From Spiroplasma sp. TIUS-1 (GTDB lineage: Bacteria > Bacillota_I > Bacilli_A > Mycoplasmatales > Mycoplasmataceae): a DNA stretch of 64,000 nucleotides. Below the pieces are notes generated by a model, which worked only from the letters and a program-made list of their open reading frames with translations, did not search any database and had not been told where the DNA came from. The position numbers and the translations under genes were made by a program. Where the stretch lies: contig NZ_CP048387.1 in the NCBI RefSeq assembly GCF_010365785.1, positions 434,001 through 498,000 on the forward strand. The letters are read 5' to 3'. Below are positions 1 to 64,000 of this stretch, one piece after another. Position 1 is the stretch's first letter, and the number at the start of each line of letters is the position of its first letter.

Positions 1-457
1 AAACCAATTAGGGATTAACTTTATTGATACTGATAAATATTATTGAAAGGATGCAAAAAATAATGTTCCAAACAGTATCAAAGAACGAGAACAAATTTTT
101 TTAAAAGATTTATATATTGACAGAGATAACTGAGTAGTGTCTGGAAGTATTTTTTCTTGAAACAAAACGCACTTAATGGATAAAGACATAATTATATATT
201 TATCTTTAAATGAGGATAAAAGAATTGAGCGATTAGTAAAACGTATAGAGAGAAATCCAAATTATGGAGAAAACGGTTTAGACTTTTTAATCTGAGCTAA
301 AAACTACTTTAATGAAACAGATGTAACAAAAGGTGGAACACATCTTTGTCATATGGCCGAATTGGAAGTTATAAAATCTCAAACACAAGCAAAAATAATT
401 TACTTAAATGGTGAAGACTCAGTTGAAGAAAATTTTAAAAAAATAAAACAATTTTAA
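1..457 (+). CDS. P-loop kinase-like protein, 3' part
   Basis: This is the last 151 residues of a gene whose start lies before the window; reading through three TGA (Trp) codons is required. The visible part has a DTDKYYW stretch, then NWVVSGSIFSW and a helix rich in Arg/Lys (KRIERLVKRIERNP). This pattern matches small AAA/adenylate-kinase-like P-loop nucleotide kinases, in which the Trp-rich SGS...W segment follows the substrate-binding DTD. The Walker A motif would be upstream and cannot be checked. Substrate unknown. It ends 33 bases before ruvA and probably shares its transcript. The assignment to the P-loop kinase fold is inference from motif order. Confidence 0.6.
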
Positions 458-490
458 CTTTTAATGACGTTAATAACATGGAGGATAAAC

Positions 491-1030
491 ATGTATTACA
501 TAAAAGCAGACAAAATTGAAATCATTGACAATGAAATTTTCTTAGAACTAAACCAAATTGGGTATAAAGGTATTTGCTTTGATAAAGAGACAAAAAATAA
601 AAAATTCTTTTTATATCAGTTAAAAAGTGATTATACAGATATAAATTATTTTTCAAATGACAAACAAATAATAGATTTAATTAGATATCTCCATAAATTA
701 TCCGGAATAGGAGAGACGATTGTTAAACAATTACTCTCTAGTTATAGTTACGAAGATCTAAAAGAGGATGTCAAAAAATACAACATAAATTCTTTTTTAG
801 ATAAAACACCATTAAAGCTTATGACAGTTGAACTATTAATTGATGAATTAAATAAATATTTTTTCAATATTAAGAAAACAACAAAGGACAAAAAAGTAAT
901 AGAAACTTTAAAAAAATTAGGATATCAGACAAATCAAATTTATACAGCCATTCAAAAAGTAGACAAAATAAATTCAATAGATGAATATATTAAAAATATA
1001 ATTATAAATATCTCATTAAATGAAACTTAA
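491..1030 (+). CDS. ruvA: Holliday junction DNA helicase subunit RuvA
   Basis: RuvA binds four-way DNA junctions as a tetramer and loads RuvB for branch migration. The 179-residue product has the N-terminal OB region (MYYIKADKIEIID), a helix-hairpin-helix segment LHKLSGIGETIVKQLL near residues 75-90, and a C-terminal three-helix RuvB-binding domain (VIETLKKLGYQ). The ATG at 491 is chosen because a GGAGG Shine-Dalgarno lies six bases before it; an in-frame ATG at 464 has none. It is slightly shorter than typical RuvA (about 190-200). It overlaps ruvB by 11 bases, so the two are probably translationally coupled. No ruvC is visible here. Confidence 0.93.
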   Translation: MYYIKADKIEIIDNEIFLELNQIGYKGICFDKETKNKKFFLYQLKSDYTDINYFSNDKQIIDLIRYLHKLSGIGETIVKQLLSSYSYEDLKEDVKKYNINSFLDKTPLKLMTVELLIDELNKYFFNIKKTTKDKKVIETLKKLGYQTNQIYTAIQKVDKINSIDEYIKNIIINISLNET

Positions 1031-1955
1031 TAATATATTTAGACCCAAAAAGTTTGTAGACTTTATTGGTCAAAAGCAAATAATTAATAATTTACAAGTA
1101 TTCATTGAATCTGCTAAAAAGCAATCCACAGCATTAGATCATGTTTTATTTTTTGGTACAACAGGTTGTGGCAAAACCAGTCTTTCATTTTTAATTGCAA
1201 ATGAAATGGAGAAAAAAATAACTTTCATAAATGGCACAACTTTAAATAAGCCATCTGATTTAATTTCTCCTTTAACAACAATGAAAGAAAATGATATTTT
1301 ATTTATTGACGAAATACATGCTGTTGATGTTTCAATATTGGAAGTACTTTATCCAGCGTTAGAAGACAATGTAATTAATGTTATGGTTGGTAAAGAGTAC
1401 AATTCTAAAGTGATAACAATAAAAATACCCAAATTTACTTTAATAGCTTCTACAACAGAAATTCATAAAATCCCGCCACCTTTGTTAAATAGATTTCCAA
1501 TACAATTTTATTTAAAAGAATATACAACAGAAGAAATGGAACAAATAATTAAACTAGCTTCTAAAAAAATTAAAATTGATTTAAATGATGAATGTGCAAA
1601 ATTATTATCTACTCACTGTAAAAATAATCCTAGAATAGCCATCAATTTAATAAAACGAGTAAACGACTATTACATTTTGGAAAACAAAAATCTAACTGTG
1701 AAAAACATTACAGAGATACTTAAAAAAATTGGTATTGTAGAATTTGGCCTAAATCAAATTGACATTGACTATTTACACAGTTTAAAAAACGGCAAACCGC
1801 AAGGCGTCGAATCAATATTTCAAATAACTGGAATACCAGTAAGAACATTAATTGTCAACGTAGAACCTATCTTAATAAAGCTCGGTTTAATTACAAAAAC
1901 AACAAAAGGCAGAACAATTACTGAAAAAGGGGTTAATTTATTGTCAAAATTATAA
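1020..1955 (+). CDS. ruvB: Holliday junction DNA helicase RuvB
   Basis: RuvB is the AAA+ ring motor that pulls DNA through the RuvA-bound junction. The 311-residue protein has Walker A GTTGCGKT (residues 46-53), Walker B with DEIH (97-100), a sensor-1 stretch LIASTTE, and an arginine-containing PPPLLNRFPIQF segment. The C-terminal winged helix carries GVESIFQITGIPVRT. Length is slightly below the usual 330-350, mainly at the N-terminus, which starts directly at the RPKKFVDFIGQ box. The ATG lies inside the end of ruvA. The following gene starts 12 bases after the stop. Confidence 0.95.
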   Translation: MKLNNIFRPKKFVDFIGQKQIINNLQVFIESAKKQSTALDHVLFFGTTGCGKTSLSFLIANEMEKKITFINGTTLNKPSDLISPLTTMKENDILFIDEIHAVDVSILEVLYPALEDNVINVMVGKEYNSKVITIKIPKFTLIASTTEIHKIPPPLLNRFPIQFYLKEYTTEEMEQIIKLASKKIKIDLNDECAKLLSTHCKNNPRIAINLIKRVNDYYILENKNLTVKNITEILKKIGIVEFGLNQIDIDYLHSLKNGKPQGVESIFQITGIPVRTLIVNVEPILIKLGLITKTTKGRTITEKGVNLLSKL

Positions 1956-1967
1956 TATTATTTCTAT

Positions 1968-2822
1968 ATGTTACGAAAAGCTATAAATCAACATCAGTTT
2001 ATGGATGTTGACATCACATCAATTAATCAAGAACTTACAAATATTAAATTTCCAGCCTTAATATTGGATTGTGAGTTTTTAAATGTATCTCACAAACCAA
2101 AAAACAATGAATTTGAAGATACATTAGATATCAAAAGAAATGAGGACAAGGTATTTTTACTACAATTTTCAATTATAAGAAATTTTAAGGATCTAATTTA
2201 CAGAAACAACCAAACTGCAATAAAGCATATGGACATTTTAAGAAACTATAAAGAAAAAAAATACGATTTTGAAAAAGCACATAAGTCTTTAGTAAATAGT
2301 TTTTTAAATGTTTGCAAGCGTAAGAATATTAGGACAATTATTTGTGCTGATACTAGTGCTGAGAAAAAACTAATTACTTCATGGTTATTGAAAGATGTTA
2401 GTCCAAAGATTTCACAAGGTCTTGCTTTTTTTAATAAAGATAAATCAATTAATATGTTTGATATTTACAAATTATTAAAATTAGCCAAATTTAATAATTT
2501 GAAAAAAGATGGTTCAATTTTTGATGCAACGACAAAAGATAAAATGATTGACCTACAGTCATCAAAAAAAATAATGAACTATTATGGTAAGACAGATAAA
2601 CTAAAACCTGAAACGTCTAGTATTTATGAAATATGTATAAATGCGTATAAATACTATTCAATAGACCATGGTAATATTAATGTAGACGAGTTTGTTGAAT
2701 TGGGTAAATATTTAAAAGAGGCAAGGGATCATTGCTATAACGATGTATTCATGGTAGCTGAAATATTGAAGTTTTTCAAACAACTACTTATAGAGAACCA
2801 AGGGCAAAATGGCAAAAAATAA
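1968..2822 (+). CDS. DEDDh exonuclease-like protein, unknown role
   Basis: A 284-residue protein I do not recognise by name. LILDCEF gives the D-x-E pair (D34, E36) of motif I of DEDD 3'-5' exonucleases. TIICADTSAEKKL (about residue 125) could supply the second acidic residue, and ARDHCYND near the C-terminus (H255, D259) matches the H-x(3)-D spacing of DEDDh motif III. A nuclease fold is therefore plausible but inferred. The gene sits between ruvB (12-base gap) and yqeG (14-base overlap), with no clear Shine-Dalgarno, so it is likely coupled to ruvB. Alternatives are an inactive RNase H-like protein or a mollicute-specific protein. Confidence 0.6.
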   Translation: MLRKAINQHQFMDVDITSINQELTNIKFPALILDCEFLNVSHKPKNNEFEDTLDIKRNEDKVFLLQFSIIRNFKDLIYRNNQTAIKHMDILRNYKEKKYDFEKAHKSLVNSFLNVCKRKNIRTIICADTSAEKKLITSWLLKDVSPKISQGLAFFNKDKSINMFDIYKLLKLAKFNNLKKDGSIFDATTKDKMIDLQSSKKIMNYYGKTDKLKPETSSIYEICINAYKYYSIDHGNINVDEFVELGKYLKEARDHCYNDVFMVAEILKFFKQLLIENQGQNGKK

Positions 2823-3390
2823 AAAAAATTCTATATTCTTAAACTACTTTAAACCATCATTATATGTTGAAAATGTTTCTAAAATAAATATTGCCTCATT
2901 AAAAAGTAGTGGAATAAAACTTATAATTTGTGATTTAGATAATACATTAATTTCTTTATCTGAAAGAATGCCTTCTAAAGAAGCATTGGAATTTATTAAA
3001 TCAGTAAAGTTATCTGAGATTGAATTTGTATTATTTTCAAACAATATTAGAAGTAGGGTGGAAAACTTTGCAAAAAAAGCTGAAGTTGAGCATTATTTTT
3101 GAGATTGTAAAAAACCATTAATTTCTAAAATGACATACATTCATAAAAAATTTAATCTAAATAAGGATGAAATAATTATGATTGGTGATCAGGTAATTAC
3201 AGATATATTATTTGCCAATAGAAGTTATATTAAATCAATATTAGTAACTCCATTAAAACGTTCTGCAGAGGGTAATAAAATTACTAACTGAGTTGAGAAT
3301 ATTATTTTAAAAAATCTTGAGCAAAAGAACATTTTACACGAAGGTTTTTATACAGAAGGTGAGCTAGGTGAAAAATATGAAATACTATAA
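2809..3390 (+). CDS. yqeG: YqeG family HAD-type phosphatase
   Basis: A 193-residue HAD-superfamily hydrolase of the YqeG (IIIA) type, which in Firmicutes precedes yqeH. Motif I is ICDLDNTL (about residues 44-51), motif II FVLFSNN, and motif III/IV MIGDQVITDI with DILFAN. Two TGA Trp codons (at 3100 and 3289) interrupt the frame under the standard code. The physiological substrate of the family is unclear. It overlaps the upstream gene by 14 bases and the start of yqeH by 23 bases, indicating a tightly coupled ribosome-biogenesis operon. Confidence 0.88.
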
Positions 3391-4498
3391 CTCTTGCTTG
3401 GGATGTGGAGTGTCACTACAAACTACTAATGAAAATAAAAATGGTTATATACTAAATGAAAACAATAAGTATTGTCTTTCTTGCTTCAAACTAAAAAACT
3501 ATGGTCAGTACACGCAAAAAATAATCGATACAAATGAGATTAATAAAATTATTGATTCAGTTATTGAAAATGCTAGTAATTCAAGAATCTATTATCTAAT
3601 TGATTTATTCAATCTACATACAAGTATAAATTTTGAAATATTGGAAAAATTAAATAAAAACAATGTTGAAACAGTTTTTATAATAAATAAGGTAGATTTA
3701 TTTAGAGACATATCAAATCTAGAAAAAATAACAGATTTTTTTGTAGAATACATCAAAAATTTGGGTTTTAAAGAGCCAATGTTTTTAATTATGAATAATA
3801 GTTCTAAAAAGCTTATTGCAGAACTAATATTGGTAATTCAAGAATGTAATAAGAACCAATATTTTATAGGAGTTTCTAATAGCGGTAAATCAACTATGAT
3901 AAATTCAATGTTAAAAGAGTTATACAATAATAATCAGATTGTTGAATCTTATATTCCAAATACAACAGAAAAGATAATTCCATTATCAATTGAAAACAAG
4001 GAAGTATTTGACACTCCTGGTTTTTCAAGAGATTTTTCAATTTTAAAAAATATTGATCCATCTTTTTTACGTGAATTTAATCCTGAAAAAAGAATTAAAC
4101 AATTTACATTTCAACTTAATGATGGTCATTCAATTGTACTAGATACATTATTTGGAATTTCAGTTGAATCTACTGTTAAGGTAAATATTCATATATATGT
4201 TTCTAAAAAAACTAATCTTCATAGAACAAAGACAGTTAATCTTGAGAACTATATTTTAAAAAATATAGTTAATTATGATTATTTAAGTAAATTTGAAAGA
4301 AGTGAAATGAGTTATAAAAAATATAAAATTAAAGCAAATAATGATTTTGTAATATACATTGCCGACATAGGTTGAATTGTTGCAAAATCAAATGAACAAT
4401 TCAATTTATCTTTATCTTCAATATATTTAAACTATATCAATATCACAAGTCACTACCAAGATAATGACTTTATTTGATATAATCATATTAAAGATTAA
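3368..4498 (+). CDS. yqeH: Ribosome biogenesis GTPase YqeH
   Basis: A circularly permuted GTPase needed for 30S subunit assembly in Firmicutes. The 376-residue product begins with a four-cysteine zinc finger (CLGCG ... CLSC), followed by G4 IINKVDL, then G1 GVSNSGKST, then G3 DTPGF. This G4-G1-G3 order is the signature of permuted GTPases. The C-terminal half is the usual family extension. Two starts are possible: GTG at 3368 with AAGGTGA upstream, used here, or ATG at 3377 with GGTG upstream. The frame reads one TGA as Trp near its end. The glucokinase gene follows after 14 bases. Confidence 0.92.
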
Positions 4499-4512
4499 CG
4501 AGAGGTAAGCAT

Positions 4513-5478
4513 ATGGTTCTTGCTATAAAAATTAGTAATGAAAAAGCTAGAATTGGAATGGTTGATTCAAGTGGAAAATTATCCTCTATTTTTGAGGTTA
4601 AAATTGAAAAGAGAAAGTTTTGACAAAATATCTATGATGCTGTTACTGATAAGTTTGAATGAATGGGTTTAACAATTGAAGATGATATCCAAAAAGTTTC
4701 AATAGTTGTATCTGGATTCGTTGATCATGAAAGAGGTATTGTTAGAAATTCAGCAAATATGAACTGGATTAATTATGATCTTAAATCAGAAGGTGAAGAT
4801 TTATTTAAAAAACCAGTTGTTGTAATAAATGACGCTAATGCAATGGCATTATCAGAATTTTGAATAGGTGAGGGTAAACAATATTCAAATATTTTATTTT
4901 ACTACGTTGGAGTTGGTATCGGAGGCGCATTGGTTTTGGATGGAAAACTTTATGCAGGTAAAAACGGATATGCAGGTGAGTTTGGTCATGGTGGTACTAA
5001 TTGACAAGATAAATATAGATGCGAATGTGGTCTTCCAAATTGTGTAGAAGCACTTTCTTCTAAAAAAGGAATAATTAAATTATTTAATGAGTCTATGGAA
5101 TCTGAAAACTCAGTAATTAAAAAATATTTTGAAGGTCCAATTACTGAAATTTCAGAGATAAAAAAAGCCTACTTTGATTCTAATGCACCAATCGAGATTT
5201 ATGATTTACTTTCAAAATCATTAAATGCCATAGCCAGACATATGTCGACTATGATAATGGCATTGGATCCAGAAGTTATTATTATTGGAGGTCCAGTTGC
5301 AGAACTTGGACAAATAATCATTAAGATTCTTGAAAGAACAATAGCGAAACATGTGTTACAAAATTTTACTGACTCATTAAAAATGGTATTTTCAACAATT
5401 CCAGCAGATAATGTTTTAATAGGAGCTGGTTTATATGCATTAAAATTAGTTGACACATCAATGGGTGGTAAAGTCTAA
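4513..5478 (+). CDS. glcK: ROK family sugar kinase, probable glucokinase
   Basis: A 321-residue ROK protein that probably phosphorylates glucose with ATP. Visible family features are VINDANAMALSEF (catalytic Asp), GVGIGGALVLDGKLYAG (phosphate binding), GEFGHGG, and the zinc-binding CECGLPNCVEA. MALDPEVIIIGG is the C-terminal ATP-domain strand. The N-terminus MVLAIKISNEKARIG is shorter and less glycine-rich than the classical DxGGT start. An AGAGG ribosome site precedes the ATG. Four TGA Trp codons occur. The stop overlaps the next start by one base (TAATG). Specificity for glucose, rather than fructose or N-acetylmannosamine, is inferred. Confidence 0.85.
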
Positions 5479-5666
5479 TGGAAATGGATTCAGCTAAAAT
5501 AGCAAGAATAAATGAACTTGCAAAGATAAAAAAAGAAAAGGGTTTAACTGTTGAAGAATCTAAAGAGCAAAAAGAATTGAGGCAAGAATTTATTGAAAAT
5601 TTTAAAGCAGGATTTGAACAACAACTGAAAAGTATTAAAGTAGTTAAGACTAATGACAAAAAATAA
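5478..5666 (+). CDS. UPF0291 (DUF896, YnzC-like) small protein
   Basis: A 62-residue protein with the INELAKIKKEKGLT segment, EQKELRQEFIENFK and a basic tail, as in the DUF896 family of Firmicutes. These proteins form a two-helix hairpin; the function is not established (one B. subtilis member is linked to the SOS-regulated yneA operon). Its ATG overlaps the glucokinase stop. A second ATG six bases on is equally possible. The transcript may continue to the UPF0154 gene 53 bases downstream, which has its own strong AGGAG site. Confidence 0.85.
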   Translation: MEMDSAKIARINELAKIKKEKGLTVEESKEQKELRQEFIENFKAGFEQQLKSIKVVKTNDKK

Positions 5667-5719
5667 TCAAATCAATGAGAATTTATTTAAAGTATAATTA
5701 TTATTAGGAGAATTAAAAT

Positions 5720-5944
5720 ATGATGGCATGGTGAGGGGTATTATTAATAGCAATATTAATGGTTATATTCGGTGGTATTGTTGGATTCTTCATTACAAGA
5801 AGTATTTTTAAAAAGCAATTAAGAGATAATCCGCCAATTAACGAACAACAAATTAGGGCAATGTACCAAAGTATGGGTAGAAAACCTTCTGAAACTGATA
5901 TAAAAAGAACAATGAGTGCTTTCAAAAGAAATGCAGGTAAATAA
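5720..5944 (+). CDS. UPF0154 (YneF-like) membrane protein
   Basis: A 74-residue protein with an N-terminal transmembrane helix (residues 4-24, WWGVLLIAILMVIFGGIVG) followed by RSIFKKQLRDNPPINEQQIRAMYQSMGRKPSE, shown here as NPPINE and MGRKPSE motifs that define UPF0154/YneF. Function unknown. AGGAG lies nine bases before the ATG at 5720; an alternative ATG is at 5723. One TGA codes Trp. The final codons Gly-Lys-stop are part of a palindrome shared with convergent plsY. Confidence 0.88.
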
Positions 5945-5968
5945 AAAAACACGAATTCGTGTTTTTTT
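5943..5968. terminator. Bidirectional terminator between UPF0154 gene and plsY
   Basis: A perfect inverted repeat with seven A, CACGAATTCGTG and seven T. It can end transcription from either side. The symmetry extends outward to 5935-5976 without a mismatch, covering the last Gly-Lys-stop codons of both convergent genes. Confidence 0.9.
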
Positions 5969-6755
5969 ATTTACCTTCTGGATCAATATCTTTTTTTTCT
6001 TTAATCTTCTGTCTTCAATTCAAAAATGATGGCTCAGTTCCTAAAAATAGTCGTTTTATATTATCTTTGTGTTTTATAATTACTATTAAACCAGTAATAC
6101 AAAATATTGTATTATTTATTATAAATATGTCAAAGTTTTCTGAACCTAAACTTACCTTTAATGAATTAAATACATTAAACAAAGCAACATTTGTATTGTT
6201 TAGCTGATGTAACTCATCTGCATTAAAACTATAAGCCTTTTGGGCGTCTAACATACTTAAAGCAGGTATTCATGTAAGTATACCCAAAGCAATAATCGCA
6301 ACAAAGCCAGAAACACTAATTTTATTAACAATAAATAACGTCAACCATCATATTGCCATAAACAATAACGAAAACATTCAGTTATAAACAAATAGTAAGG
6401 CGCTAATTGAACTAACCCCTTTACCACCTTTAAATTTATTAAAAACAGGATATATATGACCTATAAAACAAAATGTTGCAGGTATAAAGATAAAAGTATC
6501 TCTGAAAAAGTCATTTGGAATTGCACATAATGCTAGTGCAATAAAAGCAGTAACTATTATTTTTAAATAATCTAATAAGAACACTGCAAATCCTCATGCC
6601 TTACCAATAACTCTAGATGCATTAGTTGCCCCCAAATTTCCTGAACCAACTTTACTTAAATCTTGTTTAGCGATTATTCTAACTAACAATTTACCAAATA
6701 GAATACTACCTAATAAATAACCAATTATTGACGCTATTATCGTTCCTAATATCAT
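5967..6755 (-). CDS. plsY: Acyl-phosphate glycerol-3-phosphate acyltransferase PlsY
   Basis: PlsY is an integral membrane enzyme that transfers an acyl group from acyl-phosphate to glycerol-3-phosphate, making lysophosphatidate. The 262-residue protein begins with the TM helix [17 protein letters not shown] and carries the family motifs [19 protein letters not shown] and [14 protein letters not shown] lies just before the ATG. The usual length is about 200 residues; the surplus is a loop between the last TM helices (about residues 165-215, including [18 protein letters not shown]). Several TGA Trp codons are present. It is divergently oriented from the gene at 6831. Confidence 0.93.
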
Positions 6756-6830
6756 ATTTACCTCATTTATATATTAGTATTATATAATGAAATAGTATAA
6801 TAAAAAATATATACATTTGAGGATTAAATT
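6756..6830. promoter_or_regulatory. Divergent promoter region plsY / 6831 operon
   Basis: This 75-base gap separates two divergent genes. On the plus strand TATAAT occurs at 6783-6788 and again at 6796-6801, either of which could be the -10 of the 6831-13559 operon. No convincing -35 is seen. The ribosome site TTTGAGG precedes the ATG at 6831. Confidence 0.5.
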
Positions 6831-7139
6831 ATGCATGATGAAATAATGAAAATGACAGATGATGAAGCAAAAAATGCAATAGAAGTCATTGATAGTAATT
6901 TGAAAATTTTACTCAAAGAAGAACTAAGATTAGAAAAGAAAAAAAGAAAGGGACTAAGATGATGATTCTTGTTGCCACTTTTTGGTTTTATTATTTATAT
7001 GCAATTAGTTTCTAAAAGAGGAACTGACCCAAAATATAGTGAACCACTAACAAAAATTAAATCCGACATAATGGCTCATGAATTTAAAAAAATGATGTTG
7101 AGAAAAAAACTAGGAGAACTAGACAATGAAAAAAATTAA
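6831..7139 (+). CDS. Small single-pass membrane protein, unknown
   Basis: A 102-residue protein not recognised. It has an acidic/basic N-terminal helix (residues 8-45, with MTDDEAKNAIEVID and EELRLEKKKRKG), one transmembrane helix of about WWFLLPLFGFIIYMQLV (46-62) preceded by a strongly basic stretch, and a charged C-terminal tail ending KKLGELDNEKN. The positive charges before the helix suggest that the N-terminus is cytoplasmic. Two TGA Trp codons start the helix. It overlaps ribF by 14 bases and is the first gene of that operon. Confidence 0.75.
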
Positions 7140-8013
7140 TGTAACTCAATTCAGTCCACTAACAAAAATAATGCTTTGAAGAGAAGAATCAGTGATTGCA
7201 GTTGGTGATTGATTTAACTGATCAGATCAGGAAGATTCATTAGTTAAACAATTAATTAAAACTGCAAAATCAAAGAAAAAAAAGTCAGTTATTTTTGTTC
7301 CCATCATTAGTGAAGACATGACAGGTTTTTTAGTTGATCAAAACTTAATTCAAAAGGCAAGTAAGTATAAAGTTGATGAAATATTTTTTTATTTTTTGCA
7401 TCAAGTAATAAGATTAGATTCAAAATCTATTGCTGATAATTTAAATAGTTTTTTGAAAATTAATAATATTATTATGACTAAAAATTTTCAGTTAGAGCAT
7501 GTTTTTAATGAACAATGATTATCAGAATTTCAACCAAATAAATTTACATTTGTAAATACACCTAGTGGCGAAAATTACATTAAGAAAGTAAATGACTCTT
7601 TATCTAAATCAGATTTTAAAAGATTTAAAAAGCTAACTAAAGTTGAGTTTTTGATTTCAGGAAGGGTTGCCAAAGGTTCACAAAGAGCGCGAACTCTTGG
7701 CTATCCAACTGCAAACTTAAAGTATTCTAATAAGTTACCTTTAAAATATGGAGTATATGGAGCAGAAGTTTATGTTTCACATACAGACGAAACTTTTAAC
7801 GGTTATGCATTTTACAATTCAATAAATGATGGAGAATCATTTGTTTTTGAAACTCACTTAGAAAATTTCAACAGAGAAATTTATGAATGAAAAATTATTG
7901 TAAAACCAACAATTTTTGTAAGAAATAGTATTCCATATACAACTGATGATGAAATGAAAAGATTAATAAAAGAAGATGTGAAATTTATTAAAAATTTCAT
8001 AAAAGGTGAATAA
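7126..8013 (+). CDS. ribF: RibF-type protein: riboflavin kinase with degenerate FAD synthetase domain
   Basis: A 295-residue protein with the two-domain layout of RibF, which makes FMN and then FAD. The C-terminal riboflavin kinase domain (about 170-295) is well kept: ISGRVAKGSQRARTLGYPTANL, YGVYGAEV, and FETHLENFN with the catalytic Glu. The N-terminal domain is shaped like the nucleotidyltransferase (VIAVGDWFNW aligns with the usual LGYFDGVHLGH), but the HxGH nucleotide-binding motif is absent. It may therefore be a riboflavin kinase only; this is inference. It starts within the preceding gene and its stop overlaps the nfo start (TAATG). Confidence 0.85.
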
Positions 8014-8906
8014 TGTCAAAAATTTATTTAGGTTCACATGTATCAATGAACAAGGCAAATAATTATTTAATGGGTAGCTTAAAGGAATCTATTAATTACA
8101 AAGCAAATACTTTTATGATATTTACCGGTCCGCCTCAAAACGCATTTAAAGCAAACCCTGAAGACTTGGATATTCCACAATTTAGGGAACTTTGTAAAGT
8201 AAATAATTTTGAGTTAGAGAAATTAGTTATTCATGCAGGGTATTTAATAAACATGGCAAACACAGTTAAAGAAGTAACTTTTAATTACTCAATTGATTTA
8301 ATGGTTAAAGAGATTAAAGCAGCTGAAGCGATCGGAATAACAAATGTTGTTTTGCATCCTGGAGCTAGTGTTGGAGCTGATAAAAATTTTGCAATTAGTC
8401 AATTTGTTAAGGGACTAGATATTGTTTTAGACCGAACAAAGGGATCAAAAGTTAGAATTTCACTTGAAACAATGAGTGGTAAGGGAACAGAAATTTGCAC
8501 AAGATTTGAAGACTTTAAATTTATATTTGAAAACTTAAAGGATAACAGCCGTGTTGGGGTTTGTTTTGATACATGTCACATGAATGATGCTGGATATGAT
8601 TTGGTTGGAAAATATGAAGAAGTTATAAAAGAATTTGATTTATTAGTTGGTTTAGATAAACTATGATGTATTCATTTAAACGATTCTAAAAATCCATTGG
8701 GATCAAAAAAAGATAGACACCAAAATATTGGTTATGGTTTTATTGGATTTGATACCTTACATAAAATAACTCACGACAAACGATTTTTAGACATTCCAAT
8801 AATATTGGAAACCCCTTGAGTTAATGAAAAAAAGAAAGCACCGTATAAAGAAGAAATTGAAATGCTATATAGTGGTGAGTTTACTAAAGTATTTAGTATA
8901 ATATAA
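8013..8906 (+). CDS. nfo: Endonuclease IV (AP endonuclease)
   Basis: A zinc-dependent AP endonuclease of base-excision repair. The 297-residue protein contains the metal-ligand motifs of the family in order: [46 protein letters not shown] and DRHQNIGYG, then ILETPW. Length matches the family (about 280-300). Two TGA codons encode Trp, including the one before CIHLNDSK. It is joined to ribF by a one-base stop/start overlap; the lipoprotein gene starts 18 bases after its stop. Confidence 0.95.
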
Positions 8907-8924
8907 ATGATATTTGGAGAGAAC

Positions 8925-9893
8925 ATGAAAAAATTACTAACAATACTTGCAATATCAACAATTACAATTGGACCATCTGTTACTTTAGTTTCTTGTTTTA
9001 ATGATACAAAACCTAAGTTTTTTTATTTTGACGAAAAGGACCCAATTGGTTCAATTAATAATGCAGTTGAAAATAGAACATTAAAATTATCAGCTGGTGA
9101 TTTTGGTTATTATGACAACGGTGAATTTCAAACATTTGTAGACGAAAATACATCTCCAATAGTTTATGAAATTTCAAATTCATTTACTAAAGTTGAAGAT
9201 ATTCAGGCTTCTAGAAAATGATTAACTAATCATTTGCCTGATTTATCAACAGAGAAAATTACTCCTGGAGAAGTTTTTTCTGTTAAATTTGTTGATGACT
9301 CCGAAGAAAAAAAAGAAACGTTTGTTAAATTCGATGTACAACAAGGTTACTCTTTTAATTGGTTAAAAAATTCAGACAAAAAAGAAACATTTTTTTTAGG
9401 GAGCACAAATACTGATTTTTCATCAGAAAATAATAAAGATTCAATTAAAGTTCTAACATATTTATCAAATGCTTTTAATAAATACAAGGGCGATAACTCC
9501 GAATCAGGTAAAGTTTTAAAAGAAAGCGCAGCAATGCAAATTTATTCTTCTTTGATACTCCAAACAATTTCAAAAGTTAAAAATCAGTCAGAATCAGGTT
9601 GAAAATTGTTCAACCAATTAAACTCATCAAATGTAATTTTCAATGAATCAACTGATAAAGAAAAAATGAGATTTTTTACAAAAGGTAACCCTTCGAGTAT
9701 TGCCGATTTTATTACTCTTGTTACAGAAGAAATACCTGGAAATAAAATAAAAGTTGTTGAATTTATTGGAAATTTATTGGAAAAATTGGAACAAGATCAA
9801 GGCAAAAATGGAGTTATTATATATACTAATTTTTTTGATTTTAAACTTGATGAAGAAAATGGATGGTACAAATTTAAAGTTACAAAAGAATAA
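8925..9893 (+). CDS. Secreted lipoprotein, unknown function
   Basis: A 322-residue predicted lipoprotein. The signal peptide MKKLLTILAISTITIGPSV ends in a lipobox LVSC, with Cys25 as the lipidated residue, a form typical of Entomoplasmatales. The rest is a hydrophilic, Asn/Lys/Glu-rich surface domain with no motif I recognise. GGAGAG precedes the ATG at 8925; an in-frame ATG at 8907 has no ribosome site and would break the signal peptide. Two TGA Trp codons occur. It is co-directional with nfo and nusB. Confidence 0.85.
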
Positions 9894-9927
9894 GATCTAA
9901 AAAAAATTAATAAGGATATCGAAGATT

Positions 9928-10311
9928 ATGAAAAACAGAAGAGAAACTCGTGATAAATTTATACAAATAATCTATCGATTTTTTTTATTGTCAAAAACAC
10001 AGATTGAATCAATCCAAGAAGTATTAGACGGATTTCAAGTCAGTCTTGATGAAAATGAAAGTAAAATTTTAATTTCTTTAATTGAAAATATTTATTCTTA
10101 TATAGAAAAAATTAAACCAAAGTTAGATTTAAAATGGTCATGAGAAAGAATTTCGCCAATTCATAAGTCAATACTTATTTGTGGTGTTCATGAAATAATA
10201 GAAATTAAAAATATTAAAGCTGTTGTAATAGATGCTTCTTTAGACTTATCTAGAGTTTATGCTCCATCAATTGATCCAAAATTTTTAAACCCAATATTAG
10301 ATTCATTTTAA
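9928..10311 (+). CDS. nusB: Transcription antitermination factor NusB
   Basis: NusB is an all-helical RNA-binding protein of rRNA antitermination complexes. The 127-residue product begins MKNRRETRDKFIQIIYRFFLL, shown by the RRETRDKFIQIIY opening, and ends with the conserved block ISPIHKSILICGVHEI, VVIDASLDLSRVYA and FLNPILDSF. The Asn/Asp-rich middle is poorly conserved. Length is near the family norm (about 130-150). It lies 37 bases upstream of xseA, a linkage (nusB-xseA-xseB) common in Firmicutes. Confidence 0.9.
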
Positions 10312-10348
10312 ATTTTTGTGACGTTAAAAATAGTGGGAGGAAATTAGA

Positions 10349-11491
10349 ATGATAGAACAAAATGTAATAACAGTTACTGAATTTGGAAATAGTTTGAAAA
10401 GTTTTATTGATGACTCTTTTATTTTTAAAAGTTTAAAAATAAAAGGTGAAATTTCAAACTTAGTAATTAAAGCAAATTCACACATTTATTTTTCGCTTAA
10501 AGACCCCGGCGGAAAGATTGACTGTGCCATTTGAAAATCAAATGTTTCAAAACATGTTTTACAAACTTTGAAAGAAGGTTCAGAAATAATAGCAAACGGC
10601 TCTTTATCATATTATCCTCCATTTAATAAATTAACGTTTACAGTGAATAATGTTATTTATGAAGGCTCTGGAACATTAGATAAGTTATATGAAGAAAGAT
10701 ACCAAGAATATCAAGCAAAAGGTTACTTTGATTCTAAATATAAAAAACCCATTCCACAAGTTCCAACATCTATTGGAGTTATAACATCTGAAACTGGGGC
10801 AGCAATACAAGACATACTATCTACAATAAAAAAACGTTTTCCAATTGCAAATATATATTTATTTCCAGTTCTAGTTCAAGGAGATGATGCTAAACAAGAT
10901 ATTGCAAAAAAAATAGTTGAAGCAAATAATTCCAAAATTAAAGTTGACGTATTGTTAGTTGGCCGTGGTGGGGGAAGTTATGAAGACTTATGATCATTTA
11001 ATGAAGTTGAAGTTATTGAAGCAATTCATAATTCTAAAATTCCAATAATATCTTGTGTTGGTCATGAATCAGATATAACATTGGCAGATTATGTTGCTGA
11101 TTTACGAGTTTCAACTCCTACAATGGCAGCAGTTTCTGCTTCTATAGATATGAATGCAATGTTTGATTTTCTTAATTCATTAATAGAAAGGTCATCTAAT
11201 GGTCTTATACATAAACTTAATGAATATAAAATTAAATTAAATAACATCAAAGAAACTACATCTAGTGCCTTAATTACTAAATTAAATAACATTAAGCAGC
11301 AATTTTGAGCAATTAGTCGTGAGGTAGAGTTATTGAGCCCATATGGGCCTTTAAATAAAGGGTTTGCACTTATAATGGATGCTTATAGTAATAAAACAAT
11401 AAAAACTGTGGATCAACTTAAAAAATTAAAAGAAATCAAAATAAAAATGAGCGACGGCGAAGTTTCAATAAAAATTGAGGAGGTAAAATAA
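10349..11491 (+). CDS. xseA: Exodeoxyribonuclease VII large subunit
   Basis: The catalytic subunit of exonuclease VII, which degrades single-stranded DNA from both ends. The 380-residue protein shows an N-terminal OB fold ([21 protein letters not shown]), the catalytic core with [28 protein letters not shown] and [26 protein letters not shown], and a long helical C-terminal region. It is shorter than the E. coli protein (about 450), mainly in the coiled-coil part. GGGAGG precedes the ATG. xseB begins one base after its stop. Confidence 0.95.
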
Positions 11492-11492
11492 T

Positions 11493-11699
11493 ATGGATAA
11501 ATTAAATTTAAAAATCGAAAAAATTAAGGATTTAATTAAGCTAATCGAAAATCCAAAAATAGAATTAAACGATTCAATAAATCACTATAAGGAAGTTGAA
11601 AAACTAATTAGTGAAGTTTCATTAGAACTCCAAACAATTGAAGGCGAAGTAAAGAAAGTTGTCAACGGTGAAAAAGTTGAATTTTACAAAGAAGTCTAA
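11493..11699 (+). CDS. xseB: Exodeoxyribonuclease VII small subunit
   Basis: A 68-residue helical protein. Position directly after xseA, size, and the pattern IEKIKDLIKLIENPKIELNDSINHYKE (compare the ELE.IV..LE.....LE.SL..YE of XseB) support the call. It has a strong GAGGAGG ribosome site that overlaps the xseA C-terminus. Several XseB protomers bind the coiled coil of XseA. The reading frame of dinB begins inside its last 40 bases. Confidence 0.85.
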   Translation: MDKLNLKIEKIKDLIKLIENPKIELNDSINHYKEVEKLISEVSLELQTIEGEVKKVVNGEKVEFYKEV

Positions 11700-12945
11700 T
11701 AGTGAAAAGATAATTTTTTTGATTGATTTTGATGCTTTTTTTGCAAGTTGCCACATTATTGAAAATCCATCATACAAAAATAAACCGCTTGCAGTAGCAT
11801 ATAGTGAAAAGTACTCGATTATTACTGCTGCTAGTTACTCTGCACGAAAATTTGGTGTGAAGGCAGGTTTATCAGCTTTTAAAGCAATTGAAATATGTCC
11901 TGAATTATTATTAGTAAAGCCAAATTATAGTTTATATTCAAAAGCTTCAAAAGCTGTATTTAAATTTTTTTATGAAAACTATTCAAAAAGAATTGAATTA
12001 GCCTCTATTGATGAGTGCTATATGGACGTTACAAATGAATATAAAAAATATGGATCAGTCAGTAAGATGGCTCAGCATATATTAAATAGTGTTCAAGAGA
12101 ATTTTAATATAACTTGTTCAATTGGAATTAGCACTAATAAAATACTTGCCAAAGTTGCTTGCGATAGAAATAAGCCAAATGGATATTTTAGAATATTACC
12201 TTTTGAAATTGAAAATAAATTGTGACCTTTACATGTGGGCAAAATGTTTGGTGTAGGGACTAAGACTGCTTTGCTTCTAGAAAAAAATAACATAAATACA
12301 ATAGGGGATTTAGCAAAAGTTGACAAAAACTTTTTAATAGATATTTTAAATAAACCCGGTTTGATTTTATGAAATAGAGCAAACGGTATGGACACTGATG
12401 TTTTGGATATTAATTTTTCAGGTTTGAAAAGCCTTGGATCTGAAGTTACATTTAATCAACCTACACAAAATTTGGGAGAAATTGAACAATTCATTTATGA
12501 TATGTCTTTTGCAGTCAGAGAACGTCTATTGCAAAGAAACTTAGGAGCTAAAACAATAACTGTTGTTTTGAGATATCAAGAAGCTAAATTAACTAAAAAA
12601 CGAGTCTCAATGCAGCAAACACTTGATAAACCAATTCACACACTAGAAGATATATTTGCAGTATCAAAAAATAATTTTTATAAGCTATGAGATGGGTCTT
12701 TGGTTAGATTAGTAGGTGTTCGTGCTTCAAATACTGCAAAAGAATATAATGTAAAACATCAGTTAGATTTAAATAAATTAGATTTAAAGTTTAGTTCAGT
12801 TGAAAAAATTGTTGATGGAATTAATGAAAAATTACATCAAGATAAGTTATTAACTGGAGCAAATCTAAAAATTAAGCTTGAAGAGGAAGAAAAAGTTTCA
12901 AAATTCCAGAAGGGAGAGTTTAACGACAACAAAAGGAGAAGTTAA
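11659..12945 (+). CDS. dinB: Y-family DNA polymerase (DinB / Pol IV)
   Basis: A 428-residue translesion polymerase. Catalytic motifs are FLIDFDAFFASCH, YSARKFGVKAGLSA and SIDECYMDVT (catalytic Asp-Glu), then SIGISTNKILAKVACDRNKP. The little-finger domain includes SLGSEVTF. There is no ATG before the first motif. Candidate starts are TTG at 11659, GTG at 11668 and TTG at 11677, all inside xseB, so translation probably depends on coupling; the given start is uncertain. The C-terminus KFQKGEFNDNKRRS could hold a clamp-binding motif, but none is clear. The stop overlaps the next ATG. Confidence 0.9.
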
Positions 12946-13559
12946 TGAATATAAATATTGATGAAATAATTACAGAATTAACTTCTGTACATTATCAATT
13001 AAATAAAATTTTGTTTAAATCTTCATTGAAACAATTAAAAATAGGGGTTGAAACATCAAAACATCGAAGAATTAATGCCTATGCTTATTTTGAACCATAT
13101 GGTGGATGATTGGATGGTGGATCACAAATAACTATACTTACTAAAAGATTAGATGGAAATTATATAAATATAATTTCTACACTTGTTCATGAAATGTCTC
13201 ATCAATATAATTTTGAAAATAATATTAAAGATACTGAACCTTCAAATGGTAGACATAATAAAAATTTTAAAATTACAGCGAAAAATTTGGGATTACTTAA
13301 TGTTGAAAATAATATAAGTAAAAACGGTGGGGGATGTTCTACTTCTCCAAGCGATGAATTAATTTTTATAATAAAAAATAAATTAGATTTTAATAAGGCA
13401 GCCTTAAAAATTATTCATGAAGATTCTATTACGATTGAAAAGGTTAAACAAAAAAATTATAAATACGTATGTGAGTGTGGAAAAATTATTAGATCAAAAT
13501 CAAAATTGAATATTAATTGTAACGAATGTAATACTGTGTTTAGTTTAAAAAATGTATAG
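12945..13559 (+). CDS. SprT-like zinc metalloprotease
   Basis: A 204-residue protein with the SprT/Spartan-type active site: LVHEMSHQYN (HExxH at residues 82-86) followed after about 24 residues by GRHNKNFK, whose His is the likely third ligand. The C-terminus has a zinc-ribbon-like pair, CECGK ... CNEC. SprT-like proteases act on DNA-protein crosslinks in eukaryotes; bacterial roles are mostly unknown. Its neighbours dinB, xseAB and nfo favour a DNA-repair role (inference). It starts within the dinB stop (TAATG) and ends in a terminator. Confidence 0.8.
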
Positions 13560-13578
13560 TTAACTATACACTTTTTTT
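13553..13578 (+). terminator. Terminator of the 6831-13559 operon
   Basis: The perfect inverted repeat TGTATAGTTAACTATACA (13553-13570), containing the TAG stop codon of the protease gene, is followed by seven T residues. Confidence 0.85.
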
Positions 13579-13660
13579 ATTTTGTGATTATCTTTTATTA
13601 TCTTATTATTTATATTTACTATAAAATATTATTAATATATATCACTTATTAAGGAGTTTT

Positions 13661-14404
13661 ATGGCTGGTTTTTCACCTAGATTTTGTACAATTCATTTAA
13701 AGATCCATGTATGTCCTGATACTGGTGTTACAACTAAATTAAAGGCCCAAGAAGATGCTATTAGTTATAAGATACGTCGTTTGCATGGTAACCAAACTGA
13801 GGATGATAAAGTTATAGAACAAGAAAAACAAAAACGTGGAATGAAAGAAGGGACTATATCTGCCCTACTCGCAAAAGCAAAAGCAACAAATGCTAAACAG
13901 CGTGAAGAGACTGGAATTAACGATGATGATATGGAACATGGACCTTTGGTTTCTGAAGAAAATATTTCAGACAGAATGGCTCGCTTGAGAAGTAAAGCTT
14001 TAGGTGAATCTACTCCAGAACCAAAAAATGCAGTTGCTGACGATATTAAAGATACTCCTGTCACAATGGCTGTAAGAAAAAATTCAAAACCTACTCCTAC
14101 TACTATAACTGAAGAAGAATTTTCTAAACCTAAACCTAAACCTGTTTTAAAAGATAAAGTGGAAGAAGACGAAAACCAAGAAGATATCCATGAAGCAGTT
14201 TATTCAACAGCTGAAGTTTCTCAAATGATCACAGATGCAGTTGAATTAGCCTTATCTAAATATATAAAGGCGACAACCAAAGCACCACAAACTAAGAAAA
14301 GTACAACAGCAAAAAAAACTACTAGTGTTAAAAAAAGTACAACAACCAAAGCACCACAAACTAAGAAAAGTACAACAGCAAAAAAACCTACAAATAAAAA
14401 ATAA
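13661..14404 (+). CDS. Lysine/threonine-tailed hypothetical protein
   Basis: A 247-residue protein I do not recognise. The N-terminal 45 residues are ordered-looking and contain FCTIHLKIHVCPDTG with two Cys (9 and 18) and several His. Next comes a charged, coiled-coil-like stretch (about 50-110), then a Pro/Lys-rich linker, then YSTAEVSQMITDAVELALSKYI (190-215, a likely helix). The tail from 216 is almost only Lys, Thr and Ala, with TTKAPQTKKSTTAKK present twice. The tail resembles histone-H1-like or AlgP-like DNA-binding tails; nucleic-acid binding is inference. AAGGAG precedes the ATG. It is monocistronic, between terminators. Confidence 0.75.
   Translation: MAGFSPRFCTIHLKIHVCPDTGVTTKLKAQEDAISYKIRRLHGNQTEDDKVIEQEKQKRGMKEGTISALLAKAKATNAKQREETGINDDDMEHGPLVSEENISDRMARLRSKALGESTPEPKNAVADDIKDTPVTMAVRKNSKPTPTTITEEEFSKPKPKPVLKDKVEEDENQEDIHEAVYSTAEVSQMITDAVELALSKYIKATTKAPQTKKSTTAKKTTSVKKSTTTKAPQTKKSTTAKKPTNKK
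14273..14386 (+). repeat. In-frame direct repeat, 45 bases at 69-base period
   Basis: Positions 14273-14317 and 14342-14386 are identical over 45 bases. The 69-base period is 23 codons, so the copies repeat the Lys/Thr tail of the protein and could expand or contract without a frameshift. Confidence 0.85.
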
Positions 14405-14421
14405 TCCGCAAGGATTATTTT
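14398..14421. terminator. Convergent terminator
   Basis: A-rich run, then AATCC GCAA GGATT and a T-rich run. It covers the stop codons of both converging genes (plus stop 14402-14404, minus stop 14415-14417) and can serve both strands. Confidence 0.75.
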
Positions 14422-14693
14422 TCATTTTCTAATATTTCTAATTGCTTTGAGTAAGAAATTTTTGTAGCAGTTACTATTAATTTTGAAGCCTTATCTATTA
14501 CAAAATATATTTCATTAATATTTGACTGAATATACAAATCTTTTTTTGTTTCTCAACTATAAGTTGATCTTGAAATTATTTCATTTACTTTTCCACGCAA
14601 TTCCAGATCACTTACATTTAAATTTAAACGTTGTTTAATTCTGTAATAACTATGTGTCGATAGGTTATATTCGTTTTTTTGATAAAAGGACAT
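14415..14693 (-). CDS. Conserved-looking small hypothetical protein
   Basis: A 92-residue protein, not recognised by name. It starts MSFYQKNEYNLSTHSYYRIK and has a helix KQRLNLNVSDLELRGKVNEII, followed by alternating strand-like segments (DLYIQSN, NEIYFVIDKASKLIVTATKIS). The composition and strand pattern resemble a small alpha/beta RelE-fold-like protein, but the similarity is weak and no antitoxin gene is adjacent. One TGA codes Trp. Its ATG overlaps the stop of the upstream membrane-protein gene by one base, so the two are translationally coupled. Confidence 0.65.
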
Positions 14694-16147
14694 TATTTGT
14701 TATCTCTGTTTTTTTTCTTTTCTCAAACAGCCATTTCTTCATCACTTTCAAACAATGATGGATCAATGTCATATGATTGACCTTGCATTTGAGCCATCGC
14801 TTTTTTTTGAACTTCAATAATGAATAATCTATATTTTTCCCTATCAAGTTTTGGATTTATAAGGATAATTGCAACATACATTGCAAGGAAAATGAAAGCA
14901 AATACAATTGTAATTATAGAAAGAACTTTCAATGTCAATAAATCCATTTGCTCACCTATTGCAGAAACAAATGTCTCAAATTGAGTTTTATTTTCATCTA
15001 AATAACTCGATTTAATGATTCATTTTAAGAAGTCCTTTACAATTACATCTGTATTAGATTCTTTAAATCCAAGTTGATAAATCATTGAAGTTATTCCACC
15101 GCTTTGATTAAAGAAAACAGGCATTATAAATATAAAGATTACAAACCCAAAAAGAAACAATGTTCCCCCATTTACATGATATTGATCTTTATAAAGTTTT
15201 GGTTGTTTCAGCATAGGATATACCGAAGAAAAAAGAATTAAAATCATAAAAATATTCATCATTATTGAAAAAGTATTAACTCCAGTACTTAGACTAGGGT
15301 CCTTAGAAATCAATGTATACGGAGATAAAATTCAATTCCCTTTTAAGAAGTCAACATATTTTTGTTTCATTGTATCATCAGCACCAAGAATTATGTGTTT
15401 AGGCTCCAGATTATCAAAAATTCCTCTGTAACTATCATCTGAAGAAATTTTAATTTGTTCAGCTCCAAGTATTGCGTAAATAACTATAAACAAGATTCCA
15501 ATAATTAAAATTGAAGCTGCAAAAGCAAATTTAATTCATCTCATTTCTTTTGGTTTAGTTTTAAATGGATAAAATCTTTCACTATTCATTGGGTTTTGAA
15601 ATAGCTGCCCCATATTTGATTGACCACCAAAAATATTTTGTGTGCCTTGCTGATTTGCACCAACATTATTTACCTTTATGTTTTCTGCAGATCCTGCATT
15701 AATTTGGATAGTTGCTTCATCTTGAATTGTTGTATTATTACTTGCAGTAGCTTCATTTTCTTTGTAGTTTTTTACAAAACTAACAAAATCCCCTTCTTTA
15801 ATGTCAATGCCACTATCCAAAATTATGTCTTTTGAAATACCATATGTATTTGAAATAAAATTAGAAAAGAAAATTATTTCTTCCTCAATTTTATCAACAT
15901 TTAAATTTGAAATACTAAACGCAACTTTTTCATTAATTAGTTTAACCAAAGCACGTCCAACAGAATTACCAAATTGTATACCCTTTAAATTTACTGAATT
16001 CTTCTTTTCTAAAAACATTAGTCCATTAATTGTCTGCAATACACTGTCTTTGAATTTTACATCATTTAAAATTTTTGTAAGCATATCGTCATTGGAAAAA
16101 ACAGCATAGTTTAAGTTGACTAATTGTTTATATAATTTTTCGTTCAT
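14693..16147 (-). CDS. Four-helix membrane protein, unknown
   Basis: A 484-residue protein, intact once TGA codons are read as Trp. Residues 1-140 look like a soluble helical domain (MNEKLYKQLVNLNYAVF...). Residues 145-200 are Asn/Gln-rich and probably disordered (NNVGANQQGTQNIFGGQ). TM helices lie near 205-228, 292-314, 327-347 and 407-430; an acidic tail holds SFESDEEMAV-like Asp/Glu residues. No family recognised. It follows holA after one base and precedes the 92-residue gene by a TAATG junction, so it is transcribed with DNA polymerase delta. The long cytoplasmic N-terminal domain suggests interaction with a cytosolic partner (inference). Confidence 0.75.
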
Positions 16148-16148
16148 T

Positions 16149-17087
16149 TTATCCCCCGAAATTTATCATCTTCAATAACGAGATGGCTGGAATTATTTCT
16201 CCATCATAGTTACCAGATAAAATATTGTTTTGTATTTTAAACAACAACTTTATTTTATCATTTAACAACTCGAAATTTTTGTTTTTCAAACTGACTATAG
16301 AACTTACTCTATAAGGGTTCATTTCCAAAGACTTTGCAATTTCTGCATTGTCGATTTTAAGGCTCTTCAAGTACATCACATTACGTGTTGCAACTAGACT
16401 TGACGATAATAATGCTACAATTGACATCAAACTTCCTTCATTCCCTATAAAATTATTGAATATTGATATTCATTTTTCTTTATCATTCGAAACCAGTGCA
16501 TTAGATATTTCAAACATATTATTTTCACGGTCTTTTATACATAATTCATCAATATTTTTTTTATTAAAATCTATTTTACCAACAATGAATTTGTTTAATT
16601 CATTGTTCAACATAATAGCATTCTCACCAATATATTCAACAAAGTAATTTAGATCATCATTAGTAAATTTCATGCTATTTTTTGTCAGTTTTAAATTTAT
16701 TTGGTTAATAAGTTCATTTCTCTTTGGCTTATCAATTTCAAGCTTTCTAGAATTATCCAACAAATATTTAGTTAATTTATTTGAACTAAATTTATCTCCT
16801 TCAGTTGAAATAATAAATTCTACAGATTGATTTTTAAATAAATCTATCCATCTATTAAAGTCTATATCTGTTTTTTTAGTTGAAGTCAAAATTGTGACGT
16901 TCTTTATAACTATTATTTTTTTATCAGAAAATAATGAAAATGTGTTTGCTGATTCTTCAATATCATCTATAGTTGAATCCTCATAGTCAAAATAATAGAC
17001 CTCACTATCTGAGCTTTCCATCTTCTTTACTAACTGTTGGATTTGTTTTTTGCTAATTGATTCATTATAACTTCTAATTAAAAACAT
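16149..17087 (-). CDS. holA: DNA polymerase III delta subunit
   Basis: HolA is the clamp-loader subunit that opens the beta sliding clamp. The 312-residue protein starts MFLIRSYNESISKKQIQQLV and has the delta-family pattern: YYFDYED, ANTFSLFSDKKIIVIKN (the conserved LFs.kklviik strand), FIISTEG, and a helical C-terminal domain with NNELNKFIVG, MFEISNALVSNDKEKW and EIAKSLEMNPYRVSSI. Delta lacks a functional Walker A, as expected here. Length fits (about 320-340). AAAGGA precedes the ATG. It is divergent from rpsT. Confidence 0.88.
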
Positions 17088-17189
17088 ATAAGGTCCTTTG
17101 TAAATATTTTACATTTTTTTTGAATTGTTATAGTTTTATATTAATCTATAAGATATAATTATTTTTGAAACATATTCCAGGGAGAACAC

Positions 17190-17435
17190 ATGGCAAATAT
17201 TAAATCAAACGAAAAAAGAATTATTACTAACGAGAAATCGCGCGTTGAAAATAAGCACTTTAGATCACAAGTTAAAACAGCAATTAAAAAAGCTTTAGTA
17301 GCTAAATCAGAAAAAGCAACTACAGCTACTGACTTAGTAAATGCTGCAGTTAGTTTGGTGGACAAGGCTGTTTCAAAAGGTATTTGAAAAGCAAACAAAG
17401 CTGCTAGAGAAAAATCTAGATTAATGTCAAAATAG
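17190..17435 (+). CDS. rpsT: 30S ribosomal protein S20
   Basis: An 81-residue basic helical protein that binds 16S rRNA. The start MANIKSNEKRIITNEKSR and the C-terminal half SLVDKAVSKGIWKANKAAREKSRL match S20. It is commonly encoded opposite holA, as here. AGGGAGA lies before the ATG. TATAAT at 17154-17159 is a likely -10; a -35 is not clear. It is flanked by its own terminator, so it is monocistronic. Confidence 0.96.
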
Positions 17436-17454
17436 TTTAAGAACTATTTTTTTT
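17429..17454 (+). terminator. rpsT terminator
   Basis: Stem AAAATAGTT / AACTATTTT with loop TAAG, followed by T residues. The TAG stop codon is in the left arm. It abuts the comEC stop on the other strand. Confidence 0.85.
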
Positions 17455-17455
17455 A

Positions 17456-19396
17456 TTAAATTTTTATATAGTCTTTTGAATTTCAAATTACTTTATTATC
17501 TCATTTTTCTTCCTTGGTACCGTTCACTATAATTGTTTTTGATTTAAACCTGTCAATAAAACCCTTAGTTGTTCATTTATCGCCAGACTTATTTATAACA
17601 ATGGTCTTTATATCTTTAAATTGGTACATTTTGTTGTTTAGGATATATTGTTGAAAACTTAAACTAATATCACTAAAAACAGCTATATTGTTATTTATAA
17701 TTACGACTCCGCCCTTATCTCCTTTTGTTTTAGCATTGGGGAAATTAATTATTTTATTTCCTGTAAAACTTTCAAAATTTGTTTTAGTTAATAAATTGTT
17801 TATTTTCTTATTTTGAGTCAGTGTCTGTAATTGTTTTGAATTATGTGCTAATTCATTTTGAATATAAACTCATTCAATTTTTTTAATTCCTTTGTAGTCC
17901 AAAAAGGAATTAATTTCATTTTTATTTGAAACTCCAAACTCTGTACCTGCGTTAAGTACTCTTGCTTTTCGTTTTTCTATTTGTACAATATTATTTACAT
18001 ATCCTGATCTTATTAAGTAAGTATTTGTTTCCAATCCAAAAATAAAATTTGAAAGTTGCATCATCATAATTGAAAGAACAAATACTATTAAATAAATAAA
18101 ATTTACATTAACTTTAAATAGTTCTTCTTTTTTCAAAATTATTAAAAGTATTGAGTAGTAAATAATTGCAATTAAAACATTGTAGTGTCCTATCCATGTA
18201 ACTAGAGTTAAATATTTTAAAAGAGTTACTATAATATTTAAAACAATTAGAAATATATCAAACGAATTACTGCCAAGCGGAATAAAAATTGATATTATCG
18301 AAACAAAATACAATAGACAAAAATATGGAATTAATATGAATGAAAATACTGGTCCAAGTCATTGAATCTTGTAATAAAAATATATTTGTATTGGGGCAAA
18401 AGTAATTATTGAATAAAAATACATATAAATATATTTTTTATAACCATTCTTATAATTTGAACTAACTATTAAAAAGTTTCCAATCAATATGAAATAGAAA
18501 GTATCAGTAACTATAAACATAGGACTGAACAATGTTGTTATTAAAATGAATATGTAAAATTTAGTAATTTTTCTAAATCTTACATCTCATTTTTTACTCC
18601 AAATTTTGATTGACTGATAAATAAGAATTTTTAAAATTAACCCCTCAAAAAAATTTAAGTAATTTAAAACAAAAATAAAAATTCATTCAAATGAGGATAA
18701 ATATTTTTTTGAAAAATTTAATTTATCAAAAATTAGTCTAACAACTCAAAATAAAACAAAAATATTTAATCACTTAATTTTTGCAATGTAAGTTATTTCC
18801 ATATCAATTAAATTTTGCTTTATATCCAAAAAATCTGTTTTTTGTCCATATGTAAAATTTAATAAATTATTTGAACTTTCAAACTTATTTTTAATAAAAA
18901 ATTGCAGACCTTTATACTCACTTTGCAAATTTGTAATGTTTGAAATTTCAAACTTCACTGAGTCTTTTAATAAATACTCATTAAAGTTAAAATCTCAAAA
19001 ATGCCCATAAACATTGATCTTTTTAAACTCCCCTACCGCTTTAACAAACTCCCCTACCGATAGGTCATACTCCCCCGCTGCATTATCTAATAAAAATTTT
19101 TGATTCAAAAATTTTAAAATATAAAATCCATTTCCTTTTTTTGTAACTTGAAATAATGACGGAAAACTAACGAAAAAAAATAAGAATTCATTAATAAACA
19201 AATATGAACAATATAATATTCAAATTAACACTAATCATTTTGTATATCTTCAAAAACTTATATTTATAAAAATATAAGTTAAAAAAACGATTATAAACAA
19301 AACTCACATTGCTTTCCAAAATAATATTGATTGTATTATTAAAAATAAAATTGCAATTGCAAATTTATTTTTAATAAATCATTTTTTCAATTGCAT
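17456..19396 (-). CDS. comEC: ComEC/Rec2-type competence membrane protein
   Basis: A 646-residue protein, continuous when TGA is Trp. It has two or three N-terminal TM helices (FAIAILFLIIQSILFW...), an extracellular OB-like domain (about 75-150, KKINVYGHFWDFNFNEYLL), a multi-TM competence core (including FYSIITFAPIQIYFYYKIQW and LGPVFSFILIPYFCLLYF) and a C-terminal domain from about residue 470. ComEC forms the channel for single-stranded DNA uptake. The C-terminal domain keeps the strand NIVQIEKRKARVLNAGTE, but the metal-binding HxHxDH of the beta-lactamase fold is replaced (WVYIQNELAH). The ATG overlaps the upstream gene by 26 bases without an obvious ribosome site. Confidence 0.82.
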
Positions 19397-19970
19397 AATC
19401 TAAAAATTCTTTTCGGTAGCTTGTATTTATGAAACTAAAAACTTTGTATTTAATCTCATAAATATCTTTCACTTCCACATCCCAACAAAGTGATTCAAGT
19501 TTAATTGATTCTTCTAAAGATAAACCTGCATTTAAAAAATAATCAATATTTACCTTATTATGATCAAATCTATTTAGTAATTTAACATTTTCTTGTTTTA
19601 ATGGAATAAGCTTTATGGTAATTTCTTCTTCAGATTCAATATCTATATTTTGTCTTTTATCAAAATAAAAATTTTTCGTAATGTTATATTCATCATAAAA
19701 ATCAACAACATCTTTTGCTGTTACAAAACTCTCTTGAAAAATTACTTCTTTTGGTGGAATGATACTTGTGTTCACTACATCAATACCATATGCTACTAAA
19801 AATTTTATTGTTTTTTCTTTTTCCTCTTCATGATTCTCTGGCGAGATATCAATATCTCTTTGAATATTTTTTTGTCTGTCTCCAAATATATCAGAAAAAT
19901 CAATTTCATAGATTGAAACTGCAATTCCGATTGGCAATAATAAGCAAGTTAAAAATTTAATTCATTTCAA
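19371..19970 (-). CDS. Membrane-anchored extracellular protein, unknown
   Basis: A 199-residue protein. A TTG start at 19970 is chosen because GAGG lies about nine bases before it and a stop codon is just upstream; no ATG fits. Residues 1-23 form a signal anchor (WIKFLTCLLLPIGIAVSIYE) and the rest is acidic and probably outside the cell, with IQRDIDISPENHEEE and INTSYRKEFLDYAIEKMI. No lipobox is present and no family is recognised. It overlaps comEC by 26 bases, so a link to competence or envelope function is possible but only inferred. Confidence 0.65.
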
Positions 19971-20030
19971 GTTTTTTTACCTCACTTATTACAACGTCAC
20001 AAAAAATTAAAAAAATAATCATTTTACTGA

Positions 20031-22679
20031 TTATTTTTTTATCTGATTCAATTTTAGAAGCAAATTATCATATTGCTCTTTGTATTTTATTTGTTTTAAT
20101 TTTTCAGCATCAATTTTGTCTTTAGAAGCTTTTAAAATAAAACTTTCATTTGATAACATTTTTTCTAAGCGAACTAGTTCACTTTCTACTTTTATAATAT
20201 CTTCATTCAATTTTTTCATAACTTCTTCTGTATTAATAAAGTCTGAATTCTTAATGTAAATAAATAAGTTTGTTAAAGCTATTGTGCTAATGTTTTTCAT
20301 TGCGCTTGCATCTTTAGCATATGTAATAGACGAGTTAACCATTTTTAATAAATATGAGTTGATTGAATCATAATTATTTTTTATATCTGTAGTAAATTTT
20401 AATTGAATAACATTTTTAATTTCATTATTTAATCTAAATGATCTAATTTTTTCAATTAATTCAAAAACATTTTCAATATCTTCAATTTCATCATCTGAAA
20501 TTTTAACTTCAAATTTAAACATCCACTCTTCTCTCAATATTGATTCTTTATCACCAATCACTTTATATATTTCTTCTGAAATAAATGGCATAAAAGGATG
20601 AATCATTATTAATAGTTTTTTCAATACCAATAATAAAGTTTGTTGAGTAATTGTTCTTACAAGCAAATTATCACTTTCAATATTTGCTTTTGATAGTTCA
20701 ATATACCATGAACAATATTCATTTCAAATAAAATTATCTAAAACCTTACCTGCAATAGCAAATTCATATTTATCAATTTGTTTTTTAAGTTCAATTAAGG
20801 TTGCATTTGTACGATATAAAATTCATTTATTTGCAACATTTCATTGTTCATTAATCTTGTTAATGTTTTTAATTAAATTTGATTCTTCAATTGATGCGTT
20901 CATATTTTCAGTTTTCATAACTACATATCTTGAAGCATTTCAAATTTTGTTTGCCAAGTTTCACGAGCTTCTAATTTTTTCAACTGAAAACTTAATATCC
21001 ATACCTGGAGAAGAATTAACTACAAGTGAATGACGTAATGTATCAGCCCCGTATTCTTCAATAACAATTAATGGATCAATACCATTTCCCAATGATTTTG
21101 ACATTTTACGACCTTGTTCATCACGTACTAATCCATGCATTAGGACGTCATTAAATGCCTTCTTATCATTATTTATATATTGTGTTGTAAACATCATTCT
21201 AGCAACCCAAAAGAACAAGATATCATATCCTGTAATCATTGTTGAAACAGGTCAAAATTGTTTGTATAAATCACTTTGATCTTCTTCTGATTTGTTTGGA
21301 TCATATCCTAAGCAAACCATTGGTCATAGTGATGATGATGCTCAAGTATCTAGAACATCATCTGAACGTTTTCAATTTTCTGGATCAGTTGGTCCATCTA
21401 CACTAACATGAACTTGATCTTTATTTTTTTTGTTATATCAAACTGGTAATTGGTGCCCTCAAACTAATTGTCTTGATATTGTTCAATCATGAATGTTTTC
21501 CATTCAACCTTTTAAAGTTGCATCAAATCTATTTGGGTAAAACCTAATTGGATCTTGTGATTCTTGCATTTTAATAACATTATTTGCAAGACTTTCCATT
21601 TTAACGAATCACTGCTTAGATAACATTGGTTCAACAATAGTTTTTGATCTTTCACTTAAACCAACTTGGTGCTCAATTTCTTCAATTCTAATTAATGTGT
21701 CATTAGCTTTTAAAGACTCTACAAGCCCTTTTCTAGCATCAAAACGATCAAATCCATTTCACTGTCCACACTTGTCATTCATAGTAGCGTCATAGTTCAT
21801 AACATTGATGATTGGTAAGTTATGTTTTTTACCTAGATCAAAGTCATTTCTATCATGAGCTGGTGTACATTTCATAACACCTGTTCCAAATTCAATGTCA
21901 ACATATTTGTCAGCTATGATTGGAATTATTTGGTTATTTGCTGGGTTAATTACATTTTTACCAATGAATTTAGAATATCTTTTGTCTTTTGGATTAACCA
22001 CTAAACATATATCTCCAAACATTGTTTCAGGTCTTGTTGTAGCCACTTCTAAAAATTCTTTTGAATCTTCAAAGAAGTATTTAAAGTAATACATTTTACC
22101 TTTTACATCACTGTGGATAACTTCAATATTAGAAATCGCAGTTCCTAAAATAGGATCTCAATTAACTAAAGTTTCATCTTCATAAATTAATCCACTATTG
22201 TACATTTTTACAAATACATCTTTCATGTAATCTTGTAGGTGTTCTGAGAATGTAAATTGTTCTAAATTATAATCCAAAGCTAAACCAAATTTTGATCATT
22301 GGTTTCTAATGTTTTTTTCATAAACTTTTTTTCATTCTCAAATATGATCTAAGAATTCTTCTTTACTTAACTTATTTTTATCAATTCCTTGCTCTTTTAA
22401 ATGTTTATCAACAACAACTTGTGTAGCAATTCCAGCATGGTCCATCCCTGGAACTCAAACTGTTGCAAATCCATTTAGTTTTTTAAACCTAATTAATAAA
22501 TCTTGAATTGAATTATCTAGAGAATGTCCTAAATGTAATTTACCTGTAACATTTGGTGGTGGCATTATTAAAGAAAATGGTTCTTTTGATTTATCCATAT
22601 CAGCTTTGAATAAACCTAAGTCAATTCATTTTTGATATTTATTTGCTTCAACATCTTTGTGATTGTATTTGTTATTCAT
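20031..22679 (-). CDS. valS: Valyl-tRNA synthetase
   Basis: A class I synthetase of 882 residues that charges tRNA-Val with valine. The HIGH-type motif is [16 protein letters not shown] (about 41-56) and the KMSKS loop is [14 protein letters not shown]. The editing domain (about 190-330) includes [11 protein letters not shown] and TPAHDRNDF. The anticodon domain is followed by a C-terminal coiled coil (about 810-880). Length is normal. About 20 TGA codons encode Trp. GGGAG precedes the ATG. Expression is controlled by the T-box leader directly upstream. Confidence 0.97.
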
Positions 22680-22700
22680 ATAATTCTCCCTTTTGAAAAT

Positions 22701-22885
22701 AAAAAAAACGTTCCTAATTAAAGGAACGAATTTCTCCGCGGTACCATCCTAATTGACCTTTTTATAGATCCACTCAATACTTATTAAATTTTTATTTAAT
22801 CAACCTTCAAGTAGTTATCATATCAACTCACACCGACCGTTGATTCTCTGAAAAGATAAATTACCTTACTCCTATTAAACATTTA
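22701..22885 (-). promoter_or_regulatory. T-box riboswitch of valS
   Basis: On the minus strand a leader holds the conserved T-box core AGGATGGTACCGCGG (22736-22750). It is followed by an intrinsic terminator, CGTTCC (arms 22709-22714 and 22723-22728) with eight U residues (22701-22708). Upstream, stem I begins near 22880 with an AGTA loop-E sequence and contains AGAGA; TTAAT and ATTAA can close its base. A GTT triplet at 22802-22804, on the 3' side, is a candidate valine specifier. Binding of uncharged tRNA-Val would prevent termination. Confidence 0.9.
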
Positions 22886-22978
22886 TATAATAATTATATA
22901 ATAATTATATAAATAACTATTTTTTAATTTATTAGTCAAAAAAAACTTGCAACTTCAATTATTTATCTAATAACTAAT

Positions 22979-23230
22979 CTATTTAATAATTGCAATACAT
23001 TTTTTATGTGCAGGTCACATATTTGACATGTTGACCTCACTATTATTTTCAACACCATCAATATCTTTAACAACTCAAAAATGATTAGGATCACTAATAT
23101 TTAAAGAATATTCATCAAATTCAATTAATCAATTTTTATTTTTACAATTTGGACATAATCCTTTAGAATCAACAGAATCAAATCTGTTTTCTCATATACT
23201 TATTAATTCGCTTGTTCTTAATTTTGGCAT
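22979..23230 (-). CDS. Small zinc-finger-like protein, unknown
   Basis: An 83-residue protein, intact with four TGA Trp codons. It has CPNCKNKNW (Cys26, Cys29) and near the end WPAHKKCIAII (His75, Cys78), a C-x2-C ... H-x2-C arrangement that could bind one zinc. The spacing recalls very small HNH-like or treble-clef domains, but no catalytic His is evident. GGAG lies ten bases before the ATG. It is separated from valS by the T-box leader and its own about 100-base tail. Function unknown. Confidence 0.75.
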
Positions 23231-23294
23231 AAAAATAATTCTCCTATTTTTATTATGATTACAAAAAAAAAAAAAAAACAATACCTAATTTCTA

Positions 23295-23321
23295 AAATAA
23301 AAAAAGTCTCAACGACTTTTT
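23295..23321 (-). terminator. Terminator of the P-type ATPase gene
   Basis: AAAAAGTC (23301-23308), loop TCAAC, GACTTTTT (23314-23321). On the minus strand it follows the ATPase stop codon and continues into T residues. Just downstream is a run of 16 A (23263-23278). Confidence 0.8.
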
Positions 23322-26124
23322 AAATTTGTATTTCTGTGGATTCTTTTTCATCTTCAATTATTAATTTAGATAATCTTTGGTTTCTATCTCACCTATTTGG
23401 GAAGTGTTTTTGAATTATATATAAAACACAATCTGAAACTAGCATTATTAACATTGGTAAAAATGCCAAACCAATCATTACTAAAATAATCATTGGATGT
23501 GATTGATAATCTGAAATTCCAATTAATCCAAACATTGTTGAACTAACTCCAGGCGTCAAAATAATCATTAAGTTCAATAACAACGCTAAAGCTGAAGATA
23601 TCATTAATGGAGTATTTGAAGTATAACCAAATTTATTAGCACCATTTCATGTAGTGATTCTCATTGTATTTACAAACAATGCTGGTGAAGTCATTGCCAC
23701 AAAGAACATTGCAGTTGTTCTAAATTTATTAAATAATTCAGGATCTTGAACATCTTTAGCAACAACTCCAGCTATATAAAATGCTGAAACTACCGTAATT
23801 GTATTAATTATTATAATTCTTATAAACATTCCTCAAATACCCTCAAATAATGAACTCTTATTTTTCAATTGTATTTTTTGGTCTGTTTCTTCAGTCAACC
23901 CCATACCGATAGTTGTTGCAAGCATTGTTTCAATAACTAAGTTAATTCATAAAATATTAATAGCTTCTAATGGAGACATACTTGAAATTAATATAATTAA
24001 TCCCATCGCAATAATATTTGAAATATTCACACCCATAACAAAAGCAATAGCTTTTTGAATACGTTTGTAAACTCCACGTCCTTCTTTAATACCATTAATA
24101 ATAGTAAATAAGTTATCGTCAGTTAAAATAGCATCAGCAGCTTGTTTTGCTACATCTGTTCCAGTTATTCCCATTGCAACTCCAACATTTGCTGCTGCAA
24201 GTGACGGAGCATCATTTACACCGTCTCCAGTCATAGAAGTTATATATCCCTTTCTTTGTAATAAAGAAACGATTTTAACTTTGTGTTCTGGATTAACACG
24301 TGCAAATACACGAATGTGATCAATAACTTCTAATAACTCAAAGTCACTCATTGATTCCAATTCAACAGAGGTCATAACTTGTTTTTCTGAATTAGCTAAT
24401 CCTAGTTCTTGAGCAATTGCTAGAGCTGTTTCTGGGTGATCTCCTGTAATCATTACAACTTTCACACCTTTTTTGTAAGCAAGGGCAACAGTTTCAACTG
24501 CAGCTTTTCTAACTGGATCTTTCATTCCAATAGCACCTTGAAAAACAAAACCTTGTTCTAATCCATTTGTATCAATTGTTGAGACTACTTTTGAGGCAAA
24601 AGCCATAACACGTAATGTTTTTTTACTTAGCTCACGTGTCATAGTCATTATTGTTTCAATATCATTTTTGGTAATTGGTTTGATTTTGTTGTCTTCATAA
24701 ATGTGAGTACAAATTTCTAAAACTTGTTCAACCCCACCTTTAGTGAATGCAAATTTTTCATTGCCAATTTTATTTACTGTAGTCATTCTTTTACGTGATG
24801 AATCAAATGGAATCTCTGATAACCTTTTGTACTTATTTCTAACTTCAACTTCGTTATGACCCATCAAATGTGCATATTCAACAAATGCTAATTCTGTTGG
24901 ATCACCAATTTTTTCACCATTTTGAATAACCGAATCATTACACAAAATAATACCTTGTGTCATTCTAATAGCTTGTTCTGACTCATTGATTCTAGTCAAT
25001 CAATCATCTGAATTTATTATTTGACCCTTGTAAATTATTTTTTCACAAGTCATCTTGTTTTGAGTAAGGGTTCCGGTTTTATCTGTACAAATTACGTTAA
25101 CACCACCTAACGCTTCAACTACGCTAAGTTTTTTAACAATCATGTTATTTTTAACCATTCTTTTTGTACTAATGCTTAATGCAATAGAAACAGCAGCACC
25201 AAGACATTCAGGAATTAATCCAATAGCTAAAGTTAATGCAACCATTAAGTGACTTAACCACTCTAACCCCTCATTGTTACCTGAGTCTGGTGAAACAATC
25301 ATTAATGTAACAAAGAATAAAATACCCACTATAATTGAAGCTCCTGCGACAACTATAGAAAATTTATTTATTTTTTGTTCAAGCATTGTTTTTTCTTTTT
25401 TAGTTTCAGAAATCATTTTTGAAATTTTACCAATTTCTGTCTCATCACCAATTTTCACAACAATACCAGTTGCTCTACCATTTGTGATAAATGTAGACAT
25501 AAAAGCAATATTTGAAAGTTCCCCAAGTATCTTAGAATTGGAAGCTAAAGCAAAATGATTTTTTTCAACAGGTACTGACTCCCCTGTTAAATTAGATTCA
25601 TCAATCATCAAATTTGATGAATCTAAAATTCTTAAGTCAGCTGGAATATATCTTCCAGCTTCTAATATCACAATATCTCCAATTGTAAGTTCTGAAGATT
25701 CTATCTCTAATTGATTACCGTCACGAATAACTAAACATTTTGGTTTAGTTAGTGAATTAAGAGCTTCAACAGATTTTTCAGCCTTAATACCTTGTATTGT
25801 TTGCATTGTCCCATCAATGAAAACAATTGCAATAATAACAATGAAATCAATAAATTCTGTATAGTCAACATGACCATTTGCAGCACTCATAATTGGTGCT
25901 ACTAAAGATACAAATGCCGCAAAAACTAATATAAGTTGAATTGGTTCTATTAAAGTATGAAAGAAAATTACTCAAGGTGATTTTGGTTTTTTTTGCTTAA
26001 TTTGATTTTTACCAAAACGCTCAATATTAACTGCAAGCTCATCTTGTGATAAACCTTTATCAGGATTTGATTTATATTTTTTAACTACATCTTCTGGTGT
26101 AAGACTCGAAGGGTATGGTTCCAT
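23320..26124 (-). CDS. Cation-transporting P-type ATPase (Ca-ATPase class)
   Basis: A 934-residue P2-type ATPase, probably exporting Ca2+ or another cation. Seen in order: N-terminal cation-ATPase domain (SLTPEDVVKKYKSNPDKGLS), the actuator motif LTGESVPVEK, phosphorylation site ICTDKTGTLTQNK, ATP-binding KGGVEQVLEIC, MITGDHPETA and the hinge MTGDGVNDAPSL, then six C-terminal TM helices. The M4 ion-site motif reads IPECLGAAVS in place of the usual PEGLPAV; the coordinating Glu is kept. AGGAG precedes the ATG. It starts 33 bases after engB, so it may be co-transcribed or use a -10 TATAAT at 26150-26155. Ion specificity is inferred. Confidence 0.88.
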
Positions 26125-26157
26125 TATTTTCTCCTAATAATTAATATAAATTATATA

Positions 26158-26742
26158 TTATTTGCCAAATCATTCAATAAATAGGTCATATATTTTATCG
26201 ATGTTTTGTTTTGAATCTGAAGATACAGCAATAAGTTGATTTGGGTCTGTTTTTAAAATTTCGCATATTCTTTTTTGAAATTTTTGAACATCATTTTTCT
26301 TAAGTTTGTCTAATTTAGTTGCAACTATTAAAACAGGAATTTGTTTTCCTCGCAAATATTTGTTCATAGCAATATCATCTTTTGTTGGTTCATGTCTTAG
26401 ATCAATTAGTTGACAAACAAATTTTAGATTTTCACGTCCTTCAATATATTCTTCAATCATTTCTTGCATATCATATTGTTTTGAATGCGATAATCTTGAA
26501 TATCCATAACCCGGACAATCAACAATTCTAAATTCATTATCGTTTATATCAAAAAAATTTAACAACTGTGTTTTACCTGGTGTTTGAGATGTTTTTGCTA
26601 ATTTATTTTGTCTTGTAATTGAATTAATAAAACTAGATTTACCAACATTACTTCTTCCCATAAAACAAACTTCAGGAATATTATCCTGAATTCATCCATT
26701 TGCTGCAGCAGCAGATTTTACAAATATTGCTTTTTTAATCAT
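26158..26742 (-). CDS. engB: Ribosome biogenesis GTPase EngB (YsxC/YihA)
   Basis: A 194-residue TRAFAC GTPase needed for 50S assembly. Motifs: G1 GRSNVGKSS, G2 with SQTPGKTQLLNF, G3 DCPGYGYS, G4 ATKLDKL, G5 VSSDSK. The start MIKKAIFVKSAAAANGW at 26742 is chosen because it restores the usual N-terminal strand; a later ATG directly before GRSNVGKSS would remove it. Its start overlaps the end of the upstream membrane-protein gene by eight bases. Length matches the family. Confidence 0.95.
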
Positions 26743-27265
26743 GATACTTTTCCCCACAAACTTCCTTAAATAAATCTTTTAATTTTCAATGATATTTAAA
26801 TTGTATAACTTCAATAATTTCTCCTTCAACAAAAGAAATTGTCATTGTAGTTCTTTTCAAATTATTTGTAATAACATGAATTGAATCAATTGGTACAACA
26901 TTTTCAATAAATATTAGATTATTTTCAAACACTAACACAAAAATGCCTCTAATCATCTTATTTGAGATTAACAATAATACAATAAAGTACGAAAGAGAGA
27001 CAAGTTGAAACGCCATTGAAGTTCATTCAATTCATTTTGCATTAATAAAGATAAATGCAATGAACATGATCAACTGAATCATTTCCAGTAATAGAGCTGC
27101 AAAAAATAAAATTAATAAAGTTATATATAAATTTTTATTAAAAAACTTTTTTTCAGTTTGAAATTTATTTATTCTTAATTTGTTTTTGATAAATTTAAAT
27201 AGATTAAACATCAAAAAACTAAAAATGATGAATATCAATATAATGTTTATAATCTGTGATGTCAT
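26735..27265 (-). CDS. Three-helix membrane protein, unknown
   Basis: A 176-residue protein. TM helices lie at about 5-23 (IINIILIFIIFSFLMFNLF), 48-77 (ITLLILFFAALLLEMIQL then IMFIAFIFI) and 84-104 (FQLVSLSYFIVLLLI), followed by a soluble C-terminal domain of about 70 residues with alternating strands (NNLIFIENVVPIDSIHVI, TTMTISFVEGEIIEV). No family recognised. AGAGG precedes the ATG. It overlaps engB by eight bases and follows the next gene by nine bases, so the three genes form one unit. Confidence 0.75.
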
Positions 27266-27274
27266 ATCAGCCTC

Positions 27275-27811
27275 TTATTTATTTAATATTGCCTCGTATG
27301 TTTTAAAAACACTATTGTCTTTAACTTGAATAAGAAAATATAATGTTTCATCAAGTTTAATAACTAATTCGTGAATTAAACCATGATTTACATATTTTAC
27401 ACCAGGTTTAACAATTGTACCCTCTTCGATTTTTAATTTGTAATTATCCTTTTTACTAATAATTACTATATTCTTATTTGTAAAATAGATGTCAGCTTCA
27501 ATATTTTTTGACTTAACATATTTTAATACATTCTTCATATATCACTTATCACCAGATGTAACAATATGTGATTTGGTTTTAAGTATCTTTCCAGGATGAT
27601 TTTTTAAATTTATATAACAAATTTCACCTTCTGGTAATTTAAAATCTAATTCTATAGGTTTTAAAATTACTATATTATTCGAATAAGTTTCTTTTTCCTT
27701 TCGGATTTTTTCAATTATTATTTGCTTGAAAAATGCAAGAGTCCCAAAAATAATTAGGATACTAAATCAAATAGAAAAAAAACAAATTAATAATATGTCT
27801 GTTGTTGTCAT
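27275..27811 (-). CDS. Single-pass membrane protein, unknown
   Basis: A 178-residue protein with one N-terminal TM helix (about 5-28, containing ILLICFFSIWFSILIIFGTL) and a C-terminal soluble domain made mainly of strand-like segments (KNIVIISKKDNYKLKIEEG, HELVIKLDETLYFLIQV). GGAG precedes the ATG. Architecture is similar to the following gene (membrane part plus a beta-rich tail), so the two products may work together; this is inference. First gene of the unit ending in engB; divergent from 27860. Confidence 0.72.
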
Positions 27812-27859
27812 TTTATCTCCATATAATAATTATAATTATATATAAACCTAAGGAGTAAA
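27812..27859. promoter_or_regulatory. Short divergent promoter region
   Basis: A 48-base gap between divergent genes, almost pure A/T with overlapping TATAAT-like hexamers on both strands (around 27822-27840), plus ribosome sites GGAG for the minus gene and AAGGAG for the plus gene. Confidence 0.5.
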
Positions 27860-28546
27860 ATGATTAACTATTTCAAGACTACAAAAATCACAGAAGAAGA
27901 TATAAAAATTTTGAAAAGATTTGATACGTTTTGGTTAAGTTTTGTTCAAAAAGAAGTCAAAAGATTAAATAAATTTACAAGTAGATTTAAGGGTTCTATT
28001 TCTGAATTTATTATCCTTGTTCCTAATAAACATGAAGATTTGATTGAATTTGAAAGACAAATTATGAATTACAAAAATTTCTTTAATCAAAAATATAAGC
28101 AAATGAAAGACATACTTCCAGCATTAAATAAGTTAAGAAACTGAATTGGTGCCTATAACACTTGCCTAGGAATTACAATTTACTTTAATAATTTATGTAA
28201 ATTTATAAAAGATAATGAAGGCATTAAAAATAATGAGTTAACATCTAAATTCAATGATGAGTGTTTAAAATATTGAGAAAAGCTTGGTAAAGAAGTCAGA
28301 AAACACATTGGTAAAGATCATTATCTAGATACCGTTGACAAAAACTTTACAAATGAAAAAGAAACTTTCCTTAACTTCAGAGTACCAATAAAAAGTTATT
28401 TATATTACATTAAGTCTTTAGCTAAAAAGAAAAAGATTACTGAAATAAAATATACAAACTCAGCTACAGAGTTATTAGAATTTGGAAACTTTATATTTGG
28501 AATTGAAAAGTGTGTGGATAAATATAATTCTAAAATAAAAAAATAA
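27860..28546 (+). CDS. Hypothetical cytoplasmic helical protein
   Basis: A 228-residue protein with no TM helix or signal. It is Lys-rich and predicted helical, with RFDTFWLSFVQKEVKRLNKF, an EFERQIMNYKNFFNQKYKQM helix, WIGAYNTCLGITIYFN and a GKDHYLDTV turn. No catalytic motif or family recognised. AAGGAG precedes the ATG and a terminator follows, so it is a monocistronic plus-strand island in a minus-strand region. Two TGA Trp codons are needed. Confidence 0.72.
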
Positions 28547-28567
28547 TCATATGTTGATTATTTTTTT
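28541..28567 (+). terminator. Terminator after 27860 gene
   Basis: Stem ATAATCA / TGATTAT (arms 28543-28549 and 28555-28561) followed by a T run to 28567; the TAA stop codon is in the left arm. Confidence 0.8.
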
Positions 28568-28598
28568 ATTATATTTTCATAACTGTAAGTCACTAATT

Positions 28599-28642
28599 TT
28601 AACAGTATCTAAATATAGTTTATTGTTTAGATAGACTGTTAA
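28599..28642. repeat. Imperfect inverted repeat in intergenic gap
   Basis: TTAACAGTATCTAAA and TTTAGATAGACTGTTAA are complementary apart from a two-base bulge, with a 12-base loop. It lacks a T run on either side, so it is not a typical terminator. It is the only structure I see between the terminators at 28567 and 28737. Function unknown. Confidence 0.6.
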
Positions 28643-28736
28643 CCACTTCTTATGATTCATATGGATATATTTAGTTAAATTAAAACTCCTACTACCTCAT
28701 ATGTGATTATGTATTTTAAATTTAACTTTAAAAGAA

Positions 28737-28758
28737 AAAACGAACTTTAGTTCGTTTT
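28737..28758 (-). terminator. Terminator of the 30433-28763 gene
   Basis: AAAACGAAC, loop TTTA, GTTCGTTTT. On the minus strand it lies just after the stop codon at 28763 and ends in T residues. Confidence 0.85.
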
Positions 28759-28762
28759 CCTA

Positions 28763-30433
28763 TTAATCTTCAATTTCAACTTCTAAAGCTTTGTCAGCTA
28801 AAGCTTTTTTAGTCATCACATGTCTTTTTTTATTGTAAACAACATTATTTAAAATAAAACCTGATAATGCAATATAAATCCAAAATACTACTAATGTCAC
28901 AAAATTTATAATTGAAACAATTGCAATTATATTTTCGTAATCTGCTAAATTTTCCTCTGACACAAAACCATTCAATAATATTATTGCAAGTGTTGTCATA
29001 ACCCCAACTACTCAAGCAATCAATGGAATTACAATACCATTAAGTAAAGCTTTCTTTGACATACCATCAGAAACTTTATTTGCATCAATTAATGTTGCAA
29101 TTACATATAAGATTAATGATGATGATAATACTAATGAAGCAATAGCTGCAAACCATGATCAAATTTTTGTACCTGATCCTGGTTCAGTAATTGCACCAAC
29201 AGAAGCAATTCCAACCATTGAAACTGCCAATGTCATAAACATTAAAAAGTATAATATGTAATAAATTCTTAGTGGTTTTGCTATTTCTTTTTTCATATCT
29301 CTATAAATTGGTTTTCTCATTATATAAATATAATGACAAACAACTGCAGAAATTATTCATGTTCCTAAAGCAATTGTTGAAACAATCAATACACTTAAAG
29401 AATCTGATAAATCACTAGCAACACCATTTAGTGCTGCAGTAATTACTCCAAAAATTGCAAAAGCTGGTAAGAATGTTATAGCTAAAAATAATCCAAATCT
29501 AATCATTTCTAAACTTATCATTTTTCAACCAAGATTAGAAGTTCTTTCTGAATCTGGCATTGCTTTATAATACTCAGCAACTTTACTTGAACCAAGTGAT
29601 GAATATTCATACCCACGTTTGAAGTCAAAAAACATTTCATCTCCACGACCAGTAATTGCTCTTTGTCTTTCTTTTGAATACATTGTTTTTAGTCCATCGA
29701 CAACAGTTTGTGCTGGGTCTGCTAAATGTGATACATTTTTTTCTTTAACAATTAGAACAATTAACTCATCCATCATGTTATCTAAAAATTTTGGTTTAAA
29801 AGATAAACCTGCATATGCTCCATATGAAGCCTTAACAGCAGCTAAATCGTTTGCGGCAATTTTTGCTTGTAAATCAGTTGCATATGCAATTGATTTTTCA
29901 TAGTTAAAAAGTAGATTTGCTTGTCTACCACGTAAGTAAACTTTAATACCTGAAACAGTTCCAAGAAATACTTTAATTGTTAATGGTACAAATAATGCAA
30001 ATACACCCCCAACTAATATTAATTTAAATGGATCTAATAATTTTTTTGCCAATGAATTTGGCGCCATAAATCCTTCAAATAAATAAGTAAGTTTATCATT
30101 ACCTTCTGTGGCTGTTGCTTTATTACCAAAATCAACTAAAGCAATAATGAAATCTAAGTTTGCTTTTGAAGCTTCACTTAAACCACCATTCTCGATAATA
30201 TTTAATGAGCCCATTAAAGCTAGAAGCTCAGGATCTTTTGCTAAATAATCATAAGCAGACTTATTTTCAAAATTTAGTTCTCAAATTTCTCTCAAAATAT
30301 TATTGAATCCCGTTGAACCCAATTCGTTACCATTAATGTTATAAATGGCTACAGTATCAATTCATGATGAGTAACCAAAGTAAATTACTGCGATAACTAA
30401 TAACGCAATAACTAATTTAACACTATTTCTCAT
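28763..30433 (-). CDS. Polytopic membrane protein, unknown
   Basis: A 556-residue protein. TM1 is N-terminal (about 5-22, VKLVIALLVIAVIYFGY), followed by an outer domain of about 110 residues, TM2 near 136-160 (LILVGGVFALFVPLTIKVF), a cytoplasmic domain of about 140 residues with charged helices (SKERQRAITGRGDEMFFDFK), and six closely spaced TM helices from about 310 to 535. No transporter motif is recognised. The plan, one helix, outer domain, inner domain and a six-helix bundle, would suit a channel or sensor, but that is speculation. AGGGGGA precedes the ATG. About five TGA Trp codons occur. Confidence 0.75.
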
Positions 30434-30503
30434 TTTTCCCCCTGCAGTAATTTGTAATTACTCCACTTATTATATATAAATAGTTTTTAATATAATAAAA
30501 AAT

Positions 30504-30797
30504 CTATTCTACTACTTCAACTTCATCAACTTTAACATTAGTTTGTATTGAATCTGCAACTAATAAACATATTCCAGTAACTAGTGAAAGAAATATCAAT
30601 GTAAATATACCTAATGCTATATGTGGTTTTTCTGAAGGTGTATCAATTTGGTCCATTGCTTTCTTAATACTAATTGTCATTGGTATACATCATATTAGTG
30701 GAATTATAAAAAATCCCATAAAAATAGTTCCTAAAATTGCAAATACATACGCAACTGTATATAAAGTTTTTTTTGTGTTATTGTTTGTTGTATTCAT
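30504..30797 (-). CDS. Small two-helix membrane protein, unknown
   Basis: A 97-residue protein with two TM helices (about 13-36, TVAYVFAILGTIFMGFFIIP; 59-80, ALGIFTLIFLSLVTGICLL), a short basic loop between them (KKAMDQIDTPSEKP) and an acidic tail VKVDEVEVVE. One TGA codes Trp. It sits 16 bases after the aspS... hisS unit in the opposite sense of reading order, that is, upstream of the 556-residue gene, with an about 70-base gap holding the inverted repeat GTAATTTGTAATTAC (30447-30461). No family recognised. Confidence 0.7.
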
Positions 30798-30813
30798 TTT
30801 TGTCCTTTTTTAT

Positions 30814-32523
30814 TTATTTTAACTTAATTTGTAATTCCAATAATTGTTTTTCATCAACTTTTGATGGTGCATCGTTCATCATATCTATTCCACTACTATT
30901 TTTTGGGAATGCTATAACATCCCTAATGTTTTCAGCTCCAGTTAATATCATAATTATTCTATCTAACCCTAAAGCTAGTCCTGCATGATATGGGGCTCCG
31001 TAATTGTAGGCATTCACAAATCACCCAAAATTGTTTTGAACTTGCAAATCAGTTAACCCAACTGATTTAAACATTCTTGCTTGCAACTGGTTATCGGTAA
31101 TTCTTTGACTACCTCCTCCAATTTCAAATCCATTCATAACTATGTCATAAGCTGCTGCTTTAGCATTTAGCATGTCACTATCAAAGGAATCTAAAAATTC
31201 TTCTTGTGGCATTGTAAATGGATGATGTGCAGCTACAAATCTATTTTCTTCTTCTGAAAATTCATATAATGGAAAGTCGATTACTCATAGCAATTCAAAT
31301 TTATTTGAATCAGCTAATTCATAAATTCTTGCTGCCTCATTTCTTAAAGCACCCATTACTTTAGAAGCTTTGTAATATTCATCTACTACAAATAATAATG
31401 TAGAAGGTTTTTTAATATTAAATTCGTTGATCAAACTTAATTTTTCTTGATTACTTAATTTTCCACCAATTGAACCACTTCAATTGTTAGATTCAAATTT
31501 TGCAAAACCTAAAATATTAATTCCATTTTGTTTTGAAGTTTCTGATAATCTTTCTAATTCTTTTTTACCAATAAGTTTTTCTACACAAATTGCTCTAATT
31601 GATTTCTTATCCAAATTTGTAAACAATGGAATTTCTGTCTCGCTAAATATTTTATTTAGTGTTTTTATTTCTAGGCCAAATCGTAGATCGGGTTTATCAA
31701 TTCCATATTTGTCAATTGCTTCATCTCAAGTTATTTGCTTAAATGGTTTTGTAATAGAAACATCTTTTATCTCTTTTAAAATTTCTACCATTAAAGACTC
31801 AATGATCGCCATTACATCTTCTTTTTTAGCAAATGCCATTTCCATATCAAGTTGTGTAAATTCGGGTTGTCTATCAATTCTTAAATCTTCATCTCTAAAA
31901 CACTTTGCAATTTGAAAGTATCTATCAATACCACCAACCATAAATAATTGTTTATATAGTTGCGGTGATTGTGGCAATGCATAGAAATGATGTTTATTAA
32001 TACGCGATGGAACTAAAAAATCTCTTGCGCCTTCAGGAGTTGATTTACCAAAAATTGGTGTTTCAATTTCTATAAAATTATTTTTAGTAAAATAATTTCT
32101 AATTACATTATTCATTTTTGATCTAGCTATTAAATTTTTAGCTATTATTGGTCTACGAATATCTAAGTATCTATACTTCATTCTTGTGTCATCACTTGTT
32201 TGAACATCATCTTTAATTTCAAATGGTGTTAACAATGACTTATTTATAACTGTTAATTTAGTCACTTCAATTTCGATTTCACCAGTTGAGATTTTTTCAT
32301 TGATAGATTTTCTTTTGATCACTTTACCTTCAACTTCAATTACATATTCATTTTTAATTTCAACTGAATCTTTGATTATTAATTGAGTAATTCCATATTG
32401 GTCACGTAAGTCAACAAAGTTCATACCACCCATTTTTCTAACCTTAGCAACTCAACCTTGTAAAACAACATTTTTGTTTATTGATTTAGAATTAAGTTCA
32501 CCACATGTATGAGTTCTTCTCAT
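30814..32523 (-). CDS. aspS: Aspartyl-tRNA synthetase
   Basis: A class II synthetase of 569 residues. It starts [17 protein letters not shown] with an OB-fold anticodon domain ([21 protein letters not shown]). Motif 2 is [18 protein letters not shown]; the bacterial GAD insertion (about 290-420) follows; motif 3 is [15 protein letters not shown]. Length matches bacterial AspRS. GAGGT precedes the ATG, which begins one base after the hisS stop codon, so the hisS-aspS pair is tightly coupled, as in other Firmicutes. Confidence 0.97.
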
Positions 32524-32524
32524 T

Positions 32525-33787
32525 TTATTTACCTCGTATTGTTTTAACTATTTCGTTGTAGACTACTTTAGTTTCTCTTTTAGTCTGTTGATTTTTAATT
32601 ACAACAACATTTTCTTTTAGTTCATTATCACCAATGATGATTATATTTCTTGCATTTAACTTTTCTGATTGCTTAAATGCTGATTTTATATTGCGATCTT
32701 GAAAATCAAAATCAGCAATTAAACCATCACTTCTTAACATCATCAATAACATAGTAGAAAACTGTTTTGCTTTTGGAGTTAACCCAATAATATAAGCGTC
32801 TAGTTCTTTTGGCGGTGATAATTTAATGTTCATGGAATCTAAATCTAATAAGACTCTTTCAATTCCCATTCCAAATCCTAAACCACTAACATCTGGTCCA
32901 CCTAATTGTTTTAATAATTTATCGTATCTTCCACCACCACAAAGTGTTGATTGCGATGCTAAAGTTTTGTGTGTTGACTTAATTTCAAATACCATTCCTG
33001 TATAATAATCAAGACCTCTAACTAATTTTGGATTTAATACAGTTTTGATATCAATTAAATTTAACAATTTAACTAATACTTTTAATCAGTCTTTATCCTC
33101 TTGACTCATAAAATCATTCATTGTTGGTACACTCTTTAGTTTATCTTGATCAACTTTACAATCTAAAACACGCAAAATATTTGTATCGATTCTATTTTTG
33201 CAGTCATCACATAAATTACTAATTAGCAATAATGACTTCTTAAGTTCTGAAATATATTCTAGTTTTTCTTTTCCAGAAATTAAATAATTTAAATCAATTG
33301 ATAAATCATTTGTTTTAAATCCAAAACTTCTTAATATTGTAATTGCTAGTGTAATAATTTCAGCATCAGCTTCAGGTGATTTTTTACCAAATACTTCAAC
33401 ACCACATTGATTAAATTCACGATTTCTCCCAATTTGTGGTCTTTCATATCTGTAATATTTACCAATATAAAATAATTTCAATGGTAAGTTCTCGGGTTGA
33501 ACAAGTTTATTTTCGATAACAGATCTAATCACTGGCGCTGTCCCTTCTGGTCTTAAAGCAAGAGATCTACCTTTTCTATCCAAAAATTCATACATTTCTT
33601 TTTGCACAATATCAGTTAAATCACCAACTCCCCTTTTGAATAAATCTGCAGATTCAAAAACAGGTGTTATTATTTCATCAAAGTTATACTTAGACATAAC
33701 ATCTCTTATTATTGTTGAAATAGCAATATATTCTTTTGCTTTAGCACCAAATAAATCTTCAGTACCACGTGGTTTTTTTAAGTCCAT
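32525..33787 (-). CDS. hisS: Histidyl-tRNA synthetase
   Basis: A class II synthetase of 420 residues. It begins MDLKKPRGTEDLFG; motif 2 lies in LALRPEGTAPVIRSVIE; the His-A motif is LVRGLDYYTGMVFE; motif 3 is GFGMGIERVLLDL. The C-terminal anticodon domain is complete (AYIIGLTPKAKQ). The start at 33787 is preferred over an ATG at 33799, because TGGAGA, the ribosome site, lies between them. It is the first gene of the hisS-aspS pair; TATAAT on the minus strand at 33893-33898 is a possible -10. Confidence 0.96.
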
Positions 33788-33910
33788 AAATTTCTCCATT
33801 GATATTATTTTACATTAAATTAACACCTATTATTTTAACTACTAAAATTGAAATTATGTAAATTGTTTTGTTGGCCAAATTATTTTCTATCCATTATAAA
33901 AAAGAAAATA

Positions 33911-33979
33911 AAAAAGTATTAATATTGATGAAATAATTGTTAATCAATTTATTCCAAGTAAATATAAATACTTTTTTTA
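33911..33979 (-). terminator. Long hairpin terminator after the FtsX-type gene
   Basis: ATAAAAAAGTATTAATATT and AATATAAATACTTTTTTTAT pair over nearly all their length, with a loop of about 34 bases. The minus-strand gene's stop codon is in the right arm. The remaining 33800-33910 segment is the hisS leader and shows only a TTGGCCAA palindrome. Confidence 0.7.
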
Positions 33980-36900
33980 TTTAATTATTTTTTTAACATT
34001 TGCTCAACTAATAATAAACGTTATTAAGTATAAAACTAATAATCCAATAAAAATTAAAATGGGATACATTCAATGAATATTTGTATAAAAAACATAATCA
34101 GTTGAACTAGAAATCTGATTGTTTATTGAAGAAATTGTAAATATTCCTAAACCTAAACCTATTCCAAACATAAATAAAATTCAAGAGTTATACAAACTAA
34201 AAATTTGTTTAATTAAATAAAAGTTTGAATATCCCATTGTTTTCATCATTTTCATAAATTCAGTATTTTCTTGAACTATTAAAGTGGTTGAAAGAAGAAG
34301 AATTATAAAAGTAATTGCAAATAAAATAATTATAAATATAAAAATAATGAAGTTTAATTTAATAATTAGTGAGTCAATAATATTAGAAGCTAAATACACA
34401 GGAGACACAGTATTTAAAGTTGGAGATGAGAATCCTTCATAATAACTATCTTTGTTTACAATTGGTTGACACTCTTCAGAATTCTGGTCCTCACAATTTG
34501 GTGGAGTTATCAATTCATATGATCCTCGAGTACCAAATTCACTATAATCTCCAAATTTCTGTGTTGAAGAAAGGCCAAGTTCCAGATCATCTATTCTTGA
34601 ATTAGACGATAATTTATAATTAAATACTGGATATAAATTATTGAATAGTTTATTAATATTACTCCACTTTTCATTATTATTAACATTTACAATAAATTCC
34701 TCATAAGACGGATTGGACTGTAAAAAACTTTGTAACTCTTCATCAGCAAAATTATCAAATTCATATAATTCATCAACAAATGCTCATTCAGGAATAAAAA
34801 AATTTTCAAAGTTAAATTTTTGAACTTTGTCATACTCTATAATCTCATTTGCATTTTCATTCGAAATTCAAGCTTGTGGTTTTCCATAGCTTTGTTCAAT
34901 ACCAACAACTCTAAATTTTTTATCTAAAAATCCTTTTTCGTTTGAAATAATAAGTTCATTTTCAGTAACTTTTTTGTGAACCGGGGGCTGTTTTGAAGCC
35001 CCTAGAGCACTTCCATTTGTGATTGCTAGGTCTTTTCCACCAAAACTTGCAGAAGAAAATTCTTCAGGTATTCCTAATACATTTGTATCTGAAAAGTTTC
35101 TTGCTTCATTTTTATTTTTAGGATTTGAATAGTAGCTTCGACTTGATTGGGTTCTAAAGTCTTTATAAGGATTGTTTCTTCATCCCATTTTAATATCATT
35201 TACTAAATCAATTTCTTTAAATTCATTATTCACCAATTGTTTTAATTTTGAATTAAAGACTTCAAAATCAGCTAATGAATCAATATCCAAGTTCATTTTG
35301 TTTGCCAAAGATTCGTTAATTACTATATCGTATGTTTTATGATTGTCTACAAATAATTTTCTATTTAATAACTCGTAATCTTTATTCATTAAAATATTTA
35401 AAGTTGAATTTGGTTCAACACCATTTATTTCAAAATTTAGTCCATTTTTGCTAACTTTAAAACTAGTCCCCAACTCATCAAAATTTTTATTGTATGGAAC
35501 AATACTATTGCTGATTGTGAAATTGGTTCCTTCATTGAGAGAATCAATTATTTTTTGTTGAACATAATATGGTGAGTTTGTATAACTCAATAAAATTATT
35601 GCAACACCGAGTCTTCATTCAAAGACTGATAAAAATCAAATGGTTAAATTATTATTCAAATGCTTTATTTCATCTTCTGATCAATTACTTAATGAACTTG
35701 ATTTTATATTTTTAACATTAACTAACTCATCTTCTTTTCAAAAGTTAAAATCTGGCTGCTCACTATTTTTTATTTCATAAAATTTATTATAGTTATTATC
35801 TAATTTTCAAAATTTTTCATAGTCTTTATTTCTAATTGCCAACCCTTTTTTTATGACTTTATTCAATTGAACATTATCAAATTTATTTTCATTCAAAACT
35901 TTTTTATTGTAAGTTAATGGAATAGAATCAACATATTTTTTATAAAAATTTAACATTATGTTATTGTATTTAATTAACATTTGTTTATTAGGATTTTGTT
36001 TTTTGAATTGTTTTAAATTGTCAGATAGAGTAGCATAATCGTTTCACTGAAAATAAATATTTTGCATAGTTTGCCCTGACCCTGCTGCACCTATAATTCC
36101 TGAATCATCAATTTCTGCATTATCCAAATTTAATAAAAAATCAGTAGATAAATTCTTTCAATTTAATCAACTAAACTCAGCCCAAGCGGTGTTGTGTTTT
36201 GGAGCAATATCAAATGAGTAAAAGTCAGTATGAATATTATCTTCTATCAAATCATTTGTGACTTTATATCAATCAATTTCATTATTTGAATCCAAAGGAT
36301 AAGCAGTACTCACATCTTGTTTGGTTTTTGAACCTATATATTGTTGAGTTATTTTGTTCTCAAAATTAAATCCTCATTTTGCATCCTTAAAATCTGGATT
36401 ATATGTTTTTAAGAAACTTAATGGATTATTGGCAACCGGAGGACTGTAAACAACTTTATTTTTATAATGAATGTTAGAAAAAATATTATTATAATTATTT
36501 TTTATTTGTTGTGGGATAAATAAAACAGCAGACATTAATGTTGAACACAATAACATTGCAAACGCAATGCCAATTATTTTTGAAATTGATGTCACAAATA
36601 AAGCTGATCTCAGTTTCTTATCAAAACTACGTTTTGCAAATATTTTTTTATATTGAATTGCTATGAATGAGATTCTTGTTTTTTTGATTCCAAAATTTAA
36701 GTTAGTCAAAGGTTTATTAAAATTAATAATGCAAATTATATAAGTTAAATAGAAAAAGAAAATTATTACCAAAACAAATGAGATAATTTTTAAAATCATA
36801 AATGTATTTGTAAAACCAAAACTAAAGTTAAAAATATTTGTTAATGAGTTTAAAAAAACATTTTCCAAAAAAAGAAAAATCAACATTGAAACAACAAACC

Positions 36901-38161
36901 CACCTGTTGTAGAAAAACTTATCATTGCTAAATAATTAAAAACGATTTTGTTATTTTTATAACCCATTGACTTTAAATGACCAATTTCTGTCAATTCATT
37001 TTCAATTTCTCTTTTTGAGACTAGATAAAAAATGAATAATGCTAGTGACAAAATAACCAACATTAACATTGACATCATAAAATTAAAAGACACAATTACT
37101 ACTTTAACATTATTAACTCGATCATAATTTTGATATGTCTTGTCATCATTGTTATAAAAATATTTTATATTGTTTGTAAGGTTTGCTAATTTTTTAAAAT
37201 TCAAATCAAGATCTTTGTCTGTTGTTCTAATTAAGGGATCATCAAATTTAATAGAATAATATGAATTTCGATCAAAGTCAGATGTCAAAGAAATTGCAGC
37301 AGCTGTTGAATTAAATAACTTCATTGTTCTTGGATTAGAATTACCATCAAAATCTATGTCAAATTTGTAATCCTGAAAACCTAAATTAATTGGATGAACG
37401 TAGACTAATGCTTCTTGTTTTGATTTTGGATACAAAGACAAGCTATCAAATGTAGGATATGCAAAATCAATTGAACTACCAAAACCAATTACTTCATATC
37501 AATTTAAATCATAATACTTGCTGTTTTGTAATAATTCATCAAATGAAGAAACTTGTTCTATGTCTTGCTTGACGCTTTGATTTTCTTCTACTAAAAGACT
37601 AGTACCATATTCATCAGGCTGTAATCTTATGATGCTTCCAATTTCTAATTTGTTATTTTTTGCAAAAGTAGGATTAACAACTACTTGTCTTTTAACCTTT
37701 TCAAAATCAGCTGAAAAGCTTTCTCCTTCACTAATTACCAATCTGTCTACGCTATTATCCCCTACTGAATCAAATTTCGAAATAACTTTCAACTTCAACC
37801 TTTTTTGCTGATTTGTAATATTATTAATTGTTCATTCTTCCGTTTTAGTTCATTCAAATTCATTTTGATAAGCCATTTTATTTAATAAATATTGTTCATA
37901 TAAATCCTGACTTTCAGGCAATTTAGTTTTGTTATCTTTAGTTGGATTTATTAGACGAGAAGAACTTTCTCTTTTCATAACTACATCTCGTAAATTACTT
38001 GTAACTTTAAAATCTTCATATGCATTACTAACTTTTAAATTAGTAGTTAAAACCGTAAACAAACAAATAAAAAATAGGCAAACTAAAAAACCCAAAGAAA
38101 AAATTTGAATGATCTTTTCTTTGGATTTTCTTATTGAGTTTTTAAAAAACAATCAATACAT
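33977..38161 (-). CDS. Giant FtsX-type ABC transporter permease
   Basis: A 1394-residue membrane protein, one continuous frame once about 30 TGA codons are read as Trp. It has an N-terminal TM helix (about 14-38), an extracellular domain (40-340), a TM bundle at about 350-480 with the FtsX-like segment ENELTEIGHLKSMGY, a TM near 520-550, a second large extracellular domain (about 550-840, then 870-1210), and a C-terminal TM bundle with a second copy of the pattern, NTEFMKMMKTMGYSN. This duplicated plan is that of MacB/LolCE-like mechanotransmitters. No ATPase gene is adjacent. AGGGA lies before the ATG. Confidence 0.82.
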
Positions 38162-38502
38162 AAATTTCCCTATGAATTTATAAAAACTTAATTCATTTAA
38201 TTATTTCAATACTATAACATAACTTTATGTGTTTATTTCAACACAATATATATAAATTTTTTTAATAATTTAAAGTGAATTTCACTTTGATTTTAAAAAA
38301 AATAACATGTAAATCTTTTTGCAAATATAAATTTTAAGTAACAAGATTTATAAAAAGTAACTCCTTATTTTACCGCTTAACAAACTATACCTAGTCTTAT
38401 AGACAAAAAGATTTATTAAATTAACATTTGAACTTAAAATAATAAATTACGTTTAAATGCTATTAATTACTTAACATTTTTCTTGTACAACGTAAGTTCT
38501 AA
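38162..38502. promoter_or_regulatory. Intergenic leader region with two palindromes
   Basis: A gene-free gap of about 340 bases upstream of the permease gene. It contains GTGTTTATTTCAACAC (38229-38244) and the perfect palindrome AAAGTGAATTTCACTTT (38272-38288), both about 70-125 bases before the permease ATG on the minus strand and suited to be operators. No ORF with a ribosome site and no RNA gene was found in the remainder (38290-38502). Confidence 0.5.
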
Positions 38503-38540
38503 AAATAAAATGATTAGTATTATCTAATCATTTTATTTTA
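38503..38540 (-). terminator. Terminator of the fru operon
   Basis: AAAATAAAATGATTAG, loop TATTAT, CTAATCATTTTATTTT: a 16-bp near-perfect stem located just after the fruA stop codon on the minus strand. Confidence 0.88.
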
Positions 38541-38548
38541 TACGTCTA

Positions 38549-40624
38549 TTATTTAGCAAGCTTAACTTTTTTTGTAATTCCTGAATCAACAGTCAATTTA
38601 CCATTTTTAATATCTGCTAATTTTCAAAATCCTAAGATAAATGTCATTACAAGAACTCCAATAACAATCGCAAATATGTAGAATAAAATTCCCATAGCAA
38701 TACCTAAGTTTCCATCAAATAGAAATGATTTTAGCAGAGGGAATACAACCACACCACCATGAGGTGCATTTAGTCCAATATTTAATCCTCCAACTATTAA
38801 TCCTGAAATCAGTCCACCGGCCATAGCTGATATTGAAATTCTTTTTGGATCAGTTACCATAAATGGAATAGCACCTTCAGTAATAAAGAATGCTCCCATT
38901 AATCAGTTTGCTTTTGCGGCATCTCTTTCTTTTTGAGTTCAAACACTTTTGAATAGAACTGAACATAATGCAACACCAAGCGGAGGAATCATTCCAGCAG
39001 CCATTGCTGCTGCCATAATTACAGTTGCTTGATTATTACCATCTACTATTACTGAAATATCGCCAGCAACAGTTAATGTACCTGTTACATATGCAATTTT
39101 GTTGATTGGTCCACCCATATCTACACACATCATTAATCCCACAATACCTGCAGCAATAATAATTAATTTATTTTCAACTAATCATTTAAGTCCATCTTGT
39201 AGTCCTTGCATTGTATATCCAAGTGGAATACTTAATGCAAACATTGCAATAGCAATTCCAACCAATGATAAGAAAGGAATAAATACAATATCTCTAACTC
39301 CTTGAAAGGATTTTGACATATTTCGCATACCTATTGTTAATCCATAAACAATAAATGCAGCAATATATCCACCAACCATAGCTCCAATAAAGCCTGAAGT
39401 TGTTGGTATGTTACCCGGAAGAATCCTTGACCACAATGCTCCTCATGCATTAGCTTCGCCATCATATTTACCTCATAAAAATCCACCTGATCCATCAGAT
39501 ATCATTCCAGCAATAATACCTGGCATTAACCCTTGCGGACCAACAATTGAATAAGCAATATATCCTCCAAGAATTGGAACCATCATAAACATTGCAGTTT
39601 TACCAATTGCTGATAGCATTCCAGCAAATTCATTTGTAACTCCTAAACTACCTCCTGTGGCTCCAGCAAGTGAATCAATTAAGAATCCTAGTCCTAATAT
39701 TATCCCCCCCGCTACAACAAACGGTAACATTCTAGAAACTCCACCAAGTAAATTCCCTTTAATATCTTTGAATTTTTTAAGTGAGAAATCACCATCATCT
39801 TCACCAGTTTCATTTGATGAAGCTTTAATTGCTTTTGCTTTTGCACTGAACTCTTGAATCAGAGTTGTTCCATTAAAGATAGCGTCTTTAGTAGAAGTAT
39901 CAATCGCTTGTTTACCATTGAAACGCCCCATTCCAGTAATGGTTTTATCATGAGCTAAAATTATAACTTTGGCATTATCAATATCATCTTGAGTTAATCT
40001 GTCTTCAGTCCCTCTACGTCCCTGAGTTTCAATTTTAACTGTCATACCTAATGATTTTGCATATTCGTTTAATTTTTCAGCGGCCAGATAAGTGTGAGCA
40101 ATACCTGTTGGACAAGCTGTAATTCCTACAACATCAAAGTGCCCATCATTACTTGCCACAACTTCTTTTTTAGTTGTTTCTTCTTCAAAGTTTTTAATAA
40201 ATTCTTTAAAGTTTTTTGCTTTTTTAATACCTTTTTGTTTTTCACTATTCATCAGTATAATTGATAAATTTGAAATAGCTGTTAAGTGTTCATCTCCTGC
40301 TACATCATTTGTAGCAATCATAAATACTAAGTCTACTGGTTTTCCATCAATTGAGTTTCAATCAATTGGATTTTTTAAACTCATAAATGCAATACATGAT
40401 TTATCAACAGCATCTGTAATGGCATGAGGAATTGCAATTGCATCCCCTATACCTGTTGAGTCTTGAGACTCACGCTTAAGAATTGTTTTTTTAAATTCAT
40501 CTATATCTTTAACAAATTTATTATCAGCTAATTGCTGTGATAAGAAATCTATTACTTCATTTTTTGTTTTTAAATCCGAATTAAAAAATGAAACTTTTGA
40601 ATTGAAAAATTCTTTTAAATTCAT
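38549..40624 (-). CDS. fruA: PTS fructose transporter subunit IIABC
   Basis: A 691-residue fusion that imports fructose as fructose-1-phosphate. The EIIA domain (1-150) has the phospho-accepting His in AIPHAITD; the EIIB domain (about 160-260) has the active Cys in GITACPTGIAHTYLAAEKL; the EIIC domain has about ten TM helices, including MLPFVVAGGIILGLGF and GAFFITEGAIPF (the conserved substrate motif). Order A-B-C and length fit Firmicute FruA. AGGAGA precedes the ATG. It is the last gene of fruR-fruK-fruA, 12 bases after fruK. Confidence 0.96.
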
Positions 40625-40636
40625 ATAAGTTATCTC

Positions 40637-41569
40637 CTATTTTTTAGTAACCTTAATTGTTGTTACTAAGTTTTCTATTTCGTTTTTACTTGCCAATCAT
40701 CTTGTAAAGGCTGTTGCTCCACCTGCGGCAGCACCATATTGTAAAGTATTTACAATATCTAATCCTTTATAAAGACCATACGCAAACCCAGCAACCATAC
40801 TATCACCTGATCCAACTGAATTTACTAATTTCCCTGTTGCGATTCCTGCTTGATATATGCTTCCATTCTCTTGGAAATATATGCTTCCATCTTTTCCTTT
40901 ACTTAATAAAATGTTTCTAGCACCTAATTTTCTAAGTTCTTTAATCATTTCAAAAACTTCATCAAAACTATATTTTTTATATGGTTTTTTTAAAATTTCA
41001 CAAATTTCTTCAATATTTGGTTTAATCAAAAATGGTTTTGATTCTAATGCTTCAACCATTTGTTGTTTTGAAGTATCTAAAATATAAATCACTTTTGAAT
41101 CATTACATATTTCACCAATTTCTTTGTAAACTGATGTTGAAACTCCATTTGGAATGCTTCCTGCAGCAATTACAATATCACCTTCTTTTAAGTTTGATTT
41201 TAAATATTGTTTAAGATCATTCAAAAGTTTTTCATCAATTGGACAACCTAGTCCATTGATTTCAGTTTCCTGTTTTGCTGTCAAATTTTTTATTTTAAAG
41301 TTAGTTCTTGTTTTACCTTCAAAATGTAAAAAATTATTTTGCACTTTCATTGAGTTGAACACGTCCATAAAAGGATGCATGTTGTCTTTTCCTAATAACC
41401 CGATTGACATTACGTCTGCATTTAAATTATTTAAAATTATAGATACGTTTATCCCTTTTCCACCAACTACTTCATAGTCTTTTTGGTAATAATTTGTTTC
41501 ACCAATATTAAAACCATTTGTTTCTATGATGTGATCTAGTGCTGGATTTAATGTAATTGTGTATATCAT
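40637..41569 (-). CDS. fruK: 1-phosphofructokinase
   Basis: A PfkB-family kinase of 310 residues that converts fructose-1-phosphate to fructose-1,6-bisphosphate. Motifs: MIYTITLNPALDHI, VGGKGINVSIIL (PfkB signature 1), VIAAGSIPNG, and VNSVGSGDSMVAGF with the catalytic Asp (signature 2). Length matches the family. It follows fruR by eight bases and precedes fruA, so import and phosphorylation are encoded together. Confidence 0.96.
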
Positions 41570-41577
41570 TTTTCTTC

Positions 41578-42273
41578 CTATGAAATTAATTCAAGTTCAC
41601 GTGTGTTTGCAAATTTATAAAATGATTTTGAGTTTAATTTACTTGAATCAGCTAGTCCATAAGCCTTTTGTGAGTGCTTGATAATTTCTATCTTAATTTG
41701 TGCATGTTCCGAACTTGTTGTATAAATATCATTATTTTTGTCAACTGCGTTGACACCTATAAATGCTTTATCAAAATTATAGTTTTTCAAAGCTTCAATT
41801 GCTTCATAACCTACAATTGCACCTGTAACGACTTTAAATTTTCCACCAAGTAAATATATATTTTTGTGGCCATTTTTTGATAACTCTTGAATGTTATAAA
41901 TTGAGTTTGTAACTATAGTTAGTTCAAGATTCGGTTTTAATAACTTGGCAATATAATAACCGTTAGACCCCGCATCAATAAAAATTGATTCGTTCCTTTT
42001 GATTTTACTTATTGCTTTTTTTGCTATTTCTAATTTTTCTTTTATATTGATTGCAACCTTATGATCAAAGAATTCTTCTGGGATTATAAATGACTCAACA
42101 AGTTCTACTCCCCCGTGATGTTTATTAATTATTCCCAGCTTATCCATTCCGTTTAAATCACGTCTTAAAGTTGTTAAAGGAATAGTTAATTCAATCGAAA
42201 TTTTTTCAACTAATACTATACCTTTGCCTTTTAAGAATTCCTTTATAACATCATATCTCTGTTCTTTAATCAT
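41578..42273 (-). CDS. fruR: DeoR-family transcriptional regulator of the fru operon
   Basis: A 231-residue regulator. The N-terminal helix-turn-helix (about 5-55) contains MIKEQRYDVIKEFL and the recognition region IPLTTLRRDLNGMDKLG, typical of DeoR proteins. The C-terminal sugar-phosphate sensor domain has IFIDAGSNGYYIA, LTIVTNSI, LLGGKF and AFIGVNAVD. The start at 42273 has GAGGAG six bases before it; longer versions lack a site. Fructose-1-phosphate is the likely effector (inference from fruK-fruA linkage). It probably binds the 10-bp repeats upstream. Confidence 0.92.
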   Translation of the reverse strand: MIKEQRYDVIKEFLKGKGIVLVEKISIELTIPLTTLRRDLNGMDKLGIINKHHGGVELVESFIIPEEFFDHKVAINIKEKLEIAKKAISKIKRNESIFIDAGSNGYYIAKLLKPNLELTIVTNSIYNIQELSKNGHKNIYLLGGKFKVVTGAIVGYEAIEALKNYNFDKAFIGVNAVDKNNDIYTTSSEHAQIKIEIIKHSQKAYGLADSSKLNSKSFYKFANTRELELIS

Positions 42274-42289
42274 AGATCTCCTCACTTAT

Positions 42290-42340
42290 ATAATACCACA
42301 TCAAACCAATTACAACCAATTACAACCAATTACAACCAAT
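42290..42340 (-). promoter_or_regulatory. fruR promoter with 10-bp phased repeats
   Basis: On the plus strand TACAACCAAT is repeated exactly three times (42311-42340), preceded by the related TCAAACCAAT. On the minus strand TATTAT (42290-42295) is a possible -10, and a TTGGTT inside the repeats, 18 bases upstream, a possible -35. The one-helical-turn spacing fits a cooperative operator for FruR. Confidence 0.65.
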
Positions 42341-42389
42341 ATGATTTTTACTAAATATATGCACTCATTTTACTTGAAATATTAATAAT

Positions 42390-42421
42390 AAAAATAGTTA
42401 GTGACTAACACTAACTATTTT
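42390..42421 (-). terminator. Terminator after the nucleosidase gene
   Basis: AAAATAGTTAGTG, loop ACTAA, CACTAACTATTTT. A 13-bp perfect stem that includes the last codons and stop of the minus-strand gene; T-rich on both sides. Confidence 0.88.
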
Positions 42422-43051
42422 TTTAACTACTTCAGAAATCTTTTTAGATCCTTCTTTTAATATTTCATCAAATTGCAATTCATTATTACCTAAGGATAAA
42501 ACATCACTTACGATTTTTATAGAATACTTGACCTTATTTAATTTATATAACGTTGAATAAACTCCTGATAGTTCCATATCAAATACCTTAATATTTTTAG
42601 ATATGATTTCCATATTTTTTTGAAATAATCCTACTGAATTAATAAACATATTAGAACTACATAGGTCAACAATTTCATAATCATGTTTAAATTTTAATTT
42701 ATTAGATTCATGATATTCAGGCATTCCTGGAATTTGACCTAGTTTATAACCAAAACCTGTTGCATCAGCATTTGCTGTGTAAACTTTATCAATAACAACA
42801 ATATCCAATACTTTGATTTTTTTTCCTATTGATCCAACTAAACCTAAATTATAATATTCATCAATATTATAATTTTCATTTGCTCACATTACTGCAGCTG
42901 CCGCGTTCATAATACCTATTGTAGTGATTAATAAATAATCATTCTCATTTTTATAAAAATTAAACGGTTTTTTTATAACTTCTACAAAATCAAAATCTTC
43001 AATAGTTGCTTTAGCTTCTTCTTCCATGGCAAATACAAAACATTTAGTCAT
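42398..43051 (-). CDS. mtnN: Purine nucleosidase/phosphorylase family protein, probable MTA/SAH nucleosidase
   Basis: A 217-residue PNP/UDP-family enzyme, probably cleaving methylthioadenosine and S-adenosylhomocysteine. It begins with FVFAMEEEAKA (as in Pfs proteins), then TTIGIMNAAAAVMWA, LGLVGSIGKKIKVLDIVVIDKVY, VFDMELSGVYSTLYK (the conserved ME of the nucleoside site) and KIVSDVLS with the catalytic Asp. Slightly short and divergent, so another nucleoside substrate cannot be excluded. GGAG lies ten bases before the ATG. It follows mgtA after 12 bases. Confidence 0.8.
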
Positions 43052-43063
43052 AATTAATATCTC

Positions 43064-45727
43064 CTATAATCATTCTTTAAATATTTTAATATATCCCATT
43101 TTTACAACTTGCGCTAATAATAAATAAGATAATACAAATCCTAAAGCTATTGGTATAAATGTTAATGGTGGTGTGTCCATTTGTACTACTTTATTCATTG
43201 GTGAATATGGAATCACTAGTGCCATTGAACATACAAATACAGTTGATGCATTTACTTGCCAAGATCCTTGTGATTGTATAAATGGTATTTTTTCAGTTCT
43301 GTACATTTGCATAACTGCTGTTTGTGTCATCAATCCAATTACAAATCATGATGCATTAAATTGTGGGACACCTGGATGATTTTCTGGAATAGGTGCTAAA
43401 CCAGAAGGTACAATATGATATCCATAAATTAGTACTAAGAATGTTGAAATATCAAATATAGAACTTACTGGACCATTGATTAATGCAAATCATATAATAT
43501 TTTTTGTTGTAAAAGGCCTTGGTTTTTCTAAAAACTTTTTATCGACTTTATCAAAGATAAAAGCAAACATCACTATGTCATACAATAAATTTTGAAGCAA
43601 TAAATGTAAAGGCATCATTGGCTCTGCAGCTGTTAAGAATAAAGCAACAATAACACTTAATACATTACCAAAATTTGAAGCGACTGTCACTTTAATGTAT
43701 TTCAACATATTTGCAAGACATATTCTTCCTTCAGTTACAGCAGTATCAATTGCCATTAATGAATCACTTAGCAAAATCATATCAGCTGCATCTTTAGCAA
43801 TATTTGAAGCGTCTTTAAATGAAATTGCTATATCAGATTGTCTTAAAACTGGTGCGTCATTTATTCCATCTCCCATGAACCCAACAACATGTCCTTGATT
43901 TTTTAGAGCTTTAATAATTGTGGATTTATGGATTGGGCTAAGTTTAACAAACACATTAGCTTCTTTAACAGCTTTAGCTAGTTGCATTTCATTCATTTGT
44001 TCAATTTGTTTTCCAGTATATAATTCTGTAATTTTGAAATCAACTGTTTTACAAATTGCTCTTGTGATAACTTCATTATCGCCTGTTAAAACTTTTGTAC
44101 TAATTCCTTTTTGCAGTAACGCCTTAATAATTTTTTTTGAAGTCTTTTTTGGTTCGTCAAAGAATGTTGCAAAACCGTGAAATACTAAGTTTTCTTCAAT
44201 GTCTTCGTCATCTAATAAGTTGTGAGCTATCCCAATAACTCTATAACCATCTAGATTTAATTTATGAGTTTTTGAAATTATTCTTTCTTTATGTTCTTCT
44301 GTTAATTTTTCAATTTTTCCATCAATTTTAATTCTGTTACAAATTTTTAAAATTTCTTCAACAGCACCTTTTGAAAAAATTTCTTTATCACCTTTGGTTG
44401 TTAAAATTATTGATAAAATTTTTCTTTTGAAATCAAATGGGACTTCTCATTCTTTTGAAAAATCTTCAACATTTGGTTTTTTAATATGACTAGCAGCCAA
44501 AACTGCTTCATCAATTGGATTATGAAATCCTGATTGAAAGTAACTATTTAAGTAAAGAAAATGTTCTAAAGTCTCAGATTTTGCGCCTTTTACGTCCATT
44601 ACTTTATCTAAACTAATTTCTCCACTTGTTATAGTTCCAGTTTTATCTGTACACAAAATATCAATTGCTCCAATATTTTGGACAGCATTTAAATTTTTAA
44701 CTAAAACATCTTGATCTTTTATTTTTCCATAACCTCTTGTAAGATTTGATGTCACAATAATTGGTAGCATTTCTGGAGTCAATCCTACTGCAATTGCAAC
44801 AGTAAAAAATATACCTGCTCCTCAATCGCCCCCTGGTCTTAAACCAAAGATTAAAAATACAATTGGAATTACAGCCAACATGAATGCTATTAAAAAAAAT
44901 GTAATCCTTTTAATACCTTTGTCAAAAGAGCTTTTAGGTCTTTTTTCTTTTACTTTATTATCAATTAATGAAAAGTATGTGTTTTGTCCAGTTGAAATAA
45001 CAAGTCCAATAGCACTACCAGAGAGAACCTCTGTTCCCATATAACAAATATTTTCATATTCTAAATATGATTCATTTTCATTAGTATCTTTTTTTTGAAC
45101 AGGAAATGATTCTCCTGTTAAAGAAGATTGATTAATATATAAGGTATTTGATCAAAGAATTCTTAAATCTGCTGGGATTAAGTCTCCATTTGAAAGATAA
45201 ACTAAATCTCCTGAAACTAATTCATCATTGTCAATTTCTTCAGCTTTTTTAATTAATTTAATTGAATTTGCATTATCAATTGCACTGTATTTATCGCTGA
45301 TATTTCTAATTACTTTTGAAGTTTTTTTATTATCTGCTAACATTTTTTTAATTACAAAATAAGATCTCATTTCTTGAACAAAATAAATTGTTCCACTAAT
45401 TAAAATCATGGCTAAAACTAATAAAGCTCCAAATAAATCAAATCCATCTCCACCATTAAAAAATTCATAAAAACTAAATGTATCAATAACTATTAGAATT
45501 AGATTGAATGGGCTTAAAAAAGATTTGATGAATGCTAATGGAAAATTAAATTTACTTTGTTTTAACTTATTTTCACCATATGTTTCTTTATGAACTTTTA
45601 CTTGATCATCATTAAGTCCATATGTTTCTATGTTGAATTTTTGTAATAATTCTTGATTTTCTATGTTTACATAATTTGATAAGTCAAAATTATTTTTTTT
45701 GACATTTTCTTTTTTCTTGATTTTCAT
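43064..45727 (-). CDS. mgtA: Magnesium-transporting P-type ATPase (MgtA type)
   Basis: An 887-residue P3B-type ATPase importing Mg2+. Diagnostic points: the M4 motif TPEMLPIIVTSNL, phosphorylation site DILCTDKTGTIT, the SYFQSGFHNPIDEAVL segment specific to MgtA/MgtB, FMGDGINDAPVL and the C-terminal FMMTQ... helices (MMTQTAVMQMYRTEKIPF). The start at 45727 (MKIKKKENVKK) has AGGAG ten bases upstream; an upstream in-frame TTG is unlikely. It is transcribed with mtnN. A 28-codon ORF with a stronger ribosome site lies in its leader. Confidence 0.95.
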
Positions 45728-45780
45728 ACATATTATTCTCCTTATATTTATGAAAACCAATTTATCATTTTATTTATTTA

Positions 45781-45867
45781 TTAGACAATTAAAAAACAAA
45801 GTGATAAATCAGTTATCTTATTTATTACTAACATCTGACTAAGCAAACTATCGGAAGGAATACTCAT
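45781..45867 (-). CDS. Putative 28-residue leader peptide upstream of mgtA
   Basis: ATG at 45867 is preceded by GAGAGAGGTGG, the strongest ribosome site in this area, about 27 bases after a TATAAT. The product would start MSIPSDSLLSQM and end LSLCFLIV. It ends 53 bases before the mgtA ATG. It could be a regulatory leader (mgtA is leader-controlled in enteric bacteria) or a small membrane peptide. No conservation data are available; the evidence is the promoter, ribosome site and position. Confidence 0.45.
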   Translation of the reverse strand: MSIPSDSLLSQMLVINKITDLSLCFLIV

Positions 45868-45893
45868 ATTTACCACCTCTCTCTTATACTTGT

Positions 45894-45899
45894 ATTATA
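45894..45899 (-). promoter_or_regulatory. -10 element of the mgtA transcript
   Basis: TATAAT on the minus strand within GTTAGTATAATAC, 27 bases before the leader ORF and just after the relA terminator. No clear -35. Confidence 0.55.
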
Positions 45900-45932
45900 C
45901 TAACAAAAAAGCTGGCTAGTATACCATTACAA

Positions 45933-45966
45933 TAAAAAAAAGAACCTTGAATGTTTCAATGGTTCT
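45933..45966 (-). terminator. relA terminator
   Basis: On the minus strand AGAACC-A-TTGAA, loop AACA, TTCAAGGTTCT, then nine T residues; six bases after the relA stop codon. Confidence 0.9.
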
Positions 45967-45971
45967 ATTAA

Positions 45972-48404
45972 TTATGTAGACACTGCTCCAATTATACGTT
46001 CACATGAATTAACACTTGGTATTTGCGCTAGTTTGTTAATTAGTTCATCTAATTCATGAACTGAATTTACAGCAACCACTATTTCACCACCAAATGTTTC
46101 AGTTTCAATTCTAACTTTTAAATTAATTGAACGAACATCTACCCTTTGCAGTAATTGAGTAATATCCAAGAAAATACCCTTTCTATCATCTGCAAGAATA
46201 AATAATTTAGAGTAATAGAACTTATCATATGTAGCATCAAGAATTCATTTTGCATCTGATTTTTTAAGTGTTGTAGACTCTTTAGAAAATTGCTGAGCAA
46301 CTTTTCTACAGTCATCTTTATGAATAAAGATTTTTTTCTCAGGTGTTCTAACAGCAATAATATCTTCTGGAGGAATTGGTAAACAACATTCAGCCAACTC
46401 ATATTTTAAACTTCTAATACCTGCTACTTCAATATCATTGTATTCAATAAGCATTTCTTGTTTTCTTGAAAGCTCAGATATATTCTTTTTAATTTTCAAG
46501 TTAGAAAACGAACTAATATCTGAATCTTTTAGATAAACCATTTTTATGGCTGTTTCAACTGTATAACTTCCAATACCAACATCAAGAATAAAGTCATAAA
46601 TTGACTCATAACCAATTTGTTGACATCTAGTTAAAAGTTCTTCCATACCACAAATTTTATCTTGAAGTTTATTGTTAGCAATGTAGGCATCAATTTGACT
46701 TTTTGCTTGTCTAATTGTTTTCAAGTTTTCCAAGTGTTGTTTTTCACGTTCCTTGTCTTCGTCAACTGATACAGCTGCTTCAATTTCTTGTCTTGCATTA
46801 ATTGTCTTAATGAATTTAATTCATCTTTTAGACGGTCTTGCTGTTTCATTAGTAATAACGTCAACAACATCACCTGATTGTAATGGAGAAAATATTGGGA
46901 CATAAACTCCATTTGCTTTAGCCTTTGATAAACGGTTACCTATTTCTGGACCTATTTTATAAGCTAAATCAATTGCAGATGATCCATATGGTAAAGTATA
47001 AACTTTTTGACTTGGTGTAATAACAAATATTGAACTTGATAAGAAGTCTGATTTAACAATGTCTTCAAGTTCATTTTTACCTTTATTTTTTTTACTCTTA
47101 ATTACATTAGCAGCTTGTTCTTCTTCTGAAAAGAAAACATCAAACTTACCAATTTCTTGAGTAGCAGTTTGTTCTAACATTAAAAGTCTTGAAAACATAT
47201 CGATTTTTTCATCAGATTTTTTTTGTTTTTCAGAAACATTTTCTTTAATTGAATCACCCGCCTTATAACGTCAGTGAGCAGCAGCTCCAAACTCAGCATA
47301 GTCATTCATTTCAAAAGTTCTCATTTGAACTTCAAAAACATTACCGTCTTTATTAACAACGTTTGTATGAATTGACTGATACATATTATTCTTTGGATTA
47401 GCAATATAGTCCTTAAAACGATTCATAATTGGAATATACATCTCATGTACCATTGCAAGAATTTTATAACAATCATATTTATTTTCTGTAATAACACGAA
47501 CAGCTAAAATATCATTAATTTCATCGAACTCTTTATTTAAGTTATAAACTTTTTTATAAATTGATGAAATTGTTTTTGTACGTCCGAAAATAACTGTATT
47601 TCTAAGTGTTTTATCTGAGAAAATTTTTTCTTGAATATTATTAACAATTTCTTGAATAGACTTTTCGAAATTTGTATTATAAACTCTCATTCTTTCAGTT
47701 ATTTTTTCATAACCTAATGGATTAACAACTCTAAAACAATTATCCTCTAAAATAGTTTTTGCTATTTTAATTCCCATTCTAGCAGCAAGAGGAACATAAA
47801 TGTCCAATGTTTCATTAGCAATTTTTTTCTGTTTTTCTGGTGACTGGAATTGTAAAGTTAATATATTATGCATACGGTCAGCGATTTTAACGATAATAAC
47901 CCTAATATCTTGAACCATTGAAACGAAAAGTTTCTTTAAATATTCACCTTTAATTTCATCTCTATTTTCTTTTGTAAAATATGAAACCTTTGTAACTGCT
48001 TCAGTAATTGATGCAATATCATTACCAAAAATATCATCTATTTCTTCAAATGTTGTCTCAGTGTCTTCAATAGTATCGTGAAGTAGTCCACAAATAATTG
48101 TCGATGCCCCCATTTTTCATTGAGCTAAAAAGTAAGCAGTTGAAAGTGGATGATAAATAAAGGGTTCTCCACTCTTTCTTTTTTGGTGTGAGTGTTTTTT
48201 TTCTGCAAAGTAATAAGCAACTTCAATTTGTCGAAGTTGTTTTTTATCATTAATATATTGTTTACAAACAAACATTAATTCAGCTAGAGTTTCAATTTGT
48301 TTGTATTGAAAGTCTGTTCCAGAAAGTAATTTTTTAACATTACTTTGTCCACTTTTATTTGAAGTAATTAATTTATCGTCAGGTAAATCTTTGTAAAATG
48401 CCAT
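45972..48404 (-). CDS. relA: Bifunctional (p)ppGpp synthetase/hydrolase (Rsh)
   Basis: An 810-residue Rel/SpoT homologue that makes and degrades (p)ppGpp. The HD hydrolase domain is intact: KRKSGEPFIYHPLSTA, LLHDTIEDT, and KIADRMHN. The synthetase domain has GRTKTISSIYKKV, DEINDILAVRVI and MYQSIHTNVV. Then come a TGS domain (VYTLPYGSSAIDLAYKIG, about 460-510), an RIS-like region with AECCLPIPPEDIIAV and HKDDCRKVA, and a C-terminal ACT domain (about 735-810). Length is slightly above the usual 730-750 because of a Lys-rich linker near residue 425-440. It is preceded by GGGG. Confidence 0.95.
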
Positions 48405-48447
48405 TATTATCCCCTATTTATATTTCTTTATAAGAAATTAGTATTTA

Positions 48448-48960
48448 TTAATATTTTAATATACTTTTGTAATCAATACCATTAAAAACATCTTTACTGT
48501 GTAGATCTACTAAATCTATTAAAAATACCGCTCCAACAGTTGTTGCTCCAGTCATCTTAATTAGCTCAACTTGAGCTTTAACAGTTCCGCCTGTTGCTAA
48601 TAAATCATCAACTATTAGCACTCTGTCTGATGGTTTAATATCATCCCTATGGATTGATAGATTTGATTCGTTATATTCTAACTCATAAGATTGGTTAAAT
48701 GAAGGTCTCGGTAATTTACCAGGTTTTCTTGCTGGAATAAATCTCATTCCAGCCGCGTAAGCAGCAGGAGCTGCAAAAATAAATCCTCTAGCCTCTGAAC
48801 CAACAATTACATTAGCTTCTTTTTCTTTTGCATACTTTACAATTTCATCAATTGTAAACTTAAATGCCTCTGCATTATTTAAAATTGGAGTTATATCTTT
48901 GAATGTAATCCCTTTTTTGGGAAAGTCTTCAACATCAATAACATATTTTCTTAAATCCAT
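48448..48960 (-). CDS. apt: Adenine phosphoribosyltransferase
   Basis: A 170-residue purine salvage enzyme that converts adenine and PRPP to AMP. Motifs: DFPKKGITFKDITPIL, VGSEARGFIFAAPAAYA, GMRFIPARKPGKLP, and the PRPP-binding VLIVDDLLATGGT. The ATG at 48960 is preceded by AGGAG; extended versions reach into secDF and are rejected. It starts seven bases after the secDF stop and 43 bases precede relA, so secDF-apt-relA may be one transcript; apt-relA neighbours are common in Firmicutes. Confidence 0.97.
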   Translation of the reverse strand: MDLRKYVIDVEDFPKKGITFKDITPILNNAEAFKFTIDEIVKYAKEKEANVIVGSEARGFIFAAPAAYAAGMRFIPARKPGKLPRPSFNQSYELEYNESNLSIHRDDIKPSDRVLIVDDLLATGGTVKAQVELIKMTGATTVGAVFLIDLVDLHSKDVFNGIDYKSILKY

Positions 48961-48967
48961 AATTCTC

Positions 48968-51900
48968 CTAGTCATTGATTCCTTCAATGATTTGTTCTTC
49001 ATTTGATACTTTTAATTCAGATATAAATTTTTTTCTTGTTAAATTTTTTCTTAATCTAACTTGTTCTATTGTCAACCAAACTGGTAAACATATAAATGAA
49101 ATTATTATTCAACCCAATATTGATCCAATCAATAAAGTCATACCCATTGAGAAAATAGTTGGAATAAATATCATAAATATTATAAATGTTATTGCGTAAA
49201 TACCCAAAATGAAAATAAATTTGTTTAAATTTTCTTTAAATACACTAAGCACAACAGAAAGAATGTAATTATTTTCTTTAGAAGCAACTATAACTTTTTC
49301 ATTACCCTCTTTTTTTAATACCTTAAACTCAGACTTTCTTGTAGATTTTAATTCATTAATTTCAATTTTAAATTTCAATTTTGTTTCTTTATTTGCCAAT
49401 TTAACTTCAGATGTTCAAAGGACAATATTTGATTTTGCTTCATCTTTATTTAAGTTTAATTTTCTTTCTTTTGATTTTGATGTTTTGAATTTTAATTTTC
49501 TTTCTTTTAATTCAATTCTACTTTTTGATTTCAGTTCTTGAATGTCTTTTCTTGTGTTTTTTCTGAAATTTCTTAAACTCATTAAAACATCAATTTCAGT
49601 ATTAAAGTATTCATTCATTGACTTGCTATCTTTTGATGAAAGTTTTTCCTTTATTTTTCCAAAGTAAATTAATGAGAATGTAATAAACAATAAGAATAAA
49701 GCTCATAGAGAGATTACTAATGTAGTTCCTACCAACAGATGACTACCAATTACAAAAACTATAATTAATCCAACTAATAATACAGAACCCATTGCTAATG
49801 CAACAAAATAAGTTCAACCATATCTAATTAATATATAAATTCCCAAAATTAATAATGAAGCGCCGAATGCTATAGCTGTTCTTACAATTGTATTTGTTGT
49901 GGTTTTTGAAAATATACGTTTTGAAATCATTCCATACTCTAATGAGTTTTCTGAATTTTCATAAACACCTAACTGATATAAAACACTTTTAAATTTATTA
50001 GATTGCCTTGAATTAATATTTTTAGCCTTAATTAAAACTCACGGTTTTAACTCAGATTCTCCTGTTGAATATTGAAAATCATCACCAAAAGCTGTCTCAA
50101 CTGTAACACCCGATAATGAAAATCCCTTTAACGCTGAATTTTGCCCTTCTGAAGACACAAAATTAATTATGTCTTTCTCATATTGAGAAAATCCAATAGA
50201 AATAAATTCAGCATATAATTCTGCATTATTTAAATCATCATTTTCAATTACTCTAGAAGATATGTCTTTTGCAAATGATTTTAATGACTCACTTGCTTCT
50301 GCATCTTTTGAAATTTCTTCAACAACTTTAATACCGTCACGAACATTTTGACCATAAATTGTATATTCAACACGTCCACCCATTGTTGAATCATAATTAA
50401 TTCCAACTCCAAATCCTAAACCAACAGATAATGCTGAAATTGAAATCAAACCTACAAATAGTATTTTTGCAATAAATCCACTTCTAGATTTGAATCTTGA
50501 AAGTTCATATCTGTCAAAAGTTTCAACTACAACGTTTGAATTTACCTCAATCTCTATTCCCATTTGATCCAAGGTTTTATCTATATCAATAATTTTTAAT
50601 TCCAGTTTTAACTTTCTTTTATCATTTTTCAATTTTGAAAGTTTATTTTCTAAAATTCCTTTTTGCTTTTTCAAGTGAACAATGTATTTTGACTCTTGTT
50701 CTGATATTTTTTCTTGTTGATTAATATAAAGTTTGTTTAATTTTTCTTGTTGAGCGCTTAATTTTATTTTTAGCAATTCTAATTTTTGAGAATCATTGTT
50801 TTTCTCTGCTTTATAAATTTTTTTATTTATCATATCAATTTTGTATAAATAAATCATTTCTAAGTTTGAGTTACCTGAAAGGTTTGCAGCAAATAAGAAC
50901 GGAATATTATTGAAAATTTGTGTGCCAATAATTAGTCTAAATAATATGAATATAACCACTAATTGACCAATTAACGAAAATACAACACCAAATGTAATTA
51001 AAATTGAAAAAGTTTTCAATGCAGCAGTAGATAATCAAAATAAGCAAAAACTAGGTATTAATAATGCAACTAATATATCAACTATTACACCTACATTTTC
51101 CTTAATACTTAAAACAAGAGAAGATTTAAAATCACGTTTCATTTTGTAAACAGATTTTTTCATTGAATCAATCAGTGTAATTGACAACTGACAATTAATT
51201 GCAAAAATTATAAATAATGCAATTAAAGTTTCAATACCAAAAGTTAAGCCTAACCATGAAGTAGCTATTGCAAGAGTTGCAGACATCACTGCCAATACTG
51301 TCATTAGTATAAAGGCACCTAAAATTCTGTAAGCAAACAAAATATATGTCATGAATAAAAGAGTAAGAATAATTAATGCAACTGCCAATACTATAAACAA
51401 TGCATTATTAATTAAAGCATTTACATCTTCAATGTTATCAACGTTGAAAATATAACCTGTACCTGATGCCTGAAATATTGTTGCTCCAACTCTTGATTTT
51501 GCAAATGAATCAACAAACAATTTCATATTTGAGCCATCAATAAATCCTGTACCTGATGGCATAGCTCCTGATGACTGAGGTCCATTATATATGTTTCCAG
51601 AAAATACTATTTGGTTATCGACCTTATTAATAAAATCATCTTCAAGTAAATCTTTTGATTTAGTATATCAGTCAACATAAAGTTTATTAACTAATTCATT
51701 AAATACTTCTTCAATATAACCAATACTATTTTTATCTCAACCTACTAATTCTAATTTGTATGTCCCATCAGAATCTGTAAATTCTTCTGATGCAGCATTT
51801 GAGTTATAAACATATTTAGATGTAGAATTAATAAATTCTCATGTTTGACGAACTTCTTCATCAAAAACTTGATAAGTAAAAAAAGATGTACCGTCTCTTT

Positions 51901-52711
51901 TTATTAGTGATCTAGTAAGTTTTTGATTTTGTTTATTTATATAAGTTCCTGTAAATAAGTCTTCAATAGATTTTGCAAACACACTATTTTGACCAGATGT
52001 TCTCACCATGTCTCTTATTGGCAATATCACTCTGTCATAGTAAATTTTTGAACTTTTTTTATCATCAATTGTTTTATACATTGATCTTATTGACTCAAAA
52101 AATGCATCTGGATCAGATAGCATTTGAATTTTTAATGATGTATCAGCTGCTGGATCTTCTGAAGTTGGAAATTCAAAATTTTCACTATTAACTTCAAAAT
52201 CTATAATTGGATTTTTTGTACCACCTGTTGAATACGTACCTGCTTTTGCACTTATGATGTAATCATTCAAAGTTTTCTTTTCAAAAGATGAAGTACGAGT
52301 ACCAGATATTGACATATCTTTTAAACCACCCATAGTATCATCAGTTAATAAAAAAATACTTCCTGTCTTCTGGATTTCTGATTTAAAAGCATTCTTATCA
52401 GTAAAGTTTGATTTTGAACCGTGAACCTTTAAATAATCATAACCAGATATTTCAATTGAAATATCATTAATACCCATTGGATTTAATCTTTTTTCCAAAA
52501 TATCTGCTGCTTCTTTTGCATAAAGCTCTTTTGGAGTATCATCTTCTTTATTCTTATCAACCTTAACTGATGCAACGTATTTTCCATTAAACGTTGAATC
52601 TAACTTAGTATTATTTGCAATTTCAATACAAGAAAAAATAATTCCAATCAATAGAGAAATCAGAATTACTAAAATAAAAAATGCTTTGGTAAATATGTTT
52701 TTTTTCATCAT
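48968..52711 (-). CDS. secDF: Protein translocase SecDF fusion, variant type
   Basis: A 1247-residue fusion of SecD and SecF that assists Sec-dependent export using the proton motive force. Visible: TM1 (about 8-28), the P1 periplasmic domain with AADILEKRLNPMGINDISIEI, a SecD TM bundle (about 420-590) including YILFAYRILGAFILM, then SecF from about 745 with the DxxGG-type motif NYDSTMGGRVEY and a second TM bundle. Two long charged, coiled-coil-like insertions lie at about 613-720 and 1015-1135. Ordinary SecDF proteins are about 750 residues. All segments lie in one frame with TGA as Trp. GGAG precedes the ATG. Confidence 0.9.
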
Positions 52712-52773
52712 TTACTCCATATATTTATTATTTATTATTTATATTATATATAAAGAAAATAGGAAAGATGAAA

Positions 52774-53487
52774 TTATCTCTCCTCAAAAATTAATGAACT
52801 AAGAATATACAATGGAGCCGTTTCAGCTCGTAATATATTTCTACCCAAATGTATAACTTCAAAACCTAAACCTTTAAGTTCTTTAATTTCAATATCCTCT
52901 ATTCCACCTTCTGGACCAACAACAAAAGAAATTGATGTAAACATATTTTCACCAATCATATGTTTTAATGATAATGACCTTTCTTCTTCTCATGCTACAA
53001 CATTAATATCAGATCTATATAATCTAAAATCTTTTATATTTCTAAGAATAGGTTTTATTTGAGGAATAGTTAATCGTTTTGATTGTTTGGCTGCCGAATC
53101 AATAATTGACTGTCATCTAATTAATTTTGAAGATTCCTTTTTAGGTTCAATCTTCACAATATTTCTTTTAAAAACAACAGGAACTATTTCATCAACACCT
53201 AATTCAACTGCTTTTTGAATCAGATAGTCTCACTTTTGTTCTCGAATCATTCCCATCAACAAAGTTTTCTTAACTAAATTTTCTCCCGAACTTATAAGAT
53301 GAACATTTTTAGCACTTATATAATTATTGTGAATCTCTAGTATTTCGCATAAAAATGCATTATTTTGAAAAACACATTCTATTTTTTCACCAACATTTAA
53401 TTTAACAACATTTTTAATATGATGAATATCATTGTCATTAATTATAAATTTATCACCATCTGTTTTATTAATGAAATATCTATACAT
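52774..53487 (-). CDS. rsmE: 16S rRNA (uracil1498-N3)-methyltransferase
   Basis: A 237-residue SPOUT methyltransferase. N-terminal PUA-like part MYRYFINKTDGDKF with DIHHIKNVVKLNVGEKI; the SPOUT knot carries VVGPEGGIEDIEIKEL and LGRNILRAETAPLY, the SAM-binding signature of RsmE. The middle block KAVELGVDEIVPVVFKRN is also typical. AAGGA precedes the ATG. It lies five bases after the rbfA stop codon, extending the infB-rbfA operon. Confidence 0.95.
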
Positions 53488-53491
53488 AAAA

Positions 53492-53839
53492 TTATTTTCC
53501 TTGCTTATTTGCTTTAATAATATCTTCTATTCTATTTGCTGTCTCTAATGCTGTATCATATTCAAATGACAATTCAGGCATAACTCTAGTATTAATTTTC
53601 TTTGCTAATAAACCGCGTAAGTATCTAGAATGTTTTTTAATTTCTTCTTCAACATTTTTTATGTTTACATCTTGAAGTCAAATAGAATAATAAACTTTAG
53701 CAATTCTTTTATCAGTAGTAAGTCTAACTTCATGTATTGAAATCTTATCCATATATTTTGAATTAGGAAATTCTCTATTTAACATTAAACCAAGATATTT
53801 CATAATTTCAGCTTGTAAGCGTTCTGTTTGTACTGACAT
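53492..53839 (-). CDS. rbfA: Ribosome-binding factor A
   Basis: A 115-residue KH-type protein for 30S maturation. It begins MSVQTERLQAEIMKYLGL and has the conserved KISIHEVRLTTDKRIAKVYYS and a helix with RYLRGLLAKKINTRVMPELSFEYD. Length is normal. One TGA codes Trp. Its ATG overlaps the infB stop (TAATG), the usual infB-rbfA arrangement. Confidence 0.95.
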
Positions 53840-55722
53840 TATTTTTTTACCACTTCTAATTTAAATGACTCAATTGTGTCACCTTCTTTAATATCATTAA
53901 AGTTTTTAATTGTAAGTCCACATTCAGTTCCTTCACGTGCATCTTTAATATCATCTTTTTTGTTTTTTAAAGACGAAAGTTCACCCGTAAAAATTACAAT
54001 TCCATCACGCAATAGATGAATTTTTCCAGAGCGCGGAATTGATCCACTTGTAATTCTACATCCAGCAATTGTACCAATGTCGGTATGTTTAAATGTTGCC
54101 CTCACTTCAGCTTCACCTAAAGTAATTTCTTCATATTCTGGTTCCAATAACCCATCTGCAAGTTCTTCAATTTCCTCAATTAATTTATAAATAATGTTAT
54201 GCAATCTAATTGAAACACCATCTTCTTCAGCTTTTGTACGAACTTGAGCAGTTGGTCTAACGTTAAATCCATAAATAATAGCTTCAGATGCTGCTGCCAA
54301 AGTTACATCTGTATTTGAAATGGCACCCACTGTTGCTCTAACAATATTTACCTTAACTTTTTCAAAATCTAGTTTTTGCAGCGAACCTTTAATTGCTTCA
54401 ACTGTTCCTTGTGTGTCAGATTTAATAATTATATTTAATGTCTTTAATTCACCAGATTCAATTTGATTTTTAATTGAATCTAAACTGAACTGTTGAGATT
54501 TCATTCTAGCTTCTTCGTTGATTCTAAGTTCTTGAGCTTCAGATACTTCTCTTGCTAGTTTATCATTTGCTAAAACCATAAATTTATCACCAGCTCTTGG
54601 AACTTTATTTAAACCAAAAACAACTACAGATTTTGAAGGTAGAGCTTCTTTTATTTGTTTTTTATTTTCATCTTCTAAGTATCTAACTGTTCCAAAAGAA
54701 CCACCAGCAACTATAGTATCTCTAGAGTGCAAAGTTCCTGATTGAACTAAAACAGTTGCTATAGGACCTCTCGATTTATCCAATTTTGCTTCAAGAACAA
54801 CTCCACGGGCATAAGAAGTAGGATCTGCTTTATATTCATTTAATTCAGAAATTAATAAAATTGTTTCTAATAATGTATCTAACCCCATAGATGTTCTGGC
54901 GCTTCCCTCCACAAATGGAGTATCTCCTCCAAATTCTTCAGCAATTAATTCATAAGCCATTAACTCAGATTTGATTTTTTCTGGGTTTGCTCCAGATTTA
55001 TCCATTTTATTTACAAAAACAATAATTGGTACTTTTGCAGCTTTTGCATGGTCAATAGCTTCTTGTGTTTGAGGCATAATTCCGTCATCAGCTGCTACAA
55101 CCAAAATAACTATGTCAGTAACACTACTTCCACGTGAACGCATTTCTGAAAATGCCTCATGACCTGGGGTGTCAATAAATGAAATTATTTGTCCATTGTG
55201 CTCAACTTGATAAGCACCAATATGTTGTGTTATACCTCCAAATTCACCTTCAACAACATTTGCATGTCCCTTTCTAATTGAATCTAGCAAAGTAGTTTTA
55301 CCGTGATCTACGTGTCCCATGATTGTTACTATTGGTGGTCTTGGCTTTAACTTGGCAGGATCAATTTCTTCTTCAAAAGTATCTAAAAGATTTGCAGTTG
55401 TAACTTGAGTTTCTTTTTTAAAGTCATAACCATATTCAAGACATAACTCACCCATCTGCTCCTCAGTTAAAAGTGCATTTTGATTCATTATTTTACCCTG
55501 CATAAAAAAGTATTTAACAACTTCAGCTGGTGTTTTATTTATTTTTTGTGAAAAATCAGCAATTGATAGATTTTCTGTAAATTTAAAAACCCCATCAACT
55601 ATACCAGTTGTAACTTTCTCTTTAAGTTGTGATTTCAAAGTGTTAGATTGTTGTTTTGATTTTTGTTTAGACGCAACCTTACTATGATTTACTTTTGCTT
55701 TTGAATTATTATTTTTTGCCAT
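53839..55722 (-). CDS. infB: Translation initiation factor IF-2
   Basis: A 627-residue GTPase that recruits initiator tRNA. A Lys/Ser/Gln-rich N-terminus is followed by the IF2-N domain (SQKINKTPAEVVKYFF). G-domain motifs are G1 GHVDHGKT, G2 GGITQHIGAY, G3 DTPGHEAF, G4 VNKMD and G5 GSARTSMG. The four-domain core is complete up to EGTECGLTIKNFNDI. The short N-terminus is typical of mollicutes. The start MAKNNNSKAK at 55722 has GGGAGAG upstream; an ATG at 55737 lies inside that ribosome site's context and has none of its own. Confidence 0.97.
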   Translation of the reverse strand: MAKNNNSKAKVNHSKVASKQKSKQQSNTLKSQLKEKVTTGIVDGVFKFTENLSIADFSQKINKTPAEVVKYFFMQGKIMNQNALLTEEQMGELCLEYGYDFKKETQVTTANLLDTFEEEIDPAKLKPRPPIVTIMGHVDHGKTTLLDSIRKGHANVVEGEFGGITQHIGAYQVEHNGQIISFIDTPGHEAFSEMRSRGSSVTDIVILVVAADDGIMPQTQEAIDHAKAAKVPIIVFVNKMDKSGANPEKIKSELMAYELIAEEFGGDTPFVEGSARTSMGLDTLLETILLISELNEYKADPTSYARGVVLEAKLDKSRGPIATVLVQSGTLHSRDTIVAGGSFGTVRYLEDENKKQIKEALPSKSVVVFGLNKVPRAGDKFMVLANDKLAREVSEAQELRINEEARMKSQQFSLDSIKNQIESGELKTLNIIIKSDTQGTVEAIKGSLQKLDFEKVKVNIVRATVGAISNTDVTLAAASEAIIYGFNVRPTAQVRTKAEEDGVSIRLHNIIYKLIEEIEELADGLLEPEYEEITLGEAEVRATFKHTDIGTIAGCRITSGSIPRSGKIHLLRDGIVIFTGELSSLKNKKDDIKDAREGTECGLTIKNFNDIKEGDTIESFKLEVVKK

Positions 55723-55742
55723 ACCATTCTCTCCCATTTTTG

Positions 55743-56045
55743 CTAATTTTGGTTTATATTTTTTTCAATTAATTTTGTTATGTTTAAATCATTAAAGCCT
55801 ATTGCTGCAACTTTTTTGCCAGCAAATTGACTTTGGATTTGTTCAATAGTCAACATACTTTGAATAAGTTTTATTTCATAAAATTTGCATTTATCTTCAA
55901 GTCTTTTTAAAGTTGAAGATCCAATTCCTGTAAAGACAATAACCAAATATATTTTTTTAGATTTTATTTGTTCAAGTAATTTGTCACCTATTGCATACTT
56001 ACCTGAAGAATATGCCAAACCAAATGCGTTAATTAAACTATTCAT
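55743..56045 (-). CDS. L7Ae-family ribosomal-type protein (YlxQ)
   Basis: A 100-residue L7Ae/L30e-fold protein, the YlxQ member of the nusA operon. It has NAFGLAYSSGKYAIGDKLLEQIKSKK, shown by SSGKYAIGDK, then LVIVFTGIGSSTLKRLEDKC and KVAAIGFNDLNIT. The ATG at 56045 overlaps the ylxR stop (TAATG) with GAGG just before it; a TTG at 56054 is less likely. It probably binds RNA kink-turns; its role with infB is not established. Confidence 0.88.
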   Translation of the reverse strand: MNSLINAFGLAYSSGKYAIGDKLLEQIKSKKIYLVIVFTGIGSSTLKRLEDKCKFYEIKLIQSMLTIEQIQSQFAGKKVAAIGFNDLNITKLIEKNINQN

Positions 56046-56317
56046 TAACCTCAATTTTCCTTAATTTCATTTTCAATTAAAATATAAATTTCTTCAGATA
56101 ATTTTGTTTTAAGTGATCTTTCTAATTGTCTAGTTTTTTTCACTTTAGATAAAGAATCAAATGATGCTTTTAAATAAACCCCACGTCCATTTGCTTTACC
56201 AGTTGGATCAATAAATATTTCTCCAGCCTTATTTTTCACAATTCTTATCAATTCTACCTTTGGTAGCATTTGATTAGTTGAAACTTCTTTCCTTAATATT
56301 ATTCTTTTATCTTCCAT
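56045..56317 (-). CDS. ylxR: YlxR (RnpM) family RNA-binding protein
   Basis: A 90-residue DUF448 protein. Family signatures: IILRKEVSTNQMLPKVELIRIVKN and GKANGRGVYLKASFDSL, where GRGVY is the signature loop. Some members modulate RNase P. The Cys-containing K(I/P)LRKC(V) of other members is replaced by LRKEVST. It overlaps the end of nusA by 11 bases and ends with Trp(TGA)-Gly-stop overlapping ylxQ. Confidence 0.9.
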
Positions 56318-57443
56318 TTCTTCTATTATTTAAAAACGATTTAGAAACTAACTCATCTTCAGATAAATTACCATTTCAGTGAATTTTTAGACTTTGTTCA
56401 TTTGCTTGATCAAATGATAGTATGTTGATTTTCATTCCTACTAAGTTAGCAACTAATCTTGCTGCCATACCCCTTTTACCAATTGCCAATGAAATTTGTT
56501 CAGTTGGTACAATAACAGTAGCTTCATTTGCTTCTTCATTAACTTCAATACTTATAGTTTTCACTGGAGATAACGCATTAATAATGAATTCTTCCTTGTT
56601 TTCTTTTCATAAGATAACATCTATTTTTTCATCCTTTAATTCTTCAGTTACAACTTTAATTCTTGAACCCATATTACCAACACAGGCCCCTACAGGATCG
56701 ACATTTGAGTCGTGTGAAAATACAGCAACTTTAGCTCTAATACCTGGTTCACGTGAACATGCTTTAATTTCAACAATTCCCTCTTGAATTTCTGGAACCT
56801 CAAATTCCATTAATTTTTCAAGGAATTTTGGATGAACTCTTGAGCCTTGAACTTGTGAGTGTTTATTTTCTTTACTTACTTCTTCAATAAATAATGAAAT
56901 TCTATCCCCTTCATTAATAACTTCTCCAGGTATTATTTTCTTAATTCATAAAGGTAATACAACACCGTTAACTTCAATAAAGAACATTGTATCTGTAATA
57001 TCTTTAACCACTCCTCCAACTATTGTTTGGTTTAATGGTTCAAATTCTTTAAAAACAACATCCTTTTCTGCTTCTCTAATTTTTTGTTTAATAATTTGTG
57101 CAACTTGTAATGATGCAGTTTTTGAAAATTTTTCATTAAACTCAACAGGTTCATAAACAGTGTCACCAATTGTAACATTGCTTCCATATTTAGCTTTAGC
57201 TTCATCTAATAAAATGTCCAATCATTCATCTTCTATTTTTTTAACTACATTCATTTCTTTAAATACTTTTATTTGACCCATATTTTGATCAATATCAACT
57301 CTAACTATTGCTTCAGGGTCAAAATGTTTTTCATAAGCTCTTTGAAAACCTTCTTTAATTCCCTCAAATATTATTTCTTTGTCTATTTTCTTTTCCATGC
57401 GTAGAACATCTAGCGCATCTAATAATTCTTTTCCATCTATCAT
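56307..57443 (-). CDS. nusA: Transcription termination/antitermination protein NusA
   Basis: A 378-residue NusA. N-terminal RNA-polymerase-binding domain (MIDGKELLDALDVL...), S1 domain (about 135-200, VVKDITDTMFFIEVNGVVLPLW), then KH1 and KH2 with CSREPGIRAKVAVFS, VGACVGNMGSRIKVV and AIGKRGMAARLVANLVG. The acidic AR repeats of E. coli are absent, as normal for Firmicutes. GGAGG precedes the ATG. First gene of nusA-ylxR-ylxQ-infB-rbfA-rsmE. A terminator hairpin ends only about 20 bases before its start; no rimP gene lies in front. Confidence 0.96.
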
Positions 57444-57456
57444 TTTTTTATTCCTC

Positions 57457-57486
57457 CAAAAATGAAAGAAGGCTTACGCCTTCTTT
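57457..57486 (-). terminator. Terminator or attenuator immediately before nusA
   Basis: On the minus strand AAAGAAGGC, loop GTAA, GCCTTCTTT is a perfect 9-bp stem followed by CATTTTT. It lies between the 69-residue gene and the nusA ribosome site (57453-57457), leaving no room for a promoter between hairpin and nusA. Confidence 0.8.
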
Positions 57487-57514
57487 GGTTTATAATTTAT
57501 AATCTTTGCAGTTA

Positions 57515-57724
57515 TTATCAAGGCTTGATAACTTCTCTACATAGATCAATGAAATCGGCTACGATTTCAATGTTTGGCAATCCTGCCATACCAACGTTAT
57601 GGTTTTTACTTGTTACTCATATAACAGCTTTTCCAGTTTCTTTTCTAACTAATTTAAATGATTTTTCTGTGTTTTCAACGTTGAAATCACTACCTCACTT
57701 ATCTAAGAATTGATCTTGACTCAT
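57515..57724 (-). CDS. Small hypothetical protein upstream of nusA
   Basis: A 69-residue soluble protein, complete only with three TGA Trp codons (the last residue before the stop is one). Sequence features: MSQDQFLDKWGSDFNVENTE, KLVRKETGKAVIWVTSKN and GLPNIEIVADFIDLCREV; mixed alpha/beta, no known family recognised. GGAGA precedes the ATG, and TATAAT on the minus strand at 57749-57754 is a likely -10. It is the only gene between that promoter and the pre-nusA terminator. Confidence 0.72.
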
Positions 57725-57748
57725 TTTTATATCTCCATATACATTTGT

Positions 57749-57754
57749 ATTATA
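57749..57754 (-). promoter_or_regulatory. -10 element before the 69-residue gene / nusA operon
   Basis: TATAAT within TGTATATAATACAAATG on the minus strand, 25 bases before the ATG at 57724. It may drive both the small gene and, by read-through, nusA. Confidence 0.5.
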
Positions 57755-57763
57755 TACATATAA

Positions 57764-58330
57764 TTATATAAATAATATTTTTTTTAATTCATTAATTTTA
57801 GATTCGCCAACAAAATACTCAACAATATTCAATGCAAAATCAATAGTACCACCAATTGAACTACCTGTAATAATATTACCGTCCCTTATTGATCCACTTT
57901 TATTTTGTAAGATTGATTCATTTAAAAATTTATCTGTACCAGGATAGTTAACAACTTTTATATTATCTAACATTCCTCACTTTCCTAAGAGTTGAGGAGC
58001 AGCACAGATTGCTGCAATAAGTTTATTATTATCGTATGCTTTTTTGAATTCATGTTCCAAAGGGTTTGATTTTAATAATTCAACTACTGCCGGACCACCT
58101 GGCAATATAAGTCCATCATAGTCCTCAAAGTTGATATCAGATAAGTGTTTATCAACTACCAACTTATTATTTCATGAACCAGTAACTACATCTTTGTTTT
58201 GAATTGAAATAACATCAATTCCCAAAATATGATTTGGAAACATTTTTGCTCCTCTTCTAATAACATCAATTGTTCCAACAGCTTCAGTATCTTCGAAACT
58301 GTCATATAAAAATATTGCTAATCTTTTCAT
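57764..58330 (-). CDS. DJ-1/PfpI family protein
   Basis: A 188-residue DJ-1-like protein. MKRLAIFLYDSFEDTEAVGTIDVIRR has the conserved Glu of the nucleophile elbow partner, DYDGLILPGGPAVVELLK follows, and AAICAAPQLLGKWG carries the reactive Cys. INDNIKVV..YPG and GNIITGSSIGGTIDFALNI complete the fold. Family members act as deglycases, chaperones or oxidative-stress proteins; the specific role is unknown. AAGGA precedes the ATG. Divergent from 58380. Confidence 0.9.
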
Positions 58331-58379
58331 TTTTTATACTTCCTTTTTACTATAATAATTATAACTTGAAGGTACTATC
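58331..58379. promoter_or_regulatory. Overlapping divergent promoters
   Basis: Within 49 bases, TATAAT is found on the plus strand (58351-58356) and on the minus strand (58358-58363), so the two -10 elements nearly touch. Ribosome sites GAAGG (plus) and AAGGAAG (minus) flank them. Transcription in the two directions may interfere. Confidence 0.55.
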
Positions 58380-58796
58380 ATGAACAATAAACAAAATAAA
58401 TTATTAGATTCGTTAAATATATCTAGAGACGATGTTTTAGAGACTGGTTATTTAATACATAATGAAAACATTGTTGACGTTCATATCATTTGTTTAAAAT
58501 TTTTTGATCAAAAGTTTAGTAACATTACAAGAAATGAAAAGTTTGAAGAGCAAATTGGTTTTAGAATAACTAATGCAAAAGCGTTTAATACATTTCTATT
58601 TACTGACGCTGTTGATGTTGTTGTTTGTGATAAAAATAACAAAGTGATTGCAACATATTCATCTATGCCCGTACAAAAAGCAACTTCATATTATAAAAAT
58701 GGATGATACATTTATGTGTTTGCCAAAAAGATGATTAAGTTTTTAAATTTAGGGACAAATGATTATTTAACAATTGGTAATTACAAATACATTTAA
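58380..58796 (+). CDS. DUF192-like protein
   Basis: A 138-residue protein. The core AFNTFLFTDAVDVVVCDKNNKVIATYSSM, with the pattern NTFLFTDAVDVVVCDK, and the later YVFAKKMIKFLNLGTNDYLTI resemble DUF192 (MNTFFM..iDvvFld.n..V ... Lelp.G...k.gi..Gd.l). No signal peptide, unlike many members. Function unknown. Two TGA Trp codons. Its stop codon overlaps the stop of the convergent nadD fusion gene by two bases. Confidence 0.68.
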
Positions 58797-59881
58797 TCAA
58801 TATATTTTTTGTATGTTTTTTTTAACATAACTCCCACATTATTAATACCATTTTTTTTAATTGCAAATTCATATTGCCTTTTTAATATTTCTTTAAAACC
58901 TTCATCTAGATTTGAAAAAATAAGTTTTCTAATTTCTTCTACACCATCATAATTTCTTTCAATAGAAATTTTATCTGCGCAAAAAACAATTTTATCCAAT
59001 TTGGTCATATGTTCTGAACCAACTGTATGATTAAATACAGCATTAAGTATATCTTTGTCTTTAATCATTCATTTTGTTTCTAATAACTTGGCTCCAGCAA
59101 AACCATGCCAAACAGGCTTGGGTTCTTCTAATAGTTTTTTATTTGTCTGATTAATTAACATTTCCATTTCAAAATAATCCATTTCTTTTGCAACATCATG
59201 TAACGTACCAGAAATTCAAGCCTTATTAATATTTTCAACATCAAATTTTTCAGCAAGCTTTTTAGCCATTAAACCAACATTTATTGAATGATCAAATCTT
59301 TTTTTAGACAAAATCAATCTATCTTCTAAAAATAATAAATTTTCTATTGCATATTTATTTAATTCAGGGATTTGATCTTCAATTTGAACTAGCGATCTTA
59401 TTTTTGTTGAACTCAAGTTACTATTTTTAAACTGATGTAATTCTCAATTATTAATATCAATAGTTTTCTTATCAGTTGTATTTTCACGCTCAAAAACAAT
59501 GAAATCAATTATTTCCCTTAATTTGTCAGAATTAGACCACTTATTAAAGTTTTGTATCTGATCTGAACCCATAATAAATTTGAAATCAATATCTGGATAT
59601 TCATTTTTAAAATAAGATACAGTTTTAAAAGTACCTATTTCACCTCCATCAATTTCATAAGTATTAATTTCAACATTTGATAAATTATTAATACCTATTT
59701 TAATCATTGCAATTCTTTGCTCATCAGTACAATGTACTTTTGTTTTGAAAGGAGAAAGATGTGTAGGCACAACTCAAACAGAATCAAAGTTTAACGAATT
59801 AATACATTCGTTAATTATTCCCAAATGATCACTATGAAACGGATCAAAACTACCACCAAATATTGCAACTTTTTTATTCAT
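58793..59881 (-). CDS. nadD: Fusion of nicotinate-nucleotide adenylyltransferase and YqeK-like HD hydrolase
   Basis: A 362-residue two-domain protein. Residues 1-190 are NadD: MNKKVAIFGGSFDPFHSDHLGII has the GxFDPxHxGH-type site (here HSDH), then VWVVPTHLSPFK, FIMGSDQIQNFNKW and SSTKIRSLV. Residues 190-362 are an HD domain of the YqeK type: FDHSINVGLMAKKLA, GTLHDVAKEM, HGFAGAKLLE and FNHTVGS, FCADKISIERNY. NadD makes NaAD from NaMN; YqeK is an Ap4A hydrolase in Firmicutes. The two are usually adjacent genes. The fusion is continuous through TGA Trp codons. Confidence 0.92.
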
Positions 59882-59883
59882 TA

Positions 59884-60684
59884 TTATCCTTTTAATTGTT
59901 CATACATATTATTAATATTAAACTTGTATGCATTTATGTTTACAAAATTTTCCTTGATTAAATTGGCAATATATTTTACAAATGTATTTTCCATATAATG
60001 CCCCAGGGCAACTGCACTGATATTATTTTCATTTATATAAATTCATTGATTTCATTTAATTTCGCCTGTCACAAACATGATATCTTTTAGATTAGATTCA
60101 ATTAGCACATCAGCTCCTGAACCAGAACAAAAGTAAAAAGAATTTATTTTTTCATTTAAGTCAGTGTTAGAACTAAATTGAGGGTTTGAGGTTTTAAATA
60201 AGCTCTTAAGTAATCTAATTATTTCACCTTTTTTGAGTTCTGAGTCCAACTTTATTTCTAATGTTTCGCTATTAAATTTTGAAGTTTTTACCTTAAAATT
60301 TTCAAATATTTGTGCTAAACCTTCCCTAATAAAGAATCTATTTTCAGATGCATCATAATTAGTGTGAATTGAATATACTTGAATTTTGTGCTCTATCATT
60401 TTCTCATATAATGACTTCTTAGTTACATTTGACATCTCAATTTCTCATTCATTAAACATAAATGGATGTCTGCTCACTATTAAATTTGAATTGTGATTTA
60501 TTGCAAATTGTACCACTTTGGCTGTTACATCTAAACACACAACCACTGAGTCAGTTAGAATAATTTCATTATCTAATTCTTGAATTTGTTTACCAGGTTT
60601 ATCTCAATCAGATGCTAAAGAAATTGGAAATATACTTTCCAATTTCTTAATTAATTCATGATTATTTATTTTTTTTGAATTCAT
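59884..60684 (-). CDS. Nif3-like dinuclear metal centre protein
   Basis: A 266-residue Nif3/YqfO-type protein. Metal-site motifs: DWDKPGKQI (cf. DN.G), VVCLDVT, VSRHPFMFN, YSIHTNYDAS, and C-terminal ALGHYMENTFVKYIANLI, giving His-His-Asp and His-Glu ligands. The insertion domain is short. These proteins are often linked to trmK and yqfN in Firmicutes; biochemical role is uncertain (possible GTP cyclohydrolase-like fold). It overlaps trmK by 23 bases and precedes nadD by two bases. Confidence 0.85.
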
Positions 60685-61372
60685 TGAACAAAACCTTATT
60701 TACTTCTTTTTTTAAAATATTTCTATACCTCAATATTTCTTTATACTTTTTTTCAGTATTAGGTATTTTAACTAGTAAATCATTTTGACGTTGCTCTTCC
60801 AAAAGTCATTTTTCAAAATATATTTTACTTGGTTTTTGTTTTCTTAAAATAGGACCAAAAATAATATCTGCTTTATTTTTAATTTTCACTCCACCATTTT
60901 TATTTATTTTAATAATTTCATAAATTATGTCATTATCACTGATTAACACTTCTTCTTCAATTTTATATCTTTTAGATTTTGCTCATTTTCTAATTGGAGC
61001 AACAGCTGTATTACATGAAATAATGTAACAATCAATATTATCTGAATCATCTTCTAATATGTTCAAAATTGTATTTGATCCAAGTCCAGCTATGATACAT
61101 GTATTAATTTTTGCTTTATAATCATTAATTCACTTAATACCATCACCTAAAATTAATTGTATTTCTTTTTCAAAACCGAATGCTTTAACATTTGTTTTTG
61201 CAGCATCTAAAGGCCCTTTTGAAATATCTGATGCATACAAATTTTTAATATTATTATTTATATCTTTTTTTAAATAAATCGGAACATATGCATGATCTGT
61301 ACCGATATCTGCCACAGACTCTTCATCCTTTATCATTTTGCAAATTGCAAGTAATCTTGGAGTTATTAACAT
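60662..61372 (-). CDS. trmK: tRNA (adenine22-N1)-methyltransferase TrmK
   Basis: A 236-residue SAM-dependent methyltransferase. MLITPRLLAICKMI and the SAM motif SVADIGTDHAYVPIYL mark the TrmK family, followed by LYASDISKGPLDAA, LILGDGIKW, TCIIAGLGSNTIL (catalytic-like loop) and CYIISCNTAV. A C-terminal coiled coil (about 180-236) completes it. It modifies A22 of tRNAs with the bacterial D-loop. AAGGA precedes the ATG, one base after the rpoD stop codon. Confidence 0.93.
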
Positions 61373-61373
61373 T

Positions 61374-62750
61374 TTATCCTTTAAAGAAGTCTTTTAGGAC
61401 TTTAGTTTTTGGAAATGATGAGTTTGGTTTAAATTTTCTAATTGTTTTAGCCTCTATTTGTCTAATACGTTCACGAGTTACTTTTAATTCTCTACCAACA
61501 TCTTCTAATGTTTTTGGGTTATCGTATTTAGATAAGTGGAATTGAATTACTTTATGTTTGTATAATTGAACCTTTTCAATTGGAGTATTCAAATGAATAT
61601 CTAAATCAGAAATTGCTTGCATTAACTTATCATAAGTTTCATCTTCACATTCTTTTGCAAGATAAACAATTGTACTTAATTTAGTTGGCAAGATTCCAAA
61701 ACGCATTCTAATAACTTTCTCCTCACGAGGTTGTAATATTTCAGCAAACACTTCATCAATCACTTCTCTTAAAGCTTCTTTTTCAGTATATTCCCCTGGA
61801 GAAATAATGTCTTTATCTTCAACAAAGTCACCAAAGTGTGTATCATCTTCATCCCCGAATGGTTTTTCTAAAGAAACTGGTTCTATACCAAGTTTTTTGA
61901 TTTCTATAATTTTTTGAGGTGTTATATCTTTACCATATTTTTCAGCAATCTCTTCAGCTGTAGGTTCTCTACCCAAATCTTGAGTTAGTTGTCTTTCAAT
62001 TCTTGTTATTTTATTAATTGTTTCTACCATATGAACTGGTATTCTAATAGTTCTAGCTTGATCAGCAATTGCTCTTGTAATAGCTTGTCTAATTCATCAT
62101 GTAGCATATGTTGAAAATTTAAAACCTTTTTTATAATCAAATTTATCTACAGCTTTAATTAGTCCAATATTACCTTCTTCAATTAAATCCGTAAATTCTA
62201 ATCCTCTGTTTAAGTGTTTTCTAGCAATAGAAATAACCAATTTAAGATTGTAACCAATTAAATTGTCCCTTCCCTCTTTAACTTCATCAGGATCATCAGA
62301 TTCAAGCATAATTGCATATTCAACTTCTTGATCTTTAGTTAATATTTTTGCATTACCAATTTGGTTGAAGTAAGACTTTATAACATCTTGAATTTTTGTT
62401 TCGTTTGAAATTTCACCAACTCTAAAAGTTGTTGAACTAGCATTTTTCTTTTTAATTCTAGCCTCATCAATATCATCTCTGTTCTTTTTTATTTGATCTT
62501 GCAATTGGTCAATACCAAAATCATCTTCATCTATTTCTAAATCACTAAACTCAATACCTTTTTCATTTAATTCTCCAAAGAAATTATCTACGTCTGCATC
62601 ATCAACTGATGCAAATTGTTTTGCGATAACCTCCTGTAATTCTTGCTGCTCTATTGAGTTATTTTGTTTAACTGCTTTTTTTAAAGTTTTCTTTTTGAAA
62701 TCTTCTCAGTTTTCATAAACTACTTTTTTTATGGGTGCTTTTACTGCCAT
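61374..62750 (-). CDS. rpoD: RNA polymerase sigma factor RpoD (SigA)
   Basis: A 458-residue primary sigma factor. After an acidic N-terminus come region 1.2 ([17 protein letters not shown]), 2.1-2.4 ([56 protein letters not shown], the TGA codons giving WW), 3.0 ([11 protein letters not shown]), and region 4. Region 4.2 is [26 protein letters not shown]. Between RMRFG (about 352) and TLEDVG (about 414) there are about 50 extra residues where other sigma factors have about seven. It follows dnaG and precedes trmK, the conserved macromolecular-synthesis order. Confidence 0.95.
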
Positions 62751-62759
62751 ATTTTTGTC

Positions 62760-64000
62760 CTAACCTTTCATTTTTTTAATGTGTTTCTCACGTTTTTTAA
62801 GTAACAAATTAACGTTCTCTAATAATGTTGTAGCCTCTTGCTTTGATTTGGCATTTACCAACGTATCTTGATACGTGAATATATCTTTATTAATTCGTCG
62901 CAATTCTAAAGTACTTATAGAATCATCTATGACTTTTGAACTAATTTTTAATTTTTTAACTATCTTTTCTTTTTTGAAAAAAATATCAATTCCACTATAA
63001 ATACCTTCAATTATTGGAATCAAGTATTCTTTTTTATATTCTTTTACTTTTGAGATTATTAAATCCAAATCATCATCATTGTAATTTGAATTTTTATAAA
63101 TTTTTAATATTGTTTTAATAATATCTGTATGATGCTTTGTAAAAAACAATACTTGTGCTTTTTTAATTTTTTCATATCCTAATGCAGGATTTCTAATCAT
63201 TGCCGCTATTAGCAATTCTTGTGATTTTAAATATGCTGCTGTTCAATCCAGATTTTTTAATAAGTCTTGAATTGTTACACTTGTTTTTGAAACATAGTCC
63301 ATTGGGTTTTGAAAGACCTCTTGTATTTCAAAACCAGAATATTTTTGTGGTTCAAATAGTTCTGGAGGATTAAACGCTTCAGAAAATTCTGACTTTTCCA
63401 AATGTTTTGGTGCAGTTCTACTATATTGGTTCTCAAAATCCTGAACCAGTGTTTCAATATCAATTGAAATCTTAAATGCAATTTCTTGCAACAATAGTTT
63501 TCTGTCAGTTAAATTATTTACTTTAGAGACAGATACAAACATTGCATTTTTAAAAGCAACTTTACCATCGGCTGTATTTAAATCATTAATTGATTCAAAG
63601 TAATCCATCGTAAACATTGATGAAGTTTTCTTATTTTCAATTAATTTTATTGTTTCATCCTTTCCAAATTTAGTTACAAAATCATCAGGATCTTTTGAAT
63701 CATTTATGTGAACAAACCTTAATTTTAATCCACCATAATTTTTACTTTTACTTTCTAAATCAGATATTATTGATAGCATTGCATTCATTCCTGCATTATC
63801 AGAATCAAGCATAAAAGTAATATTTTTAGTAAACTTAGAAATTAATTCAACATGTCCACTGGTAAAAGCTACACCCATAATTGCTACTGTATTTTGAATA
63901 CCAACCCTATCTAATGCAATAACATCCATATAACCTTCAACAATTATTGCTTCATCTTTTTTGCTAATGACATTCTTAGAATTATTAAGGTTATAGGTAA
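62760..64000 (-). CDS. dnaG: DNA primase DnaG, 3' part
   Basis: The C-terminal 413 residues of DnaG; the N-terminal zinc domain lies beyond the window. Seen are the TOPRIM acidic motif VEGYMDVIALDRVGI, FMLDSDNAGMNAM (Asp-x-Asp), and DSKDPDDFVTKFG. The C-terminal helicase-binding domain (from about 63215 down) begins ELLIAAMIRNPALGY and ends in a basic helix RKKHIKKMKG-like segment. The stop lies nine bases before the rpoD ATG. Confidence 0.95.

Follow-up and report, generated by a model that had tools for sequence, protein, structure and literature searches.

A putative NusA-responsive attenuator ahead of the nusA operon in Spiroplasma sp. TIUS-1 and its relatives, proposed as a variant of the rimP-leader

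The window analyzed here, that is, the whole stretch of 64,000 nucleotides taken from Spiroplasma sp. TIUS-1 (contig NZ_CP048387.1, positions 434,001 to 498,000), carries on its minus strand a nusA operon of five genes preceded by a small open reading frame and a short hairpin. The genome measures 811,521 bases and reads TGA as tryptophan; its RimP_N match is located ~21 kb from nusA, and rimP does not begin the operon. The features discussed below are, in the direction of transcription:

57749..57754, minus strand: TATAAT, possible upstream -10 element ahead of the 69-codon reading frame (sequence)
57515..57724, minus strand: 69-aa open reading frame with TGA read as Trp, no Pfam match (reading frame and homologue search)
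57514..57519, minus strand: GATAAT, weak candidate -10 element, 27 nt before the stem (sequence)
57496..57501, minus strand: TATAAA, weak candidate -10 element, 9 nt before the stem and near the position of the perfect TATAAT of the sister genome G051 (sequence)
57465..57486, minus strand: putative attenuator (terminator) hairpin, 9 bp with a GTAA loop (sequence, terminator scan, fold, conservation)
57458..57467, minus strand: interrupted U-tract TTT-CA-TTTTT, the initial TTT doubling as the end of the stem (U-tract comparison)
57453..57457, minus strand: Shine-Dalgarno element GGAGG of nusA (sequence)
56307..57443, minus strand: nusA, 378 aa under translation table 4 (Pfam NusA_N and KH_5)
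56045..56317, minus strand: ylxR (Pfam YlxR)
55743..56054, minus strand: ylxQ-like gene of the L7Ae type (NCBIfam E 7.6e-8, under the family cut-off)
53839..55737, minus strand: infB (by eye from the translation)
53492..53839, minus strand: rbfA (Pfam RBFA)

The perfect 9-bp stem occupies minus-strand positions 57486-57465 and consists of AAAGAAGGC, the GTAA loop and GCCTTCTTT, with G-C at four of its nine pairs; CATTTTTGGAGGAATAAAAAAATG follows directly 3' of the stem, with a T5 run at 57462-57458, then GGAGG at 57457-57453 and the nusA ATG at 57443. Sequence and terminator scan thus bear out an earlier note on this DNA, which had described a perfect, GC-containing hairpin of 9 bp with a T run in front of nusA, touching its ribosome site, since the U-tract directly adjoins GGAGG. 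The spacing of about 20 bases to the ATG given there holds for the end of the hairpin (21 nt), while the T run ends 14 nt before the ATG. The gap of 7 nt between the stem and the Shine-Dalgarno element is too small to hold a promoter, so ordinary nusA mRNA must traverse the hairpin, and this geometry upholds the further claim that the nusA operon depends on read-through.

A terminator scan of 3 kb matched this hairpin alone, once per strand, where shuffled sequences are expected to give 0.5 matches, and the fold of a 91-nt region has a z score of -2.99, an equal stability being reached by 1 of 200 shuffles. Under looser criteria, the window together with 140 kb more of the genome holds 22 comparable hairpins whose distance to the following start is at most 75 nt; proximity to a start codon is therefore not rare by itself, and it is the comparison with relatives that carries the case. 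A second hairpin at the start codon of the window, predicted from weak pairing of a U-run with an A-run, was dropped, being absent from the consensus fold of the genus with 20 genomes (g9).

NusA was detected in all 60 genomes of the family. In 25 of them, the window's genome included, nusA opens the operon (two genomes of genus g1, to which the window belongs, one each of g4, g5 and g6, and 20 of g9), and in the remaining 35 rimP lies ahead of nusA. The 140 nt before the first operon gene were scanned by script, with 100 dinucleotide shuffles per genome. Terminator-like hairpins were flagged automatically in 53 of the 60 genomes, against 1.03 expected from the shuffles; in one of these (G021) the flag was misplaced, falling within the rimP region, and a covariance-model search supplied the true hairpin. 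In the seven unflagged genomes (G005, G006, G014, G016, G019, G022 and G024) the hairpin was found by eye, having failed the tail or pair rule or the choice of start codon. By script, eye and model together, a hairpin stands ahead of the leading gene of this operon in 60/60 genomes, and the comparison with relatives that the earlier note had proposed as a check favors the hairpin described there, with covariation in addition.

The covariation was assessed in an alignment of 58 leaders, G016 (whose hairpin string the script did not locate) and G021 being left out. Across the nine pairs, 97.5% of the cells hold a standard pair compared to 79.3% in shuffles, and both sides are changed in 82 cells compared to 21.8, either figure being reached by 0 of 500 shuffles. 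When the partner is shifted by 1-3 columns, pairing falls to 40-64%. Within genus g9 alone the sequence is strongly kept, with small variation and a double change in one pair, and the consensus fold of its 20 leaders is the hairpin alone, with no larger element or antiterminator. An outer helix, UGUCA...UGACA, visible in several g9 leaders was rejected, as its downstream half is missing in 3 of 20 and the consensus fold contains only the hairpin.

A covariance model of the 58 leaders places the operon leader at the top in at least 48 of the 60 genomes among the matches listed, another place outscoring the leader in nine genomes and three genomes being absent from those matches; the model was built from the same leaders, so this result shows just the scarcity of competing places. 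Twelve of the strongest off-leader matches were examined; all carry an uninterrupted U5-U8, and most of them lie at gene ends.

The tail of the hairpin sets these leaders apart. An interrupted U-tract, which after the final non-U base of the 3' arm reads U3-4, one other base and then five positions with three or more U, is present in 57/58 leaders vs 6/109 gene-end hairpins, in a set of related, non-independent genomes and with a pattern defined after inspection of the sequences. These controls come from the window and seven further stretches of the same genome, plus thirteen stretches of two relatives. Likewise, the longest U-run is no longer than 4 in 56/58 leaders vs 33/109 controls, the two exceptions being the window itself (U5, past the break) and G005 (uninterrupted U7), and when each genus is represented by a single median, the U-run lengths still differ (P = 0.0006). 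Interruptions of the U-tract have been reported for NusA-dependent terminators, and the window leader is in this regard a putative suboptimal terminator of the kind found in the NusA-autoregulated leader of the B. subtilis type. For 88% of 1,400 terminators in B. subtilis, help comes from NusG, either by itself or together with NusA, and an interrupted tract is therefore no proof of NusA control.

With respect to the promoter, the earlier note had pointed to the TATAAT at 57749, which is indeed present upstream of the 69-residue gene; it is not the sole candidate, as GATAAT and TATAAA lie downstream of it. Among the 52 genomes whose hairpin was flagged automatically (G021 dropped), 39 have a perfect TATAAT that ends 13-29 nt upstream of the stem, where shuffles expect 3.9, and it is distributed over the genera as 7/7 in g7, 6/8 in g8, 19/20 in g9, 3/3 in g10, 2/4 in g12 and 1/2 each in g1 and g2, with none in g3, g4 and g11. 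Of the two g1 genomes, that of the window lacks a perfect TATAAT at the usual distance, and its sister G051 has one 13 nt before the stem. Thus, transcription solely from 57749 through the 69-residue gene, as the earlier note had assumed, does not fit the arrangement of most relatives, although the upstream TATAAT at 57754-57749 may contribute to nusA transcription in the window. As read from these genomes, the usual design is a putative promoter followed by a short leader, the hairpin and the operon. Because the putative promoter of most relatives stands directly before the hairpin, a transcription start within 57487-57514 would agree with attenuation, as in Streptococcus agalactiae.

Between the -10 element and the hairpin, all 20 g9 leaders share without change the TCA of a GTCA motif that closely follows the -10 (e.g. 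L007:1390-1503), and GTCA is also present at a similar position in g5 and g10.

The family also allows the hairpin to be followed where rimP and nusA are apart. RimP_N was matched in 58/60 genomes; the rimP of G021 gave no family match, and none was found in the draft genome G006. In genomes in which nusA comes first, the gene preceding nusA is not rimP, G004 being the exception, and rimP is often found behind a polC-like end (by eye). In G004, rimP adjoins nusA on the upstream side and the hairpin is located between the two. When 20 of the 24 separate rimP genes were inspected over 150 nt for a hairpin of at least five pairs with three G-C, 19 had none; the rimP starts were set automatically, and a few of them (G000, G038) may lie upstream of the true start, so that some tens of bases escaped the scan. 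The one exception, in G031, is a hairpin 76 nt upstream, with a straight U-run and directly behind the preceding gene. In a NusA tree of 28 rows, two changes are needed for the nusA-first layout, of which well-supported branches force one. The hairpin therefore travels with nusA rather than with rimP, across one or more separations, and this association favors NusA over RimP as the regulator.

As a separate observation, rimP is seemingly broken in some g8 genomes (G021 (L053), G019, G025 and G026), with in-frame stops or no family match, and the leader hairpin is kept there.

Taken together, we consider it probable that the nusA-ylxR-ylxQ-infB-rbfA operon is controlled by transcription attenuation at this hairpin, with NusA feedback. 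Polymerase would start just upstream of the hairpin, or read in from the small gene, and would transcribe the hairpin and the interrupted U-tract; part of the complexes would then terminate at the hairpin while the remainder would continue into nusA. Since suboptimal terminators are aided by NusA, more NusA would give more termination, and we propose that NusA balances its own operon in this manner. Termination in the cell would accordingly be partial, at a level set by NusA. The autoregulation put forward in the earlier note is thus likely right in kind, its dependence on NusA being a prediction.

It is an unlikely alternative that the hairpin, as an attenuator or as a partial terminator of fixed strength, determines operon expression with no feedback by NusA, albeit one with which all the structural and comparative results agree just as well. 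The interrupted U-tract and the association with nusA over rimP are predictions of NusA feedback, and a precedent of NusA autoregulation is reported for B. subtilis in the review PMC12288461.

It is very unlikely that the hairpin acts on the mRNA rather than on transcription, be it as a 5' stabilizer, as an RNase site or in translation control by way of the Shine-Dalgarno element. GGAGG lies 7 nt from the hairpin of the window and weak U-A pairing is predicted around the start, as such a role would have it, but among relatives the distance from the hairpin to nusA varies from 19 to 65 nt while the promoter spacing and the U-tract are kept, and nothing equivalent to the start-codon pairing is seen in the consensus fold of g9.

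The possibility that the hairpin is a plain 3' terminator of an upstream unit, here the 69-aa gene, squeezed against nusA, is highly improbable. It would agree with the 28 nt that separate the stop of the 69-aa reading frame from the hairpin, and 3' terminators near the next start are common in this genome. However, the hairpin is kept with many different upstream genes, which in nusA-first genomes include, by eye, DJ-1/PfpI, nicotinamidase-like and lipoprotein genes among others (only the DJ-1 of the window was profile-tested), and in three genomes (G029, G042 and G044) the first gene above 150 aa on the upstream side lies on the opposite strand; from this it follows that the hairpin is not the 3' terminator of a neighbor. 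Moreover, its tail is unlike that of gene-end terminators, and nusA transcription would still have to cross it. As for the 69-aa protein itself, no Pfam and no meaningful NCBIfam match was obtained, and homologues were found in four other genomes of the 60, at the same place in G051, the sole other genome of the genus, and elsewhere in G037, G047 and G036; the reading frame was not found before nusA in other genera.

That RimP rather than NusA is the regulator is hardly credible: rimP heads the operon in most bacteria, as stated in PMC2965389, and RimP could still act in trans, but wherever the two genes are separated it is nusA that has the hairpin, and 19/20 inspected rimP genes lack one.

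Beyond the family, NusA is present in 107 other genomes of the order, of which 20 were examined. A hairpin at most 130 nt before nusA is present in 17 of these 20, with other stem sequences (weakly in G107, and in 5/5 genomes of family f9). In G087 and G132 a reading frame of rimP length stands ahead of nusA, with hairpins of uncertain role only at a greater distance upstream, and for G064 no hairpin was reported. The covariance model of the family scores these further genomes weakly at best, and for this reason we infer common descent across families from place and layout only. Among 12 scanned Bacillota-type loci, a hairpin of the GAGUGGG type precedes the gene ahead of nusA in seven, several of them with a similarly broken tail, e.g. 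UUUCCUUUUG; none of this type was found within 900 nt in Amphibacillus (two loci), Halolactibacillus (two loci) and L117. Place, layout and tail suggest that the leader of the window is homologous to the rimP-leader of Bacillota.

Rfam gave no match for the window at the gathering threshold that concerned the leader or any other place, nothing relevant for the leader region and 17 loci of relatives (E up to 5) and nothing relevant for three Bacillota loci with the canonical motif (E up to 1). RF01770, the gammaproteobacterial rimP leader, has 16 weak matches in this genome, none of them at the leader (cut-off 47 bits), with a sensitivity such that the cut-off was passed in only 1 of 14 control genomes.

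Elsewhere in the window, another attenuator is seen as a T-box leader at 22719-22885 on the minus strand, with a terminator hairpin at 22709-22728 and a valS-like gene (by eye) downstream; its score of 90 bits (E 1.8e-20) falls short of the cut-off of 93, and it is thus missed at the Rfam gathering threshold.

Few regulators are known in Mollicutes. That an attenuator is kept before the nusA operon in 60/60 genomes suggests that the balancing of NusA is among the few circuits which these bacteria retain. On balance, we lean towards a wider reading, in which a minimal module of promoter, ~12 nt, hairpin and interrupted U-tract follows nusA across Mollicutes when gene order breaks, which would be comparative evidence that NusA alone, not RimP, controls a very widespread attenuator, near-minimal genomes keeping the loop. 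For annotation, caution is advisable, as a promoter directly before such a hairpin can mimic a non-coding unit. Two papers state that Mollicutes have no Rho. In the open-licence literature, no paper on this leader in Mollicutes was found, and the main texts of PMC5138195, PMC4245973 and PMC7745072, which deal with promoters or transcript ends of Mollicutes, mention neither nusA nor rimP.

Among known systems, the closest is the rimP-leader of Naville and Gautheret (2010; PMC2965389), in that article's account the most ubiquitous predicted attenuator, described as a short hairpin of rimP-nusA-infB operons, 4-130 nt from the gene, with a GGGc/gCCC stem and no antiterminator, for which NusA is named as the best candidate regulator and RimP as the alternative; its main text does not name Mollicutes or Mycoplasma. 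The element of the window resembles it, as there described, in being a terminator-like hairpin with a U-stretch in the 5' UTR of a nusA-infB operon, in its distance from the gene start, which falls in the range of 4-130 nt, in having a G-richer 5' arm and in showing no visible antiterminator, and differs from it in that the first gene is nusA, not rimP, and in a stem of AGGC(...)GCCU instead of GGGc(...)gCCC; within the family, this motif has a near match in G006 only, GGGG(...)CCC. In B. subtilis, autoregulation by NusA-stimulated termination in the leader is reported in the review PMC12288461, and NusA-stimulated intrinsic termination in the 5' leader would likewise gate the gene in the window; the B. 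subtilis rimP transcript has a leader of 180 nt according to PMC2965389, whereas the hairpin of the window, known here from sequence, adjoins the ribosome site of nusA. For the rimP-nusA leader of S. agalactiae, the relevant section of PMC4448216 reports termination 31 nt after the start and proposes NusA feedback, and its very short promoter-hairpin layout is like that of the relatives and the window, although the S. agalactiae operon retains rimP as its first gene. RF01770 concerns the same operon and the same kind of control, with a model that has no match to the window leader. As place, layout and tail fit, while the rimP-first order and the exact GGGc/gCCC motif are absent and RF01770 gives no match, the element is best described as a putative variant of the rimP-leader. 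Both attenuation by the rimP-leader and NusA autoregulation are already published; what is added here is that the hairpin stays with nusA when rimP is elsewhere, so that the separation of the two genes amounts to a natural experiment on which protein the hairpin answers to, a question that PMC2965389 left open.
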